Shown here in pieces: positions 1 through 38,073 of a DNA stretch of 38,073 nucleotides. The position numbers were made by a program, and so were the translations under genes. The stretch's first letter is position 1. The number at the start of each line of letters is the position of its first letter. The DNA lies in IMG/VR virus record IMGVR_UViG_3300037882_001175, positions 1 through 38,073 of that record. One strand, 5' to 3'. Origin of the DNA: a virus. The notes beneath the pieces were generated by a model that was not told where the DNA came from, ran no database searches, and worked only from the letters and a program-made list of their open reading frames with translations.

Positions 1-84
1 ATATAGTCCATTTGGACAATATACAAGAACCCAATAATTTTTATTTGATGGAAACTTATTTTCAATTTTTATCCATTCATTCAT
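1..84 (-). CDS. DUF551-like small phage protein (partial, runs off the left edge)
   Basis: The reading frame starts at an ATG at 84 with the ribosome-binding site AAAGGG six bases upstream. The visible N-terminus, MNEWIKIENKFPSN, then YWVLVYCPNG, matches the DUF551 pattern (WIKxxxxxP...VLVYxPxG) common in small phage proteins of unknown function. The start overlaps the stop of the 83-aa gene upstream, so it is the next cistron of the leftward recombination operon. The C-terminus lies outside the window. The family call rests on this short N-terminal match only. Confidence 0.6.
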   Translation of the reverse strand, partial: MNEWIKIENKFPSNKNYWVLVYCPNGLY

Positions 85-328
85 CTTGACCCTTTATAAA
101 ATCCTTATAAACCTGTAAAGGTGTTCTTTTGTGAAAACAATTTGTTTCTAAACTACACAATATTTCTGTTGCTTTTTTAGAATATTGTTGATCCTCAGCA
201 TATCTTCTACGCCACATTTGAATTTCTTCATTCATATCTTGAATGTGTATATATGCTTTATCTGCATCATCTAAATAATGTAAATGATGGTTAAGAGACA
301 TTAATAACCAGTGTATTTCTTTATTCAT
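77..328 (-). CDS. hypothetical 83-aa protein
   Basis: This small, charged, Tyr- and Trp-containing protein was not recognised. It starts at an ATG preceded by AAAGGGTCAAG and overlaps the end of the exonuclease gene by 8 bases. Its C-terminus (IKGQDE) is the same as that of the exonuclease because the two gene ends share a 19-bp repeat. Position in the operon suggests an accessory recombination or early gene, but nothing in the sequence shows a function. Confidence 0.65.
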   Translation of the reverse strand: MNKEIHWLLMSLNHHLHYLDDADKAYIHIQDMNEEIQMWRRRYAEDQQYSKKATEILCSLETNCFHKRTPLQVYKDFIKGQDE

Positions 329-1187
329 CTTGACCCTTTATTTCTGTAAACCTAAAAGAGGTTACAGGCTTCGATCTATATTTATCAAGATCTACATTTT
401 TTAACTCCGGTATGTCAACATATGACACTCTACCTTTAGTCGTTTGCTTTGCAATTCTTACGCCGTTACACTCGCTAGATTGACCCTCACACATCTTGAT
501 AATAGTGTCTCTTAAAAGCTCGTCTTTTGCTTCCAAGAGCTTCATTTCAGCTTTAGTTTGTTTCCATACCTCCAAGTGAAATTGAAGCTCTCTTGAGTCT
601 CTTTTGACGAAATCACGATCACATGCAAGGGGGGGCGTAAAGTCAAGAAGCATTTTAAAAAATTCACGTTCTTTATTAACCATCTTTTCTATAAATTCTA
701 AATCAGGTCTAACCTCTATTATTTTTTGACTTTCTGGAGTATATGAAAAATAATAAGCAATATCAGCTTCAGAAACCCAGAGACAATGTTGAATCTGGCA
801 TAAATAGTAATCTGGGATGATTCCATCTAAAGCTAATTGATGATTTTTTTGACCATTAGCTTTTATTTCAAGTATCTCATTTTTAGAATTCATTCCATCT
901 AAAGAGGCAATAGCCCATTTTTCTTGAGGATGCTCTACAACTATAGGTTCAAAATTACTATCTGTTATTTCATTAAACAACTGGAGTGCAATTGGCTCAA
1001 GATCAACTCCACGTTGCATATTAGAATTCATTTTTTGAGTCTCTCTTAAAGAAAGTTTTTCTTCCCATAATGAAAGTGCGCTAGCCCACGGATTAAGATT
1101 CAAAATTTTTGCGGAATCTGTTCCACTTATTTTTGTTTTTTTCCATTCTATCCATTCAGGACTTCTTTGAATTAAATGTGCTTCCAT
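321..1187 (-). CDS. YqaJ-like viral recombinase / lambda-type 5'-3' exonuclease
   Basis: The protein (288 aa) begins with the YqaJ-family signature: RSPEWIEWKKTKISGTDSAKIL, a conserved motif of about 20 residues in which Arg, W-W and the G-(T)-D/S cluster open the nuclease fold. It is followed by the helix with NPW..LWEEK, a conserved GVDLEP (catalytic Glu in GxxxE), SLDGM (catalytic Asp) and EIKANG (ExK motif), then H-Q-A. These are the metal-binding residues of the PD-(D/E)XK nuclease family to which lambda exonuclease belongs. It resects double-stranded ends to give the single strands used by the annealase. Bet/RecT lies upstream in the same operon, with an HNH gene between them. The start ATG overlaps the end of the HNH ORF by 16 bases, with AAAGG seven bases upstream. 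Length is typical of the family. Confidence 0.88.
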   Translation of the reverse strand: MEAHLIQRSPEWIEWKKTKISGTDSAKILNLNPWASALSLWEEKLSLRETQKMNSNMQRGVDLEPIALQLFNEITDSNFEPIVVEHPQEKWAIASLDGMNSKNEILEIKANGQKNHQLALDGIIPDYYLCQIQHCLWVSEADIAYYFSYTPESQKIIEVRPDLEFIEKMVNKEREFFKMLLDFTPPLACDRDFVKRDSRELQFHLEVWKQTKAEMKLLEAKDELLRDTIIKMCEGQSSECNGVRIAKQTTKGRVSYVDIPELKNVDLDKYRSKPVTSFRFTEIKGQDE

Positions 1188-1945
1188 GTTATACCTTTAA
1201 TTGCTCTTTCTGCTGTTGTATAATTTACTGAAAATAATTTAGCTATTTCAGTAAATGATTTATTTTCAGTTATTCTTAATTTTCTCATTTCTAAAACAAT
1301 TTCAGCAGTTAATTTAGCATTACAATTTCCTTCTCCAGACAAACTTTTTGAAGGAATATTCTCATGTATAATTCTGTTTATATGCCACTGGTGTACCCCA
1401 AATAATTTACCAATATCCCTTTGCCTAATACCTTGATAATGCATATTTATTATTTTTTCACGATCCTCGGTGCATATTTTTCTTTTCTGGATAGGCTGCC
1501 TACCTTTTTTAATCATGTCTTGAGTGTTGTCTTTATGGCTTCCTAAAAACAAATGATCAGGATTAACACAAAATCTATTATCACAAGTATGGCAAACACA
1601 TTTTCCATTTGTTTTTTCGTTTTTTAATAAAATCCAAGATGATTTATGTGCTGTCATAGTTTTTTTATTTAACCAAAATTGTCCATATCCTGTTTCAAAA
1701 TAAGATCCTTTCCAAATCCAACAAGATTCTGATTTATCAACAAACTTTAAAAACCTTTGAACAGGATCTTCAGTTGTTTTGTAACAACCGCAAGAAATTA
1801 TAGGACAATTATTTTTATTAAAATCAGCAGTACACAAAATGCGAGTATTTCCACACTCGCATTTTGCTTTCCAAAATTTATTATAATTATTTCCCGCGTG
1901 AGAAAACTCAATTATTGTTAATAATCCTTTTTTACGTCCAATCAT
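1172..1945 (-). CDS. HNH homing-type endonuclease with C-terminal helix-turn-helix
   Basis: The protein is 257 aa. The N-terminal ~50 residues carry a Cys pattern (KAKCECGN...SCGC) seen in many free-standing phage HNH proteins. The centre holds the nuclease: SCWIWKG, GYGQFW, AHKSSW, then HTCDNRFCVNPDHLFLG, which contains the CxxxxCxNPxHL metal-binding core. The C-terminal ~90 residues look like two helix-turn-helix units (EIVLEMRKLRIT..., SFTEIAKLFSVNYTTAERAIKG). It sits exactly between bet and the exonuclease: its ATG overlaps the bet stop (ATGA) and its end overlaps the exonuclease start by 16 bases. This packing suggests either a domesticated insertion or a very precise one. It is paralogous to the HNH gene at 21668. 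Confidence 0.85.
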   Translation of the reverse strand: MIGRKKGLLTIIEFSHAGNNYNKFWKAKCECGNTRILCTADFNKNNCPIISCGCYKTTEDPVQRFLKFVDKSESCWIWKGSYFETGYGQFWLNKKTMTAHKSSWILLKNEKTNGKCVCHTCDNRFCVNPDHLFLGSHKDNTQDMIKKGRQPIQKRKICTEDREKIINMHYQGIRQRDIGKLFGVHQWHINRIIHENIPSKSLSGEGNCNAKLTAEIVLEMRKLRITENKSFTEIAKLFSVNYTTAERAIKGITWKHI

Positions 1946-2727
1946 TCAAAAATCTCAACTTCTGGTTTGTCAGCCATTTCTTTCTCAAGTAACTCTTTTT
2001 GATGCTCTTTATATCTTGTTACAAGCTTATCTTTTATTCCTTGATAATCTTTAATTTGCAAATGCGCCAATGTTTCAATACCAAATGCTTTTCTTAAATA
2101 TTCACTAAATCCTTTTTGGGCATCAGCAGAGCATCCGTTTTTAAGTTCGCTAAGTTCAAAAAACTCAGGCTCTCCAATGTAAAGCGGCTTGACATTGTCG
2201 ATTTTATCCGCCTGATCCATCTCCTCTTGTCCATAAATACCAGACATTTCTGCTGGGAACGCCTTTCTTAAAGCTAAACTCTCAGCGCATTTAGATAACA
2301 TGCATCTAGGCATTTTTTTCCATAGCGGAGATCCTGCATTGTACTCGTTAAAATGAGCATTTGCACTCACTTCATGCCACGTTCCGTCTCTTGTCTGTTT
2401 CATCACATAGCTTGTTGCAGCTTCAAGATTGCCGTTTTTGTCATAAGAAAATGTTGGCTCACGACCGGGAGCATATTTACCTGTTCTATCTGCAATTAAA
2501 CGAAATCCATCAATAGATGTTTGTATAGTTCTTTGATTACCACGCGGAACAGAATAAATCTGCTTTGCAAACGGATCAAGTCCCGACCTTTGGCAAGCCA
2601 TGAGAAAAAATTGCAACTCTTCATGTGATGCACCCTTGCAGATGCTATTTTTAATAAGCTCAATTTGATCAGGGTTAAAATGTGATGTCGGAGCTTGAAA
2701 CTTTTCGATTTTTGTTAATGCTGTCAT
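1942..2727 (-). CDS. bet: Bet/RecT-family single-strand annealing protein
   Basis: The protein (261 aa) matches the lambda Bet side of the RecT superfamily. Features are the N-terminal helix FNPDQIELIKNSIC, the conserved FLMACQRSGLDPFAKQIY, then IQTSIDGFRLIADRTG with Tyr and the Pro-rich PGREPTF, and the C-terminal KKMPRCMLSKCAESLALRKAFP...GIYGQEEM. This family coats and anneals complementary single strands made by the partner exonuclease, which is encoded two genes downstream. The start at 2727 has the ribosome-binding site AAGGAAAAAT directly upstream. A 7-bp hairpin (2743-2760) lies in the leader. One of the dispersed 17-bp palindromes (2178-2194) is inside this gene. Confidence 0.9.
   Translation of the reverse strand: MTALTKIEKFQAPTSHFNPDQIELIKNSICKGASHEELQFFLMACQRSGLDPFAKQIYSVPRGNQRTIQTSIDGFRLIADRTGKYAPGREPTFSYDKNGNLEAATSYVMKQTRDGTWHEVSANAHFNEYNAGSPLWKKMPRCMLSKCAESLALRKAFPAEMSGIYGQEEMDQADKIDNVKPLYIGEPEFFELSELKNGCSADAQKGFSEYLRKAFGIETLAHLQIKDYQGIKDKLVTRYKEHQKELLEKEMADKPEVEIFE
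2178..2194. repeat. dispersed 17-bp palindrome, copy 1
   Basis: TGTAAAGCGGCTTGACA, read on the plus strand inside bet. Reversed it reads TGTCAAGCCGCTTTACA and fits the consensus TGTMAANCCGCTTKACA shared with four other sites. The flanks extend the symmetry (CAA before, TTG after). Confidence 0.65.
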
Positions 2728-2742
2728 ATTTTTCCTTGTTTT

Positions 2743-2760
2743 TGATATATTTCTATATCA
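2743..2760 (+). terminator. hairpin with T-run upstream of bet
   Basis: Arms TGATATA and TATATCA surround a four-base loop, and nine T residues follow on the plus strand, which is the form of an intrinsic terminator for rightward transcripts. On the minus strand it lies in the bet leader. No rightward gene ends here, so it may instead insulate the leftward operon or act as an operator. Confidence 0.4.
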
Positions 2761-2799
2761 TTTTTTTTTGGTATATTTGTTTATCAATGTATTGATTGT

Positions 2800-2871
2800 T
2801 TATTTTATAGCTACTGCTATCCCGCAGACCGCCATTATTAGCATCATTTCGCATAAAATTAATTCAGTCAT
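2800..2871 (-). CDS. possible 23-aa membrane peptide
   Basis: The frame opens at an ATG that overlaps the stop of the 94-aa gene (ATGA) and encodes a short hydrophobic peptide with core LMIMAVCGIAVAI-like character (MTELILCEMMLIMAVCGIAV, then AIK). The tight stop-start overlap argues for translational coupling. The shortness and lack of homologues known to me argue against a firm call. Confidence 0.35.
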   Translation of the reverse strand: MTELILCEMMLIMAVCGIAVAIK

Positions 2872-3148
2872 AATCTTGCTCGTTCTTCTCGTATGTATCA
2901 TATTCCATTTCAAACTCGGTAAAATCGCTTTGTATTGCGTAGGCGTGGACAGACCTTAATCCGTTTTCTCTAAATAAATCCTTCGCAGATTTGACGCCAT
3001 CAAGGTAAGCATATGCAACAAATTCTGCGTATTTTCCAAGTAATCTTTCGGCGTGGCTTGCGTACTCATCCATCATACCCTGATACATTTGCGTTGTTGC
3101 AAAGTCTTGATCCTCGCAGTCTTTAAAGAACTCGTAACATGTTGTCAT
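2864..3148 (-). CDS. hypothetical 94-aa acidic protein, first gene of the leftward operon
   Basis: The protein is acidic and helical (CEDQDFATTQMYQGMMDEY..., acidic C-terminus EYDTYEKNEQDYD) and was not recognised. The start ATG has AAAGGAAAA upstream. It lies directly downstream of the candidate leftward promoter and operator at 3180-3227, which places it first in the recombination operon. Small acidic proteins in this place can be nuclease inhibitors or recombination accessory factors, but that is only positional inference. Confidence 0.65.
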   Translation of the reverse strand: MTTCYEFFKDCEDQDFATTQMYQGMMDEYASHAERLLGKYAEFVAYAYLDGVKSAKDLFRENGLRSVHAYAIQSDFTEFEMEYDTYEKNEQDYD

Positions 3149-3179
3149 AAATTATTTTCCTTTACTTATTGAAAGTGTT

Positions 3180-3203
3180 ATGCTATTGTCTTGGCAAAAG
3201 CAT
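3180..3203. promoter_or_regulatory. candidate repressor operator (24-bp imperfect palindrome)
   Basis: ATGCTATTG and CAAAAGCAT form inverted half-sites with one mismatch around the spacer TCTTGG. The site lies between the divergent leftward operon and the Cro-like gene and overlaps the -10 box of the candidate leftward promoter (3199-3204). It is the natural target for the YdaS/Cro-like protein encoded next to it. This assignment is an inference from position and symmetry. Confidence 0.5.
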
Positions 3204-3227
3204 ATCTCATTTTATGGATTAATGCAA
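3199..3227 (-). promoter_or_regulatory. candidate leftward early promoter
   Basis: On the minus strand, TTGCAT (3222-3227) and TATGCT (3199-3204) are separated by 17 bases. The -10 box lies within the palindromic operator candidate. Transcription would enter the 94-aa gene, bet, HNH and exonuclease. The -35 match is weak, so the call rests mainly on spacing and context. Confidence 0.4.
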
Positions 3228-3257
3228 GAAAAAAAAGAAAAAAAAGAAGGATTTTTT

Positions 3258-3473
3258 ATGAAACTGAAAGAATATCTTGTAAACAATGGAATAGTACATT
3301 CATATTTTGCAAAACAAATAGACACAACATCCCCGCAATTGTCAATGTGGTTAAATGGAAAAGCTAACCCAAGATTAGAATCTATTGTAAAAATTGAGGA
3401 AGTAACTAAAGGTAAAGTTACCGTGAGAGACTGGATCAAACCACGAGACAAAGAAAACTCACAGCAAAAATAA
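3258..3473 (+). CDS. YdaS/Cro-like helix-turn-helix transcriptional repressor
   Basis: The protein is 71 aa from the ATG at 3258. That start is preferred over an in-frame upstream one at 3180 because AAGAAGGA lies six bases before it. The order KEYLVNNGIVHSYFAKQI, PQLSMWLNGKANP, IVKIEEVTKGKVTVRDW is the layout of Cro/YdaS-type proteins, in which a helix-turn-helix ends with S-x-W-L-x-G and a Trp follows the G-x-V-T-R-x-D/E strand. It probably binds the operator just upstream and controls the divergent leftward operon. Its ORF ends before a structured non-coding region leading to the replication genes. Confidence 0.75.
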   Translation: MKLKEYLVNNGIVHSYFAKQIDTTSPQLSMWLNGKANPRLESIVKIEEVTKGKVTVRDWIKPRDKENSQQK

Positions 3474-3644
3474 AAAAGATTATATAGATGCCGACTAACC
3501 AGCAGCACAAAGAATCGTTAAATATTTCTTTAAAAATAGCTTTCATCCTGACTCCTAAAAGTAAAATATTAGGTTTACACTATGCAAGAAAAAATTTAAA
3601 GATATTTAAAATAAACTTTGAAAAGAGTAACGTAAATGAAAAAA

Positions 3645-3663
3645 GCCCACCGAGTTGGTGGGC
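3645..3663 (-). terminator. GC-rich hairpin, terminator in the leftward sense
   Basis: GCCCACC and GGTGGGC form a perfect 7-bp stem with loop GAGTT. The T-run expected of an intrinsic terminator appears only on the minus strand (AAAAAA precedes the stem on plus). It would stop leftward read-through toward the Cro-like gene, or form structure in a rightward leader. Confidence 0.45.
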
Positions 3664-3735
3664 TCTATCTCGGGGAGGAACACAACTAACTACCCGACTA
3701 GACAATAACACTGCGTTCTAAAGGAACGTGGGGGA

Positions 3736-3756
3736 TTATATATGACACATATATAA
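3736..3756. promoter_or_regulatory. perfect 9-bp-arm AT palindrome
   Basis: TTATATATG and CATATATAA surround ACA. It lies just upstream of the candidate -35 box at 3764. It could be an operator or an RNA hairpin; the sequence alone does not decide. Confidence 0.4.
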
Positions 3757-3763
3757 GATCAAC

Positions 3764-3792
3764 TTACCAGAGCTGATCTAATAATGTAAAGT
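3764..3792 (+). promoter_or_regulatory. candidate early rightward promoter
   Basis: TTACCA and TAAAGT are spaced by 17 bases. The -10 region and its surround (TGTAAAGTAAA, 3785-3795) are repeated exactly at 31022-31032 with the same spacing to a -35-like box. The -35 box lies inside an AGATCA...TGATCT inverted repeat (3756-3779), which could be an operator. The product would be the replication operon. Confidence 0.45.
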
Positions 3793-3872
3793 AAATAGTC
3801 CTTAAAATCAAGTTATTTCTGTCGGTCAGTTAGATTTCCTCCCTATTAAAAATTAACTTAATAGGAAATATT

Positions 3873-4730
3873 ATGTCAGAATCTATCCAAAATATACTTA
3901 AAGCTCATTTTTCAATTAAAGAAGAAAAAGCAGATCATCATTACAGAACAGAACTTCCAAACATCATTTTTGAACTTCCTTTAGACGCATTTGAATTTAG
4001 GGTTTATGCGTTTATCAAAAAAATAGCTGGTGATAGTGGCGGTTGTTGGATGTCTAAGCCAAATCTTTCTAAAGAATGTGGTATATCAAAAAGAAAAGTT
4101 GATGAATGCATTATAAAATTATGCTCTCCATTTGAAGAGCTTAATGGAAAATCTCTTCTTACTCAAATTTCAAGAGAAAATGAATCAAATGTTTTGATAA
4201 TTACTGATATATGGAGAATAAATGGGGATTACTACAGAGAAAATTCAAAAAAAGATAATGGGTGCACACCGTGCAGGGGGGGGGTGCATGATATGCAGGG
4301 GGGGGGTGCACAACCTGCACCCAAAGAAGAACCATCTAACAAGATCTCTTTAAGAATTGATGATGGAATGAAACCTTCGGTTTCAAAGTTAAAAATTCTT
4401 TTTTTAAATGGAACAGAACAGGAGCTTTCAAAAGAAGATCTTTATTCTTTGGCAGTAACAAGTAGATCAAATTGGGGTGTTTCGGATATTGAATACCTCT
4501 ATGGAAGGCTAGAAACTTATGATGGAAGCCGAATTTCAGACTTAAAAAAACTTTGCGATAAAATTCTGGCTAATAAATCAAAAGCTGATAGAGCAGAAAA
4601 ATATGCAGGTAAAGAAAAATCAAAGGAAAAGCCAAGACCTTCACATGAAAGCATTCCAGTTAAACCATCTCAAAACTTAAGATGTTTCGGAGATGTTTTA
4701 AAAGAGATGGAAAATAAAAAGAAAGCATGA
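3873..4730 (+). CDS. phage replication initiation protein (winged-helix, O-like)
   Basis: The protein is 285 aa. Residues ~30-120 form a winged-helix domain of the phage replication type (LPNIIFELPLDAFEFRVYAF...GGCWMSKPNLSKECGISKRKVDECI). A low-complexity linker follows (TPCRGGVHDMQGGGAQPAP), then a helical C-terminal part that may contact the helicase loader. The linker is encoded by two identical TGCA-G9-TGCA units, so the origin probably lies inside the gene, as in lambda O-type genes. The DnaC-like gene follows 28 bases downstream, which supports an initiator role. Confidence 0.75.
   Translation: MSESIQNILKAHFSIKEEKADHHYRTELPNIIFELPLDAFEFRVYAFIKKIAGDSGGCWMSKPNLSKECGISKRKVDECIIKLCSPFEELNGKSLLTQISRENESNVLIITDIWRINGDYYRENSKKDNGCTPCRGGVHDMQGGGAQPAPKEEPSNKISLRIDDGMKPSVSKLKILFLNGTEQELSKEDLYSLAVTSRSNWGVSDIEYLYGRLETYDGSRISDLKKLCDKILANKSKADRAEKYAGKEKSKEKPRPSHESIPVKPSQNLRCFGDVLKEMENKKKA
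4260..4322. other. candidate replication origin: TGCA/G-tract iterons inside the initiator gene
   Basis: Two identical 17-bp units TGCA-G9-TGCA lie at 4272-4288 and 4294-4310, exactly 22 bp apart (about two helical turns). They are bounded by GGGTGCA at 4260-4266 and its inverse TGCACCC at 4316-4322. Strong G-tracts are foreign to the AT-rich surround. Comparable repeats occur in the linker-coding parts of other phage initiator genes. Origin activity is inferred. Confidence 0.5.
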
Positions 4731-4758
4731 TATAATTACTGCAAAAAAAGGAAAATTA

Positions 4759-5334
4759 ATGACAGAAATAAAATACCCATTTCATGAAGAATATCAAAAA
4801 GCTTCAATGCCTAAGATTATTCAGGAAGATGAAATTATAAATAAATTAAATGCTTGGTATAAAAAACCTCAATACTTATTTTATTTTACCGGTAAAGTTG
4901 GAACAGGTAAAACTTATTTTGCAGCATCTATTTATAATCTTTGTGTTGAAAATAAGGTTAATGTGAGAGCTTTTACCGAAGCTAATTTCTTATCTCATCT
5001 TAGAGAGGGTATGGATAAAATAGACGCTATAGCAGAAGTAAATAGACTTTGTGAATGCGATGTTTTTATTCTTGATGATCTTGGAAGTTCTTCAATGACA
5101 GCTTGGCAAAAAGAGAATCTTTTTACTATGGTTGATATAAGATGTTCCATGAAAAGACCTACATTGATAACCTCAAATCTTTTGAAACAGGATTTACATG
5201 ATACATTTAGCGAACGATTTTCTTCAAGAATTTATGCTGCAAGAAATGTTGTTGTAACTTCAATGGGAGAAGATAGAAGATTGGATATAAACTTTGGCAA
5301 AACAGATTTAACCCCCGAAAATAACCAAAACTAA
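4759..5334 (+). CDS. DnaC-like AAA+ helicase loader
   Basis: The protein is 191 aa. Walker A is GKVGTGKT at residues 45-52, Walker B VFILDDLG at ~102-109, a sensor-1-like TLITSN at ~135-140 and an arginine-containing SERFSSRI at ~151-158. This is the DnaC/IstB-type ATPase layout. Such loaders deliver the host replicative helicase (DnaB) to the origin marked by the phage initiator, which is encoded just upstream. The N-terminal adaptor is short, so the protein is at the small end of the family. Confidence 0.85.
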   Translation: MTEIKYPFHEEYQKASMPKIIQEDEIINKLNAWYKKPQYLFYFTGKVGTGKTYFAASIYNLCVENKVNVRAFTEANFLSHLREGMDKIDAIAEVNRLCECDVFILDDLGSSSMTAWQKENLFTMVDIRCSMKRPTLITSNLLKQDLHDTFSERFSSRIYAARNVVVTSMGEDRRLDINFGKTDLTPENNQN

Positions 5335-5374
5335 GGCAATTTACCCTTATTTTTTAAACAAAATAGAGAAAAAC

Positions 5375-5590
5375 ATGTTAGTGGAAATAATTACATCACT
5401 AGAAATTAATACCCTTCAAAATAAAATAAATGATTTTTTTATAGGAGTTCCTATAGTTGTTTATGATATAAAACTTTCACAGAGCGAGGATGCGCATCAT
5501 GTTCATCACACAGCTATGATTATTTATAAAAAAATTGATGATGATAGATATAAAAAACAGGCTTTTTGGCATCTTCAATATTATTCATAA
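5375..5590 (+). CDS. hypothetical 71-aa protein
   Basis: This small mixed alpha/beta protein has a His-rich turn (AHHVHHTAMIIY). It is in line with the replication operon, with GAGAAA before the ATG. It was not recognised. Confidence 0.6.
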   Translation: MLVEIITSLEINTLQNKINDFFIGVPIVVYDIKLSQSEDAHHVHHTAMIIYKKIDDDRYKKQAFWHLQYYS

Positions 5591-5608
5591 TCAAAAATAA
5601 GGAGTCCT

Positions 5609-5779
5609 ATGTCACCGATAAACTTTAGTCTCTACGAAGAGCTTCCGGAACCTTACTTTTTACAGCTTCAAAGGAAAGAAGCAGAAGAAAAAGCGAAAGC
5701 CGAAAAAGAGAAGTGTACGGAAAAATCGAAAGGTTGTTATACATCAGAGCATGAAAAGAAGTTGGCTACAGACATTTAA
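5609..5779 (+). CDS. hypothetical 56-aa Lys/Glu-rich protein
   Basis: The frame from 5609 is preceded by a strong AAGGAG and gives MSPINFSLYEELPEPYFLQL, then a Lys/Glu/Ala-rich helix and a C-terminal segment with two Cys. The ribosome-binding site and position between two cistrons of the same operon support it. Function unknown. Confidence 0.6.
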   Translation: MSPINFSLYEELPEPYFLQLQRKEAEEKAKAEKEKCTEKSKGCYTSEHEKKLATDI

Positions 5780-5852
5780 TTCGTATTTAGGATTTAAACA
5801 TGAGATGGACTACAGATTTGTAATCCCCGAAGTGAGAAGAATATATCTATGA
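5751..5852 (+). CDS. possible 33-aa peptide
   Basis: The frame overlaps the end of the 56-aa gene and stops at TGA within the ATG of the next gene (ATGA), which suggests coupling. The product is basic and aromatic (MKRSWLQTFNSYLGFKHEM...). There is no clear ribosome-binding site, so the call is tentative. Confidence 0.35.
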   Translation: MKRSWLQTFNSYLGFKHEMDYRFVIPEVRRIYL

Positions 5853-6034
5853 AACCTGAATATGATGCAAAACTTAATCTTACGGTCGATGTAGTCGAAA
5901 CTAAAGATGGCTATGCATTCACTTTACATCATGCAAGAAAAGCGACTACGTGGCAAGTAAGAGCGCTTGGAGCAGGATTTCAGCGAGTGATGGAAATCGT
6001 TGATAAGCATAATGAGGATTTGAAGGGTACTTAG
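5849..6034 (+). CDS. hypothetical 61-aa protein
   Basis: A small protein with an N-terminal beta segment (KLNLTVDVVETKDGYAFTLHH) and a C-terminal helix (RVMEIVDKHNEDL). It was not recognised. Its stop TAG shares one base with the GTG start of the next gene. AGTGAGAAG lies upstream of the ATG. Confidence 0.6.
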   Translation: MKPEYDAKLNLTVDVVETKDGYAFTLHHARKATTWQVRALGAGFQRVMEIVDKHNEDLKGT

Positions 6035-6225
6035 TGACAAACAGAGAAATGGCTAAACTTGTTTATCAAGATATTATTTTTGCTTTTCAAGAAGCTCAAC
6101 AAAAAGTTGAGTGTCAACTCTTTATGCCTTCTTTTATTAGAATCGGCAATGAGGCATTTTTTTATGATGATTTATATCGTGACGAGATAACCGCAGGTTT
6201 TGAAATTTCGGATAACTTAAAATGA
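6034..6225 (+). CDS. hypothetical 63-aa protein
   Basis: The start is a GTG at 6034 inside the preceding TAG stop, giving MTNREMAKLVYQDIIFAFQE and an acidic C-terminus. The next gene's ATG overlaps its TGA. The uninterrupted stop-start overlaps support translation although the product is not recognised. Confidence 0.55.
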   Translation: MTNREMAKLVYQDIIFAFQEAQQKVECQLFMPSFIRIGNEAFFYDDLYRDEITAGFEISDNLK

Positions 6226-6653
6226 AAATCAAGCTTCCGATAAAAACAGTGAGTGAGGCTATGAGTTACTTTGGATTTTACGAGCATACATGCCAAGGAG
6301 CAAATAATGCTAAAACTTGGCTCACCCCTTGTGGTACAGAATTTTATCTATTTTTTAAAGGTGGTGACGAACCTGAAAGATGCACATGGATTGAGTACTG
6401 TCCTTACTGTGGAATTAGACCAGAGACTTTAAAAAAAAACTGGGGAAAGAGGGTAAAAGAACCATTTTCAGGTCGTTACGAAAATGGTATAGGTACAAGT
6501 CCTGTAAAAAATATTTATTGGGAAATTATTGAACCAGAAAACGGAAAATCTTGTCTTGTAGTTCATTCCCAAAAAGGATTAAAAGAAGAGAATGCAGATT
6601 CTTGGAAATGCGATTTTTGCGATGCTGTCATAGTAAAAAAAGAGTCGGAATGA
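6222..6653 (+). CDS. zinc-ribbon protein with RusA-like N-terminal peptide
   Basis: The protein (143 aa) has two Cys pairs, YCPYCG near residue 67 and WKCDFCD near residue 132, which could bind zinc. Its N-terminus, KIKLPIKTVSEA, is almost identical to that of the next gene, the RusA-like resolvase, although the codons differ at synonymous positions. The peptide is typical of RusA-like proteins, so it appears borrowed here. Lar-type zinc ribbons are small early phage proteins of similar build, but I cannot assign a function. It ends in ATGA overlap with the next gene. Confidence 0.6.
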   Translation: MKIKLPIKTVSEAMSYFGFYEHTCQGANNAKTWLTPCGTEFYLFFKGGDEPERCTWIEYCPYCGIRPETLKKNWGKRVKEPFSGRYENGIGTSPVKNIYWEIIEPENGKSCLVVHSQKGLKEENADSWKCDFCDAVIVKKESE

Positions 6654-7024
6654 TTATCAAGCTCCCGATAAAGACAGTATCAGAAGCAAATTTAAGTAGA
6701 GAGCATTGGACGAAAAAGCATAAAAGGCACAAGCTACAGAAAGAGGCGATAAAGCTTGCATGTAGTAGGCTAATAACACCCGATCTTTTACCCTGTACGA
6801 TTAAGTTAACTCGAATTGCTCCAAGAAAGTTAGATCAGTGGGAAAATCTCCCATGCAGCTTTAAATTTATCCTCGACTCGCTGGCTGATTTATTAGTCCC
6901 AGGCAAGGCAATAGGTCAATCCGATTCAGATAATCGAATACAGGTCATTTATGATCAAATTAAGGGTATTCCTCATGAATATGCAATTGAGATTGAGATA
7001 ATACCCACCCTTGATCACCAATAA
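6650..7024 (+). CDS. RusA-like Holliday-junction resolvase (variant active site)
   Basis: The protein is 124 aa from the ATG at 6650, chosen because it overlaps the preceding stop (ATGA) and yields the family N-terminus IIKLPIKTVSEANLSREHW. The middle TIKLTRIAPRKLD and the end DNRIQVIYDQ..YAIEIEI follow the order of phage RusA-like proteins. RusA enzymes cut Holliday junctions using a cluster of Asp residues. Here the usual D-D-D-N after RKL reads DQWENL, so at least one catalytic Asp is not in its usual place. This could be an inactive or re-arranged member. It closes the rightward replication operon. Confidence 0.6.
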   Translation: MIIKLPIKTVSEANLSREHWTKKHKRHKLQKEAIKLACSRLITPDLLPCTIKLTRIAPRKLDQWENLPCSFKFILDSLADLLVPGKAIGQSDSDNRIQVIYDQIKGIPHEYAIEIEIIPTLDHQ

Positions 7025-7036
7025 TTAAGTTTTTTG

Positions 7037-7297
7037 TTAGTTGTGGCAAATATGACGGACAAGAATTTCAACAGTAGCCTTTAACTCTGCTACTTCTTTT
7101 TTAAGAAAGCATATCTCTGCGTAAGTGCCTTTCCTAACTTTATTAGTCGACAGCTTTATTTCTTCCGTCATCCTGATAAGCCTCTCAACCTCAGTTTCAT
7201 TTATGCTCTGCCAAAAATCAAATTGGAGTTCATGCTTTACAAGTTTTATTTGACTTTGATCTATTGTTTTAAAAAATTCTATTGCTACGGAACTCAT
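7037..7297 (-). CDS. hypothetical 86-aa coiled-coil protein
   Basis: The C-terminal half is a clear heptad-like helix (ICFLKKEVAELKATVEILVRHI). It was not recognised. It is convergent with the replication operon, ending 12 bases from the resolvase stop. AAAGAAA precedes the ATG. Confidence 0.6.
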   Translation of the reverse strand: MSSVAIEFFKTIDQSQIKLVKHELQFDFWQSINETEVERLIRMTEEIKLSTNKVRKGTYAEICFLKKEVAELKATVEILVRHICHN

Positions 7298-7659
7298 TTT
7301 CTTTATCTATAATTTAAGATTAAAGAATATTGTACAATAAGAAGGAATAAAATGAAAGCAAAATAAGAAACCGTAAGTTGTATTCAGCAACCTACGGCAG
7401 AGTTCGTGGAGTCGAAGCCACTGTTTAGCTCAAAAACTAGGTGGGGACCAGTTGTTTTTGTATATATATATATATTTACAGCAATTGGGAATAAAAGAGA
7501 AGAAGTTTTAACAACAGCGAGACAAGTTAAAAACCTAAACCATGCCTCTCTGCTGAAAAAAGACGAACGTAGCACGATTGCTACGCCGCCAATTTTAGAG
7601 TTCAATTCAAAGTCTTAAACAATATTCAGTAAATTGATTCTACGTGAGAGATTAGCAAT
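7298..7659. other. gene-free structured stretch
   Basis: No frame with a ribosome-binding site is present. The stretch contains two hairpins (7371-7397 and 7568-7585), a TATATATATATAT run and a GTGG...CCAC small stem. See the candidate minus-strand RNA for an interpretation. Confidence 0.5.
7371..7620 (-). ncRNA. candidate small RNA / leader ending in an intrinsic terminator
   Basis: On the minus strand the segment starts near a 7-bp hairpin CGTAGCA-ATCG-TGCTACG (7568-7585) followed by a T-rich run. It ends in CCGTAGGTTG...CAACTTACGG (one A.C mismatch) followed by TTTCTTATTTT, the form of a Rho-independent terminator. Overlapping frames on both strands lack ribosome-binding sites. Such a compact hairpin-terminator unit would fit a phage regulatory RNA, for example of the P4 immunity-RNA kind. 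That comparison is only a resemblance. Confidence 0.35.
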
Positions 7660-7899
7660 TTAAGAATTTTCGTTCAAGGCTTCTTTGATAGTAAACCAAT
7701 GTTTATTTATCATCATGCCATTTTCAAAAACCGTGCTTTGATTTAAGACAAAACTATCAATAATTCCGATTAAATCTTTTCCGGTCATTAAAGATTCTGA
7801 TGAAAAAAAAGATTTAGCAAAATCATCTAATATTTTCATTCTATCCCTCATTAAAATATCAGAAATTTCGTTAATCTCTTTTCGGTCTGTCGATTCCAT
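7660..7899 (-). CDS. hypothetical 79-aa protein
   Basis: An acidic, helical protein (EINEISDILMRDRMKILDDFAKSFF...) that was not recognised. AAAAGG lies five bases before the ATG. The start overlaps the 40-aa signal-peptide gene by 29 bases in another frame. Confidence 0.6.
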   Translation of the reverse strand: MESTDRKEINEISDILMRDRMKILDDFAKSFFSSESLMTGKDLIGIIDSFVLNQSTVFENGMMINKHWFTIKEALNENS

Positions 7900-7993
7900 T
7901 AGTACCTTTTGGGGTTTGAGGTGCAGGCGGTGACTCTAAGCACAAGATACTAAACATAATCGCGGATAGCGTACATAATAAAAGTTTATTCAT
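7871..7993 (-). CDS. 40-aa signal-peptide/small exported protein
   Basis: The frame gives a basic-hydrophobic leader (MNKLLLCTLSAIMFSILC) followed by a short Pro-rich tail (ESPPAPQTPKGTNG). It resembles the small Pro-rich exported proteins, Rz1 among them, that lie inside other phage genes. The canonical lipobox spacing is not met (SIL before Cys), so lipidation is uncertain. It overlaps the 70-aa gene upstream and the 79-aa gene downstream. The start could also be the ATG three bases upstream. Confidence 0.5.
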   Translation of the reverse strand: MNKLLLCTLSAIMFSILCLESPPAPQTPKGTNGIDRPKRD

Positions 7994-8198
7994 CATCATC
8001 GCACCCGCAATCTTCATTGCAACCCTTAACAAGCTTTTCTAATACAGATTCAAGTCTATCAATTTCAATGTAGCACTCATTAAGTTTACTGCCAAGCATT
8101 GCCATTTGTCTCGTATACATAGTTTCGCATTTATGCAAAGTTTTAAGTTTCTCTTCAAGTTGCTCAACAATAATTTTTGAATCATTTTCATCTAACAT
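7986..8198 (-). CDS. hypothetical 70-aa coiled-coil protein
   Basis: The start at 8198 is chosen because GAGG lies eight bases upstream; a longer frame would need a TTG at 8228 without a ribosome-binding site. A central helix (KIIVEQLEEKLKTLHKCETM..., RLESVLEKLVKG) looks like a coiled coil, and the C-terminus is an acidic Cys cluster (CNEDCGCDDDE). It was not recognised. Confidence 0.6.
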   Translation of the reverse strand: MLDENDSKIIVEQLEEKLKTLHKCETMYTRQMAMLGSKLNECYIEIDRLESVLEKLVKGCNEDCGCDDDE

Positions 8199-8220
8199 AT
8201 TTTTTACCTCAATTTTTTTC

Positions 8221-8271
8221 TTACACAATATTCGGATTTTCGATATATATCAAGATGAAGTTATTAACCAT
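8221..8271 (-). CDS. possible 16-aa leader peptide
   Basis: A strong AAGGGAG stands seven bases before an ATG that opens a 16-codon frame (MVNNFILIYIENPNIV). It stops 22 bases before the start of the 70-aa gene. It may be a leader peptide for that gene or a chance frame. Confidence 0.3.
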   Translation of the reverse strand: MVNNFILIYIENPNIV

Positions 8272-8310
8272 AATTTTTCTCCCTTTTTTGTAGTTAATCG
8301 GTGTTACTTT

Positions 8311-8343
8311 CTAGCACTCCTTAAAAAAGAGTGCTAGTTTTTT
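8311..8343 (+). terminator. strong intrinsic terminator in the rightward sense
   Basis: CTAGCACTC and GAGTGCTAG form a perfect 9-bp stem around a 9-base A-rich loop, and TTTTTTATTTT follows on the plus strand. All neighbouring genes are on the minus strand, so it either stops read-through from the replication operon or ends an unannotated rightward RNA. Confidence 0.7.
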
Positions 8344-8524
8344 ATTTTATATTATGTCTCTCATCAAAATATCCTTTTTGGAAATTTCCGATAATTTCTT
8401 TATTATTTTTTCCGTCAAATAAATGCTCAATATCTTTTAAGCCTATAGTGTAACCCTCATTTGTATTTTTTAAAAAACAATTTCTTCCGATTAATCGTGC
8501 TTCTTTGTATAAATCATTTTTCAT
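8342..8524 (-). CDS. hypothetical 60-aa protein
   Basis: A small basic protein (MKNDLYKEARLIGRNCFLKN...) that was not recognised. Its start overlaps the end of the ribbon-helix-helix gene by 11 bases, and AGAGGCGG lies upstream. Its C-terminus overlaps the T-run of the plus-strand terminator. Confidence 0.6.
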   Translation of the reverse strand: MKNDLYKEARLIGRNCFLKNTNEGYTIGLKDIEHLFDGKNNKEIIGNFQKGYFDERHNIK

Positions 8525-8660
8525 TTTTTACCGCCTCTTTTATCAGCTCATAAACATAATCCTGCATAGATTTGCCAAGATCAACGCAAACATGTTTCAT
8601 TCTTTTGTGTGTTACGGGATCAAACCTAATATGTAACATCATACTTTCTTTTTGATTCAT
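8514..8660 (-). CDS. ribbon-helix-helix DNA-binding protein (48 aa)
   Basis: The frame gives a short N-terminal strand (ESMMLHIRFDP), then two helices separated by the G-x-S-x-Q-D turn (THKRMKHVCVDLGKSMQDYV followed by YELIKEAVKNEK). This is the Arc/CopG/ParG-type ribbon-helix-helix layout, in which paired strands from a dimer insert into the DNA major groove. The ATG overlaps the stop of the upstream membrane-protein gene (ATGA) and the end overlaps the next gene. It is probably a local transcription regulator, and could alternatively be a partition or antitoxin-type protein. Confidence 0.65.
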   Translation of the reverse strand: MNQKESMMLHIRFDPVTHKRMKHVCVDLGKSMQDYVYELIKEAVKNEK

Positions 8661-8815
8661 TTATTTTTCCTTAACGTTAAAGATGTAACTTGTAGCAATG
8701 TAGCAAAACAAATTGAAGTAAGCATCTCAATTTTATCTTCGTAATAAAGATCATAGCAAGCAGATATCATAAAGATACCTGCTACAAAGGTTAAAAATGT
8801 TGCAATGTTATTCAT
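8657..8815 (-). CDS. 52-aa membrane protein
   Basis: The start at 8815 is preferred over one at 8860 because AGAGGAAAC lies just before it and the ATG overlaps the preceding stop. Two hydrophobic segments (IATFLTFVAGIFMISACY and MLTSICFATLLQVTSLTL) suggest a hairpin in the inner membrane. No family was recognised. It might act in superinfection exclusion or as a holin-like protein, but no feature shows this. Confidence 0.6.
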   Translation of the reverse strand: MNNIATFLTFVAGIFMISACYDLYYEDKIEMLTSICFATLLQVTSLTLRKNK

Positions 8816-9057
8816 TTTGTTTCCTCTAACTTTTCTACTTCTATTAAAAATATTTTGCATGCTTCTTGTGTTATATTTACTCTATCGAAATAGTGTGACT
8901 CGATAAAGTCATTAAATAATGTTTCTGCTTCATGATCTGTCTCTATGCGTGACATCATTGCAAATTTAGGGCTATTTACAATATTTCTTGCCTCAACTTT
9001 TGAAAAAGAGCCATCTTTAAAGCACATTAAGAGAAAATCTGCCATGTCTGTAATCAT
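8812..9057 (-). CDS. hypothetical 81-aa protein, first gene of the leftward accessory operon
   Basis: The ATG at 9057 has AAAGG nine bases upstream; an alternative at 9066 would place AGG directly against the start. The protein is helical (DMADFLLMCFKDGSFSKVEA...) and unrecognised. It is the first cistron after the strong promoter at 9094-9122 and ends in ATGA overlap with the membrane protein. Confidence 0.65.
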   Translation of the reverse strand: MITDMADFLLMCFKDGSFSKVEARNIVNSPKFAMMSRIETDHEAETLFNDFIESHYFDRVNITQEACKIFLIEVEKLEETK

Positions 9058-9078
9058 CGTAACCATCCTTTAGGTTTG

Positions 9079-9122
9079 TTGTGTTATGATACCAATATAA
9101 CAAAGTTACAAATATAACACAA
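9079..9122. promoter_or_regulatory. inverted and direct repeats over the leftward promoter (operator candidate)
   Basis: TTGTGTTAT (9079-9087) and ATAACACAA (9114-9122) are perfect inverted half-sites. AATATAACA is repeated directly at 9094-9102 and 9111-9119, 17 bp apart. The repeats cover both promoter boxes, so a bound repressor would block the accessory operon. Confidence 0.5.
9094..9122 (-). promoter_or_regulatory. strong leftward promoter
   Basis: On the minus strand TTGTGT (9117-9122) and TATATT (9094-9099) are separated by exactly 17 bases. The start point would be near 9087, about 30 bases before the first ATG. It drives the accessory genes 9057-7660. Confidence 0.6.
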
Positions 9123-9180
9123 GAAAAAAGATTGCTTTTATTTAATAAATTAAATACTTTACGGTGTAACAGGTGGTAAA

Positions 9181-9456
9181 ATGTTTAGAGTAGGGCAAAA
9201 ACTCGAAGGCGAAAAGAACAAAGTTTTTACTTATCCTATGTGTGAATACGACGAAAACGGCTTTGTAGATGCTTCTAAGTATATCCCGGTAGACTTTGAT
9301 TTGTTGTTGTTAGAGTGTGAGAACGATAACCTTAAATTTAATATTTATGGATGGCACACAGGCAACGGATGGGATGGTTTTAGGTATAACGGTGAAAAGG
9401 TTTTGCGTTGGAAAAAGAAACATAGTAACGAAGATATAATAAAAGAGTATCATTAG
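9181..9456 (+). CDS. hypothetical 91-aa protein preceding terminase
   Basis: A compact, Trp- and Tyr-rich protein (GWHTGNGWDGFRYNGEKVLRW) that was not recognised. ACAGGTGG precedes the ATG. A possible promoter, TTGCTT and TACTTT with 17 bases between, lies upstream at ~9133-9161. It opens the rightward late region. Confidence 0.65.
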   Translation: MFRVGQKLEGEKNKVFTYPMCEYDENGFVDASKYIPVDFDLLLLECENDNLKFNIYGWHTGNGWDGFRYNGEKVLRWKKKHSNEDIIKEYH

Positions 9457-9460
9457 AGAT

Positions 9461-9928
9461 ATGGCAGAAGAGAAATACACAGGCGGTCGTTTTAGAAAAC
9501 ATGATCGTGATGATATAGCTAATAAACTTGTTGAATGGGCAAAATTAAGTACTAGTATAAATCTTTGTAAATTCTGTTTTGAAAACGAAATAATACCTCA
9601 ACAACTTTCAGAATGGGCAAAAAATGATGATAACTTTCGCGAAGCACTACAATTTGCTAGAGTATGTTTAGGTTTTAGAAGAGAAGAAAAGTTAAATTCC
9701 GGTGAAATACATACAGTAGGATATAATCTAAATGCCTCAACGTATGATTACTTTTTAAAAGAAGAAAAACGAGATCAAATTACCTTCGAATCGGAAGTAC
9801 GAAAAAAAGAACAAACCGAAATTGTTGATAAATATGTTTTTGGATTAAATTATAAAAATGACAGTAACGATACAATCCAAATTCCATCCGAGAGTTTACC
9901 AGATACCACCCCTTCAAGCACTGAATAA
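9461..9928 (+). CDS. terS: probable terminase small subunit
   Basis: The protein is 155 aa. It has an N-terminal helical DNA-binding-like domain (DIANKLVEWAKLSTSINLCKFCFEN, QQLSEWAKNDDNFREALQFA) resembling small-subunit helix-turn-helix regions, then a basic helix and a Ser/Thr-rich tail. The small subunit recognises the packaging site and recruits the large subunit. The call relies on the gene order: it overlaps the large-subunit gene by 71 bases. Confidence 0.65.
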   Translation: MAEEKYTGGRFRKHDRDDIANKLVEWAKLSTSINLCKFCFENEIIPQQLSEWAKNDDNFREALQFARVCLGFRREEKLNSGEIHTVGYNLNASTYDYFLKEEKRDQITFESEVRKKEQTEIVDKYVFGLNYKNDSNDTIQIPSESLPDTTPSSTE

Positions 9929-11159
9929 AGGCACTAAGCGTTTAATTTGGTGTTGCCATCGAAGAGCTGGTAAAGATTTAACGATATTTAATTGGTGCAT
10001 AGAACAGCTTGTTAAAGAAACATGCACTTGTTTTTATATCATGCCCACATACTCACAAGCTAAAAAAGTTATTTGGGACTCTACTACAAATGACGGCTTA
10101 CGAATTTTAGATTATATTCCAGAACAGTTTATTGCTCAAAAAAATCAACAGGAAATGAAGATACGCCTTATAAACGGCTCTCTATTTCAGCTCATAGGTT
10201 CAGATAACATTGATAGCTTGATGGGTACTAACCCTAAGATTGTTGTCTTTTCAGAGTATGCTTTACAAACACCTGACGCATGGGATTTTATACGCCCTAT
10301 CTTAAAGATTAATGGCGGTACAGCGATTTTTATTAGTACGCCACGAGGTCGTAATCACTTTTACGATCTTTATCAAATGGCTAAAACTCAACCTGATTGG
10401 TGGGCGCAGACACTAACGTATAAAGATACGGGCATTTTAACAGAAGAAGACGTAAAGAAAGAAATACAAGAGGGGATGAGTGAGGAACTTGCACAACAAG
10501 AATATGGATGCTCATTTGATAGGGGGGTTGACGGTGCATTTTACGCTAAACTTGTTACTAAAATGCGCAATGAGGATCGCATCATTCCTCTTAATTATGA
10601 TCCTTATAAGCTTGTACACGTTTCCTTTGATCTTGGCTGGGATGATTCTACTGCTATTATTTTTTTTCAGATTGATGGCGATCAGATAAAGATTATAGAT
10701 TGTGAAGAGCATAGCAACAAGACGCTGCACTGGTACAAAGATTTGCTTACAAACAAAGGGTACAAATATGGAACTTATCTATTTCCTCATGACGTGGAAC
10801 ATGTTGACGGTTTATCAACAGGATTAACACGTAGGGAAATATTGGAAGATATGCAAATTCCTGTTACAGTGGTTCCACGTTCTTTTATTGTTGATGGCAT
10901 AGAGGCTGTTAAAGTATTATTGTCCTCTCGTATTATTATCAATAGTAATAAATGTATGCCTTTGATAAAGTCTATTGAAAATTATCATAGAGAATATGAT
11001 GAACACAAGAAAGTGTATAAAGAAAAACCATGTCACGACTGGTCAAGTCATTATAATGATTCCCTTAGATATTTAGCAGAAGGATTAAGGTTTATCCATC
11101 AGGTTAAGAGAGGTGGTGATGACGACATAAAAGCAATTAATGCCTACTGGGGGTTATAG
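9858..11159 (+). CDS. terL: terminase large subunit
   Basis: The protein is 433 aa. The ATPase part has the Walker A variant CCHRRAGKD near residue 35, FYIMPTYSQAKK, and the Walker B region IVVFSEYA with a catalytic Glu, followed by the coupling motif AIFISTPRGRNHFYD. The C-terminal nuclease shows SFDLGWDDSTAI (first metal-binding Asp) and CHDWSSHYNDSLRY (terminal Asp pair). It pumps DNA into the prohead through the portal encoded downstream. Length is normal for the family. The start overlaps terS by 71 bases, and no strong ribosome-binding site is seen before it. Confidence 0.93.
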   Translation: MTVTIQSKFHPRVYQIPPLQALNKGTKRLIWCCHRRAGKDLTIFNWCIEQLVKETCTCFYIMPTYSQAKKVIWDSTTNDGLRILDYIPEQFIAQKNQQEMKIRLINGSLFQLIGSDNIDSLMGTNPKIVVFSEYALQTPDAWDFIRPILKINGGTAIFISTPRGRNHFYDLYQMAKTQPDWWAQTLTYKDTGILTEEDVKKEIQEGMSEELAQQEYGCSFDRGVDGAFYAKLVTKMRNEDRIIPLNYDPYKLVHVSFDLGWDDSTAIIFFQIDGDQIKIIDCEEHSNKTLHWYKDLLTNKGYKYGTYLFPHDVEHVDGLSTGLTRREILEDMQIPVTVVPRSFIVDGIEAVKVLLSSRIIINSNKCMPLIKSIENYHREYDEHKKVYKEKPCHDWSSHYNDSLRYLAEGLRFIHQVKRGGDDDIKAINAYWGL

Positions 11160-11160
11160 A

Positions 11161-11418
11161 ATGAATGTTTTTCTTGATATGATACATAAATCAAATAAAA
11201 AGCATTTTATAGGTGATTTAAAATGTTGCGGAGAAACCCCAGACTATGTATTTAAGGATATATTTGTTTTAAAAAAAATGCCTTCTTTATCAATCAGATG
11301 TGATAAATGCAATAAAGAAAAAACTATGTATTTAAATAAAAACATTAAATTTCATTGTGAAGATCCTACTTTGCTTGAGGCTATAAAAATTTTAAAATCA
11401 AAATGGAATGAAGAATGA
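11161..11418 (+). CDS. hypothetical 85-aa zinc-ribbon-like protein
   Basis: The ATG at 11161 follows the terminase stop by one base; an upstream in-frame start would lie in terL. Cys pairs LKCCG and RCDKC and the ending AIKILKSKWNEE recall Lar-type zinc ribbons, which end in a helix with WN. Function unknown. Confidence 0.6.
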   Translation: MNVFLDMIHKSNKKHFIGDLKCCGETPDYVFKDIFVLKKMPSLSIRCDKCNKEKTMYLNKNIKFHCEDPTLLEAIKILKSKWNEE

Positions 11419-11687
11419 CTAACGAATTACAATGTAAAACCGCTTTACATGATGAAGATATTTGTAAAATACAACACATGATAAGCAAGATCGATCGTCT
11501 CAATGAAAAGTGTGAAGAAAATATGCAGCGTTTAAATGCTATGATGTTAGAGCTAAAAGGAATTATTGCAATGGTAAGACCTATGGCTAAGAAAAATGAA
11601 TGGTATGGTGAAGAATTCATTATTAAAGATGAATTGGGTAAACCAGACATAAAATATTCTATCAACTATCAACCACCAAAAGATTAA
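11415..11687 (+). CDS. hypothetical 90-aa coiled-coil protein
   Basis: A helical protein with heptads (ICKIQHMISKIDRLNEKCEE, NMQRLNAMMLELKGII). The ATG overlaps the preceding TGA. Its codons 7-12 contain copy 2 of the dispersed palindrome. It was not recognised. Confidence 0.6.
   Translation: MTNELQCKTALHDEDICKIQHMISKIDRLNEKCEENMQRLNAMMLELKGIIAMVRPMAKKNEWYGEEFIIKDELGKPDIKYSINYQPPKD
11433..11449. repeat. dispersed 17-bp palindrome, copy 2
   Basis: TGTAAAACCGCTTTACA has perfect TGTAAA/TTTACA arms around ACCGC. It reads as Cys-Lys-Thr-Ala-Leu in the 90-aa gene. Confidence 0.65.
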
Positions 11688-11700
11688 TTGAAATAAACCC

Positions 11701-11733
11701 TTGACACTGTTATTTTGAAATAAAAAATATAAT
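11701..11733 (+). promoter_or_regulatory. possible promoter before the portal gene
   Basis: Consensus-quality hexamers TTGACA (11701-11706) and TATAAT (11728-11733) are present, but the 21-base spacing is longer than usual. It may be weak or need an activator. Confidence 0.3.
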
Positions 11734-11741
11734 GGTGTTTA

Positions 11742-13766
11742 ATGCCTAGATCCAACGATCCAATTTTCTTTCCAGGGCTTGAAAAAGACAATGACATCAA
11801 GCGCATGATGCAAGCTAATTATACTGATTCTATTACAAATTTGCAGGTACAATGGGCGCAAGCAGATTTAGATGAAAGAACGTGGCTTGGTGATCCTGAC
11901 GCTTGGTCTTCTTTATATCCTATTGGTTTCCATCAAAAAAGAAAGATGTTTAACTTTAACCTAACGCATTCTAGCGTTATGATGGTTACCGGACATCAAC
12001 GACGCAATCGTAAATCTACAATCGTTATTCCCGTTGTATCACCTATTCAAAAGACAGCAGATCAACTGACTAAATGCTTGTTTCACGTTCACAAGAAAAA
12101 TGGTTATGGAATATACTCCGATGCCTTTGAAAAAGGGTCTTTAGTTCAAGGCTTTGGGCTTGTTTCAATATTTCCAGACTATGCCTCTGATCCTATTTCA
12201 CCAGATATTCGTTTAAGATATGTTGATTTTAAATCCATAATGATTGACCCTTTTTTCAGACAAAAAGATTTATCAGACTGTCGCTACGTACATACAAGAC
12301 AGTATTTCTCAAAAGAAGAAGCTAAGTTTTTATATCCCGATCACGCCGAAGAAATAGAAAATACGCCATCTTTTAATCCTCAAGACAATAAATTCTACTA
12401 CATGCCAGAAAACTTCGGTTTGACTGTCAGGAATCTCATGGCTATTGATGAATATTGGTATCTCTCACAAAGAGAAGCTATCTACGCTGTCGATGAAAAC
12501 ACACAGGAAGTAAAAGAAATCTTTGGAGACGAAGAAGATATCCGTGTTATCATGCAACAGTTTAAGGGGCAACTAAAGCTTATTCGTAAACCTAAACAGA
12601 CCGTCAGCCGTGCTATTTTAATTAACGGTCGCGTTATGAGCGATGAGCAAAGACCTTACGGTATCGATCGTTACCCATATGTAGGATTCTATGGTAACTT
12701 TAATCCAGATACTCCTTACATTGGTTACAAGTTTAAAGGCATGGTTCGCGATATGCGAGATGCTCAGTATCTTTATAACGTGCGAAAAGTTACAGATTTA
12801 GATATTCTTGCATCACAGCAACAAGGATTAAAGGTTAAAAAAGGTGCTTTAGTTACTCCAGATGACAGTTTAAACGTAGGTAACGGGCGTGTATTAGTTA
12901 TTAGCGATAAGCCACAATATACTATGGATGATGTGCAACCAATGCAAATCATACCTCCATCTCCTGTAATGCTACAGATGGAAGACATGCTAAAGCAAGT
13001 CATGCGTGAAATCTCGGGTGTCAACGAAGAACTACTAGGCGCTGCAATTGATGATAAGGCAGGCGTACTATCAATGCTTCGTCAAAGTGCAGGGCTTACC
13101 ACATTACAAAAATACTTTGATAACTTTGATGAGTCGCAGCAAGAATGCGGAGATATCATAGTTCAAATGATTCAACATTTTTGGAGCTACGGAAAAGTAA
13201 AGCAAGTGATAGGCGAGGAGCCGACACCTGAATTTGACGATAAAGCATTCTTTAATTACGGAGCTAAAGTTGTTAAGGGTGTTCTTACAGAGACACAAGA
13301 GCAATTAGAATTAGCACAGCTATTTGAGTTACAACAAAGATTCGGCGAAGTATTTCCTGCAGAAGAAATTATCGAGGTTATGACGATACAAAATAAAGAT
13401 CGTATCATACAAAAACTACAAGCTAATCAGCAACAGCAACAAGAGCAACAGCAAAAAATGGCTGAAATGCAAATGCAACAAATGCAGGTGGATAATGAAA
13501 CCAAACTTAGCTACGCTAACGCACAGGATGGACTTGCAAAAGAACGTGTTGCTAAAATACAAACAGATATGGCAGTTGCAGAGGATAAGCTTAAACGGGC
13601 GCATACGGAAGATACGGCGTCACTATTAAATATATTGAAGGCGATAAAAGAATTAGAAGGTATGGATTTATCACAGCTAGAGCAAAAGATAAACATTATA
13701 AATAACATACAAACAGAAGTAACTTCCACGCCGACAACTGGACAAAATCAAGTAAATGTAGCATAA
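11742..13766 (+). CDS. portal protein (P22 gp1-like)
   Basis: The protein is 674 aa, the length of P22-type portals. The N-terminal region has the family features RTWLGDPDAW, FNFNLTHSSVMMVTGHQRRNR and SDAFEKGSLVQGFGLVSIF, a wing with RLRYVDFKSIMIDPFFRQKDLSDC, and the stem/crown region EMLKQVMREISGVNEELLGA with DDKAGVLSMLRQ. The C-terminal 110 residues are a Gln-rich coiled coil (ANQQQQQEQQQKMAEMQMQQ) that could form the barrel. A ring of twelve sits at one vertex of the head and is the channel for DNA entry and exit. Confidence 0.9.
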   Translation: MPRSNDPIFFPGLEKDNDIKRMMQANYTDSITNLQVQWAQADLDERTWLGDPDAWSSLYPIGFHQKRKMFNFNLTHSSVMMVTGHQRRNRKSTIVIPVVSPIQKTADQLTKCLFHVHKKNGYGIYSDAFEKGSLVQGFGLVSIFPDYASDPISPDIRLRYVDFKSIMIDPFFRQKDLSDCRYVHTRQYFSKEEAKFLYPDHAEEIENTPSFNPQDNKFYYMPENFGLTVRNLMAIDEYWYLSQREAIYAVDENTQEVKEIFGDEEDIRVIMQQFKGQLKLIRKPKQTVSRAILINGRVMSDEQRPYGIDRYPYVGFYGNFNPDTPYIGYKFKGMVRDMRDAQYLYNVRKVTDLDILASQQQGLKVKKGALVTPDDSLNVGNGRVLVISDKPQYTMDDVQPMQIIPPSPVMLQMEDMLKQVMREISGVNEELLGAAIDDKAGVLSMLRQSAGLTTLQKYFDNFDESQQECGDIIVQMIQHFWSYGKVKQVIGEEPTPEFDDKAFFNYGAKVVKGVLTETQEQLELAQLFELQQRFGEVFPAEEIIEVMTIQNKDRIIQKLQANQQQQQEQQQKMAEMQMQQMQVDNETKLSYANAQDGLAKERVAKIQTDMAVAEDKLKRAHTEDTASLLNILKAIKELEGMDLSQLEQKINIINNIQTEVTSTPTTGQNQVNVA

Positions 13767-13802
13767 TTAATTTTAAATCAGCCTAACGGCTAAGGAGACA
13801 AA

Positions 13803-13982
13803 ATGGACAATATGAAGAAACAAGCTGGCATGTCTAACAAAGACTATCAGCCAGGCGAAAAAGAATTTGCAGGTAGCATGATGGGTAAAGCTAATGAGTA
13901 TATGCCAAGAACCGAAAAGCATATGACAAAAGCAGCTAGCAAAATTAAATCTCAAGCTTTTAACGGTAATAGATATGCCTAA
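13803..13982 (+). CDS. hypothetical 59-aa protein after portal
   Basis: A strong AAGGAGA precedes the ATG at 13803. The product (MDNMKKQAGMSNKDYQPGEK..., basic helical C-terminus) is a small hydrophilic protein and overlaps the next gene by 8 bases. Small basic proteins of this sort occur beside portal and scaffold genes. Function unknown. Confidence 0.65.
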   Translation: MDNMKKQAGMSNKDYQPGEKEFAGSMMGKANEYMPRTEKHMTKAASKIKSQAFNGNRYA

Positions 13983-14493
13983 GAGTCAATACGCCGATAG
14001 AGATACAGTCGGAACAATTGCTCAACTTGCTGCAAAGTCAAAAGAACGTGTGCAAGTCGGGGACATGGCAAGAGAGCTAATGCCCCAACTTGTTTTTGAT
14101 TTAAACGAAGCTATTGCAAGTAATCCGTTTGATGATAGACCTTATTATATTATCATTCATGAGAAAAAAGATTTATTGCTTACAAATACAATCTTAAGAC
14201 GTGTTATAAGACAAGAATATAGACCTTACCCTGAAGAAAATACAAATGTATTTTGGACAGACCCAAAGAGTCAAGAAACATTATTTTGCTGGTGCCTACC
14301 TCATAAGACAGAATTTCCAAATATCTTAGCGAATGCATCGCAGTATTGCAAAGAATACATTAAAGATATTATAGCTTATCAAAAAGAAAGACTTGACCAT
14401 TTTGGCTTTTACAAGTCAGGTGAAACGGAAGACAAGACGCCAATATATTTTCCTATTCCATTTTTTAAAGATCGGAAACTCCGTGGCAAATAA
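13975..14493 (+). CDS. hypothetical 172-aa head-region protein
   Basis: The protein begins MPKSQYADRDTVGTIAQLA and has a mixed alpha/beta middle (RPYYIIIHEKKDLLLTNTIL) and an aromatic, basic end. It was not recognised. Its position between portal and scaffold suggests a head-assembly role. Confidence 0.65.
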   Translation: MPKSQYADRDTVGTIAQLAAKSKERVQVGDMARELMPQLVFDLNEAIASNPFDDRPYYIIIHEKKDLLLTNTILRRVIRQEYRPYPEENTNVFWTDPKSQETLFCWCLPHKTEFPNILANASQYCKEYIKDIIAYQKERLDHFGFYKSGETEDKTPIYFPIPFFKDRKLRGK

Positions 14494-14848
14494 TAATTTT
14501 TTCCCAAGTAAAGCATATATTCAAGATATTACAAATGCTCAAAATGCCGTGGTAACATTTACGGCAGATCATGAATTTACACTTGGCGAAATTGTAGGGT
14601 TTAGAGTAGAACAAGCCTTCGGCATGAATGAAATAAATCAGCTACGATCAAGAATATTTGCTGTAACTAATGATAGCATTACAACAAACATTGACACAAC
14701 AACTTGGACACCGTTTTCACTTGCTAATCTTAATCAGCCAGGTACAAGTCCTCCTTGTTGTGTGCCTTCAAGCTCTGGTGTTATCCCATATGAAGATGAC
14801 CCGTCAACAGTCACTCTCTTTGATGCGTTTGATAATCGACCTCTTTAA
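14483..14848 (+). CDS. small structural protein, paralogue of the 338-aa protein's C-terminal domain
   Basis: The start is a GTG at 14483, 11 bases inside the previous gene, because the earlier in-frame ATG would sit far within it. The 121-aa product reads YIQDITNAQNAVVTFTADH, LGEIVGFRVEQAFGM, then CCVPSSSGVIP and LFDAFDNRPL. It aligns over its length with residues ~180-310 of the 338-aa protein at 18924 (FIANITQAAQAVVSFTGKN, FRVPSEFGM, AVPSSSGVVP, LRDAFDSRN). A beta-rich virion or decoration role is likely for both. Confidence 0.6.
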   Translation: MANNNFFPSKAYIQDITNAQNAVVTFTADHEFTLGEIVGFRVEQAFGMNEINQLRSRIFAVTNDSITTNIDTTTWTPFSLANLNQPGTSPPCCVPSSSGVIPYEDDPSTVTLFDAFDNRPL

Positions 14849-14861
14849 TTATATCAATTCC

Positions 14862-14930
14862 AAATTTTAACTAGACAAAATCACCTACAAACATTAAATT
14901 TTAATTAGACATAAAGTAATTTGTCTAATT
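14862..14930. repeat. direct and inverted repeats in the scaffold leader
   Basis: AAATTTTAACTAGACA (14862-14877) and AAATTTTAATTAGACA (14896-14911) are direct repeats with one mismatch, 34 bases apart. TGTCTAATT (14922-14930) is the inverse of the second and forms a 9-bp stem with it (14903-14911), followed by TTTAAAA. The stem may be a terminator or processing signal upstream of the scaffold gene. Confidence 0.45.
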
Positions 14931-14972
14931 TTTAAAATGGTTGAAGCAGGATCACCTCTGCAAAGGAAATTC

Positions 14973-15716
14973 ATGACCGATCAGAATCTAAACAGCGAAG
15001 ATTTAGAGGTTGCGCCTCTGGATAATATCGATAATGAATCAATGCAAGCACAAGAACCTCAATTGGATGTTGAAGCCCAGCGCAGGGAAGAAGCAAAAGA
15101 GAGAGATTTTAGGGCATTGCGTCAGCGTCAAAAAGAGATGGAATGGGAGATAAAGCAAAAGGATGAGATGCTTAACAGGTTTATGCAAACGCAACAACCT
15201 CAAGCACAACAAACGATTGCTGAACCAGAAGATGCGGATGAAGACTATGTCCCTGCGGGAAGAGTTAAAGGTATTGCTCGTAAAACAGTAGCACCCTTAG
15301 AAAAGAAAATCGCAGAGCTAGAAAGTAGACTAGCTCAACAGGATCAAAATAGACTAATCCAAAACCTAAGATCTCAATATTCCGATTTTGATGACGTTGT
15401 AAACGTTGATACAATAGAAATATTAGAAAAACAAGAACCAGAGCTTGCGGCAACCATTGCACAAATGAAAGACCCTTATAAAATGGGGTTGCATAGTTAT
15501 AAGTATATTAAAGCTTTAGGTTTGATTGATAAAGTTCCCGATGCTAGGCATAAAAAGGAAGTCGTACAAAAATTAGAGAGAAACGCGAAAGCGGTTCAAT
15601 CTCCAACTGCGTATGACAAAAGACCTATTGCTCAAGCATTTGTTTCAAGTCAAGCGGACAATAAGCGATTATATGAAGAGATGATGGGGTATGCTTCTAA
15701 AGCCACTGGTTTCTAA
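14973..15716 (+). CDS. scaffolding protein
   Basis: The ATG at 14973 is preferred over one at 14937 because AAAGGAA lies just upstream. The 247-aa product is acidic, Gln-rich and helical: an N-terminal disordered acidic part, coiled coil (RDFRALRQRQKEMEWEIKQK), a second coiled coil after AGRVKGIARKTVAPLEKKIA, and a basic C-terminus. This composition and the place directly before the coat gene fit phage scaffolding proteins, which guide coat assembly and then leave the prohead. Confidence 0.75.
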   Translation: MTDQNLNSEDLEVAPLDNIDNESMQAQEPQLDVEAQRREEAKERDFRALRQRQKEMEWEIKQKDEMLNRFMQTQQPQAQQTIAEPEDADEDYVPAGRVKGIARKTVAPLEKKIAELESRLAQQDQNRLIQNLRSQYSDFDDVVNVDTIEILEKQEPELAATIAQMKDPYKMGLHSYKYIKALGLIDKVPDARHKKEVVQKLERNAKAVQSPTAYDKRPIAQAFVSSQADNKRLYEEMMGYASKATGF

Positions 15717-15732
15717 ACCATAGGTTTTAATT

Positions 15733-18700
15733 ATGTCAGTTAATCTTGGAAATATGCCTTCCCAGATACAGCAGAATTATACTAACAAATTACTTTCAAC
15801 ACCTGAAAGAAATTGTATCCATAATCTGTTTGCATCCGTTGTAGAAGTACAAGACAATGACGGTTTTATTAATCGTCAATCGCGCTACGACGCTTTAGAT
15901 ACTTTTGAAGTACCTATTGACAACGCTCAGCTCAACCCTCCCTCACAGTTACTCTCAAGGGTAGATGTTGATTGCAGAGTCCGAAATTATGCCACGTACA
16001 TTGTGCTCACGAGGCAGGTTACTATCACAAACCAAGATCCAATTTTAAATGCCTCCGCAGCTAGGCTTGGACAGGCTTATAAAGAAACTAGTGACGTTCT
16101 GCAAAGGGATAACCTTGAATCCAGTGCGTCAGTTGTAAACTGCGTTGGTGGTTCAAACGGTAGAAGTTTAGTTGCCGTTTTAAAATCAAACCTGATTGAC
16201 TTGGACATCCTCGCTGCTTAAGCAGACGGACAACAGGGCGCAAGCCGGCAGTAATGCCTTGCAGCGTGACAGACTAAGCGGTTTGACCCGATTTATCGGG
16301 ATGCGATAGTCGAAACTATATGGAAACATATAGAGAGGGGAATAACAAGACCCTCCGCTTAAATGATAGAACCTTTGCGATTAAGGACGTGAATATTTTG
16401 AAAAATGCAATCTCTCATAATAAGGACTTCAGCATAATGACTCCGAAAGGTTTCTGTATGCCTAGCGCCTCCATTTTTGAGTGTTGTTTTATCAAATTCA
16501 ATCAACTCCTTACAGACAGGTTTTTTGTAACGAAGAAAATTAATAATGTTTTTAAGAATATAAGAGAGTTGTTTACTGCAAATACGCCAAGCGATTTGAT
16601 TCCTTTGTTTAGGATCTTTTTCATTGCGACCAATAAATCTGTAGTGACCACCAAAACGTTCAACAAGCCATTTAAAGATTGGAAATTTTGTGTTGTTGCA
16701 ATGAATGTAAGCTTTGTAAATATGATTAGGTCGGTTTTTATCGGTATACCTAGTCAAACCAAGGCAACATTCAGCATCAATAAATCCAGAAAGATAGCAG
16801 AAATCCAATTCACTAGGTACCTTAGAAAATTCGATATTATTGAGAAGTTCAATGGACTCTCTTTTGATAAGATTTTCAGAATGTTTAAGATCTCTAATTC
16901 TATTAAAACAAAACTCCCTTTCTTCTTTACAAGTAGACTTAATAGATCGCAAAAAAGTTTTAGCTTCTTCCAATTTTTCGACAAGGTAAGGAAGGATCTT
17001 TTCACTAAGATCAATAGCTTTCTTACCAGTAAGAGAAAAATGGTATTGAGTTTTATGTGTAACGATAAGATCGCTAGAAATTCTAACAGTACCTCCAAAT
17101 TCATTGGAGAAAAACTCAAGGATTTCTTTATCGGTAGAAGAGATAATAAAAGAGTGAATGTATTTAACATTTCCAGTTCTTTTGTTGATTGTCTTACCAA
17201 TAAAAAAACAGCCATCTCCGTCAACATATCCAGCGCAATAAGAAGCAATTTGTTTTGTATTCATGATGATAAGTCTAATACAAACAAGCATTTAAGTCAA
17301 CAAAGTAATAGAGTGGACCTTCCGACAGAAATGGCACTAAGTGATCTTGATGAAATTGTAGCATTGCTACAAACAAATGACGGTGAGTATATTACAAATA
17401 TGATTGATGCTTCAACAAAGATCGGTACATCACCTTTGGGCGATGCGTATTCGATGATGTGTCACTCACGAATGATTCCTGTTTTAAATAACATTACAGG
17501 TTTTAGACGTAAGTTTGAATATGGAACAGGCTCGATTAATACTCTATCCAGTGAATGGGGTGGTGTTAATAATATCCGTGCTTTTATTTCATCTCAAGGT
17601 TCAATAAGCGCTAGTGCATCATTACTTGGTAATGATATTGCAAACTGCTTTATTTCAGCGTATGAGGGTTACAAAGTTGTATTCCAAGCAGGCGGAAGAG
17701 CTAAGTATATTTATACACCACCAGGCGTATTAAATGACCCAGCGCACCTGCGCCACGCGGCAGCATGCTCGTTTAACAGAAAGGACGAGGGTAAATTTTC
17801 CCTGATTGACTTGGAAACCTACTGTCATGCTATTGCAGCATGATTATGGCAACAAGGGGCAAGTAATATTATAATGAATATTGTGTAATATTCATATCCG
17901 CTGTATAACGTATACCATCATAAACGATGGAGATAAATTATGCAAAGAATATGTAAGTTATGCAAAGTAGAAAAACCTTTAGAGGAATTTAGAAGAAACA
18001 AAAGAAATCAACTTGGTAGAGATTGGCAATGTAAGAAGTGTCGATATGAAATACAATCGAGACCTTACTACCTAGCCAATAAAGAAAAGTGTCACAAGAC
18101 AAATAGTGAATGGGCAAAAAGAAATAGAGAAGCAATAAACGATAGAGTAAGAAAAGATTATGAGAAAAATCCTAAAAAGTATGATGAAAGAAATAAAGCA
18201 TACAATGAAAAGACAGGATATAAAGCAAAACATGAAAAAGAATATCGTGAAAAGAATAGAGAAAAAGATAGAGCCCAAAAAAAACTACGTGACCATGTTA
18301 AACGAGGAAATATCGTTAGACCAACCAAGTGTTCTGTTTGTAATTTTGAAGGAAAAATTGAAGGACATCATGCAGATTATACAAAACCCTTACAAGTTAT
18401 TTGGGTTTGTAGAAAATGTCATATGATGTTTCATAGAAGGACTTATAATATTACGGCCTGAGAGACTGAGCGGGAGAAATGCGAAAGCATATGCGACAGT
18501 CCAACCTAGTGAGGAAACCACTAGAGGGATCTCCGAAGAGGGAACCCCGCCGTAGAAATACGGTCAGTAGGCTGACAACCGAAAGTAATAGTTCGCTATC
18601 AAGGTCAATGCATTAAGTATAAACGACTTACAACGTTAGTGCATTTAAAACCTTCTCTGATTGACATGGAAGCCCGATGGGGTGACATGGCGCAAGCGAA

Positions 18701-18912
18701 AGCAGCGTAAACGACTGAGTGAGAAGGACACTATTTATAGTGTGTGCGACAGTCTGAACACGACGGATAACAATAAGGTCGTGAGGGGAGATCGAAGAAT
18801 CACCCCCGCCAGCATGATAAGTTTATCTGCTGGTCAGTAGCCGTGAGGTGAAAGTAACAGTTTTTGTAACAACGATCTTTGGGTTCAAAATCTTAGATCA
18901 ACAGGTATATAA
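15733..18912 (+). CDS. major capsid (coat) protein, N4-gp56-like, split by three group I introns
   Basis: Joined exons 15733-16161, 17316-17773, 18596-18613 and 18867-18912 total 951 nt and encode 316 aa with no internal stop. Exon 1 gives the N-terminal arm and P-domain (MSVNLGNMPSQIQQNYTNKL to CVGGSNG). Exon 2 continues DLPTEMALSDLDEIV through VVFQAGGRAKYIYTPPGV to HAAACS(F). Exon 3 adds YQGQC(I), and exon 4 NNDLWVQNLRSTGI. The joints restore the family order G-x-N-G-x-x-P-T-E and F-Y-x-G-x-x-I-x-N-D-L-W. Each 5' splice site is defined by a P1 helix with a terminal U.G pair. Without splicing the protein would stop at 16221. Coat proteins of this family form the icosahedral shell with scaffold help. 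Exon limits are inferred from pairing and frame, not measured. Confidence 0.85.
16359..17264 (-). CDS. LAGLIDADG homing endonuclease, antisense within intron 1
   Basis: The protein is 301 aa from the ATG at 17264 (an in-frame ATG at 17291 gives nine more residues). Two LAGLIDADG helices are present: CAGYVDGDG (residues ~10-18) and YLSGFIDAE (~157-165), each ending in an acidic catalytic residue. It is therefore a single-chain, two-domain enzyme that makes a staggered cut at a long site, presumably the intron-less coat gene. It is encoded opposite to its intron, so it needs its own promoter. A candidate is present (17272-17300), and no Shine-Dalgarno is visible, which fits a leaderless message. 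Confidence 0.85.
   Translation of the reverse strand: MNTKQIASYCAGYVDGDGCFFIGKTINKRTGNVKYIHSFIISSTDKEILEFFSNEFGGTVRISSDLIVTHKTQYHFSLTGKKAIDLSEKILPYLVEKLEEAKTFLRSIKSTCKEEREFCFNRIRDLKHSENLIKRESIELLNNIEFSKVPSELDFCYLSGFIDAECCLGLTRYTDKNRPNHIYKAYIHCNNTKFPIFKWLVERFGGHYRFIGRNEKDPKQRNQIAWRICSKQLSYILKNIINFLRYKKPVCKELIEFDKTTLKNGGARHTETFRSHYAEVLIMRDCIFQNIHVLNRKGSII
17272..17300 (-). promoter_or_regulatory. candidate promoter for the antisense endonuclease
   Basis: On the minus strand TTGACT (17295-17300) and TAGACT (17272-17277) are 17 bases apart. The predicted start point is next to the ATG at 17264, so the message could be nearly leaderless. Confidence 0.4.
17774..18595 (+). ncRNA. group I intron 2 in the coat gene (822 nt)
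   Basis: Exon end CUCGUU (17768-17773) pairs with guide GACGAG (17784-17789), with U.G at the splice site. It shares CTGATTGACTTGGA downstream of the guide with intron 1. R is AGACTGAGCGG, with GACTG (18464-18468) pairing CAGTC (18497-18501) as P7. P8 is ATGC-GAAA-GCAT (18479-18490) and P9 is CTAGTG...CACTAG (18506-18524). The 3' end is AAAGTAATAGTTCG. An HNH gene lies inside on the sense strand, between the 5' core and R. Confidence 0.8.
17940..18461 (+). CDS. HNH endonuclease encoded in intron 2
   Basis: The protein is 173 aa with GGAGATAAATT before the ATG. The N-terminus has two Cys pairs (CKLCKVEKPLEEFRRNK, CKKC) of the type found in phage HNH proteins, the middle is a long basic Lys/Glu/Arg helix, and the C-terminus holds CSVCNF, EGHHADYTKPLQVIWVC, CHMMFH, the HNH metal site with catalytic His. 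It would cut intron-less coat alleles and spread the intron. Its last codons overlap the R element of the ribozyme, so protein and RNA constraints coincide there. Confidence 0.85.
   Translation: MQRICKLCKVEKPLEEFRRNKRNQLGRDWQCKKCRYEIQSRPYYLANKEKCHKTNSEWAKRNREAINDRVRKDYEKNPKKYDERNKAYNEKTGYKAKHEKEYREKNREKDRAQKKLRDHVKRGNIVRPTKCSVCNFEGKIEGHHADYTKPLQVIWVCRKCHMMFHRRTYNITA
18596..18613 (+). other. micro-exon 3 of the coat gene (18 nt)
   Basis: CTATCAAGGTCAATGCAT lies between introns 2 and 3. Its last seven bases pair with the guide of intron 3. In the joined frame it contributes the third base of Phe, five full codons (YQGQC) and two bases of Ile. Confidence 0.75.
18614..18866 (+). ncRNA. group I intron 3 in the coat gene (253 nt, no ORF)
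   Basis: Exon end AAUGCAU (18607-18613) pairs with guide GUGCAUU (18639-18645), U.G at the splice site. It has CTGATTGACATGGA after the guide, R with GACTG (18713-18717) pairing CAGTC (18750-18754), P8 ACACTAT-TT-ATAGTGT, P9 CACGAC...GTCGTG and a further stem CCAGCA...TGCTGG. The 3' end is AAAGTAACAGTTTTTG. It is a compact ribozyme with no protein gene. Confidence 0.8.
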
Positions 18913-18923
18913 GGAGGTTAATT

Positions 18924-19940
18924 ATGTTACCATTTCAAGTCATTGATGGCGGTTCTTTTACCTCCGATGCTTCTTTAGCAAAACAAATTGTTTTGACTGA
19001 TCAACCGGATATGTTCTGGATAAGAAACCGATCCGCTTGGGGCGATGATGCAGCAGAAACATCAGTTGAAAGCTGGTGGAGACGTGGCATGGCACAAGGT
19101 GCAGCACAGACAACAGATCAAGCGGTTACAACTGGCATTTTGTCCAGTGAAGCTGTTACATCTGGCGGTTTTACTTTTATTGATACAGCAAACCCGGCAG
19201 TATTTGCAGCTTTAGCAACAACAGCTATCGAAGCTATAGGCGGTACATTTGTTGTTTCTATGGCTAATACTGCTAATATTGCGGTTGGCGATTGGGTATT
19301 GCTTTATGCAACAACAGGCGCTCTACAAATTGCAGGTTACAAGTTTCAAGTAACCGCTGTTACAGCAAACGTAAGTATTACTTTGGGGTATATGGCTTCA
19401 AGTGGTATTACATTTGCAGCCGATGCGACAGCGGGTCAAGTTAAAAAGTATATTCCTAACCGCATGTATCCACGTTATTCTTTCATTGCAAATATTACAC
19501 AGGCTGCACAAGCTGTTGTATCGTTTACAGGTAAGAATGATTATACAACTGGTCAAATTCTATCATTTAGAGTTCCTAGCGAATTTGGGATGTTAGAAAT
19601 GGATCTAGTTCAAGCAAGAGTTTTAAGCGTGACAAATAGCGCAACAGTATCTTCTGTTACTCTTGATCTGGATAGTTCAGGTTTTACAGCATTTGCATAT
19701 CCAACAAGTGCGGTTGCCCTTGCTGGTGTTTCACCTGCTGTTGCTGTTCCGTCAAGCTCTGGTGTAGTACCTGATAATGGCAGTGCAACTGTTGCACAAG
19801 AGCCTCCAGGTTATAACTTAAGAGATGCTTTTGATTCACGTAATGCATACATTATGGACATTGGTTCAAATGTAATCACTAGCGCAGAGGCTATCTACGA
19901 TTGGGTAAGTTATCGCTTTGATAAATTTAGTCAAGAATAA
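18924..19940 (+). CDS. virion structural protein (338 aa), possible decoration/minor head protein
   Basis: AGGAGG six bases before the ATG is the strongest ribosome-binding site in the head region, so high expression is expected. The N-terminal part (FQVIDGGSFTSDASLAKQIV, WIRNRSAWGDDAAETSVESWW) precedes an Ala/Thr-rich beta domain (~residues 65-175), then a domain (~180-310) paralogous to the 121-aa protein at 14483. The end (SAEAIYDWVSYRFDKFSQE) is helical. The gene follows the coat gene directly. Function is inferred from context. Confidence 0.7.
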   Translation: MLPFQVIDGGSFTSDASLAKQIVLTDQPDMFWIRNRSAWGDDAAETSVESWWRRGMAQGAAQTTDQAVTTGILSSEAVTSGGFTFIDTANPAVFAALATTAIEAIGGTFVVSMANTANIAVGDWVLLYATTGALQIAGYKFQVTAVTANVSITLGYMASSGITFAADATAGQVKKYIPNRMYPRYSFIANITQAAQAVVSFTGKNDYTTGQILSFRVPSEFGMLEMDLVQARVLSVTNSATVSSVTLDLDSSGFTAFAYPTSAVALAGVSPAVAVPSSSGVVPDNGSATVAQEPPGYNLRDAFDSRNAYIMDIGSNVITSAEAIYDWVSYRFDKFSQE

Positions 19941-19950
19941 TAAATAATGT

Positions 19951-19976
19951 GGGTGGGAGTTATTTATCTCCCACCC
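19951..19976 (+). terminator. GC-rich hairpin after the head genes
   Basis: GGGTGGGAG and CTCCCACCC form a perfect 9-bp stem with an 8-base loop. It is followed by TTAAATAA with no long T-run, so it may slow or process the transcript as well as terminate it. Confidence 0.55.
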
Positions 19977-19994
19977 TTAAATAATAGGTGAATA

Positions 19995-20363
19995 ATGCTA
20001 GTAAAATCAGTAAGTAAAAGAATAATTAATCATAAGCCAAAACCAGAAGTTGAAGCTATGATTAAAGCGATGAGAAAAGAAGATGAAAAGCTTGTCAAAG
20101 GTCATTTTGAATTTGTAGAAGCTGAAGGCGGTTTTTTTGATTTTACATATCGCATTTATCCGGGCGATCCGATACAACATTATACATTGGTGCACGGTGA
20201 AACATGTGACTTGCCTATCGGTGTAGTAAAACATTTAAATGGCTGTAAGAAAAAGATCAGACGGTATACAAATGTGGAACAAGCACCAACTGGTGCAACA
20301 AAAGTACCAAAAACATTTGATACAATATCACGAGTAAGATTTGTTCCTGTAGATTTTTTATAA
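19995..20363 (+). CDS. hypothetical 122-aa virion-region protein
   Basis: A basic helical N-terminus (KSVSKRIINHKPKPEVEAMI) is followed by a beta-rich part (GGFFDFTYRIYPGDPIQHYT, CDLPIGVVKHLNGC) and RVRFVPVDFL. It is not recognised by family. Its place between head and adaptor genes suggests a connector or structural component. Confidence 0.7.
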   Translation: MLVKSVSKRIINHKPKPEVEAMIKAMRKEDEKLVKGHFEFVEAEGGFFDFTYRIYPGDPIQHYTLVHGETCDLPIGVVKHLNGCKKKIRRYTNVEQAPTGATKVPKTFDTISRVRFVPVDFL

Positions 20364-20372
20364 GGGTTTAAA

Positions 20373-21440
20373 ATGTCAGTTGGCAATTTACAAGATATCA
20401 TTGAGAAGATTAGAGAAGTATCAGCTTCCGGTAACAGCAATCAAGTTACCGATGAAAAGATTATTAAATATATTAATAGCTTTTATCTTTATGATCTTCC
20501 AAATGAATTTAGAAACTTAAAATTACAAGATGTCTATACTTTTAACACAATACAAAACGTGGATACATACCCTTTTGATTTTGATCATTGGGAAACAATT
20601 GAAGCGCCTGCCTATTGCGGTAAAATCCTCATGGTTTTATTTCAAGACAAGATGAGCTTTTATAACTACTATTCAAAGTCACAGCAACTGCAAAACTTTG
20701 CAATAGGTGATGGAACAGCCGGTGCTTATTCGTTTACTACTCAAACAACTCCTATACTTGCAAGTGTGAATAATAACCCTATTGCAGATACAGCGGTTTC
20801 AAGTACTCAAATATTTCCTGCCGGTTATCCTCCTGCATTTTCAGAACCAAATATATCGAGAATACAAAATATTCTGATATCAGCAAATACAGCTACAGGG
20901 TCGCTTTCTGTTACGGATGACGGAGCAGGCAATTTAATTGGTGATTGTCTTGTTGGTGGCACTATAGATTATCAGACGGGTAATGTTGCAAATCTTAATT
21001 TTACTCAAGCAGTACCGGCAGGTAATAACGTAACAATACAATATTTGCAATCTGTACAAGGTCAACCATTTTCCATATTATTTTATCAAAATCAATTTGT
21101 ATTACGTCCTGTTCCAGACCAAGCATACACAATTGAGATATCCGCATATAGAAGACCATCACAAGCATTATTAGGAACTACAAGCGCAACATCTCCTAAT
21201 TTAGCAGGTAGACCAGAGCAATATGACTGGTGGGAATTGATAGCATTTGGGGTAGCTAAAAAACTCTATCAAGATAGGCTTGATGATGTTGGCGTTCAAC
21301 AGATGCAAAAATACTATGATGAAAAACTTAGTGATTGTAACACTAGGACTTATGCTCAATTGAGTAAAAGACAATCTAATACAATGTTTAGAGACGAAAC
21401 AAAAAATCAAATTGGGCAGACTTACGGCTCATATTTATAG
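20373..21440 (+). CDS. head-to-tail adaptor protein with inserted beta domain
   Basis: The N-terminus (LQDIIEKIREVSASGN, KIIKYINSFYLYDLPNEFR) and C-terminus (EQYDWWELIAFGVAKKLYQD, MQKYYDEKLSDCNTRTY) form the helical adaptor core known from podovirus adaptors. Between them lies an inserted beta module with SLSVTDDGAGNLIGD...GGTIDYQTGNVANLNF, closely similar to a module in the tail-hub protein at 22951. Adaptors form a ring between portal and tail. Confidence 0.7.
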   Translation: MSVGNLQDIIEKIREVSASGNSNQVTDEKIIKYINSFYLYDLPNEFRNLKLQDVYTFNTIQNVDTYPFDFDHWETIEAPAYCGKILMVLFQDKMSFYNYYSKSQQLQNFAIGDGTAGAYSFTTQTTPILASVNNNPIADTAVSSTQIFPAGYPPAFSEPNISRIQNILISANTATGSLSVTDDGAGNLIGDCLVGGTIDYQTGNVANLNFTQAVPAGNNVTIQYLQSVQGQPFSILFYQNQFVLRPVPDQAYTIEISAYRRPSQALLGTTSATSPNLAGRPEQYDWWELIAFGVAKKLYQDRLDDVGVQQMQKYYDEKLSDCNTRTYAQLSKRQSNTMFRDETKNQIGQTYGSYL

Positions 21441-21448
21441 GTATAAAA

Positions 21449-21616
21449 ATGAAAGAAAAGAAAAAAGCTAGTCAAAAAGTATTTCAAGATAACGCGCACA
21501 ATCAAGGCTCAAAAAAAGTGCCTATGCCACAGGTTAAAGAGTACGGAACAGGATCAGCATTTAAAAAAGCCGCTCCTAGTTTGGCGAAAAAAATGGGAAT
21601 TAATAAAGGTAAATAA
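21449..21616 (+). CDS. hypothetical 55-aa basic protein
   Basis: The frame from 21449 encodes a lysine-rich peptide (MKEKKKASQKVFQDNAHNQG..., SLAKKMGINKGK). TAGGT lies upstream, overlapping the adaptor stop. It resembles other small basic proteins in this genome (for example at 13803) in composition only. Confidence 0.55.
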   Translation: MKEKKKASQKVFQDNAHNQGSKKVPMPQVKEYGTGSAFKKAAPSLAKKMGINKGK

Positions 21617-21667
21617 AGATGGGAGAGTTATTAGGCATAGTGTAAAATATTTCCAAAAGGGGTTTTT

Positions 21668-22333
21668 ATGCCAATAAAATTAAATTGTGTTACATGTGAA
21701 AAAGAGTTTTATGTTGATCCATATAGGATTAAGGAAAATGCGAGATTTTGTAGCAAGAAATGTTTTCAAATTCAAATAGCAAGCAAATATATCTTTAATT
21801 GTAAGAATTGCGAAAAAGAACATATTGCATTTGGTTATACAGAGGGACGTAAGAAATATTGTTCAAGGTTATGTATGGAAGAATTTAGAACTCCAACACT
21901 TGAAAAGCTTGTAAAGAATAATTATGAAGTTAAAGAAAACGGATGTTGGGAGTGGACTAATTCGATATCTTCACAAACAGGATATGGAAAACTTGTTTTT
22001 AAAGGTTTAGATATGAGCGCACACAGAGCTTCTTATATACTTTTTAAAGGTAAAATACCTAAAGGAAAATATATTTGTCATTCTTGCGATAATAAGAAGT
22101 GTGTAAATCCAGATCATTTATGGGTAGGTACACAAAAAGAAAATATGCAAGATATGATTAAGAAGGGCAGGAAGGCATGTCAGAAAGGGAAAAGACACAG
22201 CGTGGAAACAATAAAAAAAATTAGTGATGCAAAAAAGGGATCTAAAGGATATTGGACTGGAAAAAGAAGAAGTGAAGAAACAAGGAGAAAAATAAGTGAA
22301 ACAAAAAGAAAGAGGAGTGACGCAAGTCACTAA
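21668..22333 (+). CDS. free-standing HNH endonuclease with NUMOD-like tail
   Basis: The protein is 221 aa, with AAGGGG before the ATG. Two Cys-rich N-terminal segments (NCVTCEKEF, FCSKKCF, NCKNCEKEH, YCSRLC) precede the HNH core (CWEWTN, TGYGK, AHRASY, CHSCDNKKCVNPDHLWVG). The C-terminus has NUMOD3-type repeats (KRHSVETIKKISDAKKGS, RRSEETRRKISETKR) that bind DNA. It shares its nuclease core with the HNH at 1172, also ending in QDMIKKGR. It lies between adaptor and tail genes and is flanked by no recognisable intron core. Confidence 0.85.
   Translation: MPIKLNCVTCEKEFYVDPYRIKENARFCSKKCFQIQIASKYIFNCKNCEKEHIAFGYTEGRKKYCSRLCMEEFRTPTLEKLVKNNYEVKENGCWEWTNSISSQTGYGKLVFKGLDMSAHRASYILFKGKIPKGKYICHSCDNKKCVNPDHLWVGTQKENMQDMIKKGRKACQKGKRHSVETIKKISDAKKGSKGYWTGKRRSEETRRKISETKRKRSDASH
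22316..22331. other. GNRA-capped hairpin at the HNH stop
   Basis: AGTGAC-GCAA-GTCACT is a 6-bp stem with a GCAA tetraloop, overlapping the HNH stop codon and just before the next ATG. Such capped stems are typical of structured RNAs. It may be a remnant or a processing signal. Confidence 0.35.
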
Positions 22334-22339
22334 TATTCA

Positions 22340-22954
22340 ATGACTTTTACCGTTGACGTGCCAATCTCAGGTGATACACTTGGAAGCACAAGGGATCGTA
22401 TTAGAGCTAATTTTCAAGAAACAGCGGCTGTTATGGCTATTAACCATGTTGCATTTAATCAACTTGGAAAAGGCAAGCATATTTATTTGCAAATGCCAGA
22501 AGTTGCAGCGTCAGGGGCTGGTGTACCTGTAACATTAGCTAACGAAATAGGTTTCTACTCTAAAAATGGTACTAATCCAGTAGAGCCTAATTTATGGTTT
22601 AGGGGTCAAACTAACGGTTATGAATATCAATTGACAAATGCAAATCAAGCTAATAACGCTACATTTGGTACGTTTACAAATTATCCTCCTGTTGTAGTTA
22701 ATCAAAATGGCGGTTGGACATTCCTTCCTGGTGGATTGCTTTTACAATACGGAATTATGGTTAGTACTGGATCATCTACAACTGTTACTTTTCCTGTTGC
22801 ATTTTCTACACTTGATACAGTAGTAACTGTTACAAGAAATTCGACAACAGGTTCTGCTGGTGGAGTTGGAAATGTACAACTTGCAACATTTGTTTTTTTA
22901 AGGGGTGGTGCTACTAATACTACATTTTACTGGCAAGCTATAGGAAAAGCATGA
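22340..22954 (+). CDS. tail protein with gp53-like C-terminal domain
   Basis: The protein is 204 aa. The N-terminus (ISGDTLGSTRDRIRANFQET) is a common tail-associated helix. The C-terminal ~85 residues (GGWTFLPGGLLLQYGIMVST, VTFPVAFSTLDTVVTVT, TTFYWQAIGKA) match the gp53-like tail-fibre C-terminal fold, with its G-x-x-x-L-P-x-G-L-x-x-Q-x-G opening and the F-x-W-x-A-I-G end. It is probably a short tail spike or fibre, with host-binding potential. The stop overlaps the next ATG. Confidence 0.65.
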   Translation: MTFTVDVPISGDTLGSTRDRIRANFQETAAVMAINHVAFNQLGKGKHIYLQMPEVAASGAGVPVTLANEIGFYSKNGTNPVEPNLWFRGQTNGYEYQLTNANQANNATFGTFTNYPPVVVNQNGGWTFLPGGLLLQYGIMVSTGSSTTVTFPVAFSTLDTVVTVTRNSTTGSAGGVGNVQLATFVFLRGGATNTTFYWQAIGKA

Positions 22955-25503
22955 TGCAATCAATTGATATATCAGGTTTTAACTCAGGCGCACAAAAGAA
23001 AAATAAAAAGCCGTTTTTGCTTGTTGATGATGCTTTTCAAGAGCTAAAAAATGCTTATGTTTGGCGTGAAGAAGTTAAAAAACGTGAGGGGATGCAATTC
23101 ATTGGAAGATTTAGACGTGTTTTTTCTGCGGCTTCTATTGGTAATTCTGGGGCATCACCTTGGACAATCAATACCCTTTACTCGACTTATGTCCCGGCTA
23201 TTGTATCGGAAGCAACAGCCGAAATAGAGCCTGGTAGTGTTATTATTACGATTGGTGCTATCACATTTACAGATCAAGGCAATGGATTACTTACAGGCTC
23301 AGTAGTCGGAAATAGTGGTTGGATTGATTATCTAACTGGGATTGTAACGTTGACCCATACAGCAGGTGCAGGCGTTGCATCTACTGCATCTTTAAATTAT
23401 TATCCGACGTTGCCAGCTATGGGGATTTGGGTTAGAGAAATACCTGGTATCAATGACGAGGAAACAATTTGGTTTGATACAAAGTATGCTTATAAAGTTG
23501 TAGGTGGCGACTTTCAAGAGTTTTTAACTCCAAGTGTCACATGGGATGGAACAGATTCAGACTTTTTCTGGTGTACAAATTACAGTGGTTCCGACTCTTC
23601 AAGAAGATTGTTTTTTGAAACAAACTTTACATTAAGTGCTGGCTCTCCAATGCGATATACCGATGGTATTACGTGGACAACGTTTCAACCTATTGTTGCG
23701 GCAGCACTTCCAACTTATTTATTTACTGCTCGTATTTTAATTCCATATTACGGTCGATTGTTAGCTTTAAATACCTATGAAGGTGACAATATTGGTACAG
23801 CTAGAAACTTCTTTTCAAGATGCCGTTTTTCACAAATTGGTAGCCCTGTTCAAGCGGACGCATGGCAATCTGATATTTTTGGTAAAGGTGGCTTTATTGA
23901 TGCCCCTACAAATGAAGAAATTATATCTGCAACATTTTATAAAAATACATTGATTGTACAGTTTGAGCGTTCCACGTGGCGTTTACAATATGTCGGAGAA
24001 TATGGAATACCTTTTCTTTGGGAGCGTATATCGTCTGATTTTGGTTCTGAATCTACTTTTTCTACGGTTTTATTCGACAATGGGGTTTTGGCTGTTGCTG
24101 ATAAGGCTATTGTTGTAAGCTCTGGCGGTGATGTAAAGCGTATTGATTTAGATATACCGGATTTAGTTTACGACTTCTTAAATTCTGACAACGGCGTAAA
24201 ACGAGTACAAGGTATACGAGACTTTAAAAAAGAAATAGTTTATTGGTGTTATCCTAATTTTAACACTTTATATACTGGTCAATATTTTCCCAACGAAACA
24301 GTTATTTATAATTATCGAAATAATACATATGCTTTTTTTAGAAATAATGTCACTTGTTATGGTAACTTTCAGTATGATGTTAATATTACATGGGACAGGC
24401 TAGATGTATACTGGGATAGCTACCAAGTTGGTTGGGATGATGTAGGACAAGCAAAATTGCCTTTAATAGTTTCAGGCAACCAACAAGGATTTGGGCATTT
24501 CTACGGTTACCCAGATGTCGAGGCTCTAGCAGATAGCTCAATTGACGCATTAGATCAAGAAAGCCTTTCAGTTACCGCTGTTACCGTTGGCGTAGATGTT
24601 GTTTTAACAATAAAGAATCACAATCTACAGAATGATGAAATCATTTATTTGACTGGGTTAAATTATGTTGTAACAACATCACCTGCAACTTTAGGATCAA
24701 CAACGCTAAATGACCAAATCTACATGGTGCAAATTGTTGACCTTAACAATGTTAGATTGTTTAAATGGGATCAGACACAAAAACAATTTTATACTAATTT
24801 TACAGTGACAAATGTTGGCGATTATGTTGGCGGTGGTTTAGTTGCTTTATTTCCTAGGGTTTATATACAAACTAAAGATTTTAACCCTGCAAAACAGATC
24901 GGACAAAATATATTATGTAACTCAATTGATTTTCTTTTTGATGCTACAGTGCCAGCTCCAATGAATGTACAGTTACAAATGAATACAAAGTTAGCAGTTC
25001 AAGCAAATGTTTTAGATGATTTAACAAATAGATTTATCGGTAATCAAAATATAGAACAATCAAATAGTAAAACTGGATATGTGCAAAACGTTACAACTGG
25101 AATAGGTGCTAATCCTTGTGTCATAACAAGTACTCAACATGGGCTATTAAATAATGACGAAGTAAGCTTTCAGCAAATAGGAGGCACAACAAATTTAAAT
25201 GGTATTAACTATGTTGTAACTTTTATAGACGTAAATAACTTTAGCATTGGTGTTGACGCTACAGGGTACACAGCATATACACAAGGTGGTTATTGGGTAC
25301 AAAGCAAGCAACAATATTATACTTTAAGCTCTAAATATGCTTGGCATCGCTTCTTTGCTAACGCCTATGGTCAATATATGTCAGTAGTCATAACAAATAA
25401 CGATGAGCAGATGGCTCAACTTAGCACGCATCAACAAAACTTTGTATTAAACGCCATGAAGATTAGCTTTAGACCTGCTGGCACTAACATTTTTGGTAAA
25501 TAA
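22951..25503 (+). CDS. tail hub / nozzle-like protein (P22 gp10 or T7 gp12-like position)
   Basis: The protein is 850 aa. The N-terminus (IDISGFNSGAQKKNKKPFLL, LKNAYVWREEVKKREGMQFI) matches the opening seen in podovirus tail-tube or nozzle proteins (NAYVWR...KREG). Residues ~95-150 hold a beta module (ITFTDQGNGLLTGSVVGNSG, WIDYLTGIVTLT) shared with the adaptor. The middle repeats the beta-propeller pattern (TFYKNTLIVQFERSTWRLQ). Residues ~535-640 and ~705-790 are two FCCH-like beta domains (HNLQNDEIIYLTGLNYVV and HGLLNNDEVSFQQIGG...GINYVV). It likely forms the tail tube through which DNA passes. Confidence 0.7.
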   Translation: MMQSIDISGFNSGAQKKNKKPFLLVDDAFQELKNAYVWREEVKKREGMQFIGRFRRVFSAASIGNSGASPWTINTLYSTYVPAIVSEATAEIEPGSVIITIGAITFTDQGNGLLTGSVVGNSGWIDYLTGIVTLTHTAGAGVASTASLNYYPTLPAMGIWVREIPGINDEETIWFDTKYAYKVVGGDFQEFLTPSVTWDGTDSDFFWCTNYSGSDSSRRLFFETNFTLSAGSPMRYTDGITWTTFQPIVAAALPTYLFTARILIPYYGRLLALNTYEGDNIGTARNFFSRCRFSQIGSPVQADAWQSDIFGKGGFIDAPTNEEIISATFYKNTLIVQFERSTWRLQYVGEYGIPFLWERISSDFGSESTFSTVLFDNGVLAVADKAIVVSSGGDVKRIDLDIPDLVYDFLNSDNGVKRVQGIRDFKKEIVYWCYPNFNTLYTGQYFPNETVIYNYRNNTYAFFRNNVTCYGNFQYDVNITWDRLDVYWDSYQVGWDDVGQAKLPLIVSGNQQGFGHFYGYPDVEALADSSIDALDQESLSVTAVTVGVDVVLTIKNHNLQNDEIIYLTGLNYVVTTSPATLGSTTLNDQIYMVQIVDLNNVRLFKWDQTQKQFYTNFTVTNVGDYVGGGLVALFPRVYIQTKDFNPAKQIGQNILCNSIDFLFDATVPAPMNVQLQMNTKLAVQANVLDDLTNRFIGNQNIEQSNSKTGYVQNVTTGIGANPCVITSTQHGLLNNDEVSFQQIGGTTNLNGINYVVTFIDVNNFSIGVDATGYTAYTQGGYWVQSKQQYYTLSSKYAWHRFFANAYGQYMSVVITNNDEQMAQLSTHQQNFVLNAMKISFRPAGTNIFGK

Positions 25504-25907
25504 TGGCACAACATTTAAATTTATACAAAACATTCAACATACACGAGAACACACCTGTAGGTTTTTATAAACAATTAAATGAAGAATTCTTTTTTGATTT
25601 TGACCCATGCCCACCAAATCCTGAATTTGGTGGATTAAAAAAAGATTGGAATGGAAATATTTACATCAATCCTCCTTATGGAAAAGCTATTCGAAGATGG
25701 CTTGAAAAAGCGTTAGAAGAGATTAAAAAAGGAAATGCAAAAACTTGTGTATTTCTTTTACCTTCATATACCGATGTTAAATGGTTTCATGAAATAGTTT
25801 TGCCAAACGCTAATGAAATCAGATTTATAAAAGGGAGGTTAAAATTTGGGGATCATAAACAAAGCGCACCTTTTGCAAATGTGTTAGTAATTTTTAAAGG
25901 TAAATAA
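25503..25907 (+). CDS. phage N6-adenine DNA methyltransferase (Dam-like)
   Basis: The protein is 134 aa, short as usual for the phage Dam family (DNA N-6-adenine-methyltransferase type). The order DFDPCPPNPEFGG (residues 32-44), INPPYG (55-60, catalytic NPPY) and the C-terminal KGRLKFGDHKQSAPFANVLV is characteristic. It methylates adenine at a short site and can protect phage DNA from restriction. It begins in the last base of the tail-hub stop, so it is coexpressed with late genes. Confidence 0.88.
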   Translation: MAQHLNLYKTFNIHENTPVGFYKQLNEEFFFDFDPCPPNPEFGGLKKDWNGNIYINPPYGKAIRRWLEKALEEIKKGNAKTCVFLLPSYTDVKWFHEIVLPNANEIRFIKGRLKFGDHKQSAPFANVLVIFKGK

Positions 25908-26084
25908 ATGAATATATTAGATCAGAAATTATTTGATTACATGCACTGTAATCTAGTACATAAAAAAAAGCCTTTTGCAACTGGTGAACTTAAAAAAGAT
26001 GAGGATGGTTTTATCGTTCCAGTTATAGAATGGCGGTGTGTTGAATGTGAATGTAAAACCGCTTTAAATGAAGGAAAAACATGA
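25908..26084 (+). CDS. hypothetical 58-aa Cys-containing protein
   Basis: AAAGG precedes the ATG. The product (MNILDQKLFDYMHCNLVHKK..., EWRCVECECKTALNEGKT) has four Cys that could bind zinc. Its end overlaps the next ATG (ATGA). Near the 3' end it carries the weaker copy 3 of the dispersed palindrome. Confidence 0.6.
   Translation: MNILDQKLFDYMHCNLVHKKKPFATGELKKDEDGFIVPVIEWRCVECECKTALNEGKT
26052..26068. repeat. dispersed 17-bp palindrome, copy 3 (one mismatch)
   Basis: TGTAAAACCGCTTTAAA differs from copy 2 at a single base (C to A in the right arm). Confidence 0.5.
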
Positions 26085-26563
26085 GTTTTTCAAGCAACAT
26101 ACCGGGACTACAGAATCAGTTAGATATTAGCATTGAGTTACCAGAAGACCCTAAAGAAATGCGAGATATGCTAAATGATGTGTATCAAAGCATAGCGTCA
26201 ACGGTAAATAGTAAAGAAGGTGCTTTATTTGTTCCTATTGAAAAACTTACAAGCGGTCAATATTTTACCCCTACAAATCCACAAAAAAATAGGGCAGTTT
26301 ATAGGATGGTAGTAGACTTTGGAACGTTACCAAATACAGCGACCACAAGTGTAGCTCATAATATAGTCGGCTGGAATTTTCAGTTTAGATTAACGAGAGC
26401 TTATGGTGCTGCTACTGATCCGATAGGAATTACAGCAATTCCAATCCCAAATGACAATATATTTTTAGAAATTAATGCGACAAATGCTATAGTGACAACA
26501 ACAGCAGATTATAGTGCCTACACTGAAAGCACTATAGTTATAGAATTTACGAAAAATTTATAA
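26081..26563 (+). CDS. tail-associated structural protein (160 aa)
   Basis: A helical N-terminus (ELPEDPKEMRDMLNDVYQSI) precedes a beta domain with AVYRMVVDFGTLPNTATTSV, AHNIVGWNF and a beta-rich end. The phrase V-x-F-G-x-L-P-N-T-x-x-x-x-V-A-H-x-I recurs in tail proteins of many podophages. Role in the tail or baseplate is inferred. Confidence 0.6.
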   Translation: MSFSSNIPGLQNQLDISIELPEDPKEMRDMLNDVYQSIASTVNSKEGALFVPIEKLTSGQYFTPTNPQKNRAVYRMVVDFGTLPNTATTSVAHNIVGWNFQFRLTRAYGAATDPIGITAIPIPNDNIFLEINATNAIVTTTADYSAYTESTIVIEFTKNL

Positions 26564-26574
26564 GGTAGGTAAAT

Positions 26575-27243
26575 ATGTCTTGGATTCCAATGGCAGCACA
26601 GGCAGGGATGTCAATTTATAACGCTCTTAATCCACCGGATAATACTCCCCAAAAACTAGACACTATGAATAGTGGGCAAAAGAAATTACTTAAGCAAATG
26701 ACTAGTATGCTAAGTAACAAGGGTTCGTTAGGTCAAGGGATGCAAGGCGGTATAGATTTACAACGACAATTGATGGATCCTTCATCTCAAGCAGTCGAGC
26801 AATTTGCTCAACCCTACATGAATCAATTTAATCAGCAAACTATTCCAAATTTATCTGAAAGATTTGCAGGAATGGGGGCTATGGGTGGTGGTTTATCCTC
26901 CTCCGGTTTTGGTCAATCATTAGGTGCAGCAGGTGGCAATTTACAAGCAATGTTAGCGCAGTTAAAAGCAGGATTAGGACAACAAGCAGCACAAAGCTTA
27001 ATGGGTCATTATTCAAATTTATCAAATCAATCTTTAAGCGCTCAACCTTTTGCATATATGAGACAGCAAGAAGCTCCAGGCATGGGTGGCGGTTTTATGC
27101 AAGGATTTGGACAAGGTGGATTTCCTGGACTTGGTAGTATGTTTAGTGGTGGTGGCGGTGGTGGAAATTCTTATCAAGGACCATCATATTCTAGTATTCA
27201 ATCAAACCCATTAGTTCAACAAGCAAAAGGCATTACAGCTTAA
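26575..27243 (+). CDS. probable ejection/internal virion protein (222 aa)
   Basis: The protein starts with a membrane-like helix (WIPMAAQAGMSIYNALNPP) and is rich in Gly, Gln and Met, with a helical middle (FAQPYMNQFNQQTIPNLSER, LGAAGGNLQAMLAQLKAGLG) and a Gly-rich tail. Small Gly/Gln proteins of this build are internal proteins ejected with the DNA in several podophages. Assignment is by composition and position. Confidence 0.55.
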   Translation: MSWIPMAAQAGMSIYNALNPPDNTPQKLDTMNSGQKKLLKQMTSMLSNKGSLGQGMQGGIDLQRQLMDPSSQAVEQFAQPYMNQFNQQTIPNLSERFAGMGAMGGGLSSSGFGQSLGAAGGNLQAMLAQLKAGLGQQAAQSLMGHYSNLSNQSLSAQPFAYMRQQEAPGMGGGFMQGFGQGGFPGLGSMFSGGGGGGNSYQGPSYSSIQSNPLVQQAKGITA

Positions 27244-27259
27244 AAAAGGAATAAATAAA

Positions 27260-28783
27260 ATGGTACAATTTTTTGATTTAGCTCCAAGTCCAAGAGAAAT
27301 GCAGCAAGCTGAAATAGGTAGATCTTTGGGTCAAGGGCTTGCAAAAAGGATGGGTTTACAAGAGGCTGAGACTGCTGCAAATAATGCTAATGGTGATCCT
27401 GTTAAATTGGCTTTTGCTTTAGCTAGGGCAAGTGCAGCAGCCCCTGGAATGGAAAGGTCTTTAGGACAAATTTATGAGCAACTTTTAGCAAGAACAAATG
27501 CAAAAGGTGTTGCGGAAGGTTTAGGGGATGCAACAGGTGGAAACACAAGTACTACGCCAAATATTGATCAACCTAGTTTGCCAACAAATCAAGATCCTAA
27601 TCTTGTACAACCTATAGCAAATGCAACACAGCAAACGCAACCAATAGAGAGTCAAAAAACTTCTCCTCACAATATAGATGCTATTGCAAATCAATATCTT
27701 GGTGAGGTAAGACCTGATTTAGTAAATCCTGCTACAGCTTATGGAGCTATTAATACATTTGATTCTGAATTAAAACAAGATTTATCCCCATCCGAAGAAG
27801 CCGGAATTCGACAGAAAGCAATGGATAAATATAAAAGCCCCGATGTTGTAAATCAAATTGTAGATAGAGTTAGAGAAGGCGTCAAAACAAAATATAATGA
27901 AAATCTAGCAAAATATAATTTTGATGATAAAGCCCTTAATCAAATTAAAGAAAAATGGAATACATTTTCACAAGGGGCAGAAGCTAGACTCCAACCACAT
28001 TTGAGTAAATATGATGAAGGTGGATTTACAAGAACAAAAGAAGTTTTAAAAAATAAATATAATCAATATGCTGCTGCTTTACCTACAAATATGACACCTG
28101 AACAAATGCACACCAACGCTATGGCATTAGTTCAAAATGATATAAATAAATTAGATGCACTTGCAACTTTACCTTCTGCCCCTCCTTTTAGAAATCAACA
28201 AGACGCTAAAAATTACATTGATTCTAACAAACAAGCTTATAAAGATTTAGCAGATCAAGGGTTTACAGAGGCTTTAAAAGAAGATGCTATTTTAAATAAA
28301 GATCTAGGAAATGAAGAATTTCATTCTTTGATTTGGGGAGATCAAACTAGTAAACCTATTTTAAATGAATTGCATTCGTTTAAAGCACCAAAAGAATATG
28401 ACCAAAAAAATGTTGGAGGTGTGCAGATAAATAAATACAATCCTACATATCCACAGCAAAAAGAAAAATATATAAATGAATTGTCTGCAACATTAAAAAA
28501 GTTAAAGAAAACAGATGATTTAGTTTTAGCACGAGCAATGGTTTTAGATTCGGATGGTACGATTGATGATTTTAATAAAGCTTTAACTCAAGCGCGAGAA
28601 AATGGGCTTGAACTATCCGCATTTCAAAGATCACAATTACAAGAAATAAATATCCCCAGAACGCCTCCTTTGTATGAATTTTTTAGTGAGGAAAATACAA
28701 ATTTAAACCCGTTTAGCTCAAATTACAAACCTTTTCTTAAAGCTTGGGCGCCTTGGATTAATGAAATGAGAGGAAAAAAATGA
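27260..28783 (+). CDS. probable large ejection/internal virion protein (507 aa)
   Basis: The N-terminus (FFDLAPSPREMQQAEIGRSL) is short and helical, followed by an alanine-rich helical part, a Gln/Pro/Thr-rich linker (~residues 90-135) and a long helical domain with charged repeats. AAAAGGA precedes the ATG. It overlaps the next gene (ATGA). No enzyme motif is seen. The region after tail-tube genes usually holds internal proteins in podophages. Confidence 0.55.
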   Translation: MVQFFDLAPSPREMQQAEIGRSLGQGLAKRMGLQEAETAANNANGDPVKLAFALARASAAAPGMERSLGQIYEQLLARTNAKGVAEGLGDATGGNTSTTPNIDQPSLPTNQDPNLVQPIANATQQTQPIESQKTSPHNIDAIANQYLGEVRPDLVNPATAYGAINTFDSELKQDLSPSEEAGIRQKAMDKYKSPDVVNQIVDRVREGVKTKYNENLAKYNFDDKALNQIKEKWNTFSQGAEARLQPHLSKYDEGGFTRTKEVLKNKYNQYAAALPTNMTPEQMHTNAMALVQNDINKLDALATLPSAPPFRNQQDAKNYIDSNKQAYKDLADQGFTEALKEDAILNKDLGNEEFHSLIWGDQTSKPILNELHSFKAPKEYDQKNVGGVQINKYNPTYPQQKEKYINELSATLKKLKKTDDLVLARAMVLDSDGTIDDFNKALTQARENGLELSAFQRSQLQEINIPRTPPLYEFFSEENTNLNPFSSNYKPFLKAWAPWINEMRGKK

Positions 28784-30360
28784 CGGCAATATTAGGAGCT
28801 TTAACCTCCGGTCGTACAGCTCAACAGATTTTAAGATATTTGTCACAGCAAAATCCACGATTAGCGCAACAAATTAACAGTGCTATAAATGCCGGTCATT
28901 CTTTAGATCATATTGTACGCTATATGTCTAAGCATGAAAAAAAAATAGGAAAATTAATACCCGATGAAAAAACTTCAAGATCATCTAATTTATACAAAAC
29001 AGCTCAAAAAGATTTACACCCTGCTTTAGAAGGTGGCGCTAAAGCTTTAGGAGTGGGGTTAGGAATTGCAACTGCCGCAACAGGCGCAGGATTAGCTTTA
29101 AACGCTGGAAGAAATGCAGCTGTTCAAGCATCACAAATATTACCTGCTTTACAGCAACAAGGACAAGCAGCACAAACAGCAGGTAGTGCTATAATTCCAA
29201 ACGCCCCACCCCCTACGCCATCGCCCATACAACCAACACCAATCCCAACACAAGACGCAGGTATTGTCCCTCAAGGTGTAGCACCTCAAACACCAGGGCA
29301 ACAGATTGGACAAGGTATACAAGCGCCAATTACACAAGCATTACAGCCATCAAGTCCTACACAAATAGCGCAAGCATCGCAAGCAATACCAGATCAGATG
29401 CAACAACAGCCAGAAGCGATGATGCCACAGCAAGCCCCCCAACAACTGCCAATATTTGAGCAATTACTAGGCGGTATAGACCCTGCAACTTTAGAGCCTG
29501 CAAAGCAACAACAACTTCAATTTCTTAGCCAGATAAGCGATCAATTGCAGTCCAAAGGGAAGACAATTAATGATCCTGAATTTATTAAATTAGGTAAAAA
29601 GATCAAGGATATTGTCAAGGGAAAGCCTGGCATGATGATTGAAGAAACTGCTAGATTTAACGCAGGTCAAGAACAAAAACAAGCCAATGTAAAGCCGCTT
29701 GACATTGAGCAAACAGAACAGCCAACAAGCATCGTTGAACCTGCAAAGATTACAAAGCCACAAAGTATAGCTAAGGGTGAATCTGTAATTACAGAAGATG
29801 GAAACATTGCAGAAGTCAAAGGGACATCCGGTAATAATTTTCTTATCGAAGAAAATGGGAAAGTGCGTCAGGTTCCAATGGATTCTCTTCGCTCGCAACC
29901 AGAAGCTATTAAAAAAGCTAAGATTGTTTTTGATCCTAGCAAAGTACCTGAAAGCGAAAAATCAGCAGCTCTTGCATTTTCAGTTCCTATGCCCGACAGA
30001 TCATCTATTATTAATATGTTTCACGATGGCAGTTATTACGTTTATCGGCGTAAAGATGGTAAACCTATTGATGAAAGCATTATTAAAAGAATTATTGAAG
30101 GTCAAGACATTCCTATGACAACTGGCGAAACTTTTATGGGGTCATGGAATCAAGATACAGGCGATTCAAGAGGTTCTGCTGCATTCAAAGAACTAACAGC
30201 AATGGCACAAGACGCAACAAAGCCTGATGATCCTACAAAACCTTTAATCTTTGAAAAAATTACAAACAGTTTTACTCATGGATATATAAAAGAATTTATG
30301 CAATTATTAAAAGAAACAGGAAAAAATTTCAGTGCCAAACCAAAAAAACAAAAAAAATAA
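28780..30360 (+). CDS. probable ejection protein with membrane-inserting segment (526 aa)
   Basis: Residues ~90-115 form a Gly/Ala hydrophobic stretch (GVGLGIATAATGAGLALNAG) suited to membrane insertion. A Gln/Pro/Ala-rich region follows (~120-225), then helical segments and a basic C-terminus (KKQKK). It contains copy 4 of the dispersed palindrome near residue 304. It forms a set with the two preceding genes. No lysozyme or transglycosylase motif was found. Confidence 0.55.
   Translation: MTAILGALTSGRTAQQILRYLSQQNPRLAQQINSAINAGHSLDHIVRYMSKHEKKIGKLIPDEKTSRSSNLYKTAQKDLHPALEGGAKALGVGLGIATAATGAGLALNAGRNAAVQASQILPALQQQGQAAQTAGSAIIPNAPPPTPSPIQPTPIPTQDAGIVPQGVAPQTPGQQIGQGIQAPITQALQPSSPTQIAQASQAIPDQMQQQPEAMMPQQAPQQLPIFEQLLGGIDPATLEPAKQQQLQFLSQISDQLQSKGKTINDPEFIKLGKKIKDIVKGKPGMMIEETARFNAGQEQKQANVKPLDIEQTEQPTSIVEPAKITKPQSIAKGESVITEDGNIAEVKGTSGNNFLIEENGKVRQVPMDSLRSQPEAIKKAKIVFDPSKVPESEKSAALAFSVPMPDRSSIINMFHDGSYYVYRRKDGKPIDESIIKRIIEGQDIPMTTGETFMGSWNQDTGDSRGSAAFKELTAMAQDATKPDDPTKPLIFEKITNSFTHGYIKEFMQLLKETGKNFSAKPKKQKK
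29688..29704. repeat. dispersed 17-bp palindrome, copy 4
   Basis: TGTAAAGCCGCTTGACA. The reading phase (Val-Lys-Pro-Leu-Asp) differs from copies 2 and 5, so a shared peptide does not explain it. Confidence 0.65.
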
Positions 30361-30433
30361 ACCTACAAAAGAAGATTTATTTACAGCTTTATTGTTTCAA
30401 AAAGTAATTAAAAAGATGAAGTCTGGAAAATAA
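30332..30433 (+). CDS. possible 33-aa basic peptide
   Basis: A GTG at 30332, inside the end of the previous gene, with AGGAAA upstream, opens MPNQKNKKNKPTKEDLFTAL and a basic end. Alternative start codon and short length keep it tentative. Confidence 0.45.
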   Translation: MPNQKNKKNKPTKEDLFTALLFQKVIKKMKSGK

Positions 30434-30434
30434 T

Positions 30435-30572
30435 TTATTTATTGGGATTATAATAATAATATAATCTATCTGAAATTTTTTCAAAGAAACATGACTCAAC
30501 ACCGAGCCAATTTAAAAACCTAGATAGACGCAGTAAAAATAATGCTATGTAAACCGCTAGTTTTTCAATCAT
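30435..30572 (-). CDS. 45-aa small membrane protein
   Basis: The ATG overlaps the preceding stop (ATGA). One hydrophobic segment (LAVYIALFLLRLSRFLNWLG) is followed by a Tyr-rich tail. It is the last gene of a three-gene minus-strand cassette. Confidence 0.5.
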   Translation of the reverse strand: MIEKLAVYIALFLLRLSRFLNWLGVESCFFEKISDRLYYYYNPNK

Positions 30573-30736
30573 CCTTTATACAAAGCCGAAAAAGTTCCTT
30601 GTTCTATAGCGTTTAATATTTCTTCTTTTATAATAGCCCCTGTATACCCATCACCGGATTCCATAGCAGTTAAAAAAGCTTCTTTAACGCCTTCTGTTAT
30701 AGCTTCTAATATTTCTTGTTTATTTATATTTTTCAT
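30569..30736 (-). CDS. hypothetical 55-aa helical protein
   Basis: The frame (MKNINKQEILEAITEGVKEA, ..., EEILNAIEQGTFSALYKG) is amphipathic and contains the repeated pattern EILxAIxxG. Both ends overlap neighbours in ATGA form, so the three genes are coupled. Not recognised. Confidence 0.6.
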   Translation of the reverse strand: MKNINKQEILEAITEGVKEAFLTAMESGDGYTGAIIKEEILNAIEQGTFSALYKG

Positions 30737-30939
30737 AAAATATCTATTTCTTCTTTTTTTTCGTAGCTATCAGCAAGAAAATTTAAATATTGCCCTTCAA
30801 ATATGCGCCAATGAGATCTATTTTTTGTACCTACATTGATAGCTTTAAGTTTTCCTTGCTCTATCAATGTTACAATTGTTCGGCTGTTGACTTTTAACAT
30901 CTTAGCAAGTTCTGTTGGTGTATAATATTTATCTTCCAT
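30733..30939 (-). CDS. excisionase-like MerR/Xis helix-turn-helix protein (68 aa)
   Basis: The start at 30939 (MEDKYYTPTELAKMLKVNSR) is preferred to longer starts that would run through the tandem repeats. YYTPTELAKMLKVNSRTIVT, GKLKAINVG, and WRIFEGQYLNFL are the three parts of the HTH_17/excisionase fold. Such proteins are recombination directionality factors or small regulators. No integrase lies in the window, so regulation is as likely as excision. Confidence 0.65.
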   Translation of the reverse strand: MEDKYYTPTELAKMLKVNSRTIVTLIEQGKLKAINVGTKNRSHWRIFEGQYLNFLADSYEKKEEIDIL

Positions 30940-30942
30940 AAT

Positions 30943-30962
30943 CATATCATTACATATCATTA
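30943..30962. repeat. tandem 10-bp direct repeat upstream of the Xis-like gene
   Basis: CATATCATTA is repeated back-to-back at 30943-30952 and 30953-30962, directly before the chosen start codon. Xis proteins bind short direct repeats, so this is a plausible binding or autoregulation site. Confidence 0.5.
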
Positions 30963-31000
30963 CTTTTATTACAATAACCAATCTTTATTTTAATTTTTTA

Positions 31001-31029
31001 TTGTTATTTGCTTAATCCTAGTGTAAAGT
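31001..31029 (+). promoter_or_regulatory. candidate promoter for the tail-fibre genes
   Basis: TTGTTA and TAAAGT with a 17-base spacer. The -10 context TGTAAAGTAAA (31022-31032) matches the early promoter at 3785-3795 exactly, which suggests a common sigma factor or phage regulator. Confidence 0.5.
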
Positions 31030-31057
31030 AAAAATTAAAATACATATGAGGTTTCAA

Positions 31058-33268
31058 ATGGGTATCAAGTCAAAAATTTTACAGGCTCTAGGGCGAGATG
31101 CCCCTTACGTTTCAATTTTACCAGCTCCAATTTCAGTAAATAGAGCGCCTACATCTGCGGATGTAATGCCTGCGGGTCAGCTATTTATTGATACGTCTGT
31201 TACACCAAACGCCATTTATACAAGTTTAGGTAATGGGACGTTTGCAAGCGGTGGAAATGAACTAGCTACCGATACGGTCGCAGGTATTGTATATCTAACA
31301 GATAATAACGCACCAGTTGCAACAGTAGCAACAAAAGCTTATGCAGATGCTCTTGCAATTGCAGGCGCTCCTGTAGCTTTAACAACTGTAGCAGGTATTG
31401 GACAATTAGCAACAGATGCGGAAGCTGTAGCAGGTACAGCATCAACTGGAGCTTTAGCATTATTTGTAACTCCATCAAACTTGAGCGCAGTATTAGCGGC
31501 TCCTTCGGCGATAGGTGGAACAACACCGGCAGCAGCTTCATTTACAACATTAGCAGCTAGCGGACTTGCTTCTCTTTCAGGATCTGCAACAATTACAACT
31601 GGCGCAACAGCGTTAAATCTTGCTTCCGATGCTTCAACAGGTGCTGTAAATATTGGAACCGGCGCTGGCGCTCGTGTACTGACCCTTGGCAATATTACAG
31701 GCGCGACCCAAATCGTAATGAATTCAGGCACAGGTGGTATTCAACTTGTTTCAACAGGTGCAGGAGATATAACATTAGCCTCAAGTGATACTCTTCTTTT
31801 AGATTCAGCAGGCGTTCTTGAATTAAATTCAAGTGCAGGTGTTATTGGGATTGGTAACGATGCAGTCTCGCAGGCAATTAATATCGGTACAGCGGGAGCT
31901 AGAACAATTACACTCGGTAATAGCACAGGAGCCACAAGTCTAGTTCTAAACGCAGGCACAGGAGCAATCAACGTTGGTACAAATGCTATTGCCCATACGG
32001 TTACACTAGGAAATTCTACTGGTGCTACATCTGTAGTCATTGATTCTGGTACTGGTCCAATAAATATTGGTACAAATGCTGTAGCTCATACAGTAAGTAT
32101 TGGAAATCAAACGGGCGCATCAGCCGTCACTATTGATTCTGGTACTGGATCAATTAACATTGGTACTGCTATTGCAAAAACAATCACCATTGGAAATACT
32201 ACGGGAGCTACTGGAATTATTGAAAACGTAGGAACCGGCAACTATGTTGTAAATGGTGCAGCTTCCTCAACATACAATATTGGAGCAGCAACTACGACAG
32301 GAACTATTACTATTGGGGGTACAGCTCAAACTGGTAATATGGTTTTAGGTTCAAGCTCTGGTGCAAATACATTAGCGATTGCCAATGGTTCGGGTGCTAC
32401 AACTGTAAATATTGCAGCGGTTCAACTTGCAGGATCTGTGAACGTTGGTACTGCAATGACAACAGGAACTATCACAGTGGGTGGAACAGGTCTACAAACT
32501 GGTACTGTTTCTATAGCCCCAGGAACTGGTGCGCAAACTGTAAATATTGCTACAGGTGGAACAGGAGTTAAAACTGTCAATATTGCGACTGGAGCCATCG
32601 GTAATATTGTGACCATTGGTTCAGTCACGGCAGCAGCTTCTATGAGCTTACTTGTTGGAACTGGTAACTTTACATTAGAAGGTAACGTAGCTTCGACTTA
32701 TACAATATCTGGTACTGGTGTAAATACTGGTACTATTACAATAGACGGCGGTACGGGTGCTAGAACAATCAACTTAGCAAATAACACTGGTATTAAAACA
32801 ATTAATATTGCAGGGGATTCAGCAACTTCAGCAAATATTATCAAAATTGGAACCGGGGCTGCTGCCCAAACAGTCACCATCGGGACTACAAATACGACAG
32901 CAGCCCTTAATTTACGTGCCGGATCTGGAAATATTAATGCTACAGGTAATTTAAGTTTTGTAACTTCTGGAAACAAAATTTTAAGCGCTAACGTTGGTAC
33001 AACAACTGCTGCTGGTGCAAATAGCTTTGGTTCTGTTACACTTGTTGGTGGAACTGCTACAGTTGCTACAACATCTGTTACGGCAAGTTCATTAATTTTT
33101 ATTTGGAGACAGTCTATCGGAGCAACTGGTGCAGCTGCTTTAGGTATAATGACTGTTGGAACTATTACAGCTGGTGTATCATTTGTAATTAATGCGGTTC
33201 AATCTGCAAACGCTACAGCATTACAAGCATCTGATGTTTCAGTTATTGGATATATGATCGTTAACTAA
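31058..33268 (+). CDS. large repetitive tail fibre (736 aa)
   Basis: The start at 31058 has GAGG six bases upstream; the ATG at 31046 has none. The N-terminus (MGIKSKILQALGRDAPYVSI, then TSADVMPAGQLFIDTSVTPN) resembles attachment modules. Repeats GIVYL/GIGQLATDAEAVAGT follow as in many tail fibres. The centre has about five units of 30-31 aa of the form INIGTNAVAHTVSIGNQTGA plus SVVIDSGTG, predicting a beta-helix. A distinct C-terminal domain (FIWRQSIGATGAAALGIMTV, SDVSVIGYMIVN) is the likely receptor-binding tip. Confidence 0.8.
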   Translation: MGIKSKILQALGRDAPYVSILPAPISVNRAPTSADVMPAGQLFIDTSVTPNAIYTSLGNGTFASGGNELATDTVAGIVYLTDNNAPVATVATKAYADALAIAGAPVALTTVAGIGQLATDAEAVAGTASTGALALFVTPSNLSAVLAAPSAIGGTTPAAASFTTLAASGLASLSGSATITTGATALNLASDASTGAVNIGTGAGARVLTLGNITGATQIVMNSGTGGIQLVSTGAGDITLASSDTLLLDSAGVLELNSSAGVIGIGNDAVSQAINIGTAGARTITLGNSTGATSLVLNAGTGAINVGTNAIAHTVTLGNSTGATSVVIDSGTGPINIGTNAVAHTVSIGNQTGASAVTIDSGTGSINIGTAIAKTITIGNTTGATGIIENVGTGNYVVNGAASSTYNIGAATTTGTITIGGTAQTGNMVLGSSSGANTLAIANGSGATTVNIAAVQLAGSVNVGTAMTTGTITVGGTGLQTGTVSIAPGTGAQTVNIATGGTGVKTVNIATGAIGNIVTIGSVTAAASMSLLVGTGNFTLEGNVASTYTISGTGVNTGTITIDGGTGARTINLANNTGIKTINIAGDSATSANIIKIGTGAAAQTVTIGTTNTTAALNLRAGSGNINATGNLSFVTSGNKILSANVGTTTAAGANSFGSVTLVGGTATVATTSVTASSLIFIWRQSIGATGAAALGIMTVGTITAGVSFVINAVQSANATALQASDVSVIGYMIVN

Positions 33269-33289
33269 TAATAATAGGAAATAATAATA

Positions 33290-33538
33290 ATGCTAAAAAA
33301 TTTATGTGAACTTTCGCATCAAGTAGAAAATAAAGTGTGTCGTCTTATCATGGATAACGACACACCTATTCATTTTATCAAAGAAGCTTTATTTCAGTTT
33401 CAGAAATACGTAGGAGCTATTGAAGATGCAGCTAAAGCGCAACAAGAAGCTAATAAACCTGTTGATCCTGAACCTATCGCAGATCCTGAACCTGTTGTTG
33501 TAGAAGACAACGAACCAGTTAAGGTAAATCATGAGTAA
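33290..33538 (+). CDS. hypothetical 82-aa protein with Pro/Glu-rich tail
   Basis: The helical first part (LCELSHQVENKVCRLIMDND, FIKEALFQFQKYVGAIED) is followed by an acidic Pro repeat (DPEPIADPEPVVVEDNEPV). AATAGGAAAT precedes the ATG. The end overlaps the next gene. Possibly a fibre-assembly or adaptor protein, by position only. Confidence 0.6.
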   Translation: MLKNLCELSHQVENKVCRLIMDNDTPIHFIKEALFQFQKYVGAIEDAAKAQQEANKPVDPEPIADPEPVVVEDNEPVKVNHE

Positions 33539-33863
33539 TGTCAGTCAACGGCTACAATTTGATATTGAAAGATCACTAGCTGCTACAAGTTTTAATTCAA
33601 CATTTTTACCGATAGGAGTTGCTCTTATCGGCAATCCTGTTTTAATTATTTTTGACAATCAGTCAGATGTAGCAGTACCAATATCCGCAGACGGTGTCAA
33701 CATTTGGAAAACATTTTCGGCAGGTGAAGCATTAGTATTAGATTTAAGGGCTAATAGTGGTATAGCTGCAAATTATACTATCGACAGAAACATTATATTT
33801 TATACTAATGCAGCAGTTGGAACAACGGGTAGCTTTAAAATCTCTGTAACATACGCGAGGTAA
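33531..33863 (+). CDS. small beta-rich virion protein (110 aa)
   Basis: A beta-rich, Asn/Val-rich protein (FNSTFLPIGVALIGNPVLII, FDNQSDVAVPISADGVNIWK, GSFKISVTYAR) suggesting a jelly-roll-like decoration or fibre component. It was not recognised. Confidence 0.6.
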   Translation: MSNVSQRLQFDIERSLAATSFNSTFLPIGVALIGNPVLIIFDNQSDVAVPISADGVNIWKTFSAGEALVLDLRANSGIAANYTIDRNIIFYTNAAVGTTGSFKISVTYAR

Positions 33864-33866
33864 CTC

Positions 33867-34385
33867 TTGTCACAAATCTTCAAAGACAGATCAGCTTTAC
33901 CTGTACCCCCGGTAGTTGCAACTAGCTATGTTACTGATTCTGGCATAGCAATACCGGCAGCCAATATTTTAAATGTAGTTGGTGGCACAGGTATTACGAC
34001 AACAGGTGCAGGCAATACTGTTGTTGTTAAACTTGCTAACAGCGGTACAGCTTTTACAACAACAATCGGCGCAGTTACAAGCGAAGTTACAATTATTAAT
34101 CTTGGAGCTATACCATCTGTTGGTGTTTTTGTTTGTCGAGTTGTAGGCTTTGACACAGGTGGTTCAAGTAATGGTGTAGCTTATGTTTTAACAGCAGCAT
34201 TAAAAACAGATGGAGCAACAGCAAGCGCTGTAGGATTACAAGATAAGCTTATTTTTGAAGATGTTGCTTTTATAACAGCAGACGCAAACGTTACGGTATC
34301 CGGTAATAGTGCAACAATAACAGTTCTTGGCGTTGCAGGTTTTACAATAGATTGGACTTTAGAAACAACTTTTACAGCGAGTTAA
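33867..34385 (+). CDS. tail-fibre/tip protein (172 aa)
   Basis: A TTG start (no nearer ATG) gives MSQIFKDRSALPVPPVVATS, then a short GTGITTTGAGNTVVVKL module and a beta-rich C-terminal domain (GVFVCRVVGFDTGGSSNGVA, FTIDWTLETTFTAS). It stands between the two long fibre genes and is probably a short fibre or tip. Confidence 0.6.
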   Translation: MSQIFKDRSALPVPPVVATSYVTDSGIAIPAANILNVVGGTGITTTGAGNTVVVKLANSGTAFTTTIGAVTSEVTIINLGAIPSVGVFVCRVVGFDTGGSSNGVAYVLTAALKTDGATASAVGLQDKLIFEDVAFITADANVTVSGNSATITVLGVAGFTIDWTLETTFTAS

Positions 34386-34386
34386 T

Positions 34387-35838
34387 ATGCCAAGCGGATT
34401 TTATAATGGTAGTGTAATGTTTGCAGACAACGTCAGGTTTGATGGAGCGGAACAGCCTGGACAAGTTACAACAGATGGTCAACTTTTAATTGGCTCTACT
34501 GTAGCTCCAAATATTAGGGTAAGTACTTTAACCGCAGGTTCTGGCATATCAATTACTAACGGGTCAGGCACTATAACAATTGGTTTAGCAGGATCTTTAG
34601 GTATTGGAACAATTAACGGTGACACAGGCTCTATCACAGGTTCAACAGTTACTATTTACTCAAATAATACTGCTAATAATGCAGGTGGTACCGTAAAGTT
34701 TGTAAATAGCGGAACAACAAGTACTTTAAATGTCAGTGATGGCACTTTATTTAATACATTTATTGGAAGTTTAGCAGGTAAAACAACCACTACAGGAAAT
34801 TTAAATACTGCATTTGGCTATAATTCTATGAACGCAATGGCTTCTGGTTTACAAAACGATGCGTTTGGAGCAGATTCACTTAAATTAAATTCAGCAGGTA
34901 TAGCTAATTCGGCTTTTGGAAGAGGCGCACTTTTAAACACAACAGGCAGTGATAATACAGCAGTTGGAAACCAAGCGCTTACATTATATGCAGGTAGTAA
35001 TGCAACAGCAGTAGGTAGCAGTGCGTTATTATCTACAACAGGTGCAGGCAATACAGCACTAGGATATCTGGCAGGTCGAAGTATTACAACTGGTACATCT
35101 AATGTTGCAATTGGTTTTATTGCAATGGTGAACGGTGGAGCATCAGCAAACAATGTAGCAATCGGTTATCAATCTTTACAAAATTGCACAGGTTCTAATA
35201 ATGTTGCTGTCGGTTATAATTCAGGTGCTTCATACAATACTACAGAGACAAATAACCTGATTTTAGGAGCAAATATATTAGGTACTGCTGGCGAGTCAAA
35301 TATAACTCGTCTAGGAGGAACTCAAACTCAATGTTATGTAGCAGGTATAGCCTCAGTTAGTGTTTCAAACGCTCTTAACGTTGTTATTAATAGCTCAACA
35401 GGACAACTAGGAACTATTGCAGGAAATGCAATACAAGAAGCCACTTTAGTATTAACAAACGCCCAAATCAAAGCCTTAAATGCAACACCTATACAAATTA
35501 TTGCAGCTCCAGGAGCAGGAAAAGCGATTATTGTTATGAGTGCAGTAGGTAAAATGACTTATGGTACTAATATTTTTGTAGCAGCTTTAAACCAAGGTAT
35601 AGCATTAGCATATAATACAACAGCATTTAACACTATATTAACAAGTGTTGATCTTGTTTCGGCAGCATCAGTATATGCTTACAATAGTGCTGCAAGTTTA
35701 TCAGGAGGAGCATTAGCTACAACAATAGAAAATGTAGCCGTCAAAGCGTACAATCCAATCGGTACAGAAATTACTGGTAATGCAGCAAATGACACCACAA
35801 TTACACTTGTTGTAAAATATTACATTGTTACTATCTAA
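34387..35838 (+). CDS. tail fibre with YadA-like head repeats (483 aa)
   Basis: The N-terminal ~100 residues are fibre-like (GQVTTDGQLLIGSTVAPNIR, GSGISITNGSGTITIGL). Residues ~130-280 hold about eight 14- to 16-aa repeats of the pattern NTAxGxxAL (NTAVGNQALTLYAGSNATAV, NNVAIGYQSLQNCTGSNNVA), the trimeric autotransporter (YadA head) left-handed beta-roll. The segment CYVAGIASVSVSNALNVVIN and SSTGQLG is a common fibre connector. The C-terminal ~130 residues are a separate beta domain and the likely receptor-binding tip. Confidence 0.8.
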   Translation: MPSGFYNGSVMFADNVRFDGAEQPGQVTTDGQLLIGSTVAPNIRVSTLTAGSGISITNGSGTITIGLAGSLGIGTINGDTGSITGSTVTIYSNNTANNAGGTVKFVNSGTTSTLNVSDGTLFNTFIGSLAGKTTTTGNLNTAFGYNSMNAMASGLQNDAFGADSLKLNSAGIANSAFGRGALLNTTGSDNTAVGNQALTLYAGSNATAVGSSALLSTTGAGNTALGYLAGRSITTGTSNVAIGFIAMVNGGASANNVAIGYQSLQNCTGSNNVAVGYNSGASYNTTETNNLILGANILGTAGESNITRLGGTQTQCYVAGIASVSVSNALNVVINSSTGQLGTIAGNAIQEATLVLTNAQIKALNATPIQIIAAPGAGKAIIVMSAVGKMTYGTNIFVAALNQGIALAYNTTAFNTILTSVDLVSAASVYAYNSAASLSGGALATTIENVAVKAYNPIGTEITGNAANDTTITLVVKYYIVTI

Positions 35839-35852
35839 ATATAGGTATATAG

Positions 35853-36338
35853 ATGAACGAAATGAAACCAGAAGAAAGTAAAAGTGTAAAAAATCAAATG
35901 ATCCCAGAAGAAAGTAAAAGCGTTAAAAATTCTCGTTTATCTGAACTTGAAATCATGATAAATATTTTAACTGAAAAACTTGAAGCACAAGAAAAACTGA
36001 TTGCCGATCTACAATGTAAAGCGGATTTACATGAGACAAATGCAAGCCAAAATAACGAGTATTTATCTTCTAAAATTGATTCTGTAAATGTAAACTTGCA
36101 AGAAAGATTGTATAAACTTGAAGCTCGTTTTGATGATTTGTCTCCGATTATTATGAATTTAGGCTTAAATGATGAAAAACAAAGATTTTTGATTGAAAAC
36201 TTAACAAACAATCTTTTAAGCTCTAACAGCCAACTTGATTCTATCAGCCATGTTTTAAATTCTGTCTGCCATCAAGATCAACTTGCAGAAATAAAAGCTA
36301 ATTTTGAAAGCTTACGTGCAGAATGTAAATTGGAATGA
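35853..36338 (+). CDS. coiled-coil fibre-associated protein (161 aa)
   Basis: The protein starts with a duplicated segment (PEESKSVKNQMI and PEESKSVKNSRL), then long heptads (ELEIMINILTEKLEAQEKLI, NVNLQERLYKLEARFDDLSP). It is probably a trimeric stalk or chaperone of the fibre. It carries copy 5 of the dispersed palindrome near residue 55. Confidence 0.6.
   Translation: MNEMKPEESKSVKNQMIPEESKSVKNSRLSELEIMINILTEKLEAQEKLIADLQCKADLHETNASQNNEYLSSKIDSVNVNLQERLYKLEARFDDLSPIIMNLGLNDEKQRFLIENLTNNLLSSNSQLDSISHVLNSVCHQDQLAEIKANFESLRAECKLE
36015..36031. repeat. dispersed 17-bp palindrome, copy 5
   Basis: TGTAAAGCGGATTTACA. In reverse orientation it reads TGTAAATCCGCTTTACA, one base from copy 2. Confidence 0.65.
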
Positions 36339-36367
36339 AGATGTTTAAAAAGGCTTCATAGATTTTT

Positions 36368-36406
36368 TTACTTCCCCTTATAATCCGTTTCATAAAATTT
36401 TGTACT
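36368..36406 (-). pseudogene. C-terminal fragment of a second FmdB-like gene
   Basis: The minus-strand frame reads STKFYETDYKGK then TAA, against GTGFYETDYKGK then TGA in the intact gene at 36524, with several synonymous changes. The N-terminal part is absent and replaced by the 38-aa membrane-protein gene. It looks like the remnant of an old tandem duplication. Confidence 0.55.
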
Positions 36407-36523
36407 TTATTTTAAATATCCATTTTTATTTAAATGCCAAATTGTATATAGACCTCCAAAAATTACACCGCATGAAAAACATGGAAATATAATAAAGGCA
36501 AATAAAGTAAAATAATCTACCAT
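36407..36523 (-). CDS. 38-aa small membrane protein
   Basis: AAGGGAAATGA precedes an ATG that follows the zinc-ribbon stop directly. One hydrophobic stretch (YFTLFAFIIFPCFSCGVIFG) spans the membrane. It ends next to the FmdB-like fragment. Confidence 0.5.
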   Translation of the reverse strand: MVDYFTLFAFIIFPCFSCGVIFGGLYTIWHLNKNGYLK

Positions 36524-36709
36524 TCATTTCCCTTTATAATCGGTCTCATAAAATCCCGTACCTTTAAAATGAATCGCAGTACCACCGCCGAAGCCTATTT
36601 TCATTTCTTCCCCACAAACTTTACAGTGTAAGAATATTTCTACATCAATCTTGTGGCTTATATCTATTGTATCTCCACAACCAGGGCATTTGTATTCATA
36701 TGTCGGCAT
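36524..36709 (-). CDS. FmdB-family zinc-ribbon protein (61 aa)
   Basis: MPTYEYKCPGCG, then LHCKVCGEEMK gives two CxxC pairs in the FmdB putative-regulator fold, and the end FKGTGFYETDYKGK is typical of the family. Function in phages is unknown; a regulatory DNA- or protein-binding role is usual. The ATG shares one base with the upstream gene's end. Confidence 0.8.
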   Translation of the reverse strand: MPTYEYKCPGCGDTIDISHKIDVEIFLHCKVCGEEMKIGFGGGTAIHFKGTGFYETDYKGK

Positions 36710-36978
36710 TATTCAATATTCGCACTAAACGATGATGGTATTTTAGAAAGACGTAAAACATCTACCAATTTATCTAATTCATCAGGTTCTTTAAAATCAT
36801 CAGCATCACTTTTGACTAACATACAAACATCCTTACAAGTTTTACATCTCCATGCTTTTCTAAGAGGCAATTCTTGACCCATAATCTTACCCATTTTCAT
36901 ACCAAATGATTCAAATTCATTTCGATTTTTTTCTGGTACAAATCCACAAAAACAAGGTTTTTCTTTATAATTACTCAT
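36709..36978 (-). CDS. hypothetical 89-aa Cys-rich protein
   Basis: Cys positions KPCFCGF and RCKTCKDVC suggest metal binding. The N-terminus overlaps the signal-peptide gene by 8 bases. It was not recognised. Confidence 0.6.
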   Translation of the reverse strand: MSNYKEKPCFCGFVPEKNRNEFESFGMKMGKIMGQELPLRKAWRCKTCKDVCMLVKSDADDFKEPDELDKLVDVLRLSKIPSSFSANIE

Positions 36979-37213
36979 TGCCGTTCCATTTTGGTCTTTC
37001 AGGTCTTGGAATTTGGTGATTATGATCAGGCTTCATATCTCTGCACATAGGTATTGAATTGTTAAAACAATTTACAGAACCCCTTTCCATTAATCTACCA
37101 GATGATCCTACAATATAAGTGCCATTGCTTTTGACAGTAACACAGCCATCTGATGCGTAACATGCAGTAGCCATAAATCCAATTGCTAATAGTGTGAGAA
37201 TTACTTTATTCAT
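36971..37213 (-). CDS. small exported protein with signal peptide (80 aa)
   Basis: A signal sequence (MNKVILTLLAIGFMATACYA) is followed by a mature part with three further Cys and a Pro-rich end (HQIPRPERPKWNGNE). MATAC resembles a lipobox, so it may be a lipoprotein; cleavage after CYA is the alternative. It could act in host-surface modification or superinfection exclusion. AAGGAAAAC precedes the ATG. Confidence 0.65.
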   Translation of the reverse strand: MNKVILTLLAIGFMATACYASDGCVTVKSNGTYIVGSSGRLMERGSVNCFNNSIPMCRDMKPDHNHQIPRPERPKWNGNE

Positions 37214-37409
37214 TGTTTTCCTTTTCTTTATCTTTACATACTTTTAATTTCTTACATAAAATATCTCTTTGGTAATCAATAATTTTAATTACAAATTGAA
37301 AAACATTTTCATTTTCACAAAATATTTCATCACTAAGTCTGTTAGCTTCACGTAAAACTTGATTTAATTCATGTATTGAAGTTTTACTTTCACTTATAAA
37401 AAATTTCAT
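37206..37409 (-). CDS. hypothetical 67-aa helical protein
   Basis: A helical protein (TSIHELNQVLREANRLSDEI, ..., YQRDILCKKLKVCKDKEKEN) not recognised. TAAGG stands nine bases before the ATG; TATAAT between them might serve as a -10 box for another start. Confidence 0.55.
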   Translation of the reverse strand: MKFFISESKTSIHELNQVLREANRLSDEIFCENENVFQFVIKIIDYQRDILCKKLKVCKDKEKENNE

Positions 37410-37555
37410 CTAATTATACCTTATGTAGTCTGATTTAATTTTTGTGTAGCAAGCTTTATCTGTAGAAAATATAGCGTATAAAATTCTTTTTATTTTTTTA
37501 AACATGTGATAATCTTACCCTATATTTTGAAGTTAAGACGCTCAAATTCTAACGG

Positions 37556-37572
37556 CATAACACAGTGTTATG
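37556..37572. promoter_or_regulatory. perfect palindrome CATAACAC-A-GTGTTATG
   Basis: The two 8-base arms are perfect inverses. It overlaps the stop codon of the 58-aa gene. The half-site GTGTTATG also occurs at 3175-3182 and 9081-9088, both in control regions, so it is an operator candidate as well as a possible terminator stem. Confidence 0.4.
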
Positions 37573-37744
37573 TCGCTAGTTTAACTTGTGTTTTATATCT
37601 CATCAAAACTTGTTGTATCTTTTCAATTTCCATCTGCTTGTCATTTTCTTCATACCTGTAATATCGTTGATTCTGTGTGCGTTTCTGTGTGTTTTTCGGT
37701 AGTGTCACAACTATGTGCGAGTTATTATTAATTTGCGTTGTCAT
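37568..37744 (-). CDS. hypothetical 58-aa basic protein
   Basis: The frame (MTTQINNNSHIVVTLPKNTQ, KRTQNQRYYRYEEN, QMEIEKIQQVLMRYKTQVKL) is long for chance in this region, basic at the N-terminal half and helical at the end. No strong ribosome-binding site is seen. It might be a small DNA-binding protein. Confidence 0.5.
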   Translation of the reverse strand: MTTQINNNSHIVVTLPKNTQKRTQNQRYYRYEENDKQMEIEKIQQVLMRYKTQVKLAT

Positions 37745-37819
37745 ATTTTAAATTTCAAGTTATATTGTTTTTTAGATAGTTAAATTGTACTCCACAACGT
37801 ATTTAAAAGCAAGGTAAAT

Positions 37820-37969
37820 ATGAAAAAAGATTTAAAGAAAAAAGTCATTAAACATCTTAAAGAAGACACAAAAGAGTTTAAGGGTCAGATTAAAGATGAT
37901 GTAAAGTTAAAAAAAGAAATTAAAAATAGTGCTTCTTGTGCTGCAATGACGATGCATAAGAAAAAGTAG
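37820..37969 (+). CDS. hypothetical 49-aa Lys-rich protein
   Basis: AAGG precedes the ATG. The product (MKKDLKKKVIKHLKEDTKEF, KGQIKDDVKLKKEIK) is a basic helix like small conserved phage proteins of the HLKED-KEFK type. Function unknown. Confidence 0.6.
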   Translation: MKKDLKKKVIKHLKEDTKEFKGQIKDDVKLKKEIKNSASCAAMTMHKKK

Positions 37970-37991
37970 CTACCTACCTATTCAAAACAAC

Positions 37992-38026
37992 CATAATAGC
38001 TACCTATATTTTAAGTAGCTATTATG
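37992..38026 (+). terminator. 12-bp perfect hairpin, likely terminator
   Basis: CATAATAGCTAC and GTAGCTATTATG pair perfectly around an 11-base loop, followed by ATTTGGTTTAATT. TAGCTACCTA occurs twice, 30 bases apart (37967-37976 and 37997-38006). It ends the 49-aa gene's transcript and may also serve the convergent minus-strand gene. Confidence 0.65.
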
Positions 38027-38037
38027 ATTTGGTTTAA

Positions 38038-38073
38038 TTAGTCTGTAGGTGGTTTTGGTAATGGCATCCAGTG
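38038..38073 (-). CDS. C-terminus of a minus-strand gene (partial)
   Basis: The last bases read WMPLPKPPTD then TAA on the minus strand, with no stop before the window edge. Too little is present to identify it. Confidence 0.35.
   Translation of the reverse strand, partial: HWMPLPKPPTD

Follow-up and report, generated by a model that had tools for sequence, protein, structure and literature searches.

The segment from 4260 to 4322 of this viral DNA is, with high probability, the initiator-binding part of a phage replication origin, and it lies inside the coding sequence of the initiator itself. This reading rests on the position of an iteron array within the linker of the initiator, on the presence of a helicase loader gene next door, and on the precedents of phage lambda and plasmid pSK41. 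The window (the whole stretch of DNA analyzed, 38,073 bases) is a virus record that also carries a P22-like portal gene, a terminase gene and RecT/YqaJ recombination genes. An origin of this type is of a known kind; the site and the protein lineage are new, and a literature search, in which few subscription papers were covered, returned no description of TGCA iterons in HTH_36 initiators.

The initiator gene (3873–4730, plus strand) encodes a 285-aa protein whose residues 41–80 match HTH_36 (PF13730, E 4.7e-6) at 26.7 bits, against a curated cut-off of 25. At an E value of 0.01 this is the only Pfam match, and the RepA_N domain was not matched. Weak matches were found to phrog_270 (E 4.7e-5) and to the O-like families phrog_8540 (E 1.5e-4) and phrog_678 (E 6e-4). 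The AlphaFold2 (AF2) model comprises a confident N-terminal winged HTH (residues ~31–118), a low-confidence linker (residues 128–167; pLDDT about 46–65 across residues 121–170) and a helical C-terminal part. In this model the array is encoded at residues ~130–151, inside the disordered linker, which is where the initial annotation had placed it. A structure search with the model retrieved many winged-HTH proteins, including the initiator Rep–DNA entries 4pt7 and 5kbj (Z 7.4–8.0), a likeness that may reflect no more than a shared fold. The next gene (4759–5334, plus strand) encodes a 191-aa DnaC-like AAA+ helicase loader with matches to IstB_IS21 (5e-11), Bac_DnaA (1e-6) and phrog_50 (2.6e-29).

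With respect to other genes of the window, a LAGLIDADG homing endonuclease (PF00961, E 3e-10) is encoded at 16359–17291 on the minus strand, opposite a plus-strand ORF (16320–17843) downstream of the portal gene, and could be a mobile insertion there. Homing endonuclease genes of the HNH_3/NUMOD3 type are located at 21668–22333 (plus strand) and 1172–1945 (minus strand, a weak match), so that this phage may carry several such enzymes. A Dam-like DNA N6-adenine methyltransferase domain (PF05869, E 6e-15) is encoded at 25503–25907.

Within the array, a repeat search identified three 22-bp units (repeat family D1) starting at 4260, 4282 and 4304 and spanning 4260–4325. Each contains the dyad TGCA-N5-TGCA, with the paired TGCA motifs at 4263/4272, 4285/4294 and 4307/4316; in the unit as defined together with relatives, the dyad is flanked by GG and CC. 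Iteron 1 (4260–4278) reads GGGTGCA-CACCG-TGCAGGG, iteron 2 (4282–4300) reads GGGTGCA-TGATA-TGCAGGG, and iteron 3 (4304–4322) reads GGGTGCA-CAACC-TGCACCC, with both arms perfectly inverted. The spacers that join dyads 1 and 2 (4276–4284, plus strand) and dyads 2 and 3 (4298–4306, plus strand) are G9 runs, the only two in the 38 kb, and for duplex stability over 50 bp the array ranks at the 0.01st percentile, so that the description of these repeats as outliers was borne out. The initial annotation had described two TGCA-G9-TGCA units 22 bp apart, framed by an inverted GGGTGCA/TGCACCC pair. The frame is present (GGGTGCA at 4260 and TGCACCC at 4316–4322), and both units are exact, as TGCAGGGGG occurs at 4272 and 4294 and has no other exact match in the window; the true units are three in number, however, and are TGCA-N5-TGCA dyads.

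That the array is more than a consequence of the peptide it encodes is evident from its relation to the reading frame. A peptide repeat cannot account for it, since a period of 22 bp is not a multiple of 3. The three dyads fall in codon phases 0, 1 and 2, and the peptides read from them (GCTPCR, GVHDMQ and GAQPAP, respectively) are unrelated. When synonymous codons for the same peptide were resampled at the codon usage of the window, three dyads arose in only 82 of 200,000 draws, and two G9 runs in only 2 of 200,000. These observations bear directly on the possibility that selection acts on the protein, on a linker that is Gly-rich or of low complexity and serves flexibility or protein contacts, with the DNA repeat as a by-product. 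The location of the array in a disordered linker is in keeping with such a role, and some matches of our pattern scans are plain low-complexity proteins (e.g. L169 and L227). Nevertheless, given the three frames, the unrelated peptides, the rarity of the array among synonymous sequences and the behavior of relatives described below, we regard this explanation as very improbable.

The one close relative found for the window initiator, from locus L006, shares 43% identity with it over residues 9–150 and is likewise followed by an AAA+ loader gene. Its linker also contains three dyads, spaced by 22 and 23 bp, in codon phases 1, 2 and 1. The difference from phases 0, 1 and 2 in the window indicates that it is the DNA, and not the peptide, that is conserved; the expectation that the repeats would be present in relatives with the same protein thus holds in the one case available. 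A single-protein scan of viral contigs with the window initiator returned no relatives, a profile built from the window and L006 proteins retrieved L006 alone, and searches of annotated phage proteins with either protein gave no matches.

Beyond this pair, the same dyad array was found in the initiator linker of at least about 40 distinct phage or prophage loci. These came from pattern scans covering viral contigs and prokaryote genomes, in which many of the genome matches are chance or low-complexity hits. Among the matches listed, HTH_36 was matched by 37 of 54 array-bearing ORFs and phrog_270, a 'replication initiation protein' family, by 38 of 54. For the 42 arrays in initiator ORFs among those matches, more than one codon phase is used by 28, and neighboring units share a phase in only 21 of 90 pairs and differ in 69, a further point against a protein feature. 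All phases are occupied, if unequally (99, 36 and 17 units), as would be expected because Cys codons and stops are avoided. The commonest spacings are 22 bp (36) and 23 bp (19), counts to be read with the fact that the scan pattern itself fixed N5 and a 7–12-bp gap for at least one pair; this mode agrees with the two-turn, same-face spacing first suggested for the window. Judged by sequence, the array is kept at the DNA level whatever its codon phase. The disordered linker would tolerate any peptide, and DNA could therefore hold its register while the frame slips. Selection on DNA would here override coding, with one site read in three frames of a single gene.

The same 42 arrays bear on whether the repeats arose recently by slippage or duplication and have no function. 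Identity of the N5 core is 0.67 within an array and 0.31 between phages, which is what duplication would yield; the pattern looks like homogenization of the array, or else the center of the dyad is relevant to specificity. Set against a mere artefact is the retention of dyad, spacing and position by independent arrays in very different phages, together with the persistence of the array in L006 at 43% protein identity, and we give this explanation very little weight.

Comparison with relatives also clarifies which part of the repeat matters. Spacers between dyads are pure G in 7 of 90 cases, pure C in 4 and mixed in the rest, so the G9 sequence joining dyads 1 and 2 of the window is without conservation. 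Exact TGCA-G9-TGCA occurs in five contigs, among them L004, in which the dyads are of N6 type and no initiator ORF was found. The recurring unit is the TGCA-N5-TGCA dyad, and the G9 tract is the spacer that joins dyads; the G tract therefore loses the place as recognized unit that the initial annotation gave it. The same data weigh on a functional role for G-quadruplexes at the origin, also raised at that time. The two G9 runs and a GGG might in principle suffice for one, yet the dyads persist in relatives where the spacers are mixed, and G runs, where present, may lie on the coding strand or on its complement, leaving a quadruplex element highly unlikely. A looser pattern, TGCAGGGG-N0-6-GGTGCA, was discarded, as it returned mostly chance matches in unrelated genes.

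As the 54 array-bearing ORFs had been chosen by DNA pattern, a second sample was chosen by protein profile alone, using phrog_270 over 150 and 149 genomes from two phyla. An array was called when its tandem-array score exceeded those of all codon shuffles. By this measure, a tandem array with a 17–27-bp period is present in 20 of 54 protein-selected initiator ORFs and in 2 of 150 control ORFs (Fisher p 2e-11). Both of these control ORFs belong to locus L378, in which the longest ORF, taken as the initiator, scored 0 and the profile-matched initiator ORF scores 29; the control arrays are thus very likely the initiator's own array read in other frames. The 20 of 54 is a conservative count, because the initiator ORF was chosen by length. 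Over half of the protein-selected initiators have no array by this score, and the layout is not universal.

None of 30 profile-confirmed initiators in the protein-selected sample contains two TGCA dyads, from which it follows that the TGCA site is that of one lineage among several. Other lineages have different, often palindromic sites that are often ~22 bp apart, such as GTGTCAC..GTGACAC in mEp013 and CTGACC..GGTCAG in L400. Most of the named phages selected for a similar protein (mEp013, MD8, U7, Cumys, VPBES and others) have linker arrays of other sequences. Linker arrays are also found in plasmids with related initiators, namely pDSM4216 (22-bp unit, L435, 3533–3644) and a Thermaerobacter plasmid (23-bp unit, with a ParB gene adjoining). 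The records of mEp013, MD8, U7, Cumys, VPBES and pDSM4216 hold no origin annotation for these arrays.

In terms of DNA unwinding, the 50 bp on the 3′ side of the array (4323–4372) form a candidate element, and their A+T content (70%, versus 69% for the gene) means that the window lacks a distinct A+T-rich element. Across the DNA-selected set, 3′ flanks of 50 bp average 61.5% A+T as compared with 49.4% in the rest of the gene (p 3e-8), with no enrichment on the 5′ side; the protein-selected set gave 53% versus 45% for the 3′ flank (p 9e-6). The 3′ flanks of relatives also contain direct 12-bp repeats (119 lag-12 positions, versus 0.6 in shuffles). Repeats of the GAACCAGTCAnT type follow the iterons within an A+T-rich stretch in, for example, L220, L230, L237, L054 and L364, and the window has no 12-bp repeats like these. 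As 11 of 13 cases keep one frame and 2 do not, the 12-bp repeats are possibly a DNA element or possibly an EPVxEPV protein motif. GC skew was rejected as evidence for an origin in the window, where its minimum (3979) coincides with a switch between divergent transcription units. A trial on plasmid pDSM4216 placed the minimum at 3672, 28 bp past the array, and masking the array moved it to 1903.

A more substantial alternative is that the array is an operator at which the initiator or a repressor shuts off transcription through its own gene, with replication starting elsewhere. Tandem dyads bound by a winged-HTH protein could serve as a roadblock, and transcription regulators are numerous among the nearest PDB folds. 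An operator would not readily explain why the linker position, ~390 bp into the gene, recurs across initiator lineages despite changing sites, or why the 3′ flank is A+T-rich in relatives; moreover, the characterized precedents of this layout are origins (PMC5043065, PMC5703833). We therefore consider a purely regulatory site unlikely, somewhat less so than the other alternatives, and binding could serve both roles.

Returning to the origin, the features described above are consistent with a mechanism in which dimers of the 285-aa protein would bind the three TGCA-N5-TGCA dyads through the N-terminal winged HTH. Placed about two helical turns apart, the dyads would lie on one face of the DNA, and the resulting initiator complex would bend the DNA and open nearby A+T-rich DNA, most likely on the 3′ side. 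The DnaC-like protein encoded by the next gene would then recruit the host DnaB helicase. It is by analogy with lambda O and pSK41 RepA that we infer binding by the 285-aa protein and its occupancy of the sites as dimers, as well as melting, loading of the helicase and activity as an origin. Taken together, the HTH_36/O-like initiator, the adjoining loader, the retention of the array at the DNA level, its recurrence and the parallels to oriLambda and pSK41 favor the iteron-type origin within the initiator gene that was originally proposed, and provide a concrete origin prediction for an uncultured phage.

We also lean, by a modest degree, toward a more general proposal. Specifically, phage HTH_36-type initiators may widely follow a modular rule, in which lineage-specific dyad iterons are set in any frame within the disordered linker of the initiator, usually ahead of A+T-rich DNA with 12-bp repeats, and the specificity domain and its cognate origin travel as one self-contained cassette. 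If true, the initiator genes of uncultured phages would reveal their origins directly, and our results suggest that for many such phages with this initiator type the origin is predictable from the initiator linker. Pairs of initiator domains and iterons across lineages would also offer a natural data set for the evolution of initiator specificity. The layout known from lambda is frequent here across a much broader family of phage initiators.

Among known systems, oriLambda lies inside the O gene, where inverted iterons bind O dimers (PMC5043065; PMC7466680). In lambda and the Stx phages, as here, the iterons are tandem inverted repeats set midway along the initiator gene, and a neighboring gene serves the helicase-loading step; an A+T-rich flank is a further shared feature in most of the relatives studied here. 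The two layouts differ in that the window has three TGCA-N5-TGCA dyads with a 22–23-bp spacing, whereas lambda has four to six iterons of 19 bp; the initiator here is of the HTH_36/phrog_270 type and matches O-like profiles weakly, a DnaC-like AAA+ protein takes the place of P as loader, and the window is without a distinct A+T-rich element. The pSK41 rep gene, a proven in-gene origin, contains four Rep boxes, repeats to which the winged-HTH N-terminus of its product binds, and the central region of its protein is an origin-encoded linker that is dispensable (PMC5703833). This RepA_N initiator resembles the window protein in its winged-HTH N-terminus (4pt7, 5kbj; Z ~7–8) and in the central position of the repeats within the gene, and differs in that our protein has no RepA_N Pfam match, the iteron sequence is another one, and the host replicon is a phage and not a plasmid. 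The Rep protein of pPR9 supports autonomous replication and has an N-terminal HTH of pfam13730, the same Pfam family as the N-terminal domain here; in pPR9 this domain and the origin region were exchanged together (PMC5703833). It is a plasmid chimera with a pSK41 C-terminus. Finally, mEp013, MD8, U7, Cumys, VPBES and pDSM4216 have the same phrog_270/O-like HTH type of initiator with linker arrays of ~17–24-bp units, usually with A+T-rich DNA downstream and each with an iteron sequence of its own.
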